From a virus, in the IMG/VR virus record IMGVR_UViG_3300030060_001517, positions 1 to 56,203 of that record: a stretch of 56,203 nt of DNA, one strand, 5' to 3'. Shown here piece after piece: positions 1-56,203 of this stretch. The notes under the pieces were generated by a model, which did not search any database, was not told the origin of the DNA, and worked only from the letters and a program-made list of their open reading frames with translations. Position numbers and translations under genes: made by a program. Positions within the stretch are counted from its first letter, which is position 1. The number at the start of each line of letters is the position of its first letter.

Positions 1-11
1 TAACTACGGCT

Positions 12-453
12 CTTCCCTACTGAGTATCCTGAGTTAACATTTGATGTCGTTACTAATAAAGAAACTCATAAAGATGTCCTGGGATTTGATAGCGAGGTTT
101 GGTTCATGCATTCTATCGCCAGGGTACTGCAAGTCGGTGAACGAGCACAACTGAAAGATGATATTAAAGAACAGAAAGAAAATGAACAGTGGGATAGAAT
201 ATGCGACGACCTGGTAACACTTATCCGTAACGATCCTGGTAAGAGCCGTAGTTATTATGAGAGGATGCCTATCGCTGAGGGAGGAGTTAAAGCGAGTCAA
301 GAAAGAAAAGAGAGAGCTATCGACTCTCTGATAAAAGACGGTAGGATTGAAAGAGTTATGTTAGATAAACCTAGAGGAAGAGCTAATCATTTCCTTAGAG
401 TTAACGAAGATGTAGAAGATAATAAAGAGGGAGGTAAGTATAGTGTCAGTTAA
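12..453 (+). CDS. C-terminal part of primase-polymerase/AAA ATPase (gene split by window ends)
   Basis: This is the 3' end of the gene that starts at 54232. Bases 12-295 repeat 55920-56203 in the same reading frame, so joining the ends gives one 709-residue protein whose last 147 or so codons are here. The segment continues the RecA-like ATPase domain into a charged helical tail (the EQKENEQWDR region) and a small basic C-terminus (LDKPRGRANHF), possibly a winged-helix DNA-binding tail. The TAA is at 451-453. The first 11 bases do not match the other copy and put an in-frame stop at 1-3, so they look like a contig-end artefact. The ATG at 106 is internal, not a real start. Confidence 0.85.
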
Positions 454-486
454 TGGTTCGGCTAATCGTTCAAACGATCAGACCAA

Positions 487-603
487 ACGAACGATCACTT
501 ATCGAAGGACGGAGGAGAGGGTATTTCTACCTCTCTCCGTAGTCGTTCAGATGGTTTCGTCAGCTATCGTTCGTTCGCTCATGTCTCTAATAGAACGAAC
601 GAT
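487..603. repeat. Cluster of TCGTTCGT / ACGAACGA repeats in both orientations
   Basis: The gap between the primase gene and TerS carries ACGAACGAT at 487-495, ATCGTTCGTTC at 566-576 and GAACGAACGAT at 593-603, plus partial TCGTTC copies near 467 and 543. The same octamer appears as a 12-bp inverted repeat at 5854-5893 and I noticed no other strong copies. It could be an iteron-like origin or a regulator site; the sequence alone does not decide. Confidence 0.5.
509..540 (+). terminator. G/C-rich hairpin after the primase gene
   Basis: ACGGAGGAGAGGGTA (509-523) can fold onto TACCTCTCTCCGT (528-540) across a TTTC loop, with two single-base bulges. It lies 55 bases after the primase stop. No clear T-run follows, so it may protect RNA ends or act with the next hairpin rather than terminate alone. 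Confidence 0.4.
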
Positions 604-611
604 TACTTTTT
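566..611 (+). terminator. Probable Rho-independent terminator before P1
   Basis: An 11-bp perfect stem (566-576 with 593-603) is followed by ACTTTTTCCC, with five T at 607-611, just before the -35 of promoter P1. It would end the helicase/primase transcript and separate it from the packaging operon. Confidence 0.5.
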
Positions 612-614
612 CCC

Positions 615-643
615 TTTACTTTTCTGATGAAGCGAACTATAGT
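615..643 (+). promoter_or_regulatory. Promoter P1 (packaging/virion operon)
   Basis: TTTACT at 615-620, 17 bases, TATAGT at 638-643. Six other sites in the window repeat this spacing and sequence. Transcription would start near 650, 25 bases before the TerS ATG. This promoter lacks the TAACTTATAAC leader seen in the early half. Confidence 0.75.
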
Positions 644-674
644 AGATCGTCAACTAGAAGGAGTTGGTTGTATT

Positions 675-1271
675 ATGAGTGAAGATGATACAAAAGATGA
701 GGGTGAGAAGGTCGTTAAGATCCGTCCTGGAGCTAGGAAACATAATAGGAAAGCTCTCATGAATGCTCTGTGTCCACTACTAGAAAGCGGTATGTCTTTA
801 ACTGCTGCTTGTTATAAGGTTCCGGACTGTCCTCCTTCTAGCCAGATACTAGACTGGATTAGCACAGACCCAGCCTTAGCCGAGCAATACGCGCATGCGC
901 GAGAACTTGGATACAAGATGATAGCTGATGAGATATTAGCTATCTCAGATGAGAACTATACGATCATAGAAGAAGACATACTGGACGAGGACGGACAGCC
1001 TATGCTTGATGACAGAGGTAATCGTTTACAACGAACAGTGAAAGCACCGATAAGCAATGAAGCTCTGGCTCGTAATAGATTGAGAGTAGACAGCAGGAAG
1101 TGGATGCTGAGTAAGATGCTGCCGAAGGTCTACGGCGATAAGATCCAGACAGAGCATGTCGGTAAGGACGGAGGACCAGTGCAACTTGCTGCGGTAGATC
1201 TGAAGAACCTGAGCGACGAGGAACTAAATCAATTGAACGAGACAATGAAGAAGATAGAGACAGATAAATGA
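675..1271 (+). CDS. terS: Terminase small subunit
   Basis: A 198-residue DNA-recognition subunit of the packaging motor, resembling the Sf6 gp1-type small terminase family: a helix-turn-helix-like N-terminus (SLTAACYKVPDCPPSSQILDW region) and the typical RVDSRKWMLSKMLPKVYGDK stretch about two thirds along. It sits directly before TerL and overlaps it by 4 bases. The ATG at 675 is chosen because it has AAGGAG upstream and lies after promoter P1; an in-frame ATG at 627 falls inside the promoter. GC is clearly higher here than in later genes (31 of 60 bases in 1081-1140). Confidence 0.85.
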   Translation: MSEDDTKDEGEKVVKIRPGARKHNRKALMNALCPLLESGMSLTAACYKVPDCPPSSQILDWISTDPALAEQYAHARELGYKMIADEILAISDENYTIIEEDILDEDGQPMLDDRGNRLQRTVKAPISNEALARNRLRVDSRKWMLSKMLPKVYGDKIQTEHVGKDGGPVQLAAVDLKNLSDEELNQLNETMKKIETDK

Positions 1272-2845
1272 AGAAAGTTCTACCAGCATCTCCAGCAGTC
1301 ATGTCAGATCTCATCAAGGAAGAGCGAGACAGACGAGCAGCATCGTCGTCTCTGTATGAGTTCGTAAAGCAGGCATGGCATGTCGTGGAGCCAGGCATAC
1401 CCTTCATCGGAGGGTGGCACATAGAAGAAATTTGTGAGCATTTGGAAGCTTGTTCTAGCGGAGATCTGAAGAAACTACTAATAAATATCCCACCCAGGCA
1501 TTCTAAATCTACAATAGTAAGTGTAATGTGGCCAATGTGGGAATGGCTAACAGATCCTGCTCAAAAGTTTTTGTGTGCTTCATACTCAGGTAACTTAAGT
1601 ATTCGAGACAATCTTAAGGCTAGGAGATTAATTCAGTCTCCATGGTACCAAGATAGATGGGGACATATGTTTAGTCTTGCAGGAGACCAGAATGCTAAAC
1701 AGAGGTATGAAAATGACAAGACTGGATACAGGTTGGCTACATCTGTAGGCGGTACAGCCACTGGTGAAGGTGGATCTAGACTTCTGCTAGATGATCCGCA
1801 TTCCGCACAAGAAGCACAATCAGACGCAATAAGAGAAGCAGCAGTAGAATGGTTCGACATGGTCTGGTCAACAAGATTAAATAATCCTAAAGAAGATGTA
1901 ATGGTTACAATCATGCAGCGATTGCATGAGCGCGATATATCTGGACATATAATTGATGATATAGGAGGATGGGAACATCTTATGATTCCTGCAGAATGGG
2001 ATGGTAAATCTCGTTCTACGAGTTTAGGGGTGTATGATCCACGAAAAACAGAAGGTGAACTAATATGTCCAGATAGATTCGGTGAGAAAGAAATACAAGA
2101 CCTAAAACAACTTTTAGGCACATATGGTGTAGCAGGTCAGCTACAACAAGAACCTAGTCCATCAGAAGGAGGAATCCTGAAGACAAAATTTTTTGAACTT
2201 TGGCCACACAACTCAGGTTTACCTCCATTTGAATATATTCTTCAAAGTTATGACTGTGCATTCACAGAAAAATCTTCAGGAGATCCCACAGCATGTACAG
2301 TATATGCTATATTCACACATGAGGGAGCAAGACACTGTATGTTAATTGATGCCTGGGATGAGCACTTAGGTTATCCTGAATTAAGAGAAAGAGCCATAAA
2401 AGGTTGGCAAACTGAATACGGAGGTATGAGCAAAGATTCTCCATTCAGTAAAAGAAAAAGACCAGATAGAATTCTTATAGAAGCCAAAGCGAGTGGTCAA
2501 TCTCTTTTACAAGATTTGCGCCTGGCAAATGTTCCCGCAATAGGCTATAATCCTGGCAATGCTGACAAGATAAGTAGAGCACATCAGGCAGCACCAACTT
2601 TAGAACTTGGTCATTGTTGGATACCAGAATCTAAAAAGAATCCTGGTCATGCTGTTTCATGGGCGCAAAACTTTATAAAACAACTAGCAAAGTTTCCAGT
2701 AGCAGCACATGACGATTATGTAGATACATTTACCCAAGCTATGATATATTTTAAAAATGATGGCTGGTTCATATTACCACAGGCTCGTGATTATGACGAA
2801 CCTAAATTAAGATTAGTAGAAAAAGTTAACCCATATGCGATATAA
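1268..2845 (+). CDS. terL: Terminase large subunit (packaging ATPase/nuclease)
   Basis: The motor that cuts and pumps DNA into the procapsid, 525 residues, usual size for the family. The ATPase domain shows a Walker A variant PPRHSKST (75-82) and Walker B LLLDDP (172-177). The C-terminal RNase H-like nuclease has SYDCAF (D329), ILIEAK (E405) and HDDYVD (D482, D483, D486). It overlaps TerS by ATGA, implying translational coupling. Base composition changes inside the gene: the first ~170 bases are GC-richer like TerS, and from about 1440 on the A/T-rich style of the rest begins. Function is secure; the exact start is less so (M12 is an alternative). Confidence 0.95.
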   Translation: MKKVLPASPAVMSDLIKEERDRRAASSSLYEFVKQAWHVVEPGIPFIGGWHIEEICEHLEACSSGDLKKLLINIPPRHSKSTIVSVMWPMWEWLTDPAQKFLCASYSGNLSIRDNLKARRLIQSPWYQDRWGHMFSLAGDQNAKQRYENDKTGYRLATSVGGTATGEGGSRLLLDDPHSAQEAQSDAIREAAVEWFDMVWSTRLNNPKEDVMVTIMQRLHERDISGHIIDDIGGWEHLMIPAEWDGKSRSTSLGVYDPRKTEGELICPDRFGEKEIQDLKQLLGTYGVAGQLQQEPSPSEGGILKTKFFELWPHNSGLPPFEYILQSYDCAFTEKSSGDPTACTVYAIFTHEGARHCMLIDAWDEHLGYPELRERAIKGWQTEYGGMSKDSPFSKRKRPDRILIEAKASGQSLLQDLRLANVPAIGYNPGNADKISRAHQAAPTLELGHCWIPESKKNPGHAVSWAQNFIKQLAKFPVAAHDDYVDTFTQAMIYFKNDGWFILPQARDYDEPKLRLVEKVNPYAI

Positions 2846-2847
2846 AA

Positions 2848-3246
2848 ATGATAGATAAAGATAGTTTAAAATTAGATACACCCAGAAGAACTCCTAATCA
2901 TCCTAGCAGTTCTCATGTAGTAAAAACCAAAGTAGACGGCAAAGAAAAAATAATCCGATTCGGTGAGCAAGGAGCAAGTACAGCAGGTAAACCGAAGGAA
3001 GGAGAATCTGATAAGATGAAAAAGAAAAGAGCATCTTTTAAATCTCGTCACGCAAAGAATATAGCAAAAGGTAAATCTTCCGCAGCATACTGGGCAGACA
3101 AAGTAAAATGGAATACTGGCGGACATGTGTATGATAGTGATAGAATTAAAGCTAAAGCGAAAAATTTTTTCAACACAGGTGGCTCAGTAAATTTTGATCA
3201 AACAAGAATAAAAAGTTTAGCACAAAAACTCATGGAGGGTAAATAA
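2848..3246 (+). CDS. Small basic protein between TerL and portal
   Basis: A 132-residue lysine-rich protein of unknown function. Visible parts are a KSRHAKNIAKGKSSAAYWAD stretch near residues 63-83, which I recognise from hypothetical proteins of marine phages, and a C-terminal NTGGSVNFDQTRIKSLAQ segment. That segment resembles the ends of the 6832 and 7219 products (GGSVN or GGHIN followed by a basic helix). It begins 2 bases after TerL without a clear ribosome site and overlaps the portal by one base, so it is probably coupled to both. A role in packaging or head assembly is inferred from position only. Confidence 0.7.
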   Translation: MIDKDSLKLDTPRRTPNHPSSSHVVKTKVDGKEKIIRFGEQGASTAGKPKEGESDKMKKKRASFKSRHAKNIAKGKSSAAYWADKVKWNTGGHVYDSDRIKAKAKNFFNTGGSVNFDQTRIKSLAQKLMEGK

Positions 3247-5855
3247 TGGCTGAAGAAGAAAATGAAATAGAAGTTACTAAGGAAGAGATAACAATGGTAG
3301 AAATACCTGAAGAAGAATCTCTTTTAGAAGATACTCCTGACGGAGGAGCTATTTTAAAAATGGAAAAAATAACAGTAAGCGGATCTACACCACATTTTGA
3401 AAACATAGTAGAAAAAGTAGATCAGAAAAAATTAAAGATAGCTATCACCGACCTATTAACTAAAATAAGTAGAGATAAAGAAGCTAGACAAAAAAGAGAT
3501 CAACAGTACGAAGAAGGTTTGCGCCGAACAGGATTAGGCGATGATGCGCCTGGTGGAGCACAATTTAGCGGAGCTAATAAAGTTGTTCACCCAATGTTAG
3601 TAGAAGCATGTGTAGATTTTTCTGCACGATTCGTTAAAGAAGTGTTTCCGCCAACAGGACCAGTAAAAAGTAAAATTATAGGTGAAGCTGATAAAGTTAA
3701 AGTAGAAAAAGCTCAGCGCAAAACAGAGTTTATGAATTGGCAAGTAACTCAACAAATGATTGAGTTCAGATCTGAGTTAGAACAATTAAGCACCCAACTA
3801 CCTTTAGGTGGTGGTCAATATATGAAGTACATGTGGAATGCTCAATATAACAGACCGACATCTGAATTCGTTCCTATTGACGATATATACTTACCATTTT
3901 CTGCTACTAACTTTTATACGGCAGAAAGAAAAACTCATGTTCAATATATTACTCACATGGAGTATGAAAAAAGAGTAGAAGCAGGAATGTATTGTGATAT
4001 TGATTTACCTACTCCTAATGAACCTGAGTTTAGTAAAGCAGAACAAGCAAACGAAAAAATTGAAGGTAAGCAAAATACATCTTATAACGAAGATGGTTTA
4101 CGAACTATATTTGAAGTTTACACTTCTTTAGATATAGAAGATGAATGCGGATTAGCTCCGTATATTTTAAGTATTGATAAATCTTCTGATAAACCTTTAT
4201 CTCTTTATCGTAACTGGGAAGAAGACGACGAAAGGAAAAACGAATTACAATGGATTGTAGAGTTTCCTTTTGTTCCTTGGCGAGGTGCTTACCCTATCGG
4301 ACTTACACATATGATTGGTGGTTTGAGTGGAGCAGCAACTGGAGCACTCAGAGCATTATTAGATTCAGCTTACATTCAAAATGTTCCTACTCTTCTTAAA
4401 TTAAAAGGAGGACCTAACGGACAAACAATTAATGTTCAACCAACAGAGATTGTAGAAATGGAAGGAGGTGCACTAATTGATGATGTTCGTAAATTAGCTA
4501 TGCCTTTACCTTTTGCTGGACCGAGTAATACTTTATTTCAATTATTAGGTTTTTTAGTTAATGCTGGTAAGGGAGTAGTACAAACTTCTTTTGAAAAGTT
4601 TAACGAGCAGAATCCTAATGCGCCAGTAGGAACTACCATGGCTATAATTGAACAAGGAATGGTTGTATTCAGTTCTATTCATTCTCGTTTACATGCAGCG
4701 ATGGGAAGAAGTCTTGACATTTTACACAGAATAAATTCTATGTACTATACGCAAGAAGACCTTGACGCATTAAATGCTGGATTAGATATAACTGTAGAAG
4801 ATTTTGATGGACCTGCTGATGTTGTTCCGATCAGTAATCCCGCTATATTTAGTGAAGCACAAAGATTTGCTCAAATACAAGCGATCATGCAGAGAGCACA
4901 AGCTATGCCACAGATGTATGATCAAAGAGCTGTTGAAGAAATGTTCTTAAGAACATTAAAAGTACCTGCAGGAGAAGTTTTGAATCCTCTTCCTGGTAGT
5001 GAAGATAGAGATCCTGTAAGTGAAAATGTTGCGGTAGCAATGGGTCAACCTATTTATGTTTTACCTCAACAAGATCATATAGCTCACATGGAAGTTCATA
5101 TGGCATTTTTAAAATCGCCAGTGTTTGGTCAAAATCCTGCTATAATGCCTACGATACTTTACCCTATGGCTCTTCATTTAAAAGATCATTTACTTAATTA
5201 TTATTTAGTAGAAGCACATAATGCAGTAGATCAGGCTCAACAAAAACAATTAATGCCTGAAGAAGCCCAACAACAAGTAGAAATTATTATAAAAGTTCAA
5301 GAATTTATTCAACAACAGTTAGGATCATTTGCTCAAGAACTTGCTCAAATAAGCGAAGCATCGCAGCAATTTAAACCTGAAGATCCAGCTATGAGAGGAA
5401 ATGATTCTATGAAAATAGCAGAACTCAGTGCTCAAATTAAACAAGGTGAAATACAACAAAGAGCGGAAAGAGATAATGCTCAATTACAGTTTGATAATTT
5501 AAAACTTGATACAAATAGTCAGTTACAACAAATGAAAATGCAACAGACAGCAGAAATTGAGAGAGCTAAACTTATGGACAAAATGGAAGACAGAAAAGAG
5601 AAAGCTGAACTGCAAGGTCTTAGAGAAGTTTCTGAAACTGAGAGAAATAATATTAGAGAAATGTCTGAAACTGATAGACAAAATATTAGAGAAGATAATG
5701 AAAATGCTAGGAAGAAAGCAGATCTTAAAGCTAGAGAAAGAATGAATAATGCTGATAATAAGACAGCTAAAGAACTAGCTGAAATGGAAATGTTAGCTGA
5801 CGAAAAAACTTCTTTTACTACAGGATCAGGAATTGACTTTGATCCTAAACCATAA
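3246..5855 (+). CDS. Portal protein
   Basis: An 869-residue protein in the canonical place after TerL. It forms the ring through which DNA enters and leaves the capsid. The middle part (about 90-640) looks like podovirus portals: SGANKVVHPMLVEACVDFSA near residue 110, then a long conserved core with FPFVPWRGAYPIGLTHMIGG. The last ~200 residues are a Q/E/R-rich coiled coil, making it longer than usual portals and possibly forming the barrel inside the head. This tail holds an 11-residue tandem repeat (5631-5696). GGAGGG precedes the ATG, and the stop overlaps a strong inverted repeat at 5854. Confidence 0.85.
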   Translation: MAEEENEIEVTKEEITMVEIPEEESLLEDTPDGGAILKMEKITVSGSTPHFENIVEKVDQKKLKIAITDLLTKISRDKEARQKRDQQYEEGLRRTGLGDDAPGGAQFSGANKVVHPMLVEACVDFSARFVKEVFPPTGPVKSKIIGEADKVKVEKAQRKTEFMNWQVTQQMIEFRSELEQLSTQLPLGGGQYMKYMWNAQYNRPTSEFVPIDDIYLPFSATNFYTAERKTHVQYITHMEYEKRVEAGMYCDIDLPTPNEPEFSKAEQANEKIEGKQNTSYNEDGLRTIFEVYTSLDIEDECGLAPYILSIDKSSDKPLSLYRNWEEDDERKNELQWIVEFPFVPWRGAYPIGLTHMIGGLSGAATGALRALLDSAYIQNVPTLLKLKGGPNGQTINVQPTEIVEMEGGALIDDVRKLAMPLPFAGPSNTLFQLLGFLVNAGKGVVQTSFEKFNEQNPNAPVGTTMAIIEQGMVVFSSIHSRLHAAMGRSLDILHRINSMYYTQEDLDALNAGLDITVEDFDGPADVVPISNPAIFSEAQRFAQIQAIMQRAQAMPQMYDQRAVEEMFLRTLKVPAGEVLNPLPGSEDRDPVSENVAVAMGQPIYVLPQQDHIAHMEVHMAFLKSPVFGQNPAIMPTILYPMALHLKDHLLNYYLVEAHNAVDQAQQKQLMPEEAQQQVEIIIKVQEFIQQQLGSFAQELAQISEASQQFKPEDPAMRGNDSMKIAELSAQIKQGEIQQRAERDNAQLQFDNLKLDTNSQLQQMKMQQTAEIERAKLMDKMEDRKEKAELQGLREVSETERNNIREMSETDRQNIREDNENARKKADLKARERMNNADNKTAKELAEMEMLADEKTSFTTGSGIDFDPKP
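5631..5696 (+). repeat. Two 33-bp tandem repeats in the portal coiled coil
   Basis: Units 5631-5663 and 5664-5696 encode SETERNNIREM and SETDRQNIRED. The 11-residue period suits a coiled coil and the units may vary in number between relatives. Confidence 0.8.
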
Positions 5856-5893
5856 TCGTTCGTTCTATTAAGAAATAGACCGAACGAACGATT
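5854..5893. terminator. 12-bp inverted repeat after the portal gene
   Basis: AATCGTTCGTTC (5854-5865) is the exact complement of GAACGAACGATT (5882-5893). An inner TCTATT/AATAGA stem is also possible. It has the same TCGTTCGT core as the 487-603 cluster. Few T follow, so it may be a processing site or regulator-binding site as readily as a terminator. Confidence 0.5.
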
Positions 5894-5932
5894 GATTTAC
5901 GATGGAATTTGAGTTAAACAATGGAGGAAAAA

Positions 5933-6151
5933 ATGGTAAAACCAACAACTAAGAAAAAAGGTAGACCACCTAAAAAAGAACCTAAAAGAGCTAGAAATTC
6001 TAAAGGTCATTACATCGCTGATGATCCAGGAACTTCTCATAACGAAGCATATGGAGAAAAACCATGGTCGTTAGCTAATATTAAAAGAAATTGGAAAATG
6101 GTTCTAATAGGAACTATAATTCTACTGGCTGTAATAATAGGTAATATGTAA
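5933..6151 (+). CDS. Small basic single-pass membrane protein
   Basis: 72 residues, unknown. The N-terminus is very basic with a KKKGRPPKK run like an AT-hook (residues ~6-14). The C-terminus has one hydrophobic segment (MVLIGTIILLAVIIGNM). Start 5933 is chosen because GGAGG (5923-5927) lies 5 bases upstream; the ATG at 5921 overlaps that site. A DNA-binding-like tip on a membrane anchor is unusual; function cannot be assigned. Confidence 0.6.
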   Translation: MVKPTTKKKGRPPKKEPKRARNSKGHYIADDPGTSHNEAYGEKPWSLANIKRNWKMVLIGTIILLAVIIGNM

Positions 6152-6155
6152 TCAT

Positions 6156-6842
6156 ATGTCATATTTACAAAGTAATATACCGTATTTTAAATGTTGGGTA
6201 CGCAAAGAGTATACCTATAATCATGAGAAATTTCATGGAGAATTTTTACATGCCATGGCGGTAGCAGTTACAACCATACCTAATAGATGTTTAAGTTTTC
6301 AAGTTATCTTTACAGGAGCGGAAACTTACGACACAGAAGAAGAAAATATTCATGGGGGAGCAATGTGGGCAAGAATGCCCATAACTGCTTTAGTGGGGGA
6401 TACACCACTTGATGAATGGCCAAAACCCATGGCTACACATGATGCTCAACCTTGGGATTGCTCTTCCCGAACTCACAGTGTTTATGTGTTGGACAGATGT
6501 TCTCCTTGTCCTTGGCTAGCAAAAATAGATGGAGAACTTTATCCCGCTAAATATTATTTTACGGTAGACTATACGGATTCAGAAATCGCAGATGACCCTG
6601 CTCAACATAAACAGAGTCATGTTTTAGAACTTCTGGATGCTGGAGAATACACTGGTAATATGGTAGCATTACCCAATAACCGAGTAAGAGTGACTCATCC
6701 TGCTTGGTTTAGTTTAGGCGAAGGAGCACCTGAGTTTAGACCTTCACAACATGTGCATTACAGTAAATCAGATCTGGATTACACATTAGATGTGAATCGT
6801 GTTTTTGACAACTTATATAATGGAGAAGAAAATGAAAAGTAA
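6156..6842 (+). CDS. Conserved-looking phage protein of unknown function
   Basis: 228 residues, soluble, rich in aromatic residues and cysteines (FKCWVRKEY near the start, RCSPCPWLAK around residue 114). It has no signal peptide, membrane segment or motif I can place. The N-terminus (SNIPYFKCWVRKEY) looks like a family I have seen only as hypothetical in marine phage genomes. It lies in the portal-to-scaffold interval, overlaps the next gene by 11 bases and is probably made late. Confidence 0.7.
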   Translation: MSYLQSNIPYFKCWVRKEYTYNHEKFHGEFLHAMAVAVTTIPNRCLSFQVIFTGAETYDTEEENIHGGAMWARMPITALVGDTPLDEWPKPMATHDAQPWDCSSRTHSVYVLDRCSPCPWLAKIDGELYPAKYYFTVDYTDSEIADDPAQHKQSHVLELLDAGEYTGNMVALPNNRVRVTHPAWFSLGEGAPEFRPSQHVHYSKSDLDYTLDVNRVFDNLYNGEENEK

Positions 6843-7059
6843 AGGTTACGCCAAAGGTGGTAAATCGAAAGGTTATGCTAAAGGCGGAAAAATGAATACT
6901 AAAGGTTATGCCAAAGGAGGTATGAAAACTAAAGGATATTCTAAAGGTGGAAAAATGAAAACCAAAGGATATGCAGCAGGAGGTTCTGTTAATATGGATG
7001 GAGCTGATGTACCTCAAAGAAAAAGAATGGCAGCAGGATTTAAAGTTACAGGACAATAA
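6832..7059 (+). CDS. KGYAKGG-repeat basic protein
   Basis: 75 residues, mostly tandem KGYAKGG units with short MKTK linkers, ending in AAGGSVNMDGADVPQRKRMA. It is highly basic and probably disordered, so nucleic-acid or virion binding is plausible but not shown. Start 6832 is used because GGAG (6822-6825) lies 6 bases upstream. The same repeat occurs in the 12416 product, and the GGSVN-basic tail echoes those of the 2848 and 7219 products. Confidence 0.7.
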   Translation: MKSKGYAKGGKSKGYAKGGKMNTKGYAKGGMKTKGYSKGGKMKTKGYAAGGSVNMDGADVPQRKRMAAGFKVTGQ

Positions 7060-7070
7060 GGAGAAACATT

Positions 7071-7208
7071 ATGAAAAATTTTATTATTTGTATTACTGTA
7101 TTGATGTTAACTGGATGTGGCTCAGCAAGAGTATTATTAAATGCTGATATTCCTAAAGATCAAGACATTAAAATAGAAATTTCAACTAAACAAACTGAAG
7201 CATCTTAA
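7071..7208 (+). CDS. Tiny predicted lipoprotein
   Basis: 45 residues starting MKNFIICITVLMLTGCGSAR: a charged N-terminus, hydrophobic core and lipobox LTGC with the acylated Cys at 16. The mature part is only about 30 residues (LLNADIPKDQDIKIEISTKQ). AAGGAG lies 8 bases before the ATG. It would be anchored in the host envelope. Possible roles from known phage lipoproteins are an outer-membrane spanin subunit or receptor-blocking exclusion protein, but it is far from the lysis genes and no partner is visible. Confidence 0.7.
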   Translation: MKNFIICITVLMLTGCGSARVLLNADIPKDQDIKIEISTKQTEAS

Positions 7209-7218
7209 AGGAGTAATT

Positions 7219-7440
7219 ATGAAAAAAGGCTTATATGCAAATATTCATGCCAAACAGGAGAAAGTTAAAAAAGGTTTAAAAGATCCTGAAACTGGTAAGA
7301 AAATAAAAATGCGTAAAAAAGGAGATCCTGGCGCACCTACTGCCCAAGATTTTAAAGATGCTAAAAAGACCGCTAAACTTGCTGAAGGCGGTCATATTAA
7401 TCAGCATAAAAGAATGGCGATGGGAGAAAAGATTTTATGA
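7219..7440 (+). CDS. Small basic phage protein (KKGLYANIHAK type)
   Basis: 73 residues. The MKKGLYANIHAKQ start, PGAPTAQDFKDAKKTAK middle and GGHINQHKRMA end match a small protein I recognise from many phage genomes, where it is usually hypothetical. GGAG precedes the ATG, and the stop overlaps the next start. It may be structural or DNA-associated, but this is only inferred from charge and place. Confidence 0.75.
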   Translation: MKKGLYANIHAKQEKVKKGLKDPETGKKIKMRKKGDPGAPTAQDFKDAKKTAKLAEGGHINQHKRMAMGEKIL

Positions 7441-7634
7441 ACATCGACCAAAAACTTTTGAACTCTTTAAAAGAAGAGCAATCTAATTTTGCTTTAGATG
7501 CTTTAAAGAGACCTCAAGAGCGCGATAATTTTGAGTACGGTTATCGTGTTGGAGTAGTAGCTGGATACGAAGAAGCTATTAATGTACTTTTAAAACTAAC
7601 CGAAGAGGAGAAGTATGGTGACGACAACTTATGA
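7437..7634 (+). CDS. Small acidic protein, unknown
   Basis: 65 residues, helical, with no recognised motif (RDNFEYGYRVGVVAGYEEAI in the middle). It overlaps the previous stop by 4 bases and the GroES-like gene by 20 bases, so it is translationally linked to both. Confidence 0.6.
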   Translation: MNIDQKLLNSLKEEQSNFALDALKRPQERDNFEYGYRVGVVAGYEEAINVLLKLTEEEKYGDDNL

Positions 7635-8031
7635 GGATACGCTAGAAGAGGCATTCCCTGCAGTAGATGCAGGAATAGTACCTTTTGGTTCCCGTGTTCT
7701 GATTCAGATACGAACCGCTAAAAAGAAAACAGCTGGTGGTATTATTCTGACGACAGATACTAAAGATACCGAAAAGTGGAATACGCAGATCGGTAAAGTA
7801 ATTGCGCTAGGACCTTTGGCATTTAAAAATCGTAATACGATGGATAGTTGGCCAGAGGGAGACTGGTGTAAGGTAGGCGAATATATTAGAGTAGCAAAAT
7901 ATGGAGGAGATCGATGGGAAGTTCCCATAGGCGATTCTAAAGATGATACTGCAATGTTCGTTATTTTTAATGATCTAGATGTGATTGGTCAAGTAACAGG
8001 AGACCCACTAAAGATTAAAGCATTTATCTGA
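7615..8031 (+). CDS. GroES-like co-chaperonin
   Basis: 138 residues with the GroES beta-barrel pattern: VPFGSRVLIQI, the mobile-loop motif TAGGIILT (residues 39-46), then GKVIALG, a VGEYIRVAKYGG turn and a FVIFNDLDVIGQV end. GroES caps the GroEL folding chamber, and phage versions such as T4 gp31 adapt it to large capsid proteins. No GroEL gene is in the window, so it would work with the host chaperonin. It sits just before the scaffold and capsid genes, which fits that role. GAGGAG precedes the start. Confidence 0.85.
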   Translation: MVTTTYEDTLEEAFPAVDAGIVPFGSRVLIQIRTAKKKTAGGIILTTDTKDTEKWNTQIGKVIALGPLAFKNRNTMDSWPEGDWCKVGEYIRVAKYGGDRWEVPIGDSKDDTAMFVIFNDLDVIGQVTGDPLKIKAFI

Positions 8032-8046
8032 TAAGGAGATAAAATT

Positions 8047-9069
8047 ATGGCAAAAACCAAACAACAAGAAGACGATACAGTTATGGTCGAAGTAGACGAT
8101 AACGAAGAAACTCAAGAAGCGGTGGCAGAAGATATCGTTATAGTAGAAGACCAACCACCTGAACAAGAAGTAATAGAAGAAGAATCTGAAGAAGTAGTAG
8201 AAGAATCTGCAGAAGATGAACCTATTGTTGAAGAAGATGAACCTATTACAGCTGAGGAAGAAATAGATGTTGAAAGAGAAGCTATTCGAGAAAGAAGACG
8301 AAAAGAAAAACAAGAACGAAAAGCTCGTAGAGAAACAGCTATCAAAAGAGATAAAACAGAGTTAGATTTCTTAAGGAGTCGTAACGATGACTTAGAAAGA
8401 AGATTAACTGCGCAAGAAAGAAAATCTCAACAAGTAGAGCTAAGTACTTATGACACAGCTATTGCTCAAGCTAATAAAGAAGTTCAAATGGCAGATAGAG
8501 TTATAGCTAAAGCTGTAGAAACTAATAATGGTGAAGATGTAACTAAAGCTATGAAGTATAGAGATCAAGCTATGCAAAAAGCACAGCAATTATCTATAGC
8601 TAAACAGCAAGCATCTCAACCTCAAACAGAAGCACCTCCCGTAGACGACCGAACTATGTATCATGCTCAGAAGTTTATGGAAGAAAATCCTTGGTACGAT
8701 TCTCAAGGTAGAGACGAAGACTCTGCTATTGTAATGGCAATCGATCAAGCACTAAGTAAAGATGGTTATAATCCTCAAACTGAAGAATATTGGGATGAAC
8801 TTACTTTAAGAGCAGCAAGAAGACTTCCGGAAAGATTTGAAGAGGAAGATATTCCTGCTAAAAAATCTACTAGGAAAACTACTCGTAAAGCAAGAGGAGG
8901 ACCAGCAGTTGGTTCGGGTAAAGAACATGCACCTACTTCTACCAGGAAAGAAATTTATATAAGTCCTGAAAGAAAACAAGCATTAATGGATGCAGGAGTG
9001 TGGGATGATCCTGTTCTTAGAACCAAATATGTTAAAAGATATGCCCAATATGACAAGGAAAACCAATGA
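8047..9069 (+). CDS. Putative capsid scaffold protein
   Basis: 340 residues. The first ~85 are strongly acidic (many E and D), followed by a basic coiled-coil zone (residues ~85-130), a Q/A-rich helix and a C-terminal PERKQALMDAGVWDDPVLRT segment. An acidic coiled-coil protein a few genes before the major capsid protein is the usual profile and place of a procapsid scaffold. No catalytic motif is seen. The role is an inference from composition and position. Confidence 0.65.
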   Translation: MAKTKQQEDDTVMVEVDDNEETQEAVAEDIVIVEDQPPEQEVIEEESEEVVEESAEDEPIVEEDEPITAEEEIDVEREAIRERRRKEKQERKARRETAIKRDKTELDFLRSRNDDLERRLTAQERKSQQVELSTYDTAIAQANKEVQMADRVIAKAVETNNGEDVTKAMKYRDQAMQKAQQLSIAKQQASQPQTEAPPVDDRTMYHAQKFMEENPWYDSQGRDEDSAIVMAIDQALSKDGYNPQTEEYWDELTLRAARRLPERFEEEDIPAKKSTRKTTRKARGGPAVGSGKEHAPTSTRKEIYISPERKQALMDAGVWDDPVLRTKYVKRYAQYDKENQ

Positions 9070-9093
9070 AAATGAAAAAAATTTATTTTTACC

Positions 9094-9122
9094 TTTACTT
9101 TCATTTTAAATTAAACTATAGT
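9094..9122 (+). promoter_or_regulatory. Promoter P2 (capsid genes)
   Basis: TTTACT at 9094-9099, 17 bases, TATAGT at 9117-9122, in the gap between scaffold and 9155. An A/T-rich partly self-complementary stretch precedes it. It probably boosts capsid protein synthesis. Like P1 it lacks the early leader motif. Confidence 0.75.
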
Positions 9123-9154
9123 GATTTTCAATCGCTGAAAAAAGGAGCGAGTAT

Positions 9155-9685
9155 ATGACCGACGAAAGATTAAAGAAACAAGCTGATGAAGGACGTAAGA
9201 GCCGTGCGATGAACGATCGTGCTGTAACCGAAGACAGAGAACTTACGGAAGAAGAGCGAGTAGATATGTTCCGTCAACAACTATTTCAGTCTAGCTTACC
9301 AGACTTACCAGAATTACCAGGTTGGCACATGTGTTGGCTAACCACTACGAATCCAAGAGATTCCATTCAACAGCGCATACGATTAGGTTACGAACCAGTA
9401 AAGCCAGAAGATGTTCCTGGCTGGGATTATGCAACATTAAAAACAGGGGATTGGGCAGGATTTATTGGTGTAAATGAAATGTTAGCATTTAAATTACCAA
9501 TTTCTTTATATGAGAAATTTATGATGGAAGCACATCATGATGCTCCAAATAGAGAAGAAGGTAAACTTGCTGACACTGCGAGGTTCTTAGAAGAACAAGC
9601 TAATGCATCAGGCAGTAGATTAGAACAAGGTGATGGTACGAAGGAGCTAGGTGATGAAAGGGAGGGTTCATTTGAACTTTCCTGA
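9155..9685 (+). CDS. Virion-region protein, unknown
   Basis: 176 residues, charged N-terminus, then a conserved-looking core (LPGWHMCWLTTTNPRDSIQQ, near residues 54-73, and WAGFIGVNEMLAFKLPISLY). It is the first gene after promoter P2, between scaffold and capsid proteins, with GGAGC upstream. Similar proteins sit beside capsid genes in other marine phages, so a head-assembly role is likely, but no biochemical function can be read. Confidence 0.65.
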   Translation: MTDERLKKQADEGRKSRAMNDRAVTEDRELTEEERVDMFRQQLFQSSLPDLPELPGWHMCWLTTTNPRDSIQQRIRLGYEPVKPEDVPGWDYATLKTGDWAGFIGVNEMLAFKLPISLYEKFMMEAHHDAPNREEGKLADTARFLEEQANASGSRLEQGDGTKELGDEREGSFELS

Positions 9686-9718
9686 CGAACAACCTATTAA
9701 CCAACAAAGGAGCAAAAC

Positions 9719-10312
9719 ATGTCATCGACAAGTGCACCGTTTGGCTTCCGTCCTTCCTATCACAACAGTGGTAGAATTACGGCGAAAGCCTACGTAATAG
9801 CTACGGGATATGCGCAAAACATATTTCAAGGCGATCCAGTCAAATTGACTGATGACGGAGTAATTCAACTTGCTACATCAGATGGTACCAGATCAGGTAC
9901 TACTGACGGTATTAGTATGTTGGGTATTTTTGCTGGTGTTCAGTATAACGATTCTACTGGAAAACCATCATTATCTCCGTTTTGGCCAGCAAGTACCGCA
10001 GGTACCGAAATAGTAGCATGGGTATATGACGACCCAGAAACTATTTATGATGTTCAATACACTAACCCATCTTCAGGCACAACAATACAAACTGCCGTAG
10101 GTGAACAATGTGATTGGACAGTGGCTTCACCAGGTGGTTCTACTCAAGTAGGACTTTCATCAACCCAATTAACTGCGATCCAAGCAACCTCTGGACAATT
10201 CCAGATCACAGGTATTGCTGGGGGACCAGATAATGGAATAACTGATGCTTATGTTACAGTGACAGTTCGTATAAACGAATCACAGTATAAAGCTCCAGTT
10301 AATTCTGTATAA
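9719..10312 (+). CDS. Putative capsid decoration/structural protein
   Basis: 197 residues, beta-rich, begins SSTSAPFGFRPSYHNSGRIT, a start I recognise from virion proteins placed directly before the major capsid protein. No signal peptide or cysteines of note. It has AAAGGAG 8 bases before the ATG and lies 17 bases from the capsid gene. A decoration or head-fibre role is inferred. Confidence 0.65.
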   Translation: MSSTSAPFGFRPSYHNSGRITAKAYVIATGYAQNIFQGDPVKLTDDGVIQLATSDGTRSGTTDGISMLGIFAGVQYNDSTGKPSLSPFWPASTAGTEIVAWVYDDPETIYDVQYTNPSSGTTIQTAVGEQCDWTVASPGGSTQVGLSSTQLTAIQATSGQFQITGIAGGPDNGITDAYVTVTVRINESQYKAPVNSV

Positions 10313-10329
10313 TTAAGGAGGACTAAACT

Positions 10330-11244
10330 ATGGCTACTCCAATGCGTAGTACAGACTTCCGATCCGTCGTTGAGCCTATTCTCAACGAGGTATTTGATGG
10401 AGTCTATGAACAAAGAGCGGACGAATGGAAAGCAGTTTTCCGTGAGCAACAAGGTATACCGAGAAATTATCATGAAGAACCAGTTCTTTATGGTTTCGGT
10501 GCAGCACCTGAATTGCCTGACGGTATGGCTGTTACTTACCAATCTGGCGGTATTTTGTTTGTGCAAAGATATCTTTACCATGTTTATGGTTTAGCATTTG
10601 CGCTAACCAAAGTATTGGTAGAAGATGGGGATCACATTAGAATAGGTCAAACTTATGCTAAACACTTAGCACAATCTTTGATTGAAACTAAAGAAACCTT
10701 AACCGCTAATATAATGAACAGAGCATTCAATGCTGCCTATCCAGGTGGCGATGGAGTTGCTTTAAGTGCTAACAATCATCCGATTGTAAATGGTACTTTC
10801 AGTAACACTTTAACAAATGCTGCTGCATTGTCTCAAACTTCACTTGAGCAGATGCTTATTCAAATTCGAAATGCTGTTGACAATAATGGTAAAAGAATTA
10901 GATTAACACCTACTCAGATTGTTACAGGACCAAGTAATGTATTCCAAGCAGAAACACTACTTAAATCTGTATTGAAAACTGGGACTGCTGACAACGATAT
11001 TAACCCTGTTAAATCTATGGGGTTATTGAGTGATGGGCAAGCAAATCTTTCAAGAATTACTTCAACCACAGCATGGTGGATCCAAACAGATGCACCTGAA
11101 GGATTAAAACTTCTAATGCGTCGTGGTTTAGAAAAATCTATGGAAGGTGATTTTGCAACAGACTCAATGCGTTACAAAGCAACCGAAAGATATACTGTAG
11201 GATGGACAGACCCAAGAGCGGTCTTTGGAACTCCAGGAGTATAA
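10330..11244 (+). CDS. Major capsid protein, HK97 fold (Mu gpT-like)
   Basis: 304 residues resembling the Mu-like gpT major head subunit family: an N-terminal FREQQGIPRNYHEEP segment, a helical spine region (KETLTANIMNRAFNAAYPGG), SANNHPIVNG, and a PTQIVTGPSNVFQAETLLKS/NDINPVKS stretch in the A-domain. It forms the icosahedral shell. TAAGGAGG precedes the ATG, suiting heavy expression. A 12-bp hairpin follows the stop. Confidence 0.9.
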   Translation: MATPMRSTDFRSVVEPILNEVFDGVYEQRADEWKAVFREQQGIPRNYHEEPVLYGFGAAPELPDGMAVTYQSGGILFVQRYLYHVYGLAFALTKVLVEDGDHIRIGQTYAKHLAQSLIETKETLTANIMNRAFNAAYPGGDGVALSANNHPIVNGTFSNTLTNAAALSQTSLEQMLIQIRNAVDNNGKRIRLTPTQIVTGPSNVFQAETLLKSVLKTGTADNDINPVKSMGLLSDGQANLSRITSTTAWWIQTDAPEGLKLLMRRGLEKSMEGDFATDSMRYKATERYTVGWTDPRAVFGTPGV

Positions 11245-11253
11245 GACTAAAAC

Positions 11254-11286
11254 AGATTCCTCTCATCTTAAAGGTGGGAGGAATCT
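11254..11286 (+). terminator. Hairpin after the major capsid gene
   Basis: AGATTCCTCTCA (11254-11265) pairs with TGGGAGGAATCT (11275-11286) with one G-U pair and a 9-base loop. It lies 10 bases after the capsid stop. Only short T runs follow, so it is probably a partial terminator or RNA-stabilising hairpin that keeps capsid mRNA abundant. Confidence 0.6.
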
Positions 11287-11303
11287 AAATTAGGGATTTT
11301 AAA

Positions 11304-11354
11304 ATATATATCTGACAGTGACCCTAGACTGACGACATGCAGACAGATATATAT
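11304..11354. repeat. 11-bp A/T-rich inverted repeat before gene 11386
   Basis: ATATATATCTG (11304-11314) is the exact complement of CAGATATATAT (11344-11354), enclosing a mixed 29-base loop. It sits in the untranslated stretch ahead of 11386 and could form a large RNA stem-loop or a protein site. Confidence 0.6.
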
Positions 11355-11385
11355 GTTTATTAACTCGCATGTGAGGAGAAATAAA

Positions 11386-11841
11386 ATGGGAACAACAACT
11401 TTTTCAGGACCAGTTAAGGCTGGTACAATTGACTCAACAACAGGTACTACTGTTGGCACTGATGTATCTAATGTAGGATTTGTCGTAATGGGACAATCTG
11501 CTAAACCTAATATAACTGGTGCAAGTCAACTTAATCAAAGAATGGCGGTCGTACCTGCTAATTCACAAATCGTAGATGTTATTTTAAATGTAACAACTGC
11601 AGGTGATGATAGCGGTGCAGCAACAATTTCAGTAGGTACTGCAGCAGATCCAGATGCTTTTTTAGCAACTGTTAATACTAAAGCAGTAGGAACTACTCAT
11701 GGAACTTTAGATACTGAAGCTACTGATGTAGGTTCAACAGATTTAGAAGTTCTTGCTGATTTTACTGGAGCTACTGGTGACGGAACAGCAGGAGTTGCTA
11801 CAGTTACAGTAACTTATTTACAGAATAATAACTTATCTTAG
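11386..11841 (+). CDS. Virion structural protein, unknown
   Basis: 151 residues, Thr/Gly/Ala/Val-rich and beta-like (TTFSGPVKAGTIDSTTGTT start). No catalytic features. Start 11386 is chosen because GGAG (11374-11377) is 8 bases upstream; the ATG at 11353 lies in the inverted repeat. Located after the capsid hairpin, it could be a decoration protein. Confidence 0.65.
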   Translation: MGTTTFSGPVKAGTIDSTTGTTVGTDVSNVGFVVMGQSAKPNITGASQLNQRMAVVPANSQIVDVILNVTTAGDDSGAATISVGTAADPDAFLATVNTKAVGTTHGTLDTEATDVGSTDLEVLADFTGATGDGTAGVATVTVTYLQNNNLS

Positions 11842-11850
11842 GAGTTATAA

Positions 11851-11982
11851 ATGGCAAAAACTAAAGCTAAAACTAAAGCTAAAACTGAAGTAGAAGCAGA
11901 AGAACCTAAAACTAAAGTTAAAAAAGTTATAGATAAATATGCTAGAGCAGGTTTAGTAAGAGCTGTTAAAAAGGAGAAATAG
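11851..11982 (+). CDS. Tiny lysine-rich protein
   Basis: 43 residues beginning with tandem AKTKAK units, then an acidic patch (EVEAEEPK) and a basic helix (KVIDKYARAGLVRAVKKEK). GGAG lies 8 bases before the ATG and the next gene begins 2 bases after its stop, so it is probably real. Highly charged and likely disordered; DNA or capsid-interior binding is a guess. Confidence 0.55.
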   Translation: MAKTKAKTKAKTEVEAEEPKTKVKKVIDKYARAGLVRAVKKEK

Positions 11983-11984
11983 TT

Positions 11985-12416
11985 ATGGCAGATGCAGTAG
12001 CAACTCAAGTTATCATGGATGGCGAAAGATTATTCATTGGTAAATATACTAATCTCTCTGACGGTACTGGCGAAAGTAAAGTTACAAAAATTGATGTATC
12101 AGGGCTAGCAAGAAGTGATGACAACTTTCCTTGTAATGGTATCAAAATTAATAAAATTTGGTGTCAAACTTCAGGAATGGCTGTAGATCTTTATTGGGTA
12201 GGAGATCCTACTCCAGCAAATGATGCTTTAATAGTAACTTTACCAGAAGATCAACTTTATGATGTACCATATGATACTTTTGGAGGACTAACTTATAATG
12301 CGACAGGAACAGCAAATGCTGCTGGAGATGTAGCTATAAGTACCAGAGGAGCAGCAAATGGAGATGGGTATACTTTAATAATTGAAGGTATAAAAACTTA
12401 CGGAGCAATAGCATAA
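11985..12416 (+). CDS. Virion-region protein, unknown
   Basis: 143 residues, beta-rich, starting MADAVATQVIMDGERLFIGK and containing KINKIWCQTSGMAVDLYW. No motifs of known enzymes. It has AAAGGAG upstream and overlaps the next gene by one base. Proteins of this size between capsid and head-tail adaptor genes are often minor head components. Confidence 0.65.
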   Translation: MADAVATQVIMDGERLFIGKYTNLSDGTGESKVTKIDVSGLARSDDNFPCNGIKINKIWCQTSGMAVDLYWVGDPTPANDALIVTLPEDQLYDVPYDTFGGLTYNATGTANAAGDVAISTRGAANGDGYTLIIEGIKTYGAIA

Positions 12417-13270
12417 TGACAATAAAATATGTAAAAGATTTTGAATTTCCAAGCGATGCAGGATATACAAAATCATCAGCACCTCGTAAAATGAACAGAG
12501 GTGGTAGAACCAAAGCTCTTAAAAATATAAGAGACGAAGAAGCACGAGTGATTGGTGTACAAGACGACGCAGCAGATGAATTAAGAAGAGTAAAAGCTAG
12601 AAGATCTAATGATGCTCAAGAAAGAAGAGATAAAAAGCAACAACTAGCGAGAGTAGGTTCTCGTAAAAGAAATGCTACAGATGAACTAGGAAGACTTCGT
12701 GATGAAGCTGAGTACGAAATCAAAAGAGGTGCTATGGGTGCTAAAAAAGGTGGTGGTAAAAAAGACTGGATTAAAGGTGCAGTTAAAAAACCAGGAGCAC
12801 TTAGAGAGTATATGGATGTTAAAGAAGGACAAAACATTCCTAAGAGTAAAATTAAAAGAGTTGCTGATGGTAAATCAGCTACTCCTGGTGGACCAAAACC
12901 ATCAGGTAAAACACAAAAAAGAGCACAACTTGCAGAAACTTTTGCAGGTATGAAAAAAGCAACAGGAGGATCAGCTACTATGAAAAAATCAAAAGGTTAC
13001 GCTAAAGGCGGTATGAAAAAAGCAAAAGGTTATGCTAAAGGTGGTCGTCAAGGTTATAATGATAAACTTGATGAATCATTAGCAATGACAGACGGCAAAG
13101 AGTCTACCAAGAAACAATCTTTTAAAGATAGAAGAGATGAAAGCGCAGGCATGGAGAAATCTCTGGGTCGCAAAAAGTATGCATCAGTAGACACTATGGA
13201 TAAAGGCGATAGAGATGATGCTTTAGCTGGTTTCAAAAATATGGGAACTATGAAAAATTCATGGTCTTAA
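12416..13270 (+). CDS. Long basic protein with KGYAKGG repeats
   Basis: 284 residues, strongly basic, charge-rich helices (residues ~30-110) followed by a Lys/Gly zone and two KGYAKGG units (around 190-215), the same repeat that makes up the 6832 product. No membrane segment or enzyme motif. It may bind packaged DNA or the capsid interior; this is inferred from charge and location between capsid and adaptor genes. Confidence 0.65.
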   Translation: MTIKYVKDFEFPSDAGYTKSSAPRKMNRGGRTKALKNIRDEEARVIGVQDDAADELRRVKARRSNDAQERRDKKQQLARVGSRKRNATDELGRLRDEAEYEIKRGAMGAKKGGGKKDWIKGAVKKPGALREYMDVKEGQNIPKSKIKRVADGKSATPGGPKPSGKTQKRAQLAETFAGMKKATGGSATMKKSKGYAKGGMKKAKGYAKGGRQGYNDKLDESLAMTDGKESTKKQSFKDRRDESAGMEKSLGRKKYASVDTMDKGDRDDALAGFKNMGTMKNSWS

Positions 13271-13341
13271 AATAAATAATTAATTTTAAGGGGTCTGCTG
13301 TATCAGTCTGACCATTAGCAGTATAAAATGGATAAAATGAT

Positions 13342-14352
13342 ATGGCGTATTCTAATAATATAAGTATTAAAACTTTTAATGCTTTAAAAGTTGTGGATCA
13401 TGCTTTTCGTAGATGTAAGTTACCTGCTCAAGCAATAACTGCTGAAATGCAAGATTATGCTTTAGACACTTTGGCTTTCTTTTTAGATGAATTAGCTAAT
13501 ATTAAAACACCTAGCTGGTGCGTACAAAAACAAATACTTCCTCTTTATGAAAATAATCAAATTGTAACTTTACCTGCTGGAACAGTAGATGTATTAAATC
13601 TTAACCTTAACATCTTACAAGAATTAAGCGGTACAGTAACTTCTACTGCCACATTATATCAAGTTAATTTTACTTCAGCTACTGTAGTTAATGAAGTAGG
13701 AATAAAATGGTCTAATACCGCTATACCTGTTACTATTCAAACTAGCTCTGATAATGCTACTTGGACTACTGTAGCTACTTATGATGGTAAAAATATAGCT
13801 ACTAATAGTACAGCAGTCGCAGGTGATATAACTTGGATTGAAATAACAGGAGCATTAGCTAAGCAATACTTTAAAATTATTCCTACTGATGGTGTTTCTA
13901 CAATATCTTATACTTCTATAACTTTAGGTAATATGCCTCAAGCTATACCTATGGGTATATTAAGTAGAGATAATTATGTTAACCAAAGTAATTTAGTGTT
14001 TAGTGGAAGACCAACTAGCTTTTATTATCAAAGAAATGTTCCTCAACCTGTTGTTAACCTTTGGCCATGTCCTGATGCTGCCGCAGAAAAATATCAATTA
14101 GTATTATGGAGACATAGACAAATAATGGATACAGATAATTTACAACAAGAAATAGAAATACCTAATAGATGGTTAGAAGCTATTATAAATGGTTTAGCTC
14201 TTAGAGTATGTGCAGAAACACCAACTGCGCCAGGAGAATTAATTCCTCAATTAGAATTAAGAGCTAATCAAAGTATTCAAAGAGCATGGGATGGTGATAA
14301 TGACGGATCGCCTATAGAAATTAATCCAGGAATAGGAGTCTACACAGCATGA
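13342..14352 (+). CDS. Head-tail adaptor, P22 gp4-like, with an inserted beta domain
   Basis: 336 residues. The N-terminus (TFNALKVVDHAFRRCKLPAQ) and C-terminus (VLWRHRQIMDTDNLQQEIEI, PNRWLEAIINGLALRVC) look like the P22 gp4/tail-connector group that seals the portal. Between about residues 100 and 205 there is extra sequence (VNEVGIKWSNTAIPVTIQTS, NATWTTVATY, KQYFKIIPTDG) with the pattern of a discoidin (F5/8 C)-like beta-sandwich. That makes the protein larger than usual adaptors. The start has only a weak ribosome site. Confidence 0.7.
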   Translation: MAYSNNISIKTFNALKVVDHAFRRCKLPAQAITAEMQDYALDTLAFFLDELANIKTPSWCVQKQILPLYENNQIVTLPAGTVDVLNLNLNILQELSGTVTSTATLYQVNFTSATVVNEVGIKWSNTAIPVTIQTSSDNATWTTVATYDGKNIATNSTAVAGDITWIEITGALAKQYFKIIPTDGVSTISYTSITLGNMPQAIPMGILSRDNYVNQSNLVFSGRPTSFYYQRNVPQPVVNLWPCPDAAAEKYQLVLWRHRQIMDTDNLQQEIEIPNRWLEAIINGLALRVCAETPTAPGELIPQLELRANQSIQRAWDGDNDGSPIEINPGIGVYTA

Positions 14353-14654
14353 CTATTTATTTAAATCCTGAAGGTCAACCAACATTTGGAATAGGTATAT
14401 GTGGAAGATGCTCTGAAAAATTCTTTTTAGCAGATCTTGAACCTGATCCTAATTTTCCAGGATTAATGGTATGTAAAAAAGATAGAGATGAATTAGATCC
14501 TTATCTATTACCTCCTAGAAGACCTGATCAAATTGTTTTACCTTTTAATCGACCTGATACTAATATTGATACTCATCCTGCTGGGGTTATTCAAGAAGAT
14601 GGTGATGGCTTCATTATTCAAGAAGATGGCGATAAATATCTGGAGATGGAATAA
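14349..14654 (+). CDS. Small zinc-ribbon-like protein next to adaptor
   Basis: 101 residues. CGRC at residues 18-21 and a later Cys at 42 (MVCKKDRDELDPY) resemble a small zinc-ribbon protein commonly found beside phage head-tail adaptor genes, although a fourth Cys is not obvious. The C-terminus has a duplicated IQEDGDGF/IQEDGDKY motif. It overlaps the previous gene by 4 bases and the next by 1. Function unknown. Confidence 0.65.
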   Translation: MTIYLNPEGQPTFGIGICGRCSEKFFLADLEPDPNFPGLMVCKKDRDELDPYLLPPRRPDQIVLPFNRPDTNIDTHPAGVIQEDGDGFIIQEDGDKYLEME

Positions 14655-16225
14655 TGTCTGATGTACCAAGTAATTTAATACCTAGTAGAGTTACGCAGTT
14701 ACCTACTGCGCCTGTGGCATCTGCAGATGGTTTACTTTTATTTACTTTTGAAGGAGTAAGTTATCAAATTCGTGCAGGAGATTTATTACAAGTTTCAGGA
14801 GTACCTACTACTAGACAAGTTATAGCAGGAACAGGAATGACTGGGGGAGGACCTCTAAGTAGTGATGTTACCTTAAGTATAGCCAATGGTGGAGTAGGAA
14901 CTACCCAACTTGCAAGTTCAGGAGCTACACCAGGAACTTACGGTAATGCTACAACAATACCTGTTGTGACTGTAGATTCTACAGGAAGAGTAACAGCTGT
15001 AACAGAAATATCAGCTAGTTCAAGCGGTACTGTCCCTGACACAAGGCAAGTTATAGCAGGTTCAGGTTTAGAAGGAGGAGGATTTTTAAGTTCTGATGTA
15101 ACTTTAACTGCTGATTTTGAAGATGATGTACCTTTAACAGGTACAACAGGAGGTAATCCAGGAGCAAGTATTGAATTATCAAGAGGAGATCATAGACATC
15201 CTCCTGTAGATCTTGGAAATGCTGATCAAATAGATGGCTTATTACCTATTGACCAAGGAGGTACAGGTAAAAGTAATACCTCAACTCCTGGTGGTATAGC
15301 TTATGGCGGAGGTTCTGATATAGGTTTAGGTCCTGCAGGTTTAGCAGGTCAAGTTCTTATATCCGGAGGTACTGGTGCTCCGACTTGGGGATCTGCTTTA
15401 ATTCAATCAGATCAAGCTGCCAATTTAATATATGGTGGTCCTGCATCAGGTCCTGCTGCACCAACAGCATTTAGAAATTTAGTCAATGCTGATTTACCTG
15501 CTTCAGGAGCATCTGCAGGATCTTACGGTTCATCATCAGCAATACCTGTTATAACTATTGATGCTAAAGGTATTGTCACAGCTATTTCTACCACTTCTTT
15601 TCAAACTGGTTTAGATTATCAAGGAACTTGGAATGCTTCTACAAATACACCTACATTAACTTCTTCAACTGGTACATCTGGACATTATTATATTGTAAAT
15701 GTAGCTGGTACTACTAACTTAGATGGTATTACTGATTGGCAAATAGGCGACTGGGCAGTTTTTAGTAGCACAGGTGTTTGGCAAAAAATTGATCAAAGTA
15801 ATACGGTAACTTCAGTTAATGGTCAAGTAGGAGCAGTAAATTTAACTACTATTGCTAATTTAGCAGGAGGAGATGCTAACAAGATACCTTACCAAAGTGC
15901 AGCAGACACTACAGCATTTACACCAGCTCCAAGTTCTGCTAATAGTTATTTAAAATGGGATGGTTCAGCATTTGTTTGGGTAACTGCTACTTCTGCAGGT
16001 GTAACAGCAGTTAGTGGTGGCTCAACAGGTTTAACACCTAGCACTTTAACTACAGGTGATGTAACTTTAGCAGGTACACTAGTTCCAGCAAATGGAGGAA
16101 CAGGATTAACTTCTCCTGGTACTTCTGGTAATGTATTAACAAGTAATGGTTCAGCATGGGTGTCTCAAGCTAGTCCTGCTGTCACAACTGATGAAGTTGT
16201 TGCTTTAGCAATAGCTTTAGGATAA
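14654..16225 (+). CDS. Tail fibre/appendage protein
   Basis: 523 residues, Ser/Thr/Gly-rich and beta-structured. It contains repeated fibre-type motifs (GGTGKSNTST, ANGGVGTTQL, ANGGTGLTSPGTSG) and two paralogous RQVIAGxGxxGGGxLSSDVT segments (near residues 56 and 129). It probably forms a trimeric fibre contacting the host. The N-terminus (MSDVPSNLIPSRVTQLPTAP) looks like a virion-attachment segment. The recurring NGGTG sequence also occurs in the 16882 and 22472 products. Confidence 0.75.
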   Translation: MSDVPSNLIPSRVTQLPTAPVASADGLLLFTFEGVSYQIRAGDLLQVSGVPTTRQVIAGTGMTGGGPLSSDVTLSIANGGVGTTQLASSGATPGTYGNATTIPVVTVDSTGRVTAVTEISASSSGTVPDTRQVIAGSGLEGGGFLSSDVTLTADFEDDVPLTGTTGGNPGASIELSRGDHRHPPVDLGNADQIDGLLPIDQGGTGKSNTSTPGGIAYGGGSDIGLGPAGLAGQVLISGGTGAPTWGSALIQSDQAANLIYGGPASGPAAPTAFRNLVNADLPASGASAGSYGSSSAIPVITIDAKGIVTAISTTSFQTGLDYQGTWNASTNTPTLTSSTGTSGHYYIVNVAGTTNLDGITDWQIGDWAVFSSTGVWQKIDQSNTVTSVNGQVGAVNLTTIANLAGGDANKIPYQSAADTTAFTPAPSSANSYLKWDGSAFVWVTATSAGVTAVSGGSTGLTPSTLTTGDVTLAGTLVPANGGTGLTSPGTSGNVLTSNGSAWVSQASPAVTTDEVVALAIALG

Positions 16226-16234
16226 GGAGATAAA

Positions 16235-16567
16235 ATGGCAAATGCTTTTTTAAATAAAATGTCAAGAGACATAGGAACATCTCTGACTGCCGTAGGCGGT
16301 TATACAGTAGGTGCTTCTACAGAGACTACAGTTATAGGTTTAACAGTAGCTAACACCACTGCATCTACTGTAAATATAGATGTAACATTAAATGATGGAG
16401 CAAATGACACATATGTTGTTAAAGACGCACCTATTCCAACAGGAGGAGCATTAGTTCCTATTGGAGGAAATCAAAAAATTGTTTTAAACACAGGGGATTC
16501 AATAAAGGTTAATTCAGATACCGCAAGTTCAGTAGATGCGATCCTCTCAATATTGGAGATAACATAA
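16235..16567 (+). CDS. Small tail-region structural protein
   Basis: 110 residues, beta-rich (TETTVIGLTVANTTASTVNI, PTGGALVPIGGNQKIVL), with AAGGAG before the ATG. It lies between two fibre genes and overlaps the next start by one base. The profile suits a small beta-sandwich virion protein; specific role unknown. Confidence 0.6.
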   Translation: MANAFLNKMSRDIGTSLTAVGGYTVGASTETTVIGLTVANTTASTVNIDVTLNDGANDTYVVKDAPIPTGGALVPIGGNQKIVLNTGDSIKVNSDTASSVDAILSILEIT

Positions 16568-16848
16568 TGGCAAATCCGTATATAGGTAATGCACCTACAG
16601 CAAGACCACTAACTTCATCAGATATAGAAGATGGTTCAATTACGACACCAAAACTAGCAACTGATGCTGTAACAACTGTTAAAATAAATAACGGAGCAGT
16701 TACTACCGCTAAATTAGATTCAACAATCGCTCCTGCTATAGTTGGCGGTACAATAGATAATGCACCTATTGGAGCAACAACAGCTAATACAGGTAAATTT
16801 ACTACTGTAACAGCTACAACAGGAATATCAGGAGGGACATTTTCATGA
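16567..16848 (+). CDS. Short fibre-like protein
   Basis: 93 residues with fibre repeats (DGSITTPKLATDAVTTVKIN, TTAKLDSTIAPAIVGGTIDN) and a C-terminal GISGGTFS. It is much shorter than a normal fibre and ends like the 22472 product (VVNGGTFT). It may be an adaptor segment of a multi-gene fibre, or a remnant. GGAG lies upstream. Confidence 0.65.
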   Translation: MANPYIGNAPTARPLTSSDIEDGSITTPKLATDAVTTVKINNGAVTTAKLDSTIAPAIVGGTIDNAPIGATTANTGKFTTVTATTGISGGTFS

Positions 16849-16881
16849 TCACTTATTACTTTTTTATAAACGGAGAACAAC

Positions 16882-17754
16882 ATGGCTGAAACAGGGTATA
16901 CCCCAATACAACTTTATAGAAGTTCTACCGCAGCAGCTACACCAAGCGCATCCGACTTAGCTGATGGGGAACTCGCTATTAATACTAATGATGGTAAATT
17001 ATTTTTTAAAAATTCAGGTGGTGCAGTAACTGAAATTGCTTCTACTGGAGGTAATACAGGAACAGTAAGTTCTGTAGCTTTTTCTACAGGAAGTACAGGG
17101 TTAAGTGTATCAGGTAGTCCTATTACTACGAGCGGTACTATCACATTAGCAGGAACTTTAGCAACAGCTAATGGTGGAACAGGTTCTACAAGCACTACTT
17201 ATTGTAATCTTACAAGTAATGTTACAGGAACCTTACCTACTGCTAATGGCGGTACAGGTTTAACTTCTTTTGCTGCAGGAACTGATTATGTGGCACCAGG
17301 AACAGCTACAACTTTTACAGCTAAACAAACTTTAGCTGGTTCTACTAGTTCTCTTTCAGCTGTAGTTAAAAATATGGCTGAAGTAACTACAGTATCAGCA
17401 ACTGCTGCTACAGGAACAATTGATTTTGATACTTCTACTCAATCAGTACTTTATTATACTTCTAATGCTGCTGCTAACTTTACAGTAAATTTTAGATGCT
17501 CTAGCGGAACTTCTTTAGATACTGCGATGTCTACAGGTGAAACTTTAACTTGTGCATTTATGGTTACTAATGGAGGAACAGCTTATTATAATAATGCTAT
17601 TACAGTAGATGGAGTATCTGTAACTCCTAAATATCAATTCGGTACAGCTTGGAGTTCAGGTAATACTAATTCTATTGATATTTATTCTTACACTATAGTT
17701 AAAACTGGCTCAGCAGCATTTACTGTATTTACAAGTCAGTCTAAATTCGCATAA
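16882..17754 (+). CDS. Tail fibre protein
   Basis: 290 residues. The N-terminus (TPIQLYRSSTAAATPSASDL, then ADGELAINTNDGKLFFKNSG) is a common virion-binding start of tail fibres. The middle has ANGGTGSTST and ANGGTGLTSF repeats, and the C-terminal ~130 residues form a beta-rich tip (TVNFRCSSGTSLDTAMSTGE). CGGAG precedes the ATG. It probably takes part in host recognition with the following glycine-rich protein. Confidence 0.75.
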   Translation: MAETGYTPIQLYRSSTAAATPSASDLADGELAINTNDGKLFFKNSGGAVTEIASTGGNTGTVSSVAFSTGSTGLSVSGSPITTSGTITLAGTLATANGGTGSTSTTYCNLTSNVTGTLPTANGGTGLTSFAAGTDYVAPGTATTFTAKQTLAGSTSSLSAVVKNMAEVTTVSATAATGTIDFDTSTQSVLYYTSNAAANFTVNFRCSSGTSLDTAMSTGETLTCAFMVTNGGTAYYNNAITVDGVSVTPKYQFGTAWSSGNTNSIDIYSYTIVKTGSAAFTVFTSQSKFA

Positions 17755-17764
17755 GGAGAAAAAC

Positions 17765-18490
17765 ATGCCTATATTAGAAACAAGAGGAAATGCCTGTGCA
17801 ATGGCTTTTGGTTTTTTAACTGGAGCACCGCCAGAACCACCAGGAAGTTATTCTTTTCCTAATAATTTTCAAGGACTTAGTTATCAACCTACTGGTTGGG
17901 CAAATGTTACCGTAGAAGTAAATGGAGCAGGAGGTTTTGCTGCAAGTAATCCTTATGGTTACCCAACTGGTAGTAAAGCAGAAAGAACTAACACTCCTGT
18001 AGCTGATCTTTATATATCTACTCCTTCTAGTTCTCAGTACCAGCCTAATTCTAATGGTGGTAATGGTGGTTCAGGAGGTTCTGTTAGTAGATATCCATAT
18101 CGAGGAGAAAAAGGAGGTGCTGCTGGTGTAGCATATTGGAATGGTGGCTCTGATGCATTAGTTGCTGCAGGTGGAGGAGGTGCTTCATTTACAATGAGTA
18201 GCAGTAGTCGTCGAGGCAAACAAGAAGGAGATTCTAGTGGAAGTTGTCCTAACTCAGGTAGCGGTAATAATGGTGGTAGCGGTAGCGGTGGTGCTTGTTA
18301 TTACGGCGGTGGCGGTGGAGGTGGCGGTTACTCTACTGGAGGTAATGGTGGCTCTATAAATAATGGAGGTAGAGCAGGTGGTAATGGAACTGGTCCTGAT
18401 CCCGCAGGAAGCGGAAGTTATAATTATACGAGTGTAACTGTAGGATCTCACAATTCTACAGTTTATGATGCTTCAATAACTTGGGGATAA
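17765..18490 (+). CDS. Glycine-rich adhesin-like tail protein
   Basis: 241 residues. A short N-terminal domain (MPILETRGNACAMAFGFLTG) is followed by PGSYSFPNNFQGL, then a long polyglycine region (about 90-225) with runs such as GGGGGGGGYSTGGNGG. Such regions resemble the polyglycine helices of T-even gp38-type distal adhesins, where loops between glycine strands bind the receptor. It follows a tail fibre gene, fitting a fibre-tip adhesin. Loops such as SSSSRRGKQEGDSSGSC would be candidate receptor contacts. Confidence 0.7.
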   Translation: MPILETRGNACAMAFGFLTGAPPEPPGSYSFPNNFQGLSYQPTGWANVTVEVNGAGGFAASNPYGYPTGSKAERTNTPVADLYISTPSSSQYQPNSNGGNGGSGGSVSRYPYRGEKGGAAGVAYWNGGSDALVAAGGGGASFTMSSSSRRGKQEGDSSGSCPNSGSGNNGGSGSGGACYYGGGGGGGGYSTGGNGGSINNGGRAGGNGTGPDPAGSGSYNYTSVTVGSHNSTVYDASITWG

Positions 18491-18495
18491 TTTTT

Positions 18496-19173
18496 ATGAG
18501 ACACTGGATTAAATATAAAAATGGTAGATTTGGAGGAGTATATCAAGGTGATTCTATTGAATATGGTTTTGAAGATGATAAAATAACTATAGATGAAAAC
18601 ACTTCTGATCAAGATTTATTTAGTTTAGGTATATTAAGATTAAATAAATGGAAAGCAGAATTTCCAAATAGACCTTATAAAATACAACATGGTCCTAAAT
18701 ATGAATTTGTTAATGATGGTTCAGCTGAAGTTAATGAAGTTTTTGACATAAGATATGAAACTTTTGAAGAAATAAGAAATATAAAAATAGACACATGGTA
18801 TATGAATAAAGACGGTATTCATAAACAAGGAGTATATTATAATGGTAGACATTTTGACTGTCGATTTAGAAATATGTCTCATTTATCTATTTTAGCTTCT
18901 ATGATACCCTTAGGTAAATACCCTGAAAATTTTGAATATTTTGACTCAAAAGGAGAAAGATTTTTATTTCCTGAAGAAGATTGTATAGGGTTATTAGAAG
19001 CATTTACTAAAATGATTGTAGATTTAGAAACATCTACATATAAAGTTTTTAATGAAATTATGGCAATAAATGATATAGATGAATTAATAGCCTATGCTCC
19101 TAAAATAGAATTTGAGATGTATAATAGTGATGGAAATTTAATTGGAGAAGGAGCACCAGACGATGTACTTTGA
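18496..19173 (+). CDS. DUF4376-like tail protein
   Basis: 225 residues. The middle to C-terminal part (GVYYNGRHFDCRFRNMSHLS, then a FPEEDCIGLLEAFTKMI helix) fits the DUF4376 pattern often found at the end of tail fibre or assembly proteins. Start 18496 (MRHWIKYKNG) is chosen over an upstream in-frame start at 18481. It closes the fibre block and overlaps the methyltransferase gene by 11 bases. Confidence 0.7.
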   Translation: MRHWIKYKNGRFGGVYQGDSIEYGFEDDKITIDENTSDQDLFSLGILRLNKWKAEFPNRPYKIQHGPKYEFVNDGSAEVNEVFDIRYETFEEIRNIKIDTWYMNKDGIHKQGVYYNGRHFDCRFRNMSHLSILASMIPLGKYPENFEYFDSKGERFLFPEEDCIGLLEAFTKMIVDLETSTYKVFNEIMAINDIDELIAYAPKIEFEMYNSDGNLIGEGAPDDVL

Positions 19174-19708
19174 TAGTAAACCTTTATTTGTTAATTTACC
19201 TATAACCGAAGCTATGGTAAGTGCAGAAAACATATTAAATGAAAAAGCTGAATCTTTTTCAGTATTTTCTTCTGAGTTAAATGGTAAAACAGTATTTGAT
19301 GTAGGATGCTGCGATGGAAGATTTTCTGCATGGTGTTTAGATCAAGGAGCTACACATGTTCATGGTTTAGATGTTAATAGTAATTATATAGCTGGTGCTG
19401 AAAATATTATGCCTAATTATTTTACAGCAGACAAATATACTTTTGAGGTAGGTGATATAAATACTTATACTCCTACTGCAACTTATGATGTAGTTATTTT
19501 ATTTAGTATATTATATTTTGGAGATGTTGATACTCAAATAGAAAAAGCATGTTCTATGGCAGATACAATATTAATAGCTACAGAATGGAGCGATGCTTGT
19601 CCTGAAGACGAAGTTACTGCTAAATTTACTTCTTTAAATTATACTTTAGAAAATATAGTAACAACTCCTGCAGAATTAACATTATTAATAGCGAGAAAAG
19701 GAACTTAA
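19163..19708 (+). CDS. Class I SAM-dependent methyltransferase
   Basis: 181 residues with the SAM-binding motif VFDVGCCDGRF (residues 44-54), the acidic end of strand 2 (HVHGLDVN) and a strand-4 YDVVILFSILYF motif. The substrate cannot be read; the fold covers small molecules, proteins and sugars. Start 19163 (GAAGGAG upstream) overlaps the preceding tail gene by 11 bases. It opens the four-gene enzyme cassette 19163-21843 inside the tail module, so a virion or host-surface target is a reasonable guess. Confidence 0.8.
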   Translation: MYFDSKPLFVNLPITEAMVSAENILNEKAESFSVFSSELNGKTVFDVGCCDGRFSAWCLDQGATHVHGLDVNSNYIAGAENIMPNYFTADKYTFEVGDINTYTPTATYDVVILFSILYFGDVDTQIEKACSMADTILIATEWSDACPEDEVTAKFTSLNYTLENIVTTPAELTLLIARKGT

Positions 19709-19709
19709 T

Positions 19710-20504
19710 ATGGAACAAGTTTTACTCGCAGGATTACCAAGATCAGGATCTACCGTATTATGCGGTTTATTATCTCAAAACCCTGAAATAAATGTTACAG
19801 AAGCATCAACATTATTACCTCTTTTAATGAATGTTAGAGAATGGTGGTCAAATGCGCCTAAAAATAGAGTTACAGAAAAACAAGAAAAACTTACACCAAT
19901 CTTAAAATCTATTTTTGAAACATATAATGATGGAAATCACACTGTAAGTATAGATAAAGATAGAAATTGGCCATTTTACTTAGATTTATTAGACACTTTA
20001 ACTGATAAACCTACTAAAATAATCTGCACAGTAAGACCTCCATTAGAATGTGCTGCTTCTTTTGGTAGATTATATGAAAAAGAGCCAGAAACTTACACTC
20101 AAATGGAAGAAATAACTAGAACAATAGGATTTACTACATTAGATAGAGCTAAATCAATGTTAAGTCCAGAAGGATCAATAGGAAAAGCATATTCTGCTCT
20201 TTTTGAAGCATCTGTAGTTCAAAATAGACATGAAAATATGTTATTTTTAGATTATCATAAATTATGCGCTAATCCTCAAGAGCAATTAGCCAGAATTTAT
20301 AAATATTTAGGTATAAATTTATTTAAAAATCATAATTTTGATAAAATAACTAATGCTCAAGAACAAAATGACTTAAATTATAGATCTTTTAGTAAAACTC
20401 ATCAAATTGAACCTAAATTAAGAGAAGGTTATAGAGATTTAGGTAGATTAAACATGTTTAAAAATGAATTTAATTGCGAGGAGTTCTGGTCGTCATGGAT
20501 ATAA
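19710..20504 (+). CDS. PAPS-dependent sulfotransferase
   Basis: 264 residues. The 5'-phosphosulfate loop GLPRSGSTVL (residues 8-17) and a 3'-phosphate-binding pattern VRPPLECAASFGR (R109, S117) mark the sulfotransferase superfamily, which moves sulfate from PAPS to hydroxyl or amine groups. An APS kinase that would make PAPS lies two genes downstream. It is unusual among tail genes; the acceptor (host glycan, virion protein or small molecule) is not shown. AAAGGA precedes the ATG, and its end overlaps the next gene by 10 bases. Confidence 0.85.
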   Translation: MEQVLLAGLPRSGSTVLCGLLSQNPEINVTEASTLLPLLMNVREWWSNAPKNRVTEKQEKLTPILKSIFETYNDGNHTVSIDKDRNWPFYLDLLDTLTDKPTKIICTVRPPLECAASFGRLYEKEPETYTQMEEITRTIGFTTLDRAKSMLSPEGSIGKAYSALFEASVVQNRHENMLFLDYHKLCANPQEQLARIYKYLGINLFKNHNFDKITNAQEQNDLNYRSFSKTHQIEPKLREGYRDLGRLNMFKNEFNCEEFWSSWI

Positions 20505-21055
20505 TAGATTGGAGCAGAAAAATAGGAAATCTTGATTCTTCTAAAATTATGAAGTTTATTTCTTCATTACCAGAAGAAGATTGGAATGAATTTACTGATA
20601 GACAAACTCGTTTTACTTTTCATAAATATACTCAATGTATTGCAGGTTTATTTCCTGATAGATCAGATTGGCCAAAAGTAAAATTAGAAACTTTTAAACA
20701 CTCAGAAACATTATCTAAATTAGTTCAAGACTTGTGTTTCAATGTATCTGATTATTATCAAAAAGATTTTAAAGTAACTACTGCAATGGTTGTTAAAATG
20801 CAAGGTAATTCAGAAATTGAGTCTCACAGTGATACTCATCCTTATTTTGGTGAAACTCATAGAGTTCATTGGTGTTTAGAAGGTGATTATGAAAATATGC
20901 ATTTTGTCATAGCTGGTAATAAAATACCAATGATGAAAGGTGATGTTATTGAGATAAATAACAGGTTACCTCATCATGTAGTATATGATGGTGATTCTCC
21001 TCGTTATAATTTAATAATAGATTTTGCAGAAAATCATAAAGGAAGAATGATATGA
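20495..21055 (+). CDS. Aspartyl/asparaginyl hydroxylase-like 2OG-Fe(II) oxygenase
   Basis: 186 residues. The HxD iron motif is ESHSDTH (H111, D113) and the distal His lies in RLPHHVVYDG (H160 or H161), followed by a SPRYNLIIDF strand whose Arg would bind 2-oxoglutarate. This matches the Asp/Asn beta-hydroxylase type of cupin oxygenase. Start 20495 has GAGGAG upstream. It could hydroxylate a protein side chain or a small molecule. In this cassette it may prepare a hydroxyl group for the sulfotransferase, which is speculation. Confidence 0.75.
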   Translation: MDIIDWSRKIGNLDSSKIMKFISSLPEEDWNEFTDRQTRFTFHKYTQCIAGLFPDRSDWPKVKLETFKHSETLSKLVQDLCFNVSDYYQKDFKVTTAMVVKMQGNSEIESHSDTHPYFGETHRVHWCLEGDYENMHFVIAGNKIPMMKGDVIEINNRLPHHVVYDGDSPRYNLIIDFAENHKGRMI

Positions 21056-21843
21056 TAAAAATTTTAGTTATGGGATTACCAGGATCAGGAAAAACTACTT
21101 TTTCTAACTCATTAAGAAACTTTTTTAATGAATCTAGATCTATTAATTGTGTTGAACATCTTAATGCTGATAATATAAGAAAAAAGTTTAATGATTGGGA
21201 CTTTAGTAAAGAAGGAAGAATAAGGCAATCTTTAAGAATGAGTGATTTATTAGAAGAATCTACTGCTGAATATACTATAGCTGATTTTATAGCTCCTTTA
21301 CCAGAAATGAGAAAAAATGTAAAAGCAGATTGGGTAATATGGTTAGACACTATTGAATATAGCAGGTATAAAGATACTGATGATATGTTTATAGCACCTA
21401 AAATTTATGACTTTAGAATACCTGAACAAAATTCTGCTAAATGGGCATATTATGTAGGAATGAATATTTTAGAAAATAAAAGAAGACCTAAATTTGATTG
21501 GAAGAAAGAGACTGTTCAAATGTTAGGTAGATGGCAACCTTGGCATAAAGGACACAGAGCTTTATTTGAAAAAGCTATAGTTAAAACAGGACAAGTAGTT
21601 ATTCAAATAAGAGATTGTAATGGATGGAAAAATTCTAATCCTTTTAATATAAACCAAATAGAAAATAGTATAAGAAAAGATCTAGATCCTTTATATCAAG
21701 GTCAATATGAAATACAAACTGTTCCTAATATTGTTAATATTACATATGGTAGAGATGTAGGTTATAAAATAGAAAAAGAAGTTTTAAATAAAGAAATTGA
21801 AAATGTATCTGCTACAAAAATTCGTGAGGAGATGAAATTATGA
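21052..21843 (+). CDS. APS kinase-like domain fused to HxGH nucleotidyltransferase
   Basis: 263 residues, two domains. Residues 1-145: P-loop GLPGSGKTT (8-16) and an LNADNIRKKFNDWDFSKEGR region like adenylylsulfate kinase, which phosphorylates APS to PAPS. Residues 155-263: a nucleotidyltransferase with GRWQPWHKGH (H165, H168) and SATKIREEM (253-261), the two signatures of the cytidylyl/adenylyltransferase superfamily that includes NMN adenylyltransferases and ATP sulfurylase. The second domain is far shorter than normal ATP sulfurylase. A PAPS-forming bifunctional enzyme feeding the 19710 sulfotransferase is an attractive inference; NAD- or CDP-type chemistry is the alternative. Confidence 0.8.
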   Translation: MIKILVMGLPGSGKTTFSNSLRNFFNESRSINCVEHLNADNIRKKFNDWDFSKEGRIRQSLRMSDLLEESTAEYTIADFIAPLPEMRKNVKADWVIWLDTIEYSRYKDTDDMFIAPKIYDFRIPEQNSAKWAYYVGMNILENKRRPKFDWKKETVQMLGRWQPWHKGHRALFEKAIVKTGQVVIQIRDCNGWKNSNPFNINQIENSIRKDLDPLYQGQYEIQTVPNIVNITYGRDVGYKIEKEVLNKEIENVSATKIREEMKL

Positions 21844-22472
21844 GTTACACAATGACTTATGATAGTTTATTGGTAGATCTGAGAAGATATTTAGAAAGAG
21901 GATTTACTCAAAATAGTGATCAAATTGTTTTTGATCAACTTCCTAGATTAGTAACTTTAGGAGAAAGAAGAATAGCTAGAGAACTTAAAATAGAAGGATT
22001 CATAAGAGCAGTTAATCTACCATTAGCGGTAGGTGTTTCTACTTATCTAAAACCTGATAGATGGAGAGACACTACTTCTATGACTGTTAATGGAACTGCC
22101 ATCCAAGCACGATCGTATGAGTACTGTAGGAACTATTGGCCAAATGAAGCGGAAACAGGAACCCCACAATTTTATGCTGATTATGATTATCAACATTGGT
22201 TAATAGCTCCTACACCGAATACGACAGACACTTTAGAAATTTTATATTATGAACAACCTGCATTATTAGGAGATGATTTTCAAAGCAACTGGTTAACAGA
22301 ATATGCTCCTGATGTTTTATTATATGCTGCTTTATTAGAAGCTACACCATTTTTAAAAGATGATGAAAGAATACAAACATGGAGAGAATTATATGATAGA
22401 GCAGCACAAGCATTAGCAGGAGAAGATTTATCTAGAATAATGGACAGAACAGCAACAAGGAGTGAAGCATAA
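21840..22472 (+). CDS. Head-tail adaptor (SU10 adaptor-like)
   Basis: 210 residues. The LPRLVTLGERRIARELKIEG helix (34-53), RDTTSMTVNG turn and the LLYAALLEATPFLKDDERIQ helix suit the phage adaptor group that sits under the portal in SU10-like podoviruses. It returns the gene order to virion assembly after the enzyme cassette, which was therefore probably inserted. GAGGAG precedes the start, and it overlaps neighbours by 4 and 1 bases. Confidence 0.75.
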   Translation: MSYTMTYDSLLVDLRRYLERGFTQNSDQIVFDQLPRLVTLGERRIARELKIEGFIRAVNLPLAVGVSTYLKPDRWRDTTSMTVNGTAIQARSYEYCRNYWPNEAETGTPQFYADYDYQHWLIAPTPNTTDTLEILYYEQPALLGDDFQSNWLTEYAPDVLLYAALLEATPFLKDDERIQTWRELYDRAAQALAGEDLSRIMDRTATRSEA

Positions 22473-23674
22473 TGCCTACTTATACCGATGTATTTGGCGG
22501 AGCCAATATTTACCCAAGTGAAATAAGTTACAGCTCAGTAGCTTTATCTTCTGATATTACCTTATCTTGGCCAGAAGAAACTTCTACTAATGTTAATTTA
22601 GCTACTAGAATAATAGATGTAACTCCATCTACTTCTGGTTTAGCTATAACTTTACCTGATGCTACTAAAAGCGGTACTGGTAATACTATTTTATTTAATA
22701 ATAAAGGAAGTGATACTTTTACAGTAAATAATGCTGGAGGAGTGCAAGTAGCAACCATTGCTGCAGGTCAGATATGGCAAATATATTTAACCAATAATAC
22801 TACTGTAAATGGTTCTTGGCAGATTCTTCAATATGGGGCTACTACTTCAAGTGCTAATGCTTCTGCTTTAGCAGGTACAGGTTTAGTAGCAGTAGGTTCT
22901 TTACTTTCTCAAGCTGTTCCTATAACAGGATTTAACAGTGATTTTACTGCTAATGCAGATTCTAGAGCTATATTTTATAATTGGACAGGAGCAGGAGGAA
23001 CTTTAACTTTACCTGATCCTGCTGTAGTAAATGATAACTGGTTTATATATTTAAGAAATTCAGGAACAGGAGCAGTTCTTGCTGATCCCTCAGGAGTTAC
23101 TTTAATTGACGGTGGTAATGATTTATCTTTTCAACCTGGTGAATCTGCTATCATTGCTTGTGACGGTACTAATTTTTATACTATAGGTTTTGGTCAATCA
23201 GCTACTTTTGCTTTTGATTATACAGTTATTGATATTTCAGGAACTGGTGATTACACCTTAAGCGGTACAGAATTAAATAGAGTAGCTTATAGATTTACAG
23301 GAACTCTAAGCGGTAATAGAAATGTAATAATACCTGCGACTGTTCAACAATATTGGATAGATAATAGAACTACAGGAGCATATACTTTAACAGTAAAAGT
23401 TAGTGGTCAAACTGGAGTAACTATTGCTTCAGGAGTAAGAGGAATATATTATTGTGATGGTAGTGATATTCTTGATGCTGACACTTCTTCAGTATCTTTA
23501 CCTCTAGCTATAAGTGATGGCGGTACAGGAGCAACAACTGCTGGTGCTGCTTTAATTAATTTAGGAATATCAGCCACAGGATCTGCCTTATTTACAGCAG
23601 CAGATACGGCAGCAGCATGGAGTGTTTTAGGAGTAGCTCCATCAGGAGTAGTTAATGGGGGTACATTTACATAA
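22472..23674 (+). CDS. Tail/virion appendage protein with fibre motif
   Basis: 400 residues, beta-rich. It carries two or three similar domains (SGLAITLPDATKSGTGNTIL, GAGGTLTLPDPAVVNDNWFI, TLSGNRNVIIPATVQQYWID), each resembling a repeated beta-sandwich, then the fibre motif DGGTGATTAGAALINLG and the end VVNGGTFT. Probably a tail appendage linking the adaptor to a fibre. It overlaps the next gene by one base. Confidence 0.65.
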   Translation: MPTYTDVFGGANIYPSEISYSSVALSSDITLSWPEETSTNVNLATRIIDVTPSTSGLAITLPDATKSGTGNTILFNNKGSDTFTVNNAGGVQVATIAAGQIWQIYLTNNTTVNGSWQILQYGATTSSANASALAGTGLVAVGSLLSQAVPITGFNSDFTANADSRAIFYNWTGAGGTLTLPDPAVVNDNWFIYLRNSGTGAVLADPSGVTLIDGGNDLSFQPGESAIIACDGTNFYTIGFGQSATFAFDYTVIDISGTGDYTLSGTELNRVAYRFTGTLSGNRNVIIPATVQQYWIDNRTTGAYTLTVKVSGQTGVTIASGVRGIYYCDGSDILDADTSSVSLPLAISDGGTGATTAGAALINLGISATGSALFTAADTAAAWSVLGVAPSGVVNGGTFT

Positions 23675-25563
23675 TGCCTATTCAAACCGCAGTATTAAGA
23701 TCTAATCCTGGTATAAAAAGAGATGGGACTAAGTTTGAAGGAGACTTCTATACTGACGGTCAATGGGTGCGTTGGCAACGAGGATTACCTCGTAAAATGG
23801 GAGGTTTCAAAACTACTCAAAAATCTTTACAAGAAGTAAGCAGAGGTTTTTCTACTTTTACTCAAATGATGTTTGTATATTGTCATTCAGGAGGTACATC
23901 TTCTTTAGAAAGATTTACTTTAGATGGCACAGGAAACAGCTCAATAGTTACTGACCGAACTCCTGCCACCTTAACTGTAGATGATCATAATTATTGGATG
24001 TTTGATGTAATTTATGATTCATCTACTAATCAAAATTATTTAGTAGCTCATGTTTCTCCTAATGGTGATTGTATATGTAATGATCAGGGAGGTCAAATTT
24101 TTTATGGTGAAGTTTTAGGAACAGCAGTATTAAATCCTATAACTTTACCAGCTAATACTAATGTCACAGGAGGTATAGTAAGTTTACATCCTTATTTATT
24201 TTATTACGGTACTGACGGTAATATAGGTTGGTCAGTAGCAGGAGATCCTACAGATTTATCAGGTACAGGTTCAGGAGTTGCTAGAGTTTGGGGACAAAAA
24301 ATTATAAAAGGATTACCTATGAGAGCAGGATCTGGAACTGCTCCTGCAGGATTATTTTGGGCATTTGATGCAGTTATTAGAGCTACTTTTGTAGGAGGAA
24401 CAACTATATTTCAATTTGATGTTATAGCTACAGGAACTTCTATTATGTCTCAATTCTGTGTAGTAGATTATGATGGAGTATTTTATTGGGCAGGTGTTGA
24501 TCGTTTTTACATGTTTAATGGTGTAGTAAGAGAAGTTCCTAATAGTATGAACTTAAATTATTTCTTTGATGAAATAAATGTAGATGCGCAAACCAAGACT
24601 TTTGGTTTTCAAATTCCTAAGTATGGTGAAATATGGTGGTGTTATCCTAAAGGAACTGCTACTGAATGCACACATGCTGTAGTTTATAATGTGAGAGAAA
24701 ATACCTGGTATGATACAGAACTTCCAAATGAAGGAAGATCAGCAGGACATTTTAATAACTCATTTGCTGCTCCAGTTTTAACAGGAATTAAAGCAGATCT
24801 TTTACCAGTAGATCCTACCATAACTTTAGCTGTTACAGTTTCTAATCCAGGAAGCGGTAATAAATATTTTATAGACGGAGTTCAACAACCTACTTTAACT
24901 TTAACTGAAGGAAATACATATAGGTTTGATCAATCTGACTCTACAAATGGAACTCCTTCTTCTCATCCGTTAAGACTTTCAGAAACTTCAGATGGTACAC
25001 ACGGAGGAGGAACAGAATATACTACAGGAGTTACAGTAGTAGGCACTCCAGGAAGTGCTGGTGCATATACAGAAATAGTAGTTCCTACAGGAGCACCTAC
25101 TTTATATTATTACTGTTCTGTTCATTCAGGAATGGGTGGTCAAGCTAACACTCCTGCTAGAGGAGAAGGTTATAAAGTATGGCAACATGAATTTAAAGTA
25201 GATGAATATGATGGTCCTAATATAAGACCAATAAAATCTTATTTTGAAACTTCAGATTTATCTACTTTAGTTACAGGAGAAAATAGATATCTAAGAATAA
25301 CAACAATTGAACCAGATTTTGTTCAAAATAAAGATATGACGGTAACAGTTACAGGAAGAGCTAATGCTAGAGCACCAGAGGTAGTAAGTACTCAATTTAC
25401 TTTCCCTGACTCTGCTACTGAGCCTTATGAACAAATAGTTATGTTAAAAGAACAAAGAAGAGAATTAAGAGTTAGATTTGAGTCTAACTCTGTTTATGGT
25501 GATTATCAAATGGGGCAAATAATAGGTCACTTTGATAGCGGAGATGGGACAGATTTAGGATGA
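23674..25563 (+). CDS. Tail hub protein (P22 gp10-like) with cupredoxin-like insert
   Basis: 629 residues. The start (TAVLRSNPGIKRDGTKFEGD, QWVRWQRGLPRKMGGFK) and the beta-propeller-like body (FYWAGVDRFYMFNGVVREVP) resemble P22 gp10-type tail hub or stabilisation proteins. Residues ~390-495 form an insert beginning KYFIDGVQQPTLTLTEGNTY and ending YYYCSVHSGMGG. H431, C481, H484 and M487 are placed like type I copper ligands of plastocyanin. The insert looks like a cupredoxin-fold domain, but copper binding is not shown. The C-terminus returns to gp10-like strands. Confidence 0.7.
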   Translation: MPIQTAVLRSNPGIKRDGTKFEGDFYTDGQWVRWQRGLPRKMGGFKTTQKSLQEVSRGFSTFTQMMFVYCHSGGTSSLERFTLDGTGNSSIVTDRTPATLTVDDHNYWMFDVIYDSSTNQNYLVAHVSPNGDCICNDQGGQIFYGEVLGTAVLNPITLPANTNVTGGIVSLHPYLFYYGTDGNIGWSVAGDPTDLSGTGSGVARVWGQKIIKGLPMRAGSGTAPAGLFWAFDAVIRATFVGGTTIFQFDVIATGTSIMSQFCVVDYDGVFYWAGVDRFYMFNGVVREVPNSMNLNYFFDEINVDAQTKTFGFQIPKYGEIWWCYPKGTATECTHAVVYNVRENTWYDTELPNEGRSAGHFNNSFAAPVLTGIKADLLPVDPTITLAVTVSNPGSGNKYFIDGVQQPTLTLTEGNTYRFDQSDSTNGTPSSHPLRLSETSDGTHGGGTEYTTGVTVVGTPGSAGAYTEIVVPTGAPTLYYYCSVHSGMGGQANTPARGEGYKVWQHEFKVDEYDGPNIRPIKSYFETSDLSTLVTGENRYLRITTIEPDFVQNKDMTVTVTGRANARAPEVVSTQFTFPDSATEPYEQIVMLKEQRRELRVRFESNSVYGDYQMGQIIGHFDSGDGTDLG

Positions 25564-25817
25564 CCGCAGGATTAAATACAGGAATAAGTGTAACTTTACC
25601 AGTAGGTATAAGTTTAGAAGAATGGGCAGATGCCTTAATTACAGATTTTAGTAATTTTGGTGCTTATTCTCCTTTAACTGATCCTGATAAATGGCAAGAT
25701 TGGGCAAGTCAATATAATAGAGCTACTAATTTAATAGAAGATTTTCCTGATCCTTACGGATTTGATAAAACAGAATGGAGAGAATGGGCAGAAAGATTTG
25801 TTCAAAGTACATTATGA
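25560..25817 (+). CDS. Small tail-region protein, unknown
   Basis: 85 residues, Trp-rich (EEWADALITDFSNFG, DKWQDWASQYNRATN, TEWREWAERF). It overlaps both neighbours by 4 bases (ATGA), so its amount is tied to the tail hub. Probably a minor virion protein; no known motif. Confidence 0.6.
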   Translation: MTAGLNTGISVTLPVGISLEEWADALITDFSNFGAYSPLTDPDKWQDWASQYNRATNLIEDFPDPYGFDKTEWREWAERFVQSTL

Positions 25818-26254
25818 AGTATATTGGTTATAAAAAAGAAGACGAAGCTGAAAAATGGGCAAGAAATCGTCTAGGAGTAAAATCTGCTCCTGATGTATTT
25901 AGAGCTTTATCTTCTGTAAAAAACAACGGAGAGTTTGCATGCGTTATATTGCTTACTAATTTTACTAAGCGCAATATTGATATAAACATTGCTGCTGAAG
26001 GTAAGACATGGGCTACTCCTAAAAATACTATTTTAATGTTTAACGGATTATTTAAAATGGTATTTGATGAATTAAAAGCAGTTAGAGCAACTGCATTAAT
26101 TGCAGAAAGTAATCAAGCATGCATAAATTTAGTTAAGCATGTAGGCTTTGTTAAAGAAGGAGTAATGAGAAAAGCATATGAAGATAATGAAAATATGCAC
26201 ATTTACAGTATTTTAGAAAATGAATATCGTCAACATGATTGGTGTAGGAGTTAA
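25814..26254 (+). CDS. GNAT-family N-acetyltransferase-like protein
   Basis: 146 residues. The C-terminal half has the GNAT pattern: FDELKAVRATALIAESNQAC, NLVKHVGFVKEGVMRKAY and a final IYSILENEY strand. The usual acetyl-CoA loop (Q/RxxGxG/A) is not clear, so activity is uncertain. Start 25814 is the ATGA overlap with the previous gene. Acetyltransferase-like genes in this place, between tail hub and internal proteins, recur in marine phages; the substrate is unknown. Confidence 0.7.
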   Translation: MKYIGYKKEDEAEKWARNRLGVKSAPDVFRALSSVKNNGEFACVILLTNFTKRNIDINIAAEGKTWATPKNTILMFNGLFKMVFDELKAVRATALIAESNQACINLVKHVGFVKEGVMRKAYEDNENMHIYSILENEYRQHDWCRS

Positions 26255-26256
26255 GG

Positions 26257-27969
26257 ATGATTAAAGAAACTATTTTAGAATTAGCTAATCAAAGACCAAC
26301 AGAGTTTGGTCAAGGTATAGATATAATTGAAAGTGAATTAAGTACAACACCTGTTGTTCCTGAAGATCTTAATGAAGCTATACAAATGTTAGAATTAGCA
26401 TTACAGAATCCAGAAACTTATCCTGAGATGGTTAAAGCAGCAATAGCTGATGGATTAATTGAGGAAGGAGATGCTCCTGCTGAGTTTGATGCTATATTTA
26501 TAATATCTCTCCTTTTATCTCTATATGGTTTACAAGATAGATTAAATGCTAAAGGTTTTTCTAGAGGTGGTCTAACTGTAGGAGGTAGAAAAGCTAGTAT
26601 GGGTCAAGGTGGAGATTCTATGCTTGCTCATATTAACCCCAGAGAAGCAGAAATATTAAAAAGAATGGGTGGGCAAGGAACTGTTAACCCAAATACAGGA
26701 ATAGTAGAATATAAAAGCCTTAAAAAAGTATTTAAAAAAGTTTTACCTGTTGCTTTAGCAGTATTTGCTCCTGGATTAGGTACAGCTATTGGAACAGGCT
26801 TAGGGTTAAGCGGTACTGCTGCTGCTGTAGTAGGCGGAGGATTATTAGGAGCAGGCACGGCAGCTATAACAGGCGGTGATCCTCTTAAAGGTGCATTATT
26901 TGGCGGAGTAGGAGCAGGTTTAGGAGAAGTAGCAGGTGGTTTTGTAAATGAAGGCTTAAATTTAGGTCTTTCTGCTCCTGCTGCTGCTACTTTAGGTAGC
27001 GGTTTAGTAGGAGGAGTAGCAGGAGAACTTGTAGGAGATGGTTTTTTAGAAGGAGCAGTGCAAGGAGCTGGTGGTCAACTATTAAAAAATTTAGCACCTG
27101 CTGCTCCTACAAACCCATTTAAGGCTGGTTTACAATCAGGACTCAATGTAACAGGAGATATGTTAATATCAGGGTATGATCCTAAAGATGCTGTTGTTGG
27201 TGGTGCTACTGCTGGTTTATTTGGAGGAGCTAAAAATTATTTTTCTAAACCATCAGAAGCAGTCGTAGGTCAAATTAAAGAACAAGTGGAAGAGGTAACT
27301 CCAGAAGGAGTAGAAGAAGTTTCTATAGATGATCTTTCTGTAGAAAATAATCCTCTATTACCAGGAGACACAGGAGTAGATACAGGAGCAGTTTTACCAG
27401 GAGACGCAGTAGCTAAAGAAGGATTTTTTGGTAAAGCAGGAAATTATATAAAAAATAATCCTGTAGAAGCTGGTTTACTAGGGTTAACAGCATTAAGCGC
27501 AATAGAAGCACCGCCAGATATAGCAGAAGCAGCAAGTTCATTGTCAGCAGAACAACAAGAATATTTTAATAGACCATCTGTAAGTTGGGACTGGGACTCA
27601 TTAAGAAGAGATGCTAATGCTGCTAACATGAGCCTTTCAGCATATATGGCGACTGAATGGCCAAGAATAACTTCTGGTCAATATGACAATACTGCAGGTA
27701 CAGGTTATAATAAAGGAGGACCTTTATCTTATATTAAAGGTAAAGGAACAGGAAGATCTGATGAAATACCTGCATATTTAAGTGATGGAGAATATGTTAT
27801 TGATGCTGAAACTGTATCAATGTTAGGAGATGGTTCTAACAAAGCAGGAGCAAGTGCATTAGATAAAATGAGAAAAGAAATAAGATCTCATAAAGGTAAA
27901 AAATTAGTTAAAGGTGAATTTAGTGCGGATGCTAAATCACCACTACAGTATTTAAAAGGAGTAGCATAA
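26257..27969 (+). CDS. Putative internal virion/ejection protein 1
   Basis: 570 residues. A helical N-terminus is followed by a long Gly/Ala-rich hydrophobic zone (about 165-285: VLPVALAVFAPGLGTAIGTG and similar), which could enter membranes. The C-terminal motif GRSDEIPAYLSDGEYVIDAE with SNKAGA is one I recognise from internal or tail proteins of many phages. It heads four consecutive large genes in the place of ejection proteins. The role in DNA passage through the envelope is inferred. Confidence 0.65.
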   Translation: MIKETILELANQRPTEFGQGIDIIESELSTTPVVPEDLNEAIQMLELALQNPETYPEMVKAAIADGLIEEGDAPAEFDAIFIISLLLSLYGLQDRLNAKGFSRGGLTVGGRKASMGQGGDSMLAHINPREAEILKRMGGQGTVNPNTGIVEYKSLKKVFKKVLPVALAVFAPGLGTAIGTGLGLSGTAAAVVGGGLLGAGTAAITGGDPLKGALFGGVGAGLGEVAGGFVNEGLNLGLSAPAAATLGSGLVGGVAGELVGDGFLEGAVQGAGGQLLKNLAPAAPTNPFKAGLQSGLNVTGDMLISGYDPKDAVVGGATAGLFGGAKNYFSKPSEAVVGQIKEQVEEVTPEGVEEVSIDDLSVENNPLLPGDTGVDTGAVLPGDAVAKEGFFGKAGNYIKNNPVEAGLLGLTALSAIEAPPDIAEAASSLSAEQQEYFNRPSVSWDWDSLRRDANAANMSLSAYMATEWPRITSGQYDNTAGTGYNKGGPLSYIKGKGTGRSDEIPAYLSDGEYVIDAETVSMLGDGSNKAGASALDKMRKEIRSHKGKKLVKGEFSADAKSPLQYLKGVA

Positions 27970-29615
27970 TGGGTAGTATATTTCAAGGCACACCACAGGC
28001 AGCAACATCGTACACTACGCAAAGTACAGAAACACCTAAATGGATGCAAGATGCTATTTATAATCAAGTTCAATGGGCGCAAAATATCGCCAATAAACCA
28101 TATGAAGGATATGATCTTCCAACAGTAGCAGATTTATCTCCGTTACAACAAAGAGCATATTCAGGTATTGAAGATCAGCAAGGAGCATATAAAGATAAAT
28201 TAAATAAAGCATCTGCTGGAATGGAAGCTATGACTAGTGCAGGTACTGCAGATGCTTTAAGAGGTGAACAAGCTAAATTTTTAAGGCAAGATTTAGTAGG
28301 TGCTAATTTAGATGCAGGGCAAGATTTATTTGATAGAGCAGGTAGAATTAGTCCTATGCAATCTTCTCAAGCAGCATTGGATAGAGCTAGTCAATTAGAT
28401 GTAATTGGTTCTGCTCAACCTTTGTTAAATGAAGCAGCAGGTTCGGCAAGAAATATAGTAGGAGCAGGTAGAGGTTACTTAACCGATGCTGCTGCGATGA
28501 GTAGTATGAATGCTGCTAATCCTTATCTAAGCCAATCTCAAACTACTACAGCTGAAACATTAGCAGAAAGAGCATTGACTGCTGCTAATCCTTATTTAAC
28601 TTCTGCCAGTCAAACTGCTGTTACAGATGTAGCAGATTATATGAACCCTTATCAACAAAATGTTCTTGATACGATAGCTAAACAGGGTACGAGAAATTTA
28701 ACAGAAAATTTATTACCAGGAGTTCAAGATGCTTTCATTAAAGCTGGTCAATTTGGTAGTAGAGGTATGGGTGAGTTTGGTTCAAGAGCATTAAGAGATA
28801 CACAAGAAGCAATATTAAGACAACAAGCACCTGTTGCAGCACAAGGATATGCTGAAGCATTAAGAGCATCTCAAGCAGATAAAGCAAGACAAGCACAATT
28901 AGCAGGTACAGTAGGAAGTATTTCAGGAGCAGATTTATCAAGAGGATTACAGGGAGCAGGTCAATATGCTCAGTTAGGACAAACTGCAGGACAGTTAACA
29001 GGTCAAGATGCTGCTAGATTAGCAGGTATAGGTAAAGATCTAAGCGGTATTACAGGAACTCAAGCATCAGCATTAAGTAATATCGCTGGTCAAACAGGTC
29101 AATTAACTGATGCGCAAATGAGAAATTTAGCTAACTTAGGTCAAACTCAAGCACAGGTAGCATCATCTGAAATGCAAAATTTAGCTAATTTAGGACAAAC
29201 TAGAACTCAAGCTGGTGCACAACAACAGCAGTTTGGTTTAGAAGCAGCATCTACAGCACAGCAAGCAGAAGCAGCAGATATGAGAAGACAAATGGATGCT
29301 TTAGGTGCATTATCAAATTTAGCAGCGCAAGAGCAAAGTTTAGCATACACAGATTTAGCAGCATTAGAAGCAGCAGGACAAGCACAACAACGACAACTTC
29401 AAACTCAACTTTCTGCAGCAGAAAAAGAATATCTAGATCAGCAGTTATATCCGCAAAGACAAATGGATTGGTTAAGCACACAAATAAGAGGTTTAGCTCC
29501 TATTGTTCCACAGCAACAAACTACTGCTCAATCTACTACAGGAGGTACTTACAGTCCTTCACCATTATCACAAGTTGCCACTGGCTTAGCTACTTACAAA
29601 GGGTTAACATCATAG
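27969..29615 (+). CDS. Putative internal virion protein 2 (Ala/Gln-rich helical)
   Basis: 548 residues, almost wholly helical and rich in A, Q, G and L. The N-terminus (TPKWMQDAIYNQVQWAQNIA) and DLSPLQQRAYSGIEDQQGAY are typical of phage internal structural proteins. The middle has imperfect repeats (TAANPYLTSASQTA, NLANLGQTQAQ, NLANLGQTRTQ). It probably forms part of the ejection complex with its neighbours. It overlaps the previous gene by one base. Confidence 0.65.
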   Translation: MGSIFQGTPQAATSYTTQSTETPKWMQDAIYNQVQWAQNIANKPYEGYDLPTVADLSPLQQRAYSGIEDQQGAYKDKLNKASAGMEAMTSAGTADALRGEQAKFLRQDLVGANLDAGQDLFDRAGRISPMQSSQAALDRASQLDVIGSAQPLLNEAAGSARNIVGAGRGYLTDAAAMSSMNAANPYLSQSQTTTAETLAERALTAANPYLTSASQTAVTDVADYMNPYQQNVLDTIAKQGTRNLTENLLPGVQDAFIKAGQFGSRGMGEFGSRALRDTQEAILRQQAPVAAQGYAEALRASQADKARQAQLAGTVGSISGADLSRGLQGAGQYAQLGQTAGQLTGQDAARLAGIGKDLSGITGTQASALSNIAGQTGQLTDAQMRNLANLGQTQAQVASSEMQNLANLGQTRTQAGAQQQQFGLEAASTAQQAEAADMRRQMDALGALSNLAAQEQSLAYTDLAALEAAGQAQQRQLQTQLSAAEKEYLDQQLYPQRQMDWLSTQIRGLAPIVPQQQTTAQSTTGGTYSPSPLSQVATGLATYKGLTS

Positions 29616-29624
29616 GAGAATATT

Positions 29625-32021
29625 ATGGGTGCAAATTTAAATAGATTAATGAAACAATATGGTGTTAGTACAGCAAGTAAAGCACCATATTTAGGAACAA
29701 CTGAAAAAGATAGAGAAGCATATGACACTTATAGTAAAGAATATGATAGGAGAATGTTAGGAACTCCTGCTTATGCTCAAACTCAGTTTGATACTTCTAG
29801 ACCTCCTATGCGTACTAAAGATAAAAAGATTGGAGGAATTTTAGATCCTCTTCCTGATTGGATTAAACCACCTCCGCCAGGAGCTATTGTTACACAGGCT
29901 TTTGAATTTATAACTAATCCTGTTACTGGTGAAGTTCATCAAGTTCCTACTGGCGGTTATTCTATAAATGAAGATGCCTTTACTAATATGGAATTAACAG
30001 GTAATTATTATGATGATATTTTAGCTAATCCTATTTATGAAACAGTTGTTGAAGATACTATAGATGGCGGAAGTGGTAACGATACTATAACTTTACCAGT
30101 TATTCCTCCTGGCATTGATTTATCTGGTTTAAATAATCCTATAACTGGAAATTTAAGTAATATACCAGGATTAACAGTTGGTGCAGGATATAAATGGGAC
30201 GAGAATGGAAATATAATTTTTGACAGTAGTGCTGTAACTTCACCAGTAGTCCGAGATCTTCCTAATGCAGATGATATGACTTTTAGTGATGAAAATGTAG
30301 ATCTAACTCAGACATACGGATTATATAACACTGGGGGAAGAGCTATCCCTAATATTACAGTTACAGCACCAAGAGAAAATTATCCTAGTTTTAATACTTA
30401 CTCAATGAATATGCCAATGTACACAAATGCAGAACAAAGTGCTAATGCTAGATTGTTTGGAGATCCTTCTGGCTTAGAAGTATTAAGATCAGTAACAGAT
30501 GATCGTCAATTTCAAGATCATTTGGATTATTTAGCTGAAAATATAGAAGATATTCCAATGGAAATAAATGTAGAAGATATAGAAATAAAAGCATCTGATT
30601 TAGCTCCAACAGATGTTTATTATCAAGGTCAAACATTTGATGAAATGAAAAATGCATTATACGGAGGAGCAAAGAAATTTTACGATGCTTCAGGTAAAGT
30701 AGCAAGAGATATAGGTAACATTCCTGTGTTAGGTCCTTTAGGTAAAAATATGATTGCTGCTAATTTAGGTCTTGCTGATGCAATATTACTTGGTCAAATA
30801 AGAGGTGCTGTTCCTCCAATAGATAGTGTTCTTAAAAATTATGGTTTTAATGAAGGAGGAAATGTAGATATAGATGTTATTGAAGATTCTACTGATATAG
30901 AAGTGCTTTCAGAAAATGTGCAACCTAATGCTAGATCAAGTAGATATGAAGAGCTTAGATCTATGTTAGAAAAACCTACATCAAGTTATGATGCTCAAAT
31001 AACTGATTTAACTTCTCAATTAGGTGATCAACAAACTCAGTTTATGAGTATGATTGAAAGTATGGCAAATAATCAATCAACAGGTCCTAGTGATGCTGAA
31101 AAATATTTTAGGTTAGCAGCAGCATTTGGAACTCCTACTCAAAGTGGTCATTTTATGGAGAATTTAGCTTTAGCTGGTAAAGAGTTAGGAGATATTAAAA
31201 AAGAAACTAGAGAAGCTACTCAAAAAGGAGATGCTTTAAGACTTCAAGGTTTACAATATGGTATGGACATGTTAAAAGATAGATTAGAAAATGTTCAAAC
31301 TTTATCTACATATGAAAAAGAAACTTTTAAAGATTATCAAAAAATGATTTTTGAAGCAGAAGAAGAATATTTCAAAGTACAAGATGAAAGAGAATATGAT
31401 CTTAAAGTATTACAAGATGAAAGAGAGTATGATGCTACTAAACCTAAAAGTGAAGCAGCAAAAATTGCTTCAGATATGGGATTAACAAGAGGTAGTGAAG
31501 AGTATAATATATTTATAAAAGAGTATTATGATAAACAAAATTTAATAAGAGATTTAGAAATACAACAATTAGAACGACAAGCAACTACATTAAGTAATCC
31601 TGAAATAAGTGCGTTAGAGAAAAACGATCTTAAATTACAAGCAGCAGATAAAGCAATTATAGATTTAGAAAGAGCTTTAGAGTTAAATAAGGACGCATAC
31701 ACTGGTAATTTTTATGATCAAAAAATAAAATTTGTTAAAGGTTTAATTGATTCAGATGATCCTAGATATATGGCAACAGAAGAATTAGAAAATTTATTAG
31801 CTAAAGCAGGTTTAACTCAATTAAAAGCGACCTTCGGCGGTAACATTTCTGATGGTGAAAGACAAGCTATTTTAAAGATACAAGGTATTGAAAGTAAAGG
31901 TGTAGCAGCTCGTAAACAAATTTTAGAAAATGCATTAAAAGCGATGCGGTCTGTATTGAAGAAAGCTGAAACTAAAAGAGATGAAATCAGATCTGGTGAA
32001 TACACAAGGAGGACTAACTAA
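29625..32021 (+). CDS. Putative internal virion protein 3
   Basis: 798 residues. The first ~370 are Pro/Asn/Asp-rich with low complexity (PVIPPGIDLSGLNNPITGNL). The remainder is a long coiled coil with direct repeats DEREYDLKVLQDEREYD near residue 590. A GGNVDIDVIEDSTDIEVLSE segment links the two. There is no enzyme motif. Size and place next to 27969 and 32021 suggest an internal or tail-needle protein carried in the virion. Confidence 0.6.
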   Translation: MGANLNRLMKQYGVSTASKAPYLGTTEKDREAYDTYSKEYDRRMLGTPAYAQTQFDTSRPPMRTKDKKIGGILDPLPDWIKPPPPGAIVTQAFEFITNPVTGEVHQVPTGGYSINEDAFTNMELTGNYYDDILANPIYETVVEDTIDGGSGNDTITLPVIPPGIDLSGLNNPITGNLSNIPGLTVGAGYKWDENGNIIFDSSAVTSPVVRDLPNADDMTFSDENVDLTQTYGLYNTGGRAIPNITVTAPRENYPSFNTYSMNMPMYTNAEQSANARLFGDPSGLEVLRSVTDDRQFQDHLDYLAENIEDIPMEINVEDIEIKASDLAPTDVYYQGQTFDEMKNALYGGAKKFYDASGKVARDIGNIPVLGPLGKNMIAANLGLADAILLGQIRGAVPPIDSVLKNYGFNEGGNVDIDVIEDSTDIEVLSENVQPNARSSRYEELRSMLEKPTSSYDAQITDLTSQLGDQQTQFMSMIESMANNQSTGPSDAEKYFRLAAAFGTPTQSGHFMENLALAGKELGDIKKETREATQKGDALRLQGLQYGMDMLKDRLENVQTLSTYEKETFKDYQKMIFEAEEEYFKVQDEREYDLKVLQDEREYDATKPKSEAAKIASDMGLTRGSEEYNIFIKEYYDKQNLIRDLEIQQLERQATTLSNPEISALEKNDLKLQAADKAIIDLERALELNKDAYTGNFYDQKIKFVKGLIDSDDPRYMATEELENLLAKAGLTQLKATFGGNISDGERQAILKIQGIESKGVAARKQILENALKAMRSVLKKAETKRDEIRSGEYTRRTN

Positions 32022-34027
32022 TGGCAGATAATTATTTTGGCAATTTAGCTCGGGCTACTCTTGGTCAAGGTTTAGCTATGGGTTGGGGAGATGAACTTGA
32101 AGCTAAATTAAGATCATTAAAAGGACCAGAAACTTATGAAGAAGAATTAGCTATGATACAAGACAGTTATAATAAATTTTCAGCAGAAAATCCTGGAACA
32201 GCTTTAACCAGTGAACTTGTAGGAGGTTTTATACCTACAGTAGCAGCAATGGTATCTACTCCTTTTAGTGGTGGAACTTCAGCACCTTTGGCAGCAGCAG
32301 GTGCTACAAGAACAGCAGGTAATTTAGCAAAAATAGCAAATTTAGTTAAAAATAGTAAATTTTTAAAAAATCCTTACGGTAGAGGAGTTGCTGTGGGTGC
32401 ACCTACAGGAGCAATAACTGGAGCAGGAACTGCTGATATAGATGATAGAACTAGCGGTGGTATTGTAGGTACTGTTCTTGGATCAACTTTAGGTCTAGTA
32501 ATACCAGGAGGTATTAGAACTGTAAAAGGAACTTATAATTTTTTAAAAGAAAGACTGGGTAACAATGCTCAGTTTTTAGATGAAGCATCATTTAAAAGAT
32601 TATACGAAGCTATAACACAAAATGGTGGTACTCCTCAAGATGTAGTAGATGAAGTAGTAAAAGGTGCAGAGTTAGGAGTGCCTGTAAACATAGGTACATC
32701 AACTGCAGGAACTAGAGCATTAAGTGAAGTTGTAATTAATAAAGGAGGAGAAGCAGGAGATGAATTAACTGAGATTTTACTAAATCAAAAAGGTAATCAA
32801 GGTCCAAGAATAATAAAAAGAATTCAAGATGATTTAGGAGATAAAAATTATTATGACACTGCAGATGAGTTAGCTGGTGATTTAAGATTTAAAGCAAACA
32901 AAGCATATCAAAATGCATATGATTTTGGAGTAGTAGATGATCCAAGAATATTAAATCTTTTAGAAAACAATCCTCAATTTAAAAAAGCATTTAATAATGC
33001 TAAGAAAATTTCTCAAACTGAAGTAGATGCTGATATATTAGCAGGAGGTGACGGAAGTAAATTTGCATTAACTCCTTACAAAATAGTAGATGGTAAAGCT
33101 GAGGTGTTACCTGATGTAAGAACTTTAGATTATTTAAAAAGAGGGCTAGACGAAGAAATAAGTCGTTTATTTAGAGCAGGTAAATCTGATCAAGGTACAG
33201 CATTGAAAAAATTAAGAGATTCATATGTAGACATTATTGATGAAGTTACTGAAGTAGATGGAGTATCAGCTTATAAACAAGCTAGAAAAGTTTTTGCTGG
33301 AGAAATAGAAGTTATAAATGCTCTAGAATTAGGTAAAAAAGATTTTAGAAAATTAGCACCAGAACAGCTTTCTAAAAAATTTGAAAAATTTAGTGATGCT
33401 GAAAGCGAAGCATTTACAATAGGAGCAACCAGAGATTTATTAGATATGATAACTAAAAATGCAACTGATGCTAACTTTGCTAAAAAGTTATTTGGTTCTC
33501 AAGATATGCAAAAGAAAATTCAAATGCTTTTCCCTGCAGCAGGAGACGAATCTTTCGCTTTATTTGAACAAGCAATGTTAAGAGAAGCACAGTTGTTTAA
33601 TCAAATAAGTAAAATAACAGGAGGTTCTCCTACAGCCAGAAGATTAGGAGCACAAGAAATATATGATCAAACAGGAGACGGTATAGGTTTTGTAGATACT
33701 GTAGCTGATAGTATGAGTCCAAGCGGTTTAATTAGAAATGTTCTTAACATGATAAGAAGTGCTAAAGTCTCTGATGAAATTCAATCAAGGTTAGCTAAAA
33801 TGTTAGGTTCATCTGATCCTGAAGAAGTAGCTGTAGCAGTAGAAGCTATAGAAGATTACGCAAGGAAAAGATTACCTAAAGAAGCACAAACTGATTTAGT
33901 AGAATCCACTAATGTCTTTGGCGGTACTACATTTTTAACTGATGTCAATCCAGGAGAAACTTCAGGACCACAACCGGATTTTTCTGAAATTTATGAATCT
34001 GAAACTATTGAGGAGGAAAATGAATAA
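32021..34027 (+). CDS. Putative internal virion protein 4
   Basis: 668 residues. It begins LARATLGQGLAMGWGDELEA followed by EEELAMIQDSYNKFSAENPG and a Gly-rich hydrophobic part (ELVGGFIPTVAAMVSTPF), an arrangement I recognise from large internal virion proteins of podoviruses. The rest is helical. I see no peptidoglycan hydrolase motif, though one could be hidden. CAAGGAGG precedes the ATG, and it overlaps the next gene by 8 bases. Confidence 0.65.
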   Translation: MADNYFGNLARATLGQGLAMGWGDELEAKLRSLKGPETYEEELAMIQDSYNKFSAENPGTALTSELVGGFIPTVAAMVSTPFSGGTSAPLAAAGATRTAGNLAKIANLVKNSKFLKNPYGRGVAVGAPTGAITGAGTADIDDRTSGGIVGTVLGSTLGLVIPGGIRTVKGTYNFLKERLGNNAQFLDEASFKRLYEAITQNGGTPQDVVDEVVKGAELGVPVNIGTSTAGTRALSEVVINKGGEAGDELTEILLNQKGNQGPRIIKRIQDDLGDKNYYDTADELAGDLRFKANKAYQNAYDFGVVDDPRILNLLENNPQFKKAFNNAKKISQTEVDADILAGGDGSKFALTPYKIVDGKAEVLPDVRTLDYLKRGLDEEISRLFRAGKSDQGTALKKLRDSYVDIIDEVTEVDGVSAYKQARKVFAGEIEVINALELGKKDFRKLAPEQLSKKFEKFSDAESEAFTIGATRDLLDMITKNATDANFAKKLFGSQDMQKKIQMLFPAAGDESFALFEQAMLREAQLFNQISKITGGSPTARRLGAQEIYDQTGDGIGFVDTVADSMSPSGLIRNVLNMIRSAKVSDEIQSRLAKMLGSSDPEEVAVAVEAIEDYARKRLPKEAQTDLVESTNVFGGTTFLTDVNPGETSGPQPDFSEIYESETIEEENE

Positions 34028-34586
34028 TATTATAGAAGCAATAAAAAGTATTATTTCACCAGAGCAGAACTGGTCTGCTTTTGCGATGAAAATAACTGGT
34101 CTCGTTGTAGTTGCTGTAATTGCTTATGTAGGTTTTCAGCAATATACAAATTTAACAATTGAAGAAGATAATCAAAATATACCGATTATAGAAGTATTTG
34201 AAAAACAACCAGAAAAACAAACTGAAGTAGAAGATCTGCTAGGTAAATTATTAAGGTCTGATCGTGACATAAACTCTGTATGGTTATATGATTGGGTAGA
34301 TGCTCGAAATGTAGTACCATTAATGATGTTTCCTAGAAATAGCGATGACCTTTTACCAACAGGTTATTTTATGGAAGGTGATGAGTATGTTATAGGTCAT
34401 TTTGTTTTAAGTCAATGCACTTCTTTAGATAGAGATGCACCCAACATTGCATGTCCAATAATGTCTACAGATGATGCTTGGGGAGTGTTGGTAGTAACTT
34501 ATCAAGATGGTGTAGAACCTAATATGAAAACAACAAAAGCTACTGCAATGAAACTTTCTGAAATTTTATATTTACAAAATAATTAA
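34020..34586 (+). CDS. Membrane-anchored protein of unknown function
   Basis: 188 residues with one transmembrane segment (ITGLVVVAVIAYVGF, residues ~26-41) and a soluble domain of about 140 residues that would face the periplasm. Cysteines in LSQCTSLDRDAPNIACPIM could form a disulfide. GAGGAGG lies just before the ATG at 34020. It lies between virion and lysis genes; spanin, exclusion or regulator roles are all possible and none is shown. Confidence 0.65.
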   Translation: MNNIIEAIKSIISPEQNWSAFAMKITGLVVVAVIAYVGFQQYTNLTIEEDNQNIPIIEVFEKQPEKQTEVEDLLGKLLRSDRDINSVWLYDWVDARNVVPLMMFPRNSDDLLPTGYFMEGDEYVIGHFVLSQCTSLDRDAPNIACPIMSTDDAWGVLVVTYQDGVEPNMKTTKATAMKLSEILYLQNN

Positions 34587-34597
34587 AGAAGAGAAAA

Positions 34598-35218
34598 ATG
34601 AAAAAATTTATATTAGCAATTTTATTAAACTTTTTAATATTTGAAAATTCAATTGCAGATGTTGAGTGGAATGCTTCAATTACAAATGAGTATATCTGGA
34701 GAGGAATGTCTCAAGGAGATGGAGCAGCACTATCAGGTGGAATTGATATTTCAGGTGAGTCAGGTCTTTGGGCAGGTGCTTGGGTTTCTAATGTAGATTT
34801 TGATGACAATGCAACTTATGAACTTGACCTCTATGTTGGATACACTATCGGTTCTTTAAGTGTCGGTTACATATATTATGCTTTTCCAAACAATACTGAC
34901 GAAGGTTATGACTCTAGTGAAATAACTTTAGCTGTTGATATTGGTGCTTTTACATTTGGAGCAAATATATTAGCAGACGCAGATTGGGAAATGGACTTTG
35001 GAGATGAGGTTTATTATTCAATAGACACTGCATTAAGTTTAACTGATGAAATAGATTTAGGTCTTCATCTTGGGTTTTATGATTATGATGTTGATGATGA
35101 CGAAACAGATTATGGAATATCTATTGATTTTAATTCTGGTTTTTCATTAGGTATAATTGACAGCACTAGAGATGACAGCGATCCATTCTTTGTTATTTCT
35201 TATTCACTTAATGGATAA
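34598..35218 (+). CDS. Outer-membrane beta-barrel protein (TIGR02001/TorF-like)
   Basis: 206 residues. A signal peptide ends at about A20 (LLNFLIFENSIA|DVEW). The mature part starts with NEYIWRGMSQGDGAALSGGI and GLWAGAWVSNVDF, the signature of a proteobacterial outer-membrane family known as TIGR02001 or TorF, then continues as alternating beta strands (LSVGYIYYAF, ITLAVDIGAFTFGANI) and ends on an aromatic-rich strand. The phage would thus place a porin-like barrel in the host outer membrane. Exclusion of rival phages, receptor alteration or nutrient entry are possible. No relative of this type is in the usual virion gene set. Confidence 0.8.
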   Translation: MKKFILAILLNFLIFENSIADVEWNASITNEYIWRGMSQGDGAALSGGIDISGESGLWAGAWVSNVDFDDNATYELDLYVGYTIGSLSVGYIYYAFPNNTDEGYDSSEITLAVDIGAFTFGANILADADWEMDFGDEVYYSIDTALSLTDEIDLGLHLGFYDYDVDDDETDYGISIDFNSGFSLGIIDSTRDDSDPFFVISYSLNG

Positions 35219-35232
35219 AAGGAGTAATATAA

Positions 35233-35502
35233 ATGAGCGAATGGAAAATAGATAAAAATATAACCACAACATTTTTATTAGGATTAGGCATACAAGCATT
35301 TGCTATCGTATGGTCATTTTCTATGATGATGTCAACTATTAATGATCATGAAGAAGACATTGCTCAAATTCAAGAAAGATTAATTAAATTAGAAGACGCA
35401 GTTCAACTTCAAGCAGTTACTTCTGCTAGAATTGATGCTAATATTGAAGCTATTAAAGATACTGTAGAAGACATATCTGATAATATGGGAGAAATAAAAT
35501 GA
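35233..35502 (+). CDS. Small membrane protein with coiled coil (lysis-associated)
   Basis: 89 residues: an N-terminal transmembrane helix (FLLGLGIQAFAIVWSFSMMM, ~15-34) and a coiled coil (residues 36-89). This N-in topology with a periplasmic coil is like an inner-membrane spanin or an accessory to the holin encoded next. It overlaps the holin start by 4 bases, and AAAAGGAG precedes the ATG. Confidence 0.65.
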   Translation: MSEWKIDKNITTTFLLGLGIQAFAIVWSFSMMMSTINDHEEDIAQIQERLIKLEDAVQLQAVTSARIDANIEAIKDTVEDISDNMGEIK

Positions 35503-35960
35503 TTAGTTTATTAGGATCGTTACTCGGTTTTGGCACATCTTTTTTGCCAAGTGTTTTAGGGTTCTTTGAAAAGAAAGCAAAATTTAAACAAGACTTACTT
35601 ATGCTTGAAGCAAAAGCAAAATATGCTGAGCAAATGTCAAAATATAAAATACAAGAGTTAGATGCTGAAGCAGATATTGCAGAAGCAAAAGCTATCTATG
35701 CTCATGCTGAACAACTTGCTAAAAATAATTCTTCTAAATTTATTGGCGCATTACAAGCATCAGTCAGACCTGTTATCACATACTTATTATTTTCTGTATT
35801 TGCTTTTGTTAAAGTTACACAAGTTATCATGGCAGTTAAGAGCGGTGGGGATGTTTTAGAAGGTATTGTTGCTGCATGGGATTTAGAAACTCAAGCTATG
35901 TTTAGTGCTGTTATAGCATTTTGGTTTGGTAATCGCATGATGAAATCAGCTAAAAAGTAG
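35499..35960 (+). CDS. Holin, three-transmembrane type
   Basis: 153 residues resembling the GTA-type 3-TM holin group: a first hydrophobic segment (SLLGFGTSFLPSVLGFF), a helical charged linker, RPVITYLLFSVFAFVKVTQV (second segment) and FSAVIAFWFGNRMMKSAKK (third). Holins time lysis by opening the inner membrane. It is the last gene of the late half, just before the early promoter P3. No endolysin gene is visible next to it. Confidence 0.8.
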   Translation: MISLLGSLLGFGTSFLPSVLGFFEKKAKFKQDLLMLEAKAKYAEQMSKYKIQELDAEADIAEAKAIYAHAEQLAKNNSSKFIGALQASVRPVITYLLFSVFAFVKVTQVIMAVKSGGDVLEGIVAAWDLETQAMFSAVIAFWFGNRMMKSAKK

Positions 35961-35987
35961 CTAAAAACAAAGAATTTACAAAAATAA

Positions 35988-36012
35988 TTAAAAATAATTA
36001 AATTATTTTTAA
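35988..36012. repeat. A/T palindrome upstream of P3
   Basis: TTAAAAATAAT (35988-35998) and ATTATTTTTAA (36002-36012) are perfect complements with a 3-base centre, 8 bases before the -35. A matching AAAAATAATT/AATTATTTTT palindrome lies before P6 (50323-50343). It could end the late transcript, act as an UP element, or bind a regulator. Confidence 0.6.
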
Positions 36013-36020
36013 AAAAGGGC

Positions 36021-36049
36021 TTTACTTTTTCAATGAAGTATGCTATAGT
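36021..36049 (+). promoter_or_regulatory. Promoter P3 (first early-half operon)
   Basis: TTTACT at 36021-36026, 17 bases, TATAGT at 36044-36049. Together with its flanks it is nearly a duplicate of P6 (CAATGAAGTATGC against CAATGAAGTAAGC in the spacer). Confidence 0.8.
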
Positions 36050-36053
36050 AATT

Positions 36054-36101
36054 ATGTTGGGTTGGGAAATTCAACATTTTAATAACTTAATAACTTATAA
36101 C
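36054..36101 (+). promoter_or_regulatory. P3 leader: 5' stem-loop plus TAACTTATAAC element
   Basis: ATGTTG (36054-36059) pairs with CAACAT (36072-36077) close to the expected transcript start. TTTTAATAACTTAATAACTT then leads into TAACTTATAAC (36091-36101), which abuts the AAGGA ribosome site. P6 has the same design with a different stem. Confidence 0.65.
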
Positions 36102-36114
36102 AAGGATGAATAAA

Positions 36115-36666
36115 ATGATTAAATTAAATAAAGTAACTAAAGAACAAGTAGCTGAAGCATTAAGAGTGTTATTAGAAAAGCAAGTAGAGATTGCTAACAG
36201 ACCTAATAAACCTTATGACCCATCTGAGAATGATTGGATTAAAGAAATGGATGCAAGGGAGAGAGGTGAAGAACCATTCCAGCATGTTACCCAGCAAAGA
36301 TGGAATTTTTATAAAGCAGAAGTTGGTAATCCTTTTGACATGAGAGATGAGATTATCGATGTTTGTAAAAACCCACCACAACCTGAAATTGAAGAAGTTG
36401 TGGTTAGAGTAAAACAAGATGAATTTTTAGAAACAGAAATACATGTTGGTACAAAATCTAAATATTCAAGATATGATTATTTTCAAGTAGTAGAATATGA
36501 AGACGGTGCCATTAATATTTATTTAAGAGACATGGGTTACGATTTATTTAACATGGAAGATGGCGGTTTAACTGAAAATTTCATGGCAGCTTTAAAACCT
36601 CTTGAAACTGATGACCAATATTTTGAATGGGTTAATAATTCAAATATTAGCATTAACAATAATTAA
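36115..36666 (+). CDS. Early protein, unknown
   Basis: 183 residues, acidic, soluble, with no recognised domain (KEQVAEALRVLLEKQVEI helix at the start, DYFQVVEYEDGAINIYLRDM later). It is the first gene after P3, so it is probably made early and may act on the host. Start 36115 is chosen because AAGGA is 8 bases upstream; the ATG at 36106 overlaps that site. Confidence 0.6.
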   Translation: MIKLNKVTKEQVAEALRVLLEKQVEIANRPNKPYDPSENDWIKEMDARERGEEPFQHVTQQRWNFYKAEVGNPFDMRDEIIDVCKNPPQPEIEEVVVRVKQDEFLETEIHVGTKSKYSRYDYFQVVEYEDGAINIYLRDMGYDLFNMEDGGLTENFMAALKPLETDDQYFEWVNNSNISINNN

Positions 36667-36700
36667 TAACTTATAACAGGGAGAGGGGACGAAAGTCCCC
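36667..36700 (+). promoter_or_regulatory. Leader copy with ribosome site and GNRA hairpin
   Basis: TAACTTATAAC recurs at 36667-36677, just after the 36115 gene, followed by GGGAG (36679-36683) and a hairpin GGGGAC-GAAA-GTCCCC (36685-36700) with a GNRA-type loop. The hairpin lies between the ribosome site and the ATG at 36710, so folding would bring them to a normal distance. No promoter is visible here. Confidence 0.6.
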
Positions 36701-36709
36701 TATTAAAAA

Positions 36710-37147
36710 ATGAAACTATATTATAACAGTAAAGGTCAATGGGCAGGTAATCAAGATGATGCGAAAGCATTCGGTTTACCATTTGAGCAATGTGATGTTC
36801 CTTATGATAAAAAAGGTCTATTAGAATTCTTAAATGAAAATGCTGTAAAATCTACTAATGCTTCTGCAGGAAATATTGATCCTGTGATAATCAAAAGTGG
36901 TAACACTATTAGTACACCTCTTTCTTATGTTAAAGATGAAGTAGGTGTTACTGAAATACAAAACATTTATGATAATTTAAGAAGTTTGTATGTCACAAGT
37001 GAGATGGCATTCAAAGCAGCAAGTCATATTATGAGCAAATTAGGTCATATAAGTGATCAAACAGAATTGTTAAAAGATGAATGTTTTGAAGAAATTGATA
37101 ACTACTTAAAAATGAATGCTAAAATAGATGGAGATAAAAATGAGTAA
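36710..37147 (+). CDS. Early protein, unknown
   Basis: 145 residues, no recognised domain. It begins MKLYYNSKGQWAGNQDDAKA and ends in helices. Its ribosome site is separated from the ATG by a hairpin (see 36667-36700), suggesting controlled translation. It overlaps the next gene by 8 bases. Confidence 0.6.
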   Translation: MKLYYNSKGQWAGNQDDAKAFGLPFEQCDVPYDKKGLLEFLNENAVKSTNASAGNIDPVIIKSGNTISTPLSYVKDEVGVTEIQNIYDNLRSLYVTSEMAFKAASHIMSKLGHISDQTELLKDECFEEIDNYLKMNAKIDGDKNE

Positions 37148-37676
37148 GATAAACTATATTAAATCTGAATATTTTGGTTCTTGGGTAATGAGGTGTAATG
37201 GATTAGAGCAACATGATCTAACTCCTAAACAGTTTTTGAAACATTTTAATTCATTCCACAACTTACCTGCTGATACAGAAGTGCCTAGGGATTTTAAAAG
37301 AGCAAAATTAAATCATCTGCTGAATACTGAATGTTGGTATTCAGCAGACGGTAAATATAAAGTCGCTAAAGCTATTTGTAAATATGGTGACTGTAATTTT
37401 GTTGTTCATAAAGAAGGTTGGGAAATTATTTGGCTATCAATTAGAATTAATAATGGCGAAGATCATTTAAGAGATTGGAGAGACTTCCAAGAAATTAAAA
37501 ATGATCTAGCTGGTAGAAATCGTGAAGCGGTAGAAGTATATCCTGACGAAAATAAATTAGTAGATGAGGTTAACACTTACCATCTATGGGTCTACCCAGA
37601 AGGATTTGAAACTCCTATGGGATGGACTGACAGAAGTGTACAAGAAGACAATGGTGAAGACCAGAGGAGAATTTAA
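37140..37676 (+). CDS. Early protein, unknown, with internal hairpin
   Basis: 178 residues. Start 37140 has GGAG 6 bases upstream. Motifs are not recognised; the centre (EGWEIIWLSIRINNGEDHLR) is aromatic and charged. A perfect 12-bp inverted repeat lies inside the coding part at 37316-37348. It is the last gene before P4. Confidence 0.6.
   Translation: MSKINYIKSEYFGSWVMRCNGLEQHDLTPKQFLKHFNSFHNLPADTEVPRDFKRAKLNHLLNTECWYSADGKYKVAKAICKYGDCNFVVHKEGWEIIWLSIRINNGEDHLRDWRDFQEIKNDLAGRNREAVEVYPDENKLVDEVNTYHLWVYPEGFETPMGWTDRSVQEDNGEDQRRI
37316..37348 (+). repeat. Perfect 12-bp inverted repeat inside a gene
   Basis: TCTGCTGAATAC (37316-37327) and GTATTCAGCAGA (37337-37348) flank a 9-base loop within the 37140 gene. 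It would fold into a stable RNA stem, or could serve as a DNA-binding dyad. Confidence 0.7.
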
Positions 37677-37689
37677 TTAAAAATAATCC

Positions 37690-37718
37690 TTTACTTTTTA
37701 AAAATGATAAACTATATT
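37690..37718 (+). promoter_or_regulatory. Promoter P4 (hypermodification operon)
   Basis: TTTACT at 37690-37695, 17 bases, TATATT at 37713-37718. TAACTTATAAC follows at 37726-37736 and leads directly to TGGAG and the ATG at 37748. No further promoter of this type is seen until P5, so it probably drives 37748-44066. Confidence 0.75.
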
Positions 37719-37747
37719 AAAAATATAACTTATAACTGGAGAATAAA

Positions 37748-38356
37748 ATGAATAAATTTGAAACAATTGAATATGAAGATATCCACACCGAAGAGGGTCT
37801 GTTAGATCTATGGATTAAAAATAATCCTGAAGATTATAAATGGCTCACTGACAATGCACCAGAAAATACTTTTGCTGCTAGTCTACTTTCTTTTCTGAAT
37901 ACACATAGTTACTTGACTGATAAACAGCACAAGTGTGTTAAAATGAATGTTTGTAAAGAACAGCCATTAGAAGTCAATTCATTAGAATTAGAAGAGAAAT
38001 TTAGGACAGCTAGGGAAAATGGTGTAAAATGGCCAAAAATAACCCTCGATAGCCTAAAGATTAAGATGGCTGGAGACAACAGCCGTAATCCAGGAGCTCT
38101 CTACGTCACTGAGCACGGTAATTATTACGGTAAAGTTTCACACGGAAAGTTTTATAAAGTCCCTGAGTGCTCCCCTGAGGCAGCCGAAAAAATACAAAAG
38201 TTGATTTCAGACCCTGAAATGACTGTAAAACGGTATGGCATAGAAACAGGGCAGTGTTGCATATGTAGTCGTACTTTAACAAATCCTGAGTCAATAAAAT
38301 TAGGTATGGGTCCTATCTGCCGTACTAGTTTTGGTTTCTCAGGTAGATTTATATAA
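37748..38356 (+). CDS. Protein with C-terminal DUF6011-like zinc-binding motif
   Basis: 202 residues. The C-terminus has GQCCICSRTLTNPESIKLG followed by MGPICRTSFG (C170/C171, C173, C191), as in DUF6011 zinc-finger-like tails often attached to DNA-metabolism proteins. The N-terminal 160 residues are not recognised but include a basic strand set (GNYYGKVSHGKFYKV). GGAG precedes the ATG right after the P4 leader. It probably binds DNA or RNA; its link with the modification operon is by position only. Confidence 0.7.
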   Translation: MNKFETIEYEDIHTEEGLLDLWIKNNPEDYKWLTDNAPENTFAASLLSFLNTHSYLTDKQHKCVKMNVCKEQPLEVNSLELEEKFRTARENGVKWPKITLDSLKIKMAGDNSRNPGALYVTEHGNYYGKVSHGKFYKVPECSPEAAEKIQKLISDPEMTVKRYGIETGQCCICSRTLTNPESIKLGMGPICRTSFGFSGRFI

Positions 38357-38366
38357 GGAGGATTAA

Positions 38367-38834
38367 ATGTTAAATTTTGAAAATATGAAGATGAAAGAAT
38401 TGGTTGATTATTATAATAGTTACGAAGGTAATAAACCTATTAAAAAGTTTCGTGATAAATCTACTGCTATAGCAAGATGTAAAAATTTATTACAAGCAGT
38501 TATAGAAGTAGAAGATGCTGGGTATCCTGCTGTAAAGAAAGACCTCACTGGTCAAGCATTAAGAAATAGAAATATGAGTGCGTCTTTACAGTTAGATAGA
38601 ACTATTATGGTTATGTGTCCTTATGTTGAAGAAGAAGGTGATGGAGGTTTTCTTAAAGAACCAGAACTTTCTGAATTCAATAATGTTCATCAAATGTGGC
38701 AGATACATCCTGAGTGGGTTACTGGTGCTCAAGTAGATAGATTAACTCGTATTCTTTACAGTAATGCTAAGCAAGGTAAAAGAGTAGAAGTTACTATCAA
38801 TGATAGAACTTTTATGTTAAAGAATGTGAGATAA
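38367..38834 (+). CDS. Small operon protein, possible nucleic-acid binder
   Basis: 155 residues. The first 45 (NMKMKELVDYYNSYEGNKPI, then KKFRDKSTAIARCKNLL) look like a short helical module found at the start of some phage regulators. The rest has a DRLTRILYSNAKQGKRVEVT stretch. Start has TAAGGAGG upstream. It lies between the DUF6011 gene and the modification enzymes. No enzymatic motif is visible. Confidence 0.6.
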   Translation: MLNFENMKMKELVDYYNSYEGNKPIKKFRDKSTAIARCKNLLQAVIEVEDAGYPAVKKDLTGQALRNRNMSASLQLDRTIMVMCPYVEEEGDGGFLKEPELSEFNNVHQMWQIHPEWVTGAQVDRLTRILYSNAKQGKRVEVTINDRTFMLKNVR

Positions 38835-39787
38835 TGAAATCTGTATTTGAAACATATTCCCTCAATAGAGAAGATATAAAATGGGAAAACCATTTATCTT
38901 CTCTAACCCCATGGGAGTTAAAGTCAGGAGTCTGGTTTAAAAGAGACGACTATTTTGCTCCCTTGGGGTACAGTGGTCCTAACGGATCAAAAATGAGACA
39001 ACTTATTTGGTATATAAATAGATTTAGAGAAGGTAAAAATCATATTGTGACTGGAGCATCTATTCAGTCACCTCAATTAAGTATGAGTGCTATAGTAGGT
39101 GCTCATTATGGTCTTAAAAATAGACAAGTAGTTTACAGCAAACCTCACACAGTTACAACTCATGTTAATCCTAAAATTGCTGCTGGTTTTGGCGCAGTGT
39201 TTGAATATGCTTCTGGTCCTTATAATCCTATCATTCAAAAAAGAGTAGCAGATTTAACTCAAGAAAATTCATTAGTAGTAGAATATGGTATAACAGTTCC
39301 TCATACTCGTTATCCTGCAGAAGATGTAAGAAAATTTCATGAGGTAGGTGCATATCAAACTTCTAATATGCCTGAGCAAGTAGAAAAATTAATAGTACCT
39401 GCTGGATCTTGTAACTCTTTAACAAGTGTATTATTAGGATTGAGCAGAGACTCTAAAAATTTAAAAGAGTTATTTACTATTGGTATAGGTCCTGATAAAA
39501 GAGATTGGGTCAATGAAAGATTAAAAATAATGGGAGTAGATCCTGAGTACTTTAATTTTAAATGGAACCATTATTCTTTACATGACAATAAGTATGCTTC
39601 TTATAGTGACAAATTTAAAGATGAAACATTTGAAGATATTATTTTTCATCCTACTTATGAAGCTAAGATGTGGAGATGGTTAAGAGAAAGAAATCCTTTA
39701 GACTTTGATGATAAAACAGCATTTTGGATAGTAGGTAGTGCTGCTGATACTAAAATAGTAGAACCTTTTTATACGGAGATAGACTGA
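38834..39787 (+). CDS. PLP-dependent enzyme, fold type II (ACC deaminase/D-Cys desulfhydrase-like)
   Basis: 317 residues. WFKRDD and PNGSKMRQL place the Schiff-base lysine at K53. TGASIQSPQLSMSA (73-86) is the substrate loop, and PAGSCNSLTS (189-198) the phosphate-binding loop. These mark the tryptophan-synthase-beta fold group close to ACC deaminase and D-cysteine desulfhydrase. It opens the set of five enzymes for thymidine hypermodification, so it may tailor an amino-acid side chain on the base. Characterised hypermodifying phages use PLP enzymes for decarboxylation; a fold-type II member would do elimination or replacement chemistry. The reaction is inferred, not shown. Confidence 0.75.
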   Translation: MKSVFETYSLNREDIKWENHLSSLTPWELKSGVWFKRDDYFAPLGYSGPNGSKMRQLIWYINRFREGKNHIVTGASIQSPQLSMSAIVGAHYGLKNRQVVYSKPHTVTTHVNPKIAAGFGAVFEYASGPYNPIIQKRVADLTQENSLVVEYGITVPHTRYPAEDVRKFHEVGAYQTSNMPEQVEKLIVPAGSCNSLTSVLLGLSRDSKNLKELFTIGIGPDKRDWVNERLKIMGVDPEYFNFKWNHYSLHDNKYASYSDKFKDETFEDIIFHPTYEAKMWRWLRERNPLDFDDKTAFWIVGSAADTKIVEPFYTEID

Positions 39788-40554
39788 TGGTTATAACAAC
39801 AACCAAGTGGAAGATTTTAAATAAATATGATTTTGAATTACTACCAGGAGAAGCACAAAAGATGCCAGATGGTGATTACAGTTATTATCAATATTTAAAT
39901 AAAAGATGGCAAGAGACAGGTAAAAATGTTTTGTGTCAAGAATTCTTATTAGCTCCTCATAAAAGAAGCGATAATGCTAATGATTTGATTGTAGCTGAAC
40001 CATTTGGAGGATGCGGTGTGTTTTCTATAGCTATTCAACATTTGTTAAAACCTATGCATCATTATATAGGAGAGTTAGATGAAGATTGTGTAAGACAGTT
40101 ATATTTTTGCACTGCTTCTTATCCAGGAGTAACAGTCAGTCAAGAAGATGCTCATGAAAGATTAGGAGTTTTACCTGCAGATATTTACGTATGTGATTTT
40201 CCTTTCTTCACTTTAATAAAACATAGTGAACAAGATATGTGGGTTAAAGAAATGGAAAGAATGATTTCTCATAAACCTGAAGCTATCATTATAACTGATG
40301 GTTCAAGTTGCCGATGGCATTTCACTGCAAAGAATTTAAAGAAGAGAGGATATGATGTTAATCATCATCGAGAAAGTTATGCTAAAGTTTTTGACAAATA
40401 CTTTAAAGAAAAATATAATTATAGAGTAACTGCTGTAGCTTATCATGGTACATGTTTTTATATTAAAATACAACCAGCAGGATCGTATTTAGATAAAATA
40501 GCAATTAAACATATACCTGCAGGAGTAGGTATCAATGGGTTAAGACCGCAATGA
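39787..40554 (+). CDS. Methyltransferase-like Rossmann protein
   Basis: 255 residues. AEPFGGCGVFSIA (70-82) resembles the SAM-binding loop, followed by YIGELDED (acidic end of strand 2) and VCDFPFF (135-141), which replaces the usual DPPY-type motif of amino-methyltransferases. It overlaps neighbours by 1 and 4 bases inside the modification operon. It may methylate the modified base or its side chain, or have lost methylation and serve as a DNA-binding partner. Similarity is moderate. Confidence 0.65.
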   Translation: MVITTTKWKILNKYDFELLPGEAQKMPDGDYSYYQYLNKRWQETGKNVLCQEFLLAPHKRSDNANDLIVAEPFGGCGVFSIAIQHLLKPMHHYIGELDEDCVRQLYFCTASYPGVTVSQEDAHERLGVLPADIYVCDFPFFTLIKHSEQDMWVKEMERMISHKPEAIIITDGSSCRWHFTAKNLKKRGYDVNHHRESYAKVFDKYFKEKYNYRVTAVAYHGTCFYIKIQPAGSYLDKIAIKHIPAGVGINGLRPQ

Positions 40555-41552
40555 AAAATTATAAATTAACAGAAAATAGAAGAGAGTATTTTGATGCTCT
40601 TTACAAATTAAATTTAGAATATGGTATTATGCCTGGGTTGGTTTATTTATATATGCCTTCATTAGCTAAGCATTACTCTTGGAATAATGAAGACAAATTA
40701 TGGTTTTCTTTTTTAAATGGTATGACGCAAAATCCAATAACATCAATTCAATTATTAGAACAGTTACCTAGTGTTCCTCCTGCTGGAGCTACTCTTTCTA
40801 AATTTAATAACTGGTTTAATGATAATTGGGATATTTTAAAATATGATACTGATAGAAGATATCAAAAGAAAGATACTGTTGATGCTATTAAATCTTATGC
40901 TCAGATTTTATCTAATTATTCTTCTCAAGAAGAAATGCTTACTAATAGTTATAAAGAACTTTGGAACTTAGTAAGTAATAATTATAATTCTTTTGGTAGA
41001 TTATCTTCATTTAGTTATTTAGAATATGTTTATTTAAATGGTTTCGGTGCTGACTGTGATAATTTATTATTTGAAGATAAATCTGGAAGCAAATCACATC
41101 GTAATGGTATGATGATTTTACATGGAGCAGATAATTTTGTTTGGGATAAAAGAGCCAGGAATGAGTTTACTGGAGATTATCCTGATTTCAAAAAAGTATG
41201 TGATTGGTTAAATGAAGTTGCTACTCAACATTTAACTGAGTTTAAAAATAAACATCCTGATATTTCACATGTAGGTAATTTTACTTTTGAAAGTAATTTA
41301 TGTACATTTAAAAATCATTTCTTTGGCAGAAGATATCCTGGTGTTTATGCAGACATGGCATGGCAAAGAATTGAGTGGGCAGAAGAAAGAGGGATTGATA
41401 CTTCTATTTTTAAAAATATAAGAGAAGAACATTTACCTGATTGGTTAAGAATTGAATGTTCTAATTTAAAAGTAGATATCAATAAATTTGGTTCATTGTT
41501 TCAAGAACAAGGAACACCATTTAGAGGAGATAAATTTTTATGTCAAATATAA
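40551..41552 (+). CDS. aGPT-Pplase-like base transferase (alpha-glutamyl/putrescinyl thymine pyrophosphorylase family)
   Basis: 333 residues, mainly helical. Stretches WFSFLNGMTQNPIT (51-64), DTDRRY (99-104), FGRLSSFSYLEY (148-159) and GSKSHRNG (179-186) look like the aGPT-Pplase2 clade. In hypermodifying phages this clade replaces the (pyro)phosphate on 5-hydroxymethyl-dU in DNA with an amino-acid or amine. The next three genes encode the kinase parts and dUMP hydroxymethylase, which supports the call. The attached group cannot be read from sequence. Confidence 0.75.
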   Translation: MKNYKLTENRREYFDALYKLNLEYGIMPGLVYLYMPSLAKHYSWNNEDKLWFSFLNGMTQNPITSIQLLEQLPSVPPAGATLSKFNNWFNDNWDILKYDTDRRYQKKDTVDAIKSYAQILSNYSSQEEMLTNSYKELWNLVSNNYNSFGRLSSFSYLEYVYLNGFGADCDNLLFEDKSGSKSHRNGMMILHGADNFVWDKRARNEFTGDYPDFKKVCDWLNEVATQHLTEFKNKHPDISHVGNFTFESNLCTFKNHFFGRRYPGVYADMAWQRIEWAEERGIDTSIFKNIREEHLPDWLRIECSNLKVDINKFGSLFQEQGTPFRGDKFLCQI

Positions 41553-42127
41553 TACTTAGAATATGTGGAACTTTCGGCTCTGGTAAAACTACCGCAGTTA
41601 GAAAATTTTTAGAAGATTATCCTAATGAAACTTTATATGTAGAAAATAAAATAGCTGGTTATAAATTAGATTTAAAATCTGAAGATATAACTAAACCTGT
41701 TTTTGTTATAGGTAAGTACGACAATGTTTGTGGCGGAACAGACTCTATGGCTACTCAACAATTAATTGCTGATAGAATAATGCAAGCACATCCTCATGGA
41801 CATGTTATGTATGAAGGTGCTTTAGTTTCTGCTTCCGGATTAGGAGGTAAAGTCACTCAAGCAACTGAAGAAACAGGATGTACTGTTTATGCATTTTTAG
41901 ATACTCCAGAAGATTTATGTATTGAAAGAGTTAAACAAAGAAGATTAAATGCTGGAAATGAAAAAGAATTTAATCCTAAAAATTTAATAGATAAATTTAG
42001 GAGTGTTGCTAATTGTAAAAATAACCTTTTAGCAGCAAAATGCGCAGTAGCTGATTTAGATTATACTAACACGCATCCTACTTTATTAAACTTAATTAGA
42101 AATTTTGATCAAGGGAGATTTGAATGA
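41540..42127 (+). CDS. 5-hmdU DNA kinase, P-loop subunit
   Basis: 195 residues. P-loop CGTFGSGKTT (9-18), then VIGKYDNVCGGTDSMATQQL (57-76), a characteristic strand and loop of the P-loop kinases that phosphorylate 5-hydroxymethyluracil in phage DNA, and an AFLDTPEDLCIERVKQRR lid region. It would activate the base for the transferase encoded upstream. It overlaps both neighbours (13 and 4 bases), and the helical domain usually linked with such kinases is encoded separately next door. Confidence 0.8.
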   Translation: MSNIILRICGTFGSGKTTAVRKFLEDYPNETLYVENKIAGYKLDLKSEDITKPVFVIGKYDNVCGGTDSMATQQLIADRIMQAHPHGHVMYEGALVSASGLGGKVTQATEETGCTVYAFLDTPEDLCIERVKQRRLNAGNEKEFNPKNLIDKFRSVANCKNNLLAAKCAVADLDYTNTHPTLLNLIRNFDQGRFE

Positions 42128-43047
42128 TACAAGATAGACCATATATTCCGCCTACTGCTAATAATGTTACTTCATTAAAGGCTTTGTTATATTTTGTTTG
42201 GGAAAGAGAAGCTATCCGTATAGCAAAAGAAAATAGGTATAATGGAGATCTAACTGATGATCCTATTTTGAAAAAATATAAATTCACTAACATCAGAAGA
42301 AAAGATGATCGTGTTAGTAAATGGATTATAGATAATATTATTCTTAATGTTGGTATAAATGAAAATAGTTTATGGTTCACTTTATTAATTGCTCGTTTAA
42401 TTAATTGGCCACCAACACTTCAGTATCTTCTTAATTGTGAAGAAAATATATTATTAAAAGACCCTAATAATTTTGATCCTAAAAGTTTTTCTGTAGCTAT
42501 AGAAAAATTTAGAGAAACAAACTCTAAAGCATATTCTGGTGCTTATATGGTTTACCCTACTAAAAAAGATGTAGGATCTGTTAAATCTTTATCTTTAGGT
42601 AATCATATTATTAAACCTGTTTTAGATATAGCAGAAGAAGTAGATTACATTTTATATACAGAAAATAGTATTGAAAAATTTGTTAATATTTTATCTAATT
42701 GTTTTGGTATAAGCACTTTCATTGCTGGGCAAGTAGCAGCAGATCTAACTTATTGTGAAGCACCATTATGCGATGCGTCAGATTTATATACTTATGCTCC
42801 AATAGGACCAGGAAGTTCTAAAGGATTAAATTATCTTTTTAATAGAAAACCTTACGCAACTTGGAAACAAGAAGATTTTAATGATCAGTTACAGATGATA
42901 AATGAACAAATTAAAGATGAGTTAGAAATAACTGATTTAACTTTACACGATGTTCAAAATGTAATGTGTGAATATAGTAAATATACCAGAACTTTATTAG
43001 GAGAAGGTAAACCTAAAACTATGTATAAACCAGAGGAGAGCTTTTAA
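42124..43047 (+). CDS. 5-hmdU DNA kinase helical-domain-like protein
   Basis: 307 residues, helical. FVWEREAIRI (19-28), DDPILKKYKFTNIRRKDDRV (45-64) and APIGPGSSKGLN fit the HMUDK helical domain that accompanies 5-hmdU DNA kinases; an aGPT-Pplase1-like protein is the alternative. It immediately follows the P-loop subunit (4-base overlap), implying a two-protein kinase. It overlaps the next gene by one base. Confidence 0.7.
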   Translation: MIQDRPYIPPTANNVTSLKALLYFVWEREAIRIAKENRYNGDLTDDPILKKYKFTNIRRKDDRVSKWIIDNIILNVGINENSLWFTLLIARLINWPPTLQYLLNCEENILLKDPNNFDPKSFSVAIEKFRETNSKAYSGAYMVYPTKKDVGSVKSLSLGNHIIKPVLDIAEEVDYILYTENSIEKFVNILSNCFGISTFIAGQVAADLTYCEAPLCDASDLYTYAPIGPGSSKGLNYLFNRKPYATWKQEDFNDQLQMINEQIKDELEITDLTLHDVQNVMCEYSKYTRTLLGEGKPKTMYKPEESF

Positions 43048-44066
43048 TGGAACTTAGAGTAGAAAATGTAAATGAAGCATTTCAAGAAATATTATGGAAA
43101 TTTAAAGTACTTAATCTTGAAACAGAAGAAACTAGAAATGGACCAGCTTTAGTTTATCCAGAAATGGTAACAACTATTTATAGGTTTCCTGATGAAAGAG
43201 TTTTATTTCACCCTAAAAGAGATGCTAATCCTATATTTCATTTAATGGAAGCTATATGGATGATTGCAGGTAGAAATGATGTTGAGTTTGTAAATCAATT
43301 TAATAGTAATATGAAAAACTTTAGCGATGATGGAAAAGTGTTCAATGCTGCTTATGGTCATAGATGGAGAAAACATTTTGGTACCGATCAATTATTAGAT
43401 GTTATAAATTTATTAAAACAAGATATAAGCACTCGCCAAGCTGTTATTCAGATGTGGGATGCTGAAGATTTAGTAAAAGACACTTGTGATAAAGCATGTA
43501 ATACTCAGTTAATATTTGACACCAGGAACAATAAATTAAATATGACAGTGTTTAATCGTTCTAACGATGTTTGGTGGGGAGCATATGGTGCTAATGCTGT
43601 TCATTTTAGTTTCTTGCAAGAAGTGATAGCTAGAGCTATTGATTATCCTTTAGGAGAATACAGGCAAGTTTCTAATAATTTTCATTTTTATACTGAGTTA
43701 TATGATGCTATGAGTTTATTAGATAACCCTCCTAATGAACATTCACACAATCCTTACCATAATGGAGAAGTTTCATCTTTACCTATAATGGATAATAATG
43801 ATTATGCAGGGTTTATTTTAGATTGTGAACAGTTTTGCAAAGATCCTTTTGGTTTAGCTAATTTAGAAACTTATAAATTTAATCATAGTTTCTTTATGTC
43901 AGTAGCTCGTCCTATGGCTCTTATTTCACATATAAGAAAAAATAAAGATAATGACAGTAAATATTATGATGGTATGCTTCAAGCTAAAAGTATAAAAGCA
44001 CCTGATTGGCAAAGAGCATGTGTAGAATGGATAACCAGAAGAAATATGTTAGATGTTCCATTTTAA
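43047..44066 (+). CDS. dUMP hydroxymethylase (thymidylate synthase superfamily)
   Basis: 339 residues. Thymidylate synthase features: FNAAYGHRWRKHFG near residue 99, catalytic Cys in DKACNTQLIF (C151), and VFNRSNDVWWGAYGANAVHF, where RS(N)D binds dUMP phosphate and the following loop positions the folate. The context, directly after 5-hmdU kinase genes, favours 5-hydroxymethyl-dUMP synthesis rather than dTMP, but the two cannot be separated by reading alone. The last gene of the operon; P5 follows. Confidence 0.8.
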   Translation: MELRVENVNEAFQEILWKFKVLNLETEETRNGPALVYPEMVTTIYRFPDERVLFHPKRDANPIFHLMEAIWMIAGRNDVEFVNQFNSNMKNFSDDGKVFNAAYGHRWRKHFGTDQLLDVINLLKQDISTRQAVIQMWDAEDLVKDTCDKACNTQLIFDTRNNKLNMTVFNRSNDVWWGAYGANAVHFSFLQEVIARAIDYPLGEYRQVSNNFHFYTELYDAMSLLDNPPNEHSHNPYHNGEVSSLPIMDNNDYAGFILDCEQFCKDPFGLANLETYKFNHSFFMSVARPMALISHIRKNKDNDSKYYDGMLQAKSIKAPDWQRACVEWITRRNMLDVPF

Positions 44067-44084
44067 AATAATGAAAAATAAAAC

Positions 44085-44113
44085 TTGCTTTTTAATAAAA
44101 AATAAACGATACT
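44085..44113 (+). promoter_or_regulatory. Promoter P5 (replication operon)
   Basis: TTGCTT at 44085-44090, 17 bases, GATACT at 44108-44113, the weakest -10 of the set; a TATACG lies 5 bases later. TAACTTATAA at 44121-44130 abuts AGGAG and the ATG at 44145. Confidence 0.65.
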
Positions 44114-44144
44114 ATACGCATAACTTATAAAGGAGAACTAACCA

Positions 44145-44642
44145 ATGAAAAAGACACTTGAATTTATATTAGATGGAGCAGCAGTTAAAAGATTTCATAC
44201 TGTTACTGTGCTTCATGAAGAAACAGTAGGGCATCATTCTCATAATGTAGCTATGATGTGTCTTCTACTTAACCCCAATGCTAGTAGAAATTTATTATTA
44301 GCAGCAATGTTTCATGATTTAGCTGAGCATAAAACAGGTGATATACCTTCTCCTGCAAAACGAGAATATAATATAACTGAACAAGTGACTTCTTTAGAAA
44401 GTGAGTTAATGGTAAAAGCAGGTATAAAACTTCCTGTGTTAACTGAAGAAGAGGAAAGAACTTTGAAGTTAGCAGACATAGCATCAGGTATGATATATTG
44501 TATTCAAGAAGCACAGATGGGTAATAATAAAATGTTAAAAATATTAAATACTTATTTAAAGTATACTAAACAATTTTTCTTATCAGGAAGAGAAGAAGAT
44601 TTATTTTGTCATATTGAAGAATTACAACTGGAAGGATTATAA
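44145..44642 (+). CDS. HD-domain 5'-deoxynucleotidase (YfbR-like)
   Basis: 165 residues. HHSHNVAMM (H33), AAMFHDLAEHKTGDI (HD at 57-58, E61) and a later LADIASG Asp form the metal site of HD phosphohydrolases, and the arrangement is like the YfbR 5'-deoxynucleotidases. It would dephosphorylate dNMPs or dNTPs. In a phage that makes hydroxymethyl-dUMP it could remove dTMP or dTTP competitor; a DatZ-like dATPase role is less likely as no PurZ is present. It has its own promoter P5. Confidence 0.75.
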   Translation: MKKTLEFILDGAAVKRFHTVTVLHEETVGHHSHNVAMMCLLLNPNASRNLLLAAMFHDLAEHKTGDIPSPAKREYNITEQVTSLESELMVKAGIKLPVLTEEEERTLKLADIASGMIYCIQEAQMGNNKMLKILNTYLKYTKQFFLSGREEDLFCHIEELQLEGL

Positions 44643-44643
44643 A

Positions 44644-44946
44644 ATGTCAGCAAATAATAAACAGATAGGTGGTAATCATTATAAACATGACTCTGGAGAA
44701 GAACATTGGGATCGTGTTAATAGATTAAATCTAAGTTATTTTCAAGGATGCGCTACTAAATATATTGAAAGAGCATATTTAAAAGGTAAACCTGTAGAAG
44801 ATTTACAAAAGGCATCTCATTTTATTCAAAAATTAATTGAGATTGAACAAGAAAAAGAAGGTGAACCTACATCTTCTTATGTTAATCAAGATCCTGATCT
44901 TAAAAATGTATACAGTCAACTACCTTTATTTAAAGAGGAAAATTAA
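44644..44946 (+). CDS. DUF3310-family small protein
   Basis: 100 residues. QIGGNHYKHDSGEEHWDRVN, YFQGCATKYIERAYLKGK and EDLQKASHFIQKLIEIE fit the DUF3310 phage family, often placed with nucleotide-metabolism genes. Start 44644 has GGAAGGA upstream. Its partner role is unknown. It overlaps the polymerase gene by one base. Confidence 0.8.
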   Translation: MSANNKQIGGNHYKHDSGEEHWDRVNRLNLSYFQGCATKYIERAYLKGKPVEDLQKASHFIQKLIEIEQEKEGEPTSSYVNQDPDLKNVYSQLPLFKEEN

Positions 44947-46772
44947 TGCATACTTGGGTCTTTGATACAGAAACATTACCTAATAGAACTTTATTAAGTG
45001 CTAAATGTATAGAGACTGGGGAATGGTTTGATGTTTGGAGACATGAAGAAAATGCAATAGATAAACTTTTAAATTTTGTTAATCAGCCACATACCTTTGT
45101 AGGTTTTAATTCTTTATCATTTGATAATATTGTAGTATCTGCATTTTGTGCTGGAAGAAAAGAACAAGAAATAAAAAGAATGGCAGACGATTTAATTCAA
45201 AATAGATTACCTTACTGGAAAGCATTTCCTAAATATCAGTTAAGAAAATACTTAAAAGATCATATTGATTTAATTGAAGTTGCTCCTTCATTTGTAGGCT
45301 TAAAAGCATATGGTGCTAGAATGCATATGACTACTTTACAAGATATGCCTTTATCTCATGATACTTATATAACTCCTGATCAAGAGCAACAAATATTAGA
45401 ATATTGTCATAATGATGTGTTAACTACTCAACAGCTTTTATTTAATTTAGAAAAAGAAATAATGTTAAGAGTAACTATGAGTAAAAAATATGGAGTAGAT
45501 TTAAGAAGTAAATCAGACTCTCAAATGGCAGAACAGGCTTATATAAAAACCATGGGCTTAAAAAGACAAAATAATACAATACCTGAAACTATAACTTACA
45601 ATCCTCCTTCTTTTTTACAATCATTTAAAGATCCTGTTTTGAAAAATTTATTATTAAGAATACAAAATCATACATTTATAATGAATAAAAAATCAGGTCA
45701 TGTTGTATTACCTGAGTTTTTAGGTAAAGCTACTATAAAATTTGGTAACGGAGAATATCAATTAGGTGTAGGAGGAATACATTCAGTTCATGATAAAAAA
45801 GTCTGTTACATTGCTGGTGATAAAATTATGGGTGAATTAGATGCTGCTTCATTTTATCCTTCTATTATTTTAGAATGTGGTTTCATTCCTAAAAGTTTAG
45901 GAGAGTCTTTTGTTGAAGAGTATCGTAATATTTATAATCAAAGATTAGAAGCAAAAGCATCTGGTGATAAAGCGACTAACGAAACATTAAAGATTAGTTT
46001 AAATGGTACTTTTGGTAAACTAGCAAGTAAATATAGTGTTCTTTATTCACCAGACTTGATGTTAGCTGTTACTCTTACAGGACAGTTAACCCTGTTACTA
46101 TTGATAGAAAAATTAGAAGATTTAGGAGTAGAAACTTTAAGTGCTAATACTGACGGCATAGCTATAAGATATGATAAAATTATACATGATCAAGTACAAA
46201 AAGAAATAGATAAATTTAGTAAGTTATCTAAATTTATATTTGAGTTTACTCCTTATAGAGTTTTAGCTATGAAAGATGTTAATAATTATATAGCAATTAA
46301 ACCAGATAAAACATTAAAAGTTAAAGGAATATACTCTCCACTCTCGCTTAGAAAAAATCCTACTGCTCAAGTATGCTCAGATGCCGTAGGAGAGTGGTTA
46401 GCTAAAGGTGTACCTTTCACAGAGACAATTTATAAAAGTCCTTTCTCAGGCTTTATATCAGCTCGTAATGTTACTGGAGGTGGACAACAAGATGGTAAAT
46501 ATTTAGGTAAGGTGGTCAGGTGGTATCAATCTACTGACAGTGTAGAGCCGATAAGATATTATACTAATAATAACAAAGTAGCTAAAACAGATGGAGCTAA
46601 AGCATGCATGACTGTTGAAGATTTTGTTACACATCCTACCGATTTAGATTATGATTGGTATTTAAAAGAATCAATTAAAATAGCAGTAGCTGTAGGTGGT
46701 TCTAATTTTTTAACAGACCATGAGCTAGAACTTATCACTCCTGCTCCTAAACAAAGGAAGAAAAAGAAATGA
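44946..46772 (+). CDS. DNA polymerase, family B
   Basis: 608 residues, small for the family. Exonuclease site FDTETLP (D7, E9) and YCHNDV; polymerase motif A ELDAASFYPSII (D299), motif B KISLNGTFGK (K349, N353) and motif C SANTDGIAI (D403). Motif C has Asn at the place of the first Asp of the usual DTD, as in some small phage polymerases; the essential second Asp is kept. It replicates the phage genome with the primase and helicase downstream. The C-terminus is a KQRKKKK tail. Overlap of 4 bases with the next gene. Confidence 0.9.
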   Translation: MHTWVFDTETLPNRTLLSAKCIETGEWFDVWRHEENAIDKLLNFVNQPHTFVGFNSLSFDNIVVSAFCAGRKEQEIKRMADDLIQNRLPYWKAFPKYQLRKYLKDHIDLIEVAPSFVGLKAYGARMHMTTLQDMPLSHDTYITPDQEQQILEYCHNDVLTTQQLLFNLEKEIMLRVTMSKKYGVDLRSKSDSQMAEQAYIKTMGLKRQNNTIPETITYNPPSFLQSFKDPVLKNLLLRIQNHTFIMNKKSGHVVLPEFLGKATIKFGNGEYQLGVGGIHSVHDKKVCYIAGDKIMGELDAASFYPSIILECGFIPKSLGESFVEEYRNIYNQRLEAKASGDKATNETLKISLNGTFGKLASKYSVLYSPDLMLAVTLTGQLTLLLLIEKLEDLGVETLSANTDGIAIRYDKIIHDQVQKEIDKFSKLSKFIFEFTPYRVLAMKDVNNYIAIKPDKTLKVKGIYSPLSLRKNPTAQVCSDAVGEWLAKGVPFTETIYKSPFSGFISARNVTGGGQQDGKYLGKVVRWYQSTDSVEPIRYYTNNNKVAKTDGAKACMTVEDFVTHPTDLDYDWYLKESIKIAVAVGGSNFLTDHELELITPAPKQRKKKK

Positions 46773-47122
46773 ATGATCAAAATGGAAATAGTAGAACAGT
46801 ATTTGTAGTTCAAGTAGATAACAATAAAGATCTATCAGATGCTAAACAGTATGGTAAACTTCAAGCTGTATTTGGTAATCCTCGTAAACCTTATGTTACT
46901 GATATGATGATAAATAAAGCTAGAAATGTTTTAGAAGCATGGCAAGATGGAGATTATTTATTAATGCTAGGAGATCCTACTTTATGTGGGGTTTGTATGG
47001 CTATTGCTTCTGAGTATACCGACAATGTAGATATTTTAAGCTGGGACCGTAACACTTTTAGTTATGTACCGCAAGAGTGGAACTTCGGTCAGCTAAGCAT
47101 GGATTTCGTAACGGCAGAGTGA
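46769..47122 (+). CDS. Small protein downstream of polymerase, unknown
   Basis: 117 residues, mixed alpha/beta (TVFVVQVDNNKDLSDAKQYG, DGDYLLMLGDPTLCGVCMAI). Similar-looking products sit next to phage replication genes, but no domain name is secure. Coupled to the polymerase by an ATGA-type overlap. An imperfect GGCAGA/TCTGCC stem overlaps its stop. Confidence 0.65.
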   Translation: MNDQNGNSRTVFVVQVDNNKDLSDAKQYGKLQAVFGNPRKPYVTDMMINKARNVLEAWQDGDYLLMLGDPTLCGVCMAIASEYTDNVDILSWDRNTFSYVPQEWNFGQLSMDFVTAE

Positions 47123-47153
47123 CATCTGCCTCAATCAATGGAGGAAAACAAAA

Positions 47154-47915
47154 ATGTCAACTAAGAAAGAACCCAGTGGTGACTGGCAAAAAACATTAAG
47201 AAAAGGTAAGCAGAAAGTGCCACCAAGAATATGCATATATGGTAGTCATGGTATTGGTAAATCTACGATTGCTTCTCAATTTCCTAATCCTATTTTTATA
47301 AGTACTGAAGATGGGTTAGACAGTTTAGATGTAGTCAGCTTTCCTAAAGCAACTGAGATTTTAGATGTAGTAGATAATATCAAAACTCTCATAAAAGAAG
47401 ATCACGAATACAGAACTGTTGTAGTAGACACTGTTGACTGGTTAATTGAACCTTTAATTCAAAAGAGTGTTGATGACTCTCATGATGCTAAAGAACTGGC
47501 TTACGGTAAAGGTCAAATGTTAGTAGCTGAAGAGTTTAGAGAAATACTTCAAGGTTTAGATCATTTACGTATGAAAAAGAATATGAATGTAGTTTTAGTA
47601 GCACATTCTTCAGTAACTAAGTTTGAAGATCCTCGTACTGAACCTTACGATCGTTATGAGCCTAAACTACCTAAACGATGTAATGCTCTTTTACAAGAGT
47701 GGACTGATGTGATTGCTTTTTGTGCTTTTAAAATATTAATTAGAAAGAGCGACTCTGGTTTTAATAATACTAAAAACAGAGGGGTAACCACTGGGGAAAG
47801 ATTATTACATTTTATTGAAAACCCAGCATATGTTGCTAAAAATCGTTATCAATGTCCAGATGAAATTGAAATGACTATTGATAACCTTAAGAAAATAATG
47901 CCTATAACCGAATAA
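47154..47915 (+). CDS. Sak4-like RecA-fold ATPase (AAA_24)
   Basis: 253 residues. Walker A GSHGIGKST (30-38), Walker B TVVVDTVDWL (D92) and NVVLVAHSS motif as in phage Sak4/AAA_24 single-strand annealing ATPases. It is followed by DUF669, a usual SSB-like partner, and then by nuclease and resolvase genes: a self-contained recombination set. GGAGG precedes the ATG. Confidence 0.8.
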   Translation: MSTKKEPSGDWQKTLRKGKQKVPPRICIYGSHGIGKSTIASQFPNPIFISTEDGLDSLDVVSFPKATEILDVVDNIKTLIKEDHEYRTVVVDTVDWLIEPLIQKSVDDSHDAKELAYGKGQMLVAEEFREILQGLDHLRMKKNMNVVLVAHSSVTKFEDPRTEPYDRYEPKLPKRCNALLQEWTDVIAFCAFKILIRKSDSGFNNTKNRGVTTGERLLHFIENPAYVAKNRYQCPDEIEMTIDNLKKIMPITE

Positions 47916-47926
47916 GGAGATATAAA

Positions 47927-48406
47927 ATGGCTAAATTTGGATTTGATACTGCGGAAATAGAAGTTAATACACCTGAAGATTTCTCACCTATACCAGAAGG
48001 AGAGTACACTCTTCAAGCATTAGAAGCAGAAGAAAAAGAAACTAACAATAAAAAAGGTACTTTGATAAAAGCAAAATTTGAAGTTGTGAAAGGACCTCAT
48101 ACTGGTAGATGGATTTGGGAAAATTTTAATATTAATAATCCTAGTGAAGTCGCACAAAGAATAGGTAGATCACAATTAGTGGCTTGGGCTACTGCTTGTG
48201 GTAAACCTGATGCAGATGATACTGATAAATTGATTGGTAAAACATTTCAAGCTACAGTAAAAGTAACTCCTGCAGAAAATGGATATGCAGAAAGTAATGC
48301 CATTAAATCGTTCTTATTTGACAAGAAGACAGAGCAGGTGGATCCCCAATCTCCTGTGAGTTCTTCAGAGGATAAAAAAGAAGAGAAAAGCAATCCTTGG
48401 GATTAA
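47927..48406 (+). CDS. DUF669-family SSB-like protein
   Basis: 159 residues. The GEYTLQALEAEEKETNNKKG start and IWENFNINNPSEVAQRIGRS are typical of DUF669. The acidic C-terminus ending KSNPWD resembles the tip of single-strand DNA binding proteins that recruit partners. It likely coats ssDNA and works with Sak4. A strong hairpin follows the stop. Confidence 0.8.
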   Translation: MAKFGFDTAEIEVNTPEDFSPIPEGEYTLQALEAEEKETNNKKGTLIKAKFEVVKGPHTGRWIWENFNINNPSEVAQRIGRSQLVAWATACGKPDADDTDKLIGKTFQATVKVTPAENGYAESNAIKSFLFDKKTEQVDPQSPVSSSEDKKEEKSNPWD

Positions 48407-48415
48407 ATAAGAACA

Positions 48416-48456
48416 GAAGAGATGACAGATCGCCAACTGTCATCTCTTCATTATTT
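48416..48456 (+). terminator. 13-bp perfect hairpin after DUF669 gene
   Basis: GAAGAGATGACAG (48416-48428) and CTGTCATCTCTTC (48437-48449) with an 8-base loop, followed by ATTATTTT. It sits between DUF669 and the Cas4-like gene. No promoter follows, so partial termination is likely, lowering downstream expression. Confidence 0.7.
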
Positions 48457-48469
48457 TAGAGGGAATAAT

Positions 48470-49306
48470 ATGGTAAGCATTCCATCAACCATTGGAGATC
48501 AGATAGTTACTCGTATCTATGAAGGATATGAAAAAGCAGATAAATCTCCTCACATCTATTTAGGTAGGTTGGGTTCTTCATCTATTGGAGATGAATGTTT
48601 AAGAAGAATTTGGTTTGATTGGAGAGCATTTGAAAGAGAAGAGTTTGAAGGTAGAATGCTAAGGTTATTTGGAACAGGTCATTGGCAAGAAGAAAGAGTA
48701 GTAGAAGATTTAAGAAGAGCAGGATACAGTGTTTGGGATTTAGATGAAGATGGTAAACAGCATCAAGCTGTAGACAAGAGCGGTCATTTTATAACTAAAT
48801 TAGATGGAGTTATAAAAGGAGTTCCTGGTCATAAAGAAGCACATATATTAGAAATTAAAACTCATAATAAATTAAGTTATAATGCTACAGTTAAACATGG
48901 TGTAGCTAAAAATAAACCTCAGCATTATGCACAAATGCAAATAACTATGTATCTTAAAAAGATAAAGTCTGGTATTTATTTATCAGTTTGTAAAGATGAT
49001 GAGAGAATACATATTGAAAGAATAGAAGCAGATACTAAAGTTCAACAAAGTTTAGTTAAAAGAATAAAATCTTTAATAGATGCTACTTTAATTCCAGCAG
49101 GTATAAGTGATGATGCTGGAAGTTTTGGTTGTAAGTTTTGTGCATTTAAAAAAGTTTGCGTGAAAGAAAAACCCCCATTAAAAAATTGTCGTACTTGTGT
49201 GATGTCTCAACCTATCAAAGAAGGTAGATGGATATGTAATTTAAATAAACAAGTATTAACATTTAAGCAACAAAGAAAAGCATGTTCGGAGTATGAAGCA
49301 ATATGA
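48470..49306 (+). CDS. Cas4/RecB-like PD-(D/E)XK exonuclease
   Basis: 278 residues. Catalytic residues D112 (KLDGVI) and E128-x-K130 (LEIKT), then PQHYAQMQ. C43 (DECLRR) and three or more C-terminal cysteines (FGCKFCAFKKVC) are laid out as in Cas4-type iron-sulfur nucleases. It would resect DNA ends for the Sak4 annealing pathway. Start 48470 (GAGGG upstream) is chosen over an in-frame ATG at 48422 that falls inside the hairpin. No CRISPR array or other cas gene is present. Confidence 0.8.
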   Translation: MVSIPSTIGDQIVTRIYEGYEKADKSPHIYLGRLGSSSIGDECLRRIWFDWRAFEREEFEGRMLRLFGTGHWQEERVVEDLRRAGYSVWDLDEDGKQHQAVDKSGHFITKLDGVIKGVPGHKEAHILEIKTHNKLSYNATVKHGVAKNKPQHYAQMQITMYLKKIKSGIYLSVCKDDERIHIERIEADTKVQQSLVKRIKSLIDATLIPAGISDDAGSFGCKFCAFKKVCVKEKPPLKNCRTCVMSQPIKEGRWICNLNKQVLTFKQQRKACSEYEAI

Positions 49307-49773
49307 TGACTATAGGAATAGATCCAGGATTATACGGTGCTGTCGGTTTTTTGAAAGATGGTGAATATTATAGAGTAAAAGATATGCCTACTGTAGTTAA
49401 AGGGCAAGGTGCTGTTAAGAATGAAGTTAATCCTTCTGCTCTTATTTCTTTTTTGCAAGATATAGATTATTATCAATCAGTTACAGTAGGATTAGAAAGA
49501 GTTAATGCGATGCCAGGACAAGGAGTTTCAAGTGTATTTAGTTTAGGAGATAGTTTCGGTACAGCTAGATCTTGTGTGTCAGCATGTGGTTATAGTTTAA
49601 CTTATGTTACTCCCCAATCATGGAAAAAACATTTTAAATTAACTTCTGATAAAGAGATGTGTAGAGCTTTCGCTACTAGAATGTTTCCGCAAGCAGAACT
49701 TCATTTAAAGAAACATATTGATAGAGCAGAAGCATTATTAATCGCAAGATATTTATATGAAATTAAAGGTTAA
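49303..49773 (+). CDS. RuvC-like Holliday junction resolvase
   Basis: 156 residues. GIDPGLYGAVGF (D7), VGLERVNAMPG (E65) and HIDRAEALLIARY (D140, E143) give the RuvC catalytic set. It would resolve branched DNA before packaging. Overlaps the nuclease gene by 4 bases; M1 or M2 may be the start. Confidence 0.85.
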   Translation: MMTIGIDPGLYGAVGFLKDGEYYRVKDMPTVVKGQGAVKNEVNPSALISFLQDIDYYQSVTVGLERVNAMPGQGVSSVFSLGDSFGTARSCVSACGYSLTYVTPQSWKKHFKLTSDKEMCRAFATRMFPQAELHLKKHIDRAEALLIARYLYEIKG

Positions 49774-49792
49774 CAACAAGAGGAGGACAGTG

Positions 49793-49969
49793 ATGTCAAA
49801 AGATAAGAAGGAGCCATGGTTTAAGTGGTATGAAAAACTATCGATGTACTTTGTTGGATTTGTGGTAATCGTTGGTTTAATTATCATAGGAGATATAAAA
49901 GACCAACGGGAAGTAAATGAAAAAAGAGAGGAGTGTTTAGTATTCTTAGAAAATAATCCAGAGCGATAA
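49793..49969 (+). CDS. Small membrane protein
   Basis: 58 residues with one transmembrane segment (YFVGFVVIVGLIIIGDI, residues ~19-35), a basic N-terminus and a charged C-terminus. Start 49793 has AGGAGG (49781-49786) upstream. Unknown role; superinfection exclusion is possible. Confidence 0.65.
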   Translation: MSKDKKEPWFKWYEKLSMYFVGFVVIVGLIIIGDIKDQREVNEKREECLVFLENNPER

Positions 49970-50050
49970 AGTAAAGTAATTTTAAGGTCAAAGTGATACC
50001 AACTTGGGAGGGTTGTTACCATGAGTAAACATTGAAAGAACATAGCTGTG

Positions 50051-50083
50051 AATGGATCGTTTCTAATAGCGATAACGATCATT
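50051..50083 (+). terminator. Hairpin in the 49969-50102 gap
   Basis: AATGGATCGTT (50051-50061) pairs with AACGATCATT (50074-50083) with one bulged G. AATTTCTTC follows. Possibly a terminator or a leader structure for the small gene at 50102. The rest of this short gap has no credible gene. Confidence 0.4.
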
Positions 50084-50101
50084 AATTTCTTCGGAGGAGA
50101 A

Positions 50102-50203
50102 ATGCCTATAGAGATCGTTCATGGTAAACAAAAAAGAAGAGGAAGAATAGTACACACAACTGCCGAGTATGAATTAAAAACTGGAGAAGAAGATTATGGG
50201 TAA
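50102..50203 (+). CDS. Tiny basic peptide
   Basis: 33 residues: MPIEIVHGKQKRRGRIVHTT followed by an acidic end (AEYELKTGEEDYG). CGGAGGAGA lies right before the ATG and it overlaps the next gene by 8 bases, which support real translation. Unknown function. Confidence 0.5.
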   Translation: MPIEIVHGKQKRRGRIVHTTAEYELKTGEEDYG

Positions 50204-50330
50204 AAGGTTAATTGAAGGAAGAGAAAAGTCAAAAGGTAAGAAATATAGCCACAGACCTCAACGAGCAACAAACACATATTATGATGAAAAAGCTAAGAAA
50301 CATTACAGGAAAGCTGATGTTGAAAAATAA
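50196..50330 (+). CDS. Tiny basic protein
   Basis: 44 residues, strongly basic (GKRLIEGREKSKGKKYSHRP and KAKKHYRKADVEK). GGAG lies 11 bases before the ATG, inside the previous gene. Its TAA overlaps the A/T palindrome ahead of P6. Probably nucleic-acid binding by charge; no family recognised. Confidence 0.5.
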   Translation: MGKRLIEGREKSKGKKYSHRPQRATNTYYDEKAKKHYRKADVEK

Positions 50331-50343
50331 TTTAATTATTTTT
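50323..50343. repeat. A/T palindrome upstream of P6
   Basis: AAAAATAATT-T-AATTATTTTT, a perfect 21-base palindrome ten bases before the -35 of P6, matching the element before P3 in sequence and position. Confidence 0.6.
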
Positions 50344-50353
50344 GTTTTAGGGG

Positions 50354-50382
50354 TTTACTTTTGCAATGAAGTAAGCTATAGT
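50354..50382 (+). promoter_or_regulatory. Promoter P6 (small-gene operon)
   Basis: TTTACT at 50354-50359, 17 bases, TATAGT at 50377-50382; a near copy of P3. Confidence 0.8.
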
Positions 50383-50388
50383 ATAAAC

Positions 50389-50431
50389 ATTGCTTCATTG
50401 AGCAATATTTTAATAACTTATAACTTATAAC
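50389..50431 (+). promoter_or_regulatory. P6 leader: 5' stem-loop plus double TAACTTATAAC
   Basis: ATTGCT (50389-50394) pairs with AGCAAT (50401-50406), then two overlapping TAACTTATAAC copies (50414-50424, 50421-50431) run into AGGAG and the ATG at 50445. The stem differs in sequence from that of P3, but the layout is the same. Confidence 0.65.
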
Positions 50432-50444
50432 AGGAGACTATAAA

Positions 50445-50822
50445 ATGACTAACACTATAAAACTTACAGACAAAGAAGTTCAAGTTCTTACTTCAATATA
50501 TAAAATGGCATTATCACAAAGTGGTTATACTGATGGAATTAGTAAAAAAGGCGACTTAGATGATTTAATAGAAGAGGTAAGAGTTTATATTGATGCATTA
50601 GACATTAGTATCATGCCAGCAACTAGACATATGTCTATGAAAAGTATTGGCGGTGTCTTAACTTCTTTACAATCAAAAGGATTAATATTTGCTGATGAAT
50701 GTGTTGAAAGTGTAAAAGGTTTAATGCAGTTTGGTATAGAGCCAAGTGGAATAGAAGTTGTATTCAATAACATTCATTATTCATCAGAGATGGAAGTACC
50801 TGTAAGATGGGGAGATAAATAA
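50445..50822 (+). CDS. Early protein, unknown
   Basis: 125 residues. A helical N-terminus (KLTDKEVQVLTSIYKMALSQ) and MSMKSIGGVLTSLQSKGLIF resemble a winged-helix DNA-binding arrangement (a marR-like helix pattern), so a small transcription regulator is possible. First gene after P6 with a good ribosome site. It overlaps the next gene by one base. Confidence 0.6.
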   Translation: MTNTIKLTDKEVQVLTSIYKMALSQSGYTDGISKKGDLDDLIEEVRVYIDALDISIMPATRHMSMKSIGGVLTSLQSKGLIFADECVESVKGLMQFGIEPSGIEVVFNNIHYSSEMEVPVRWGDK

Positions 50823-51001
50823 TGGTTAACAAATTAGAACTTACAGATATGGAATTACATGAGCTATACACTGATATGATTGGTACATTACAAGGTTATG
50901 TTGACTGTGACGAAAGAGGTGAGCATTACAAGGCAGCATTGAGAGTGTTTAGAAAAATAGAAAAAGTAGGAAATTATGAACCTACTGATTGGAGTAGATA
51001 A
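50822..51001 (+). CDS. Small acidic protein, unknown
   Basis: 59 residues (MVNKLELTDMELHELYTDMI start, VFRKIEKVGNYEPTDWSR end), helical. The start overlaps the previous TAA. No motif recognised. Confidence 0.55.
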   Translation: MVNKLELTDMELHELYTDMIGTLQGYVDCDERGEHYKAALRVFRKIEKVGNYEPTDWSR

Positions 51002-51002
51002 T

Positions 51003-51083
51003 ATGTTTGATACAGAAGATTATTTTATTATTGGTTGCACATTAGTTTGTGTTTTTATTTACATGCAATTTATAGGATTTTAA
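51003..51083 (+). CDS. Single-span membrane micropeptide
   Basis: 26 residues, MFDTEDYFIIGCTLVCVFIY and then MQFIGF: an acidic N-terminus and one hydrophobic span. GGAG lies 8 bases upstream, inside the preceding gene end. Tight packing with neighbours supports it, but such a short frame could be chance. Confidence 0.4.
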   Translation: MFDTEDYFIIGCTLVCVFIYMQFIGF

Positions 51084-51084
51084 T

Positions 51085-51582
51085 ATGAATATTTTCTTTA
51101 CAGACCGCAATCCTGTTCTGGCTGCTCAATCTCAGCCAGACAAGATGTTAGTTAAAATGGTATTAGAAACTGCTCAGATGTTATGCACTGCTCATAGAGT
51201 TTGTGATCCTGATGAGACCTGGCATGATGAGGTTGGGTTATATAAAATTGCTTTCAAAAATCATCCTTGCTCAGTTTGGGCAAGACAATCTGTAGGAAAC
51301 TATCATTGGTTGTGTTTACATTTTCATGCTCTTTGTGATGAGTACAGATTAAGATATCAAAGAGTCCATGCTTGTGATAAAAAGTTTAGAAAACATTTTA
51401 ATAATGTTTTATATGTTGCACCTAAAAATATAGCTCAATATTCTAGAACTCCTGTTGCTCAAGCTATGCCAGATGAATATAAAAATGATGATCCTGTAAA
51501 AGCATATAGAGATTATGTGATCAATGAAAAACATTATGCTGAATGGAACCATAATCGTAGTAAACCTGATTGGTGGAAGTAA
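51085..51582 (+). CDS. Conserved phage protein (His/Cys-rich), unknown
   Basis: 165 residues. NIFFTDRNPVLAAQSQPDKM, KMVLETAQMLCTAHR, HPCSVWARQSVGNYHWLCLH and EYRLRYQRVHAC form a pattern I know from a widespread phage protein that lacks a settled function. Several His and Cys could bind metal. Not the T4 DenV family as far as can be read. Overlaps the next gene by one base. Confidence 0.65.
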   Translation: MNIFFTDRNPVLAAQSQPDKMLVKMVLETAQMLCTAHRVCDPDETWHDEVGLYKIAFKNHPCSVWARQSVGNYHWLCLHFHALCDEYRLRYQRVHACDKKFRKHFNNVLYVAPKNIAQYSRTPVAQAMPDEYKNDDPVKAYRDYVINEKHYAEWNHNRSKPDWWK

Positions 51583-51830
51583 TGGAAACAACTGAGTTAG
51601 AAGAGAGAATTATGTTTGGTTGTACTATAAACGATTTAGATATGTTAGTAGAAGAATGCATATCAATTGAAGTTTTAATTCTTTCTATATTAACTCAAGC
51701 ACAAGATGCCATGTTAGAAGGTAAATTAGAAGAAGCATCTCAATATATAAACAGAAGTAAATATATGTTACATGAGTTAGCTTCTTCTAAAATTGTAGAA
51801 ATGTTTGTTGCTAATAGATTAAAAAATTAA
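51582..51830 (+). CDS. Small helical protein, unknown
   Basis: 82 residues, helical (TINDLDMLVEECISIEVLIL, KLEEASQYINRSKYMLHELA). Start 51582 overlaps the previous stop; GGAAG is upstream. No family recognised. Confidence 0.55.
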   Translation: METTELEERIMFGCTINDLDMLVEECISIEVLILSILTQAQDAMLEGKLEEASQYINRSKYMLHELASSKIVEMFVANRLKN

Positions 51831-51840
51831 GGAGGATGCG

Positions 51841-51993
51841 ATGTCAGATAAAGAATATGAAATGACTAGAGAAGAGTACCTCGCTGATCAACATGAATAT
51901 GATAAAGCGATGGATCATTTTGATAAAGATGGCTACTGTGAATTTTGTGGTCGTCATGCTGATGAAGGGATACATTATAAATGTTGGAAGTAA
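51841..51993 (+). CDS. Tiny zinc-finger-like protein
   Basis: 50 residues. The acidic N-terminus is followed by YCEFCGRHADEGIHYKCW, with CxxC, His and Cys that could hold zinc. AAGGAGGA precedes the ATG. It overlaps the oxygenase gene by 13 bases. Perhaps a small protein-binding adaptor. Confidence 0.6.
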   Translation: MSDKEYEMTREEYLADQHEYDKAMDHFDKDGYCEFCGRHADEGIHYKCWK

Positions 51994-52628
51994 AAGAAGA
52001 CGGTCTGGTAGCTAATTTATTTTCTACTCAAGTATACAAATTTACTAAATATAGTAAAGTGAGTGTTACTCCATTTGATTGCTCAAAAGAAGAGGAAGAT
52101 CTATATAATAATGAAGGTAATTTTACCAGTTCAAATAATTATATTTTAGATTTACCTCATTATAAATTAATAAAAGACAGGATCATGGAAGGATTAAAGT
52201 TTTATGCATATGAAGTTTTGTATATGGATCCTTCTTATGAATTTTATATCACTCAATCTTGGCTTAACATAACTCGACCTCGTGGTTATCATCATCAACA
52301 TCAACATGCTAATTCTATAATCAGCGGTATATATTATGTAGATTGTGGGGAAGGAGTTAATGAAAGTCAAACTACATTAATTAATACTAATTTTATAAAT
52401 ATTACAGGAAATCAAAATTGGTATTTTAAGAAAACAAAATACACTTCTCAAAATACTCAGGAGTGGATTATTCCTGGCAGCAATAATGACATAATTTATT
52501 TTCCTTCAACATTACAACATCATGTAGGAACAAATACAGCTAAAACAAATAGAAAGAGTTTATCTTTTAATACTTTTATAAGAGGAAAAATAGGAGATCA
52601 AAATTATTTAAGTGAATTGAAACTTTAA
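51981..52628 (+). CDS. 2OG-Fe(II) oxygenase of the phage type
   Basis: 215 residues. SWLNITRPRGYHHQHQHANS and SGIYYV contain the proximal iron-binding His residues, FPSTLQHHVGTN the distal one, and NRKSLSFNTFIRG the 2-oxoglutarate-binding arginine. This is like the 2OG-FeII_Oxy_5 family common in cyanophages and other marine phages. The substrate is unknown: protein, small molecule or DNA base. It is unrelated in motif to the 20495 oxygenase. Confidence 0.8.
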   Translation: MLEVKEDGLVANLFSTQVYKFTKYSKVSVTPFDCSKEEEDLYNNEGNFTSSNNYILDLPHYKLIKDRIMEGLKFYAYEVLYMDPSYEFYITQSWLNITRPRGYHHQHQHANSIISGIYYVDCGEGVNESQTTLINTNFINITGNQNWYFKKTKYTSQNTQEWIIPGSNNDIIYFPSTLQHHVGTNTAKTNRKSLSFNTFIRGKIGDQNYLSELKL

Positions 52629-52630
52629 AG

Positions 52631-52659
52631 TTGCTTTTTAATTTTTTATGAACTATAGT
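52631..52659 (+). promoter_or_regulatory. Promoter P7 (helicase-primase)
   Basis: TTGCTT at 52631-52636, 17 bases, TATAGT at 52654-52659. A variant leader TAACTAATAAC lies at 52668-52678 and leads into GGAGAGG and the ATG at 52691. Confidence 0.75.
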
Positions 52660-52690
52660 AATTTTGATAACTAATAACATGGAGAGGGTG

Positions 52691-54232
52691 ATGCAATTAA
52701 GACTATATCAATCAGAAGCATTTAGTAGTTGCATAAACGCATTAAATGAAGGTCATAACCCTGTACTTCAATTAGCCACAGGTACTGGTAAATCTCTAAT
52801 CATTGCTGCTCTTTGTCAACATTACAGATCATTAAATAAAAAAGTATGGATGCTTACTCATGTTCAACAGTTAGTGAAGCAAAACGCAGAAGCATATAAT
52901 AAATATACTGAGCAAGTAGCTGGTATAGTTTGTGCTGGATTAAATCGTAAAGATCTTGATAGAAGAGTTACCTTTGGAACTATTCAAAGTATGACAAATA
53001 TTTTATCAGAAATAGATGAGCCTTCATTAATTATTATAGACGAAGCTCATAGAGTTCCTCACAATTTTGGAGAGCCTACTCTATATGAAACTATCTTAAG
53101 AAGATATCCCAATGCTCAGAGGGTAGCTATGACTGCTACACCATGGAGAATGGACAATGGTATTATTTATGGTGATGGGGAAGAGTTCTTCTTTGATAAA
53201 TTAGCTTACAATTATCCTGTAACTCGTGCTGTAAGAGACGGATGGCTTTGTCCGTTAATAGGAGTAGAAAGTTCTATTCAATTAAATATGGAAAATGTTT
53301 CAGTAGGCAATGACTTTGTTCAAAAAGAAGCAGGAGAACTTGTCACTGAAGAATGGTTAGAGAATGTAGCTCTAACTATTGATGATTTAGCATCAGAAAG
53401 AAATCATTTAGCTGTTTATTGTCCTACTGTTAAATCTGCTAATTTAACATCTAAAGTTATCCAACAGGTAACTGGTCGTCAATCATCCGTCTTAACTGGA
53501 GATATGTCTCAAGATCAAAGAGATAAAGTTCTCTCCGACTTAAAAGATGGGACCATATCTGTATTATGCTCAGTAGATATGATCACTACTGGGTTCGATT
53601 TCCCTCCCTTAGATTGCATAATCTGTCTGCGTCCAACACTGTCATCCTCTTTGTGGGTTCAGATGCAAGGGAGGGGAACTAGATTACATGAAACTAAAAA
53701 GAATTGTTTAGTGTTAGATTTTGCTGGTAACCTTATACGATTAGGTGGAGTAGATATGTATGAGACATTCTTTAAAGAAAATGGAGAAGAAGTAGAAGCA
53801 GTCGCCAGTGCTCCTTATGTTCGTAAAGAGAGAAAGATCTACCCTGGTCTTACTACTCTCAATCCTATTGATCCGATGACAGGAAGAGATGCAGAAGATA
53901 ATGCAATATTAGAACTTGATGCAATACATAAAGTTAATGCTGTTTCTATAAAAACTCGTAATAGTGATTTCCCTATGATGATGGTGACTTATACTTGCAG
54001 TACTCCAGAAAATGCTCGTATAGATGCTACTCTATTTATTAATACTGCAAGTCCGAAAGAAAAAGATTTTAACTTTTTTAAAGTTCGTAGATTAGCCACT
54101 CCTCTACCTAATGATGCTAAAAGAGTGTCTTATCAAATTAAAGATGCCATCTACCCAGCTAAAATTAAAGTAAGGAAGAATGGTAAATATTGGAATGTAG
54201 TAAGTGAAATGTTTGAAGCAGGAACATATTGA
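52691..54232 (+). CDS. SF2 DNA helicase (DEAH, type III restriction-like)
   Basis: 513 residues. Walker A ATGTGKS (K34), motif II IIDEAH (117-120), motif III MTATPWRMD, and C-terminal motifs STGFDFPP-like ITTGFDFPPLDCII and QMQGRGTRLH. It fits SF2 helicases of the RecQ/RecG/UvsW-like phage group; UvsW-type fork remodelling or unwinding at replication is likely. Start 52691 has GGAG 6 bases upstream; earlier in-frame starts lie in the leader. GC rises within the second half of this gene. It overlaps the primase gene by one base. Confidence 0.85.
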   Translation: MQLRLYQSEAFSSCINALNEGHNPVLQLATGTGKSLIIAALCQHYRSLNKKVWMLTHVQQLVKQNAEAYNKYTEQVAGIVCAGLNRKDLDRRVTFGTIQSMTNILSEIDEPSLIIIDEAHRVPHNFGEPTLYETILRRYPNAQRVAMTATPWRMDNGIIYGDGEEFFFDKLAYNYPVTRAVRDGWLCPLIGVESSIQLNMENVSVGNDFVQKEAGELVTEEWLENVALTIDDLASERNHLAVYCPTVKSANLTSKVIQQVTGRQSSVLTGDMSQDQRDKVLSDLKDGTISVLCSVDMITTGFDFPPLDCIICLRPTLSSSLWVQMQGRGTRLHETKKNCLVLDFAGNLIRLGGVDMYETFFKENGEEVEAVASAPYVRKERKIYPGLTTLNPIDPMTGRDAEDNAILELDAIHKVNAVSIKTRNSDFPMMMVTYTCSTPENARIDATLFINTASPKEKDFNFFKVRRLATPLPNDAKRVSYQIKDAIYPAKIKVRKNGKYWNVVSEMFEAGTY

Positions 54233-56203
54233 TGGTTAAACCTCCTAAACATATTTGGGCAGTAGATACTGAAGGTCCCAAAACTTTAGATTATGCTTTA
54301 GCATATGCTAAATTAGGATGGTATGTCGTTCCTGTCTGGTCTGTTGATAAAAATGGAGACTGTCGATGTGGAAGACCTAACAACGAGCAAGGACATAAAC
54401 CAGGTAAGCATCCCCAGGCAAACTTAGCACCTCATGGTCACCAGGATGCTACTATCAATGAAGACATTATAAAAGAATGGTGGTCTACTGATCCTGGTGC
54501 TGGTATCGGTATTAGTTTAGCTGACTCTGGTATGATTGCATTAGATATTGATCCGCAGAATGGAGGTCAGGAGTCATTAGATAAATTAGAAGCAGAGCAT
54601 GGTGTATTACATTCAGACTGTGTAGCTAAAACTCAAGGAGGAGGTGAACACAGATTATTCAAAGCAGAACCAGGGAAGACTTACCCAGGTACTCTAGCTA
54701 AAGGATTAGATTTAAAACATCATGGATATATTTGTGTAGCTCCTACTCTTGGTCAAAGTGGAGATTATAAATGGCAAGCAGGGAGTTCTCCTCTGAGTAA
54801 ATCTAACCCAGCGCAACCTTCTAGCTTACCATCTTTGATTAGCGATAAAGCTCGTACTCCTACTGAGTATTCTTTGATAGAGCAAGGAGGAACTCCTATC
54901 GCTACTGCTCAAACATTTGATGATCTTCGCTCAGCATTGAAACATGTAGATGCTGACGATTATACTACTTGGGTAAATGTAGGAACTGCTTTAAAACCTT
55001 ACGGAGAAAATGGTTATAAAGTCTGGACTGAATGGTCTACTCGTAGTGATAAGTTTGATGCGTCTGCTCAAAGAAAAAAGTGGGAAAGAGATTTAGATCA
55101 GCCACACTCAATTACTTATCGTTCTATATTTAGGTTAGCTATTGATAACGGCTGGGTAGGAAGTAAGACGCAAGACTTTACAAGAATAGAAGAATTTTCA
55201 CCTGATGATCATCCTCTCTCTTTGAAAGAAGCGCAACCTTCTGGTGCTGATGAAGTAACGATGTTTGAATACATCTTTGATAACTTCATGTCTACTGGAG
55301 TTAATGTTGTAGCTGGTGCTCCTGGTGTCGGTAAGACAACTCTTATCATTCCTCTAGCTTTAGCTACTGCTCATCTCTGTCCTGCAGACTTTGATTTAAA
55401 ACCTAAAGTCCGGAGGAATGTTATCATAATTACTGAGTCTGTAGTCCAGGTGCAGAGAGTTATTTACTCTATGTTTAACTGGGGTTCTACTGGAATGAGA
55501 GCAGAAGACTTTAATGAAAGAGTGAGAGTTATACAGAGCCACAGACTAGACCCAAAGATAGTAGCACAAACTGCTGAAGAATATAAAGAGTGGACTGTAG
55601 ATAATATAACTGCGGAAGGAGAAAATTATAAAGCATTACCTCTTGTTGTATTTGATACAGCTAATGCTGTCTTTGATTTAGAGAATGAAAATGATAATGC
55701 TCAAGTCGGTAGGGCTATGGCTTATATCAAAGAAGCATTCCTCTTCTTCCCTGTGATTATTGTCAGCCACACTGCCAAGATGCTCGGTTCTGGTGAGTCT
55801 GATTATCTATCACCCAGAGGTGCATCAGCATGGACTGGAGATGCTCATGGAGTTTACACAGTATTCAAAGATGGCGAAGATGTTTCTAGTCCTCGTGTTC
55901 TTAAAGCTACTAAGGTTCGCTTCCCTACTGAGTATCCTGAGTTAACATTTGATGTCGTTACTAATAAAGAAACTCATAAAGATGTCCTGGGATTTGATAG
56001 CGAGGTTTGGTTCATGCATTCTATCGCCAGGGTACTGCAAGTCGGTGAACGAGCACAACTGAAAGATGATATCAAAGAACAGAAAGAAAATGAACAGTGG
56101 GACAGAATATGCGACGACCTGGTAACACTTATCCGTAACGATCCTGGGAAGAGCCGTAGTTATTATGAGAGGATGCCTATCGCTGAGGGAGGAGTTAAAG
56201 CGA
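54232..56203 (+). CDS. Primase-polymerase fused to RecA-like ATPase (3' end runs off window)
   Basis: 657 codons here; the rest is at 12-453, total 709 residues. N-terminal Prim-Pol domain: YAKLGWYVVPVW, a Cys/His cluster ending GHKPGKHP, catalytic ALDID (D105, D107) and GGGEHRLFK (H140). Residues ~235-305 look like the PriCT-2 domain (YTTWVNVGTALKPYG). C-terminal AAA_25/RepA-like ATPase: Walker A GAPGVGKTT (K368), Walker B LVVFDT (D475), ISH-type IIVSHTAKM. It would make primers and unwind DNA at the fork, like multi-domain replicases of plasmids and phages. Confidence 0.9.
   Translation, partial: MVKPPKHIWAVDTEGPKTLDYALAYAKLGWYVVPVWSVDKNGDCRCGRPNNEQGHKPGKHPQANLAPHGHQDATINEDIIKEWWSTDPGAGIGISLADSGMIALDIDPQNGGQESLDKLEAEHGVLHSDCVAKTQGGGEHRLFKAEPGKTYPGTLAKGLDLKHHGYICVAPTLGQSGDYKWQAGSSPLSKSNPAQPSSLPSLISDKARTPTEYSLIEQGGTPIATAQTFDDLRSALKHVDADDYTTWVNVGTALKPYGENGYKVWTEWSTRSDKFDASAQRKKWERDLDQPHSITYRSIFRLAIDNGWVGSKTQDFTRIEEFSPDDHPLSLKEAQPSGADEVTMFEYIFDNFMSTGVNVVAGAPGVGKTTLIIPLALATAHLCPADFDLKPKVRRNVIIITESVVQVQRVIYSMFNWGSTGMRAEDFNERVRVIQSHRLDPKIVAQTAEEYKEWTVDNITAEGENYKALPLVVFDTANAVFDLENENDNAQVGRAMAYIKEAFLFFPVIIVSHTAKMLGSGESDYLSPRGASAWTGDAHGVYTVFKDGEDVSSPRVLKATKVRFPTEYPELTFDVVTNKETHKDVLGFDSEVWFMHSIARVLQVGERAQLKDDIKEQKENEQWDRICDDLVTLIRNDPGKSRSYYERMPIAEGGVKA
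55920..56203. repeat. Terminal overlap with 12-295 (circular closure)
   Basis: 284 bases match 12-295 except at 165/56073 (T/C), 195/56103 (T/C) and 240/56148 (T/G). All three fall in third codon positions and are silent (Ile, Asp, Gly). This is best read as assembly wrap-around of a circularly permuted or circular genome with population variants. Confidence 0.9.

What the first reader, a model, noticed from the sequence alone, without database searches (positions are those of the whole stretch)
38834..44066. Complete thymidine hypermodification operon with an unusual enzyme set
Seen: six adjacent, mostly overlapping genes encode a fold-type II PLP enzyme, a Rossmann methyltransferase-like protein, an aGPT-Pplase-like transferase (FGRLSSFSYLEY, GSKSHRNG), a 5-hmdU kinase P-loop protein (CGTFGSGKTT, GKYDNVCGGTD), a kinase helical-domain-like protein, and a thymidylate synthase superfamily enzyme. 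Known: in phages such as ViI, M6, SP10 and phiW-14, hydroxymethyl-dUMP is put into DNA, activated by a 5-hmdU kinase, and the phosphate is replaced by an amino acid or amine. Inferred: this phage does the same, but the combination of a fold-type II PLP enzyme and a methyltransferase-like protein points to an end product that may differ from the known ones.
Basis: partly seen in the sequence, partly recalled or inferred. Interest (0 to 1): 0.88.

Follow-up and report, generated by a model that had tools for sequence, protein, structure and literature searches.

The report
Phage thymidine-modification operon with extra methyltransferase
This virus carries a compact gene set that very probably swaps part of its thymidine for an amino-acid-derived base, as some known phages do, plus a methyltransferase-like protein from a so far unnamed family that occurs almost only beside the amino-acid-attaching enzyme and may add a methyl group to the modified base.

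Summary
38834-44066 carries six overlapping genes on the + strand: a fold-type II PLP enzyme, a Rossmann SAM-methyltransferase-like protein (MT), an amino acid:DNA transferase (ADDT), a P-loop 5-hmdU kinase, its helical partner, and a dUMP-hydroxymethylase-type thymidylate synthase homologue. A 5'-deoxynucleotidase (HD) gene follows and belongs to the set.

A fold-type II PLP enzyme is standard in known pathways (M6 gp52, ViI gp182), and a split kinase is known from M6. The operon is a chimera: hmdU synthesis and kinase genes are M6-like, ADDT and PLP are ViI-type, and there is no radical-SAM enzyme. The default product is therefore ViI-like, 5-(2-aminoethoxy)methyl-dU.

MT is the unusual part. 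It has no Pfam or PHROG family, and one of 50,697 sequenced phages (Pam3) has a distant homologue. Yet 43 viral contigs retrieved through MT itself carry ADDT wherever long enough (41 of 41; 40 adjacent), in TS-type and Tet/JBP-type phages. In marine Tet-type operons MT sits in the slot PLP fills elsewhere. MT is absent from 57 of 64 contigs with the same core. It is probably an optional tailoring enzyme, perhaps an N-methyltransferase of the side chain. Chemistry is unproven.

The parts
38834..39787 (+). Fold-type II PLP-dependent enzyme, ViI gp182-like; inferred decarboxylase of the attached amino acid; Lys53 is the predicted Schiff-base lysine
   Evidence: phrog_3650 5e-81 and threonine dehydratase phrog_7093 2e-5; tblastn to ViI-like phages; 35% to ViI gp182, E 2e-67; profile match to D-cysteine desulfhydrase 7e-4; AlphaFold pLDDT 90 and Foldseek 5e-12
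39787..40554 (+). Class I (Rossmann) SAM-methyltransferase-like protein (MT), unnamed family; motifs EPFGGCG, GELD, EDAH, DFPF
   Evidence: no significant Pfam/PHROG/NCBIfam/PDB sequence match; AlphaFold pLDDT 86 with 761 MTase matches; next to ADDT across lineages
40551..41552 (+). Amino acid:DNA transferase (ADDT, aGPT-Pplase2), ViI subtype with GSKSHRNG motif
   Evidence: PF18724 2e-16; alignment and tree with ViI gp199 and M6 gp51
41540..42127 (+). P-loop 5-hmdU DNA kinase, M6 gp54-like; Walker A GTFGSGKTT
   Evidence: PF18748 1.3e-5, below cut-off; all 12 family members match; M6 gp54 2e-11
42124..43047 (+). HMUDK helical-domain protein, M6 gp55-like (aGPT-Pplase1 in other annotations), partner of the kinase
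   Evidence: PF18723 3e-41; M6 gp55 4e-32, Pam3 gp50 1e-41
43047..44066 (+). Thymidylate-synthase-superfamily pyrimidine (dUMP) 5-hydroxymethylase
   Evidence: PF00303 2e-20; MilA CMP hydroxymethylase 7.5e-22; M6 gp58 42% identity 2e-88; catalytic Cys kept and Asn, not Asp, at the uracil/cytosine-discriminating position
44145..44642 (+). HD/YfbR-like 5'-deoxynucleotidase, M6 gp59-like; inferred to remove dTMP from the pool
   Evidence: PF12917 5e-14; present in 61 of 64 relatives with the five-gene core
44614..44946 (+). DUF3310-like small protein, M6 gp61-like, conserved between HD and DNA polymerase
   Evidence: M6 gp61 42% identity, 4e-17; PF11753 5.5e-5, just under cut-off

Best explanation
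This is a thymidine hypermodification operon of the ViI type built on an M6-like base, with an added methyltransferase-like tailoring protein. Inferred steps: (1) 43047 makes hmdUMP and 44145 removes dTMP, so hmdU enters replicating DNA. (2) 41540 with 42124 phosphorylates the 5-hydroxymethyl group of some hmdU residues in DNA. (3) 40551 replaces the phosphate with a free amino acid, serine by analogy with ViI. (4) 38834 decarboxylates the adduct, leaving a primary amine (5-(2-aminoethoxy)methyl-dU). (5) 39787 acts on the adduct, most likely as a SAM-dependent N-methyltransferase of the amine. Shown here: gene families, order, conservation, folds, and the linkage of MT to ADDT. Inferred: the amino acid, the product, and any MT activity. 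The purpose is presumably protection from host nucleases.
For: Families. PLP fold and Lys. Subtype: 38834 groups with ViI gp182, the Montesquieu protein and the L011 fusion, apart from M6 gp52/Pam3 gp43 (branch support 1.0); 40551 carries the GSxSxRNG motif shared with ViI gp199, Zemanar and Montesquieu and missing in M6 gp51/Pam3 gp47; no radical-SAM homologue in the window or the fetched relatives. PLP-ADDT link: natural PLP-ADDT fusion proteins (L104:4353-6491, 712 aa; also L121-L128). MT-ADDT link: 14 contigs found through MT all carry ADDT, 13 adjacent, one elsewhere on the contig; 27 of 27 further untruncated contigs found through a divergent MT subfamily read Tet - MT - ADDT. MT tree branching matches that of ADDT. 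The only sequenced phage with an MT homologue, Pam3 (profile E 3e-12), also has ADDT. MT keeps the SAM-binding motifs; its weak family matches are amino-methyltransferases: RrnaAD 2e-4 (3 of 19 members), D12 0.12, and hhalign against Dam at p 2e-4.
Against: No chemical data. 41540 scores just under its Pfam cut-off. ViI gp199 is distant from 40551 (26%), so the amino acid may not be serine. The fourth residue of motif IV in MT varies (F, H, K, N, S), unlike true adenine methyltransferases, so MT may not methylate a base, or anything. MT is absent from 57 of 64 sister operons, so it is not needed for the core pathway. The key papers on the ViI/M6 enzymology (Lee et al. 2018, 2021) were not readable here; those steps rest on memory.
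Confidence: 0.65

Rival explanations
1. The core pathway is as described, but 39787 is an ordinary DNA (adenine) methyltransferase that adds a second, independent layer of protection and only happens to be encoded there.
For: Class I fold; weak similarity to the D12/Dam and RrnaAD adenine methyltransferase families. Both activities would serve against restriction.
Against: The family is confined to ADDT-bearing contigs (41 of 41 untruncated) and lies directly upstream of ADDT in unrelated backbones. No hit in the bacterial genome collection (a pattern-limited scan). No target-recognition domain between motif I and motif IV; aromatic residue of motif IV not conserved.
Confidence: 0.15
2. 39787 is a catalytically silent MTase-fold partner that steers or activates ADDT (substrate or sequence specificity).
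For: Strict adjacency to ADDT; tandem copies in L094 with diverged motif IV (EFPF in one copy), reminiscent of METTL3/METTL14-type pairs; variable residue in motif IV.
Against: SAM-binding motifs are conserved (EPFGGCG/EYFAGxG, ELD, D in motif III). Found alone with ADDT in Tet-type operons in place of the PLP enzyme, which fits an enzyme better than a helper.
Confidence: 0.2
3. The product differs from ViI because ADDT uses another amino acid, and the PLP enzyme does something other than decarboxylation, for example elimination as its fold relatives do.
For: ADDT is only 26% identical to ViI gp199 and closer to mycobacteriophage and Glutamicibacter phage proteins whose products are unknown to me. 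Closest solved folds are desulfhydrases and deaminases.
Against: The same fold relatives apply to ViI and M6 PLP enzymes, for which decarboxylation is the published role (Lee et al. 2021, from memory). 38834 groups with ViI gp182.
Confidence: 0.25

Closest known systems
Salmonella phage ViI (Kuttervirus) 5-NeOmdU pathway: gp60 TS, gp61 kinase, gp182 PLP, gp199 ADDT
   Same: Same enzyme classes; PLP 35% identical over the full length; ADDT of the same subtype with the GSxSxRNG motif; no radical-SAM enzyme found in the window
   Different: ViI genes are scattered over 157 kb; kinase and TS of the window are closer to M6; no MT homologue in the whole ViI genome
Pseudomonas phage M6 / SN1 (Yuavirus) 5-NedU cassette gp51-gp59
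   Same: Same layout upstream of DNA polymerase: ADDT, PLP, kinase, helical protein, TS (42%), HD, small DUF3310-like protein
   Different: M6 has a radical-SAM gene (gp53) and M6-type ADDT and PLP; no MT homologue; different DNA polymerase type
Pseudanabaena phage Pam3
   Same: Carries PLP, ADDT, kinase, helical protein, TS, HD and the only MT homologue (gp39, 24%, profile E 3e-12) among sequenced phages
   Different: PLP and ADDT are of the M6 type, a photolyase-annotated gene at the place of M6's radical-SAM gene is present, MT lies several genes upstream
Tet/JBP-type ADDT operons (Mycobacterium phage Zemanar gp1-gp4; IMG/VR L026, L011, L133-L180)
   Same: ADDT of the same subtype with a P-loop kinase; PLP, MT or both as partners
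   Different: The hydroxymethyl group would come from a Tet/JBP dioxygenase acting in DNA, not from a dUMP hydroxymethylase; in Zemanar, L011 and L026 the gene block lies next to ParB and terminase genes

Membership tests
Post-replicative thymidine hypermodification through 5-hmdU (ViI/M6 kind) | Phage dUMP hydroxymethylase of the thymidylate synthase superfamily | tested here: met
   PF00303 2e-20; nearest solved homologue a pyrimidine hydroxymethylase; 42% to M6 gp58; Asn at the uracil-specificity position
Post-replicative thymidine hypermodification through 5-hmdU (ViI/M6 kind) | 5-hmdU DNA kinase | tested here: met
   41540 with PF18748 1.3e-5 (just below cut-off) and M6 gp54 2e-11; 42124 with PF18723 3e-41; all 12 kinase relatives match PF18748
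Post-replicative thymidine hypermodification through 5-hmdU (ViI/M6 kind) | Amino acid:DNA transferase PF18724 | tested here: met
   E 2e-16, 60.9 bits against a cut-off of 26.2
Post-replicative thymidine hypermodification through 5-hmdU (ViI/M6 kind) | Hypermodified thymidine in virion DNA | not testable with these tools
   needs nucleoside LC-MS
M6 subtype (5-aminoethyl-dU) | Radical-SAM enzyme (M6 gp53-like) | tested here: not met
   no tblastn match of M6 gp53 or Pam3 gp46 in the window or fetched relatives
M6 subtype (5-aminoethyl-dU) | M6-type PLP and ADDT | tested here: not met
   38834 and 40551 fall outside the M6/Pam3 branches in the PLP and ADDT trees
ViI subtype (5-(2-aminoethoxy)methyl-dU) | ViI-type PLP and ADDT, no radical-SAM enzyme | tested here: met
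   PLP 35% to gp182, E 2e-67; ADDT with GSxSxRNG motif, 26% to gp199, E 3e-25
ViI subtype (5-(2-aminoethoxy)methyl-dU) | Serine as donor and 5-NeOmdU as product | not testable with these tools
   needs enzymology or LC-MS
Class I SAM-dependent methyltransferase (39787) | Rossmann MTase fold with glycine-rich motif I and acidic motif II | tested here: met
   AlphaFold and Foldseek, 761 matches at E<=1e-3; motifs conserved
Class I SAM-dependent methyltransferase (39787) | SAM-dependent methyl transfer | not testable with these tools
   needs an assay
D12/Dam or RrnaAD N6-adenine methyltransferases (39787) | Score over the curated family cut-off | tested here: not met
   best E in the family 0.12 for D12, 1.9e-4 for RrnaAD in 3 of 19 members; the window protein itself matches neither

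The most novel reading that the evidence does not exclude
39787 founds a family of SAM-dependent tailoring enzymes dedicated to ADDT-made adducts. They methylate the amino-acid-derived side chain of the hypermodified thymidine (for example to 5-(2-methylaminoethoxy)methyl-dU), and in marine Tet-type phages they stand in for the PLP decarboxylase. That would be a DNA nucleoside not yet described, as far as I know.
Probability: 0.35. Interest if true: 0.82.

Novelty: new variant of a known kind. Interest (0 to 1): 0.6.

Why it matters
The operon shows that the thymidine hypermodification pathway is modular: an M6-like front end that makes and phosphorylates hmdU is joined to a ViI-type back end that attaches and trims the amino acid. 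It also brings out an unannotated methyltransferase-like family tied to the amino-acid-attaching enzyme in two unrelated kinds of phage. If it methylates the adduct, it adds a new chemical step, and probably a new nucleoside, to phage DNA, with consequences for resistance to restriction enzymes and for DNA-modifying tools. The linkage makes the question directly testable with purified proteins on hmdU DNA.

Tried and rejected
Near-identity DNA search of the operon in sequenced phages: no match.

Rejected: the PLP enzyme as the sign of a new product, because M6 and ViI have the same class. The split kinase as new, because M6 gp54 and gp55 are split too.

Considered MT as a C5-cytosine methyltransferase, since FP in motif IV and KPxxxxxTD resemble motifs IV and VI. 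Not supported: the catalytic Cys after Pro is F, H, K, N or S, and PF00145 does not match any of 31 records searched, the window included. Considered MT as a Dam-family enzyme: hhalign p 2e-4 but probability only 40-45%, motif I region only. PDB sequence search with the MT profile gave nothing meaningful. Genome-contig search for MT gave no relative, but used only two peptide patterns.

L011 at first looked like a case of MT without ADDT; its contig carries a PLP-ADDT fusion elsewhere. Lee et al. 2018 and 2021 and Iyer et al. 2013 are not held in the library.
Full report
The observation. The six ORFs lie at the stated coordinates, all with ATG starts and overlaps of 1 to 13 nt, so they form one operon. 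Pfam places 40551 in ADDT (2e-16), 42124 in HMUDK_hel (3e-41) and 43047 in thymidylate synthase (2e-20). 41540 matches HMUDK_HMUD1 at 1.3e-5, two bits under the cut-off. Its whole family matches the same model (12 of 12) and it aligns with M6 gp54. 38834 and 39787 have no Pfam match. The window is a 56 kb IMG/VR virus record. Its terminase is closest to Roseobacter phages CRP-901/902 at 44%.

The two unnamed proteins. An 18-sequence alignment of 38834 shows an invariant lysine in GxNGSKxRQ. Its profile finds D-cysteine desulfhydrase (7e-4). Its model (pLDDT 90) matches desulfhydrases and ACC deaminases (5e-12), so fold-type II is well supported. 39787 models with pLDDT 86 as a class I methyltransferase. 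Motif I, the acidic motif II residue and a D-x-P motif IV are conserved.

Conservation. Searching IMG/VR with 38834 gave 80 loci. In 64 distinct contigs PLP, ADDT, kinase, helical protein and TS all occur, always in the window's order; 61 also have the HD gene and only 7 have MT. In the others the PLP-ADDT interval is closed or holds various small ORFs. Full records of 19 MT-less relatives have no MT anywhere. MT is therefore an optional part.

Comparison with known phages. M6 gp51-gp59 are ADDT, PLP (PALP), radical SAM, kinase, helical protein, TS and HD in the same neighbourhood; ViI has gp60 TS, gp61 kinase, gp182 PLP and gp199 ADDT. Published accounts list a PLP enzyme in both cassettes (PMC9476957 for the M6-like SN1; PMC6336734 for the ViI-like PP35). 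ViI and M6 DNA contain 5-(2-aminoethoxy)methyl-dU and 5-(2-aminoethyl)-dU (PMC6449724). The window's TS, kinase, helical protein, HD and small protein are closest to M6, while PLP and ADDT are of the ViI type; no radical-SAM homologue was found. The default prediction is a ViI-type product. The enzymatic roles (amino acid donors, PLP decarboxylation, radical-SAM isomerisation) are taken from memory of Lee et al. 2021, which was not readable here.

What MT is tied to. Searches started from MT itself are free of bias towards ADDT. The first family gave 14 contigs. In 13 MT lies directly before ADDT, including distant operons (L092, L093, and L094 with two tandem MTs) and L026, where a Tet/JBP dioxygenase (PF12851, 1.4e-11) replaces the TS gene and a different small P-loop protein follows ADDT. 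In the fourteenth, L011, ADDT is elsewhere on the contig, fused to a PLP domain and followed by a kinase. Searching with that fusion gave 39 loci, which exposed a second MT subfamily (A2 profile E 1e-17 to 3e-30). An MT-led search with it gave 29 contigs; 27 read Tet - MT - ADDT and the other two end before ADDT. No PLP or TS match was found in these loci. In other Tet-type loci the order is Tet - PLP - ADDT - kinase. So MT takes the place of PLP there, and adds to it in the window's clade. The MT tree follows the ADDT tree. Contigs are related to each other, so the counts are not independent; I count about five separate backgrounds (window clade, L092-L094, L026, L011, marine Tet-type), with Pam3 as a sixth.

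Substrate of the Tet-type operons. No C5-cytosine methyltransferase (PF00145) was found in the records searched, complete Zemanar and contigs of 155 and 173 kb included. This fits oxidation of thymine rather than 5-methylcytosine, but several records are fragments and a host enzyme could supply the methyl group.

Chemistry of MT. The weak family matches are to amino-methyltransferases: RrnaAD 1.9e-4 (3 of 19 members), D12 0.12, Dam profile p 2e-4. None reaches membership for the window protein. An N-methyltransferase acting on the amine of the adduct is my leading inference; adenine methylation or a non-enzymatic helper role are rivals.

Verdict. The operon is real and complete for a known kind of pathway. 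I rate it a new variant of a known kind.

Noticed in passing
L104:4353-6491 (L011 contig); also L121-L128: Natural fusion of the PLP enzyme and ADDT in one protein of about 712 aa, in Tet/JBP-type operons; in L011 next to terminase genes.
   Followed up: partly
L133-L147, L160-L180: Marine contigs with Tet - MT - ADDT (- kinase) operons without a PLP enzyme.
   Followed up: partly
L026:1787-2512 and 4216-5208: One contig encodes two ADDT-family proteins, one M6-type and one ViI-type, with a Tet/JBP dioxygenase.
   Followed up: partly
L094:850-1584 and 1581-2321: Tandem MT genes; one copy has EFPF instead of DFPF in motif IV, as if a diverged partner subunit.
   Followed up: no
phrog_800; M6 gp54 and ViI gp61 records: Annotated as terminase small subunit, but both proteins are 5-hmdU kinases by Pfam (8e-18 and 3e-116); phrog_800 spans kinase and helical domains. 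Looks like a propagated misannotation.
   Followed up: partly
window 44946-46772: DNA polymerase with weak family B/exonuclease matches and no BLAST match to the polymerases of M6 or Pam3, although the rest of the cassette is shared.
   Followed up: no
window 51085-51582: Pyrimidine-dimer DNA glycosylase (PF03013, 3.5e-6) in a phage expected to have modified thymidine.
   Followed up: no
window 51981-52628: Putative 2OG-Fe(II) oxygenase (PF13759, 2e-19); another 2OG oxygenase-like ORF abuts MT in L011 (7450-8004).
   Followed up: no
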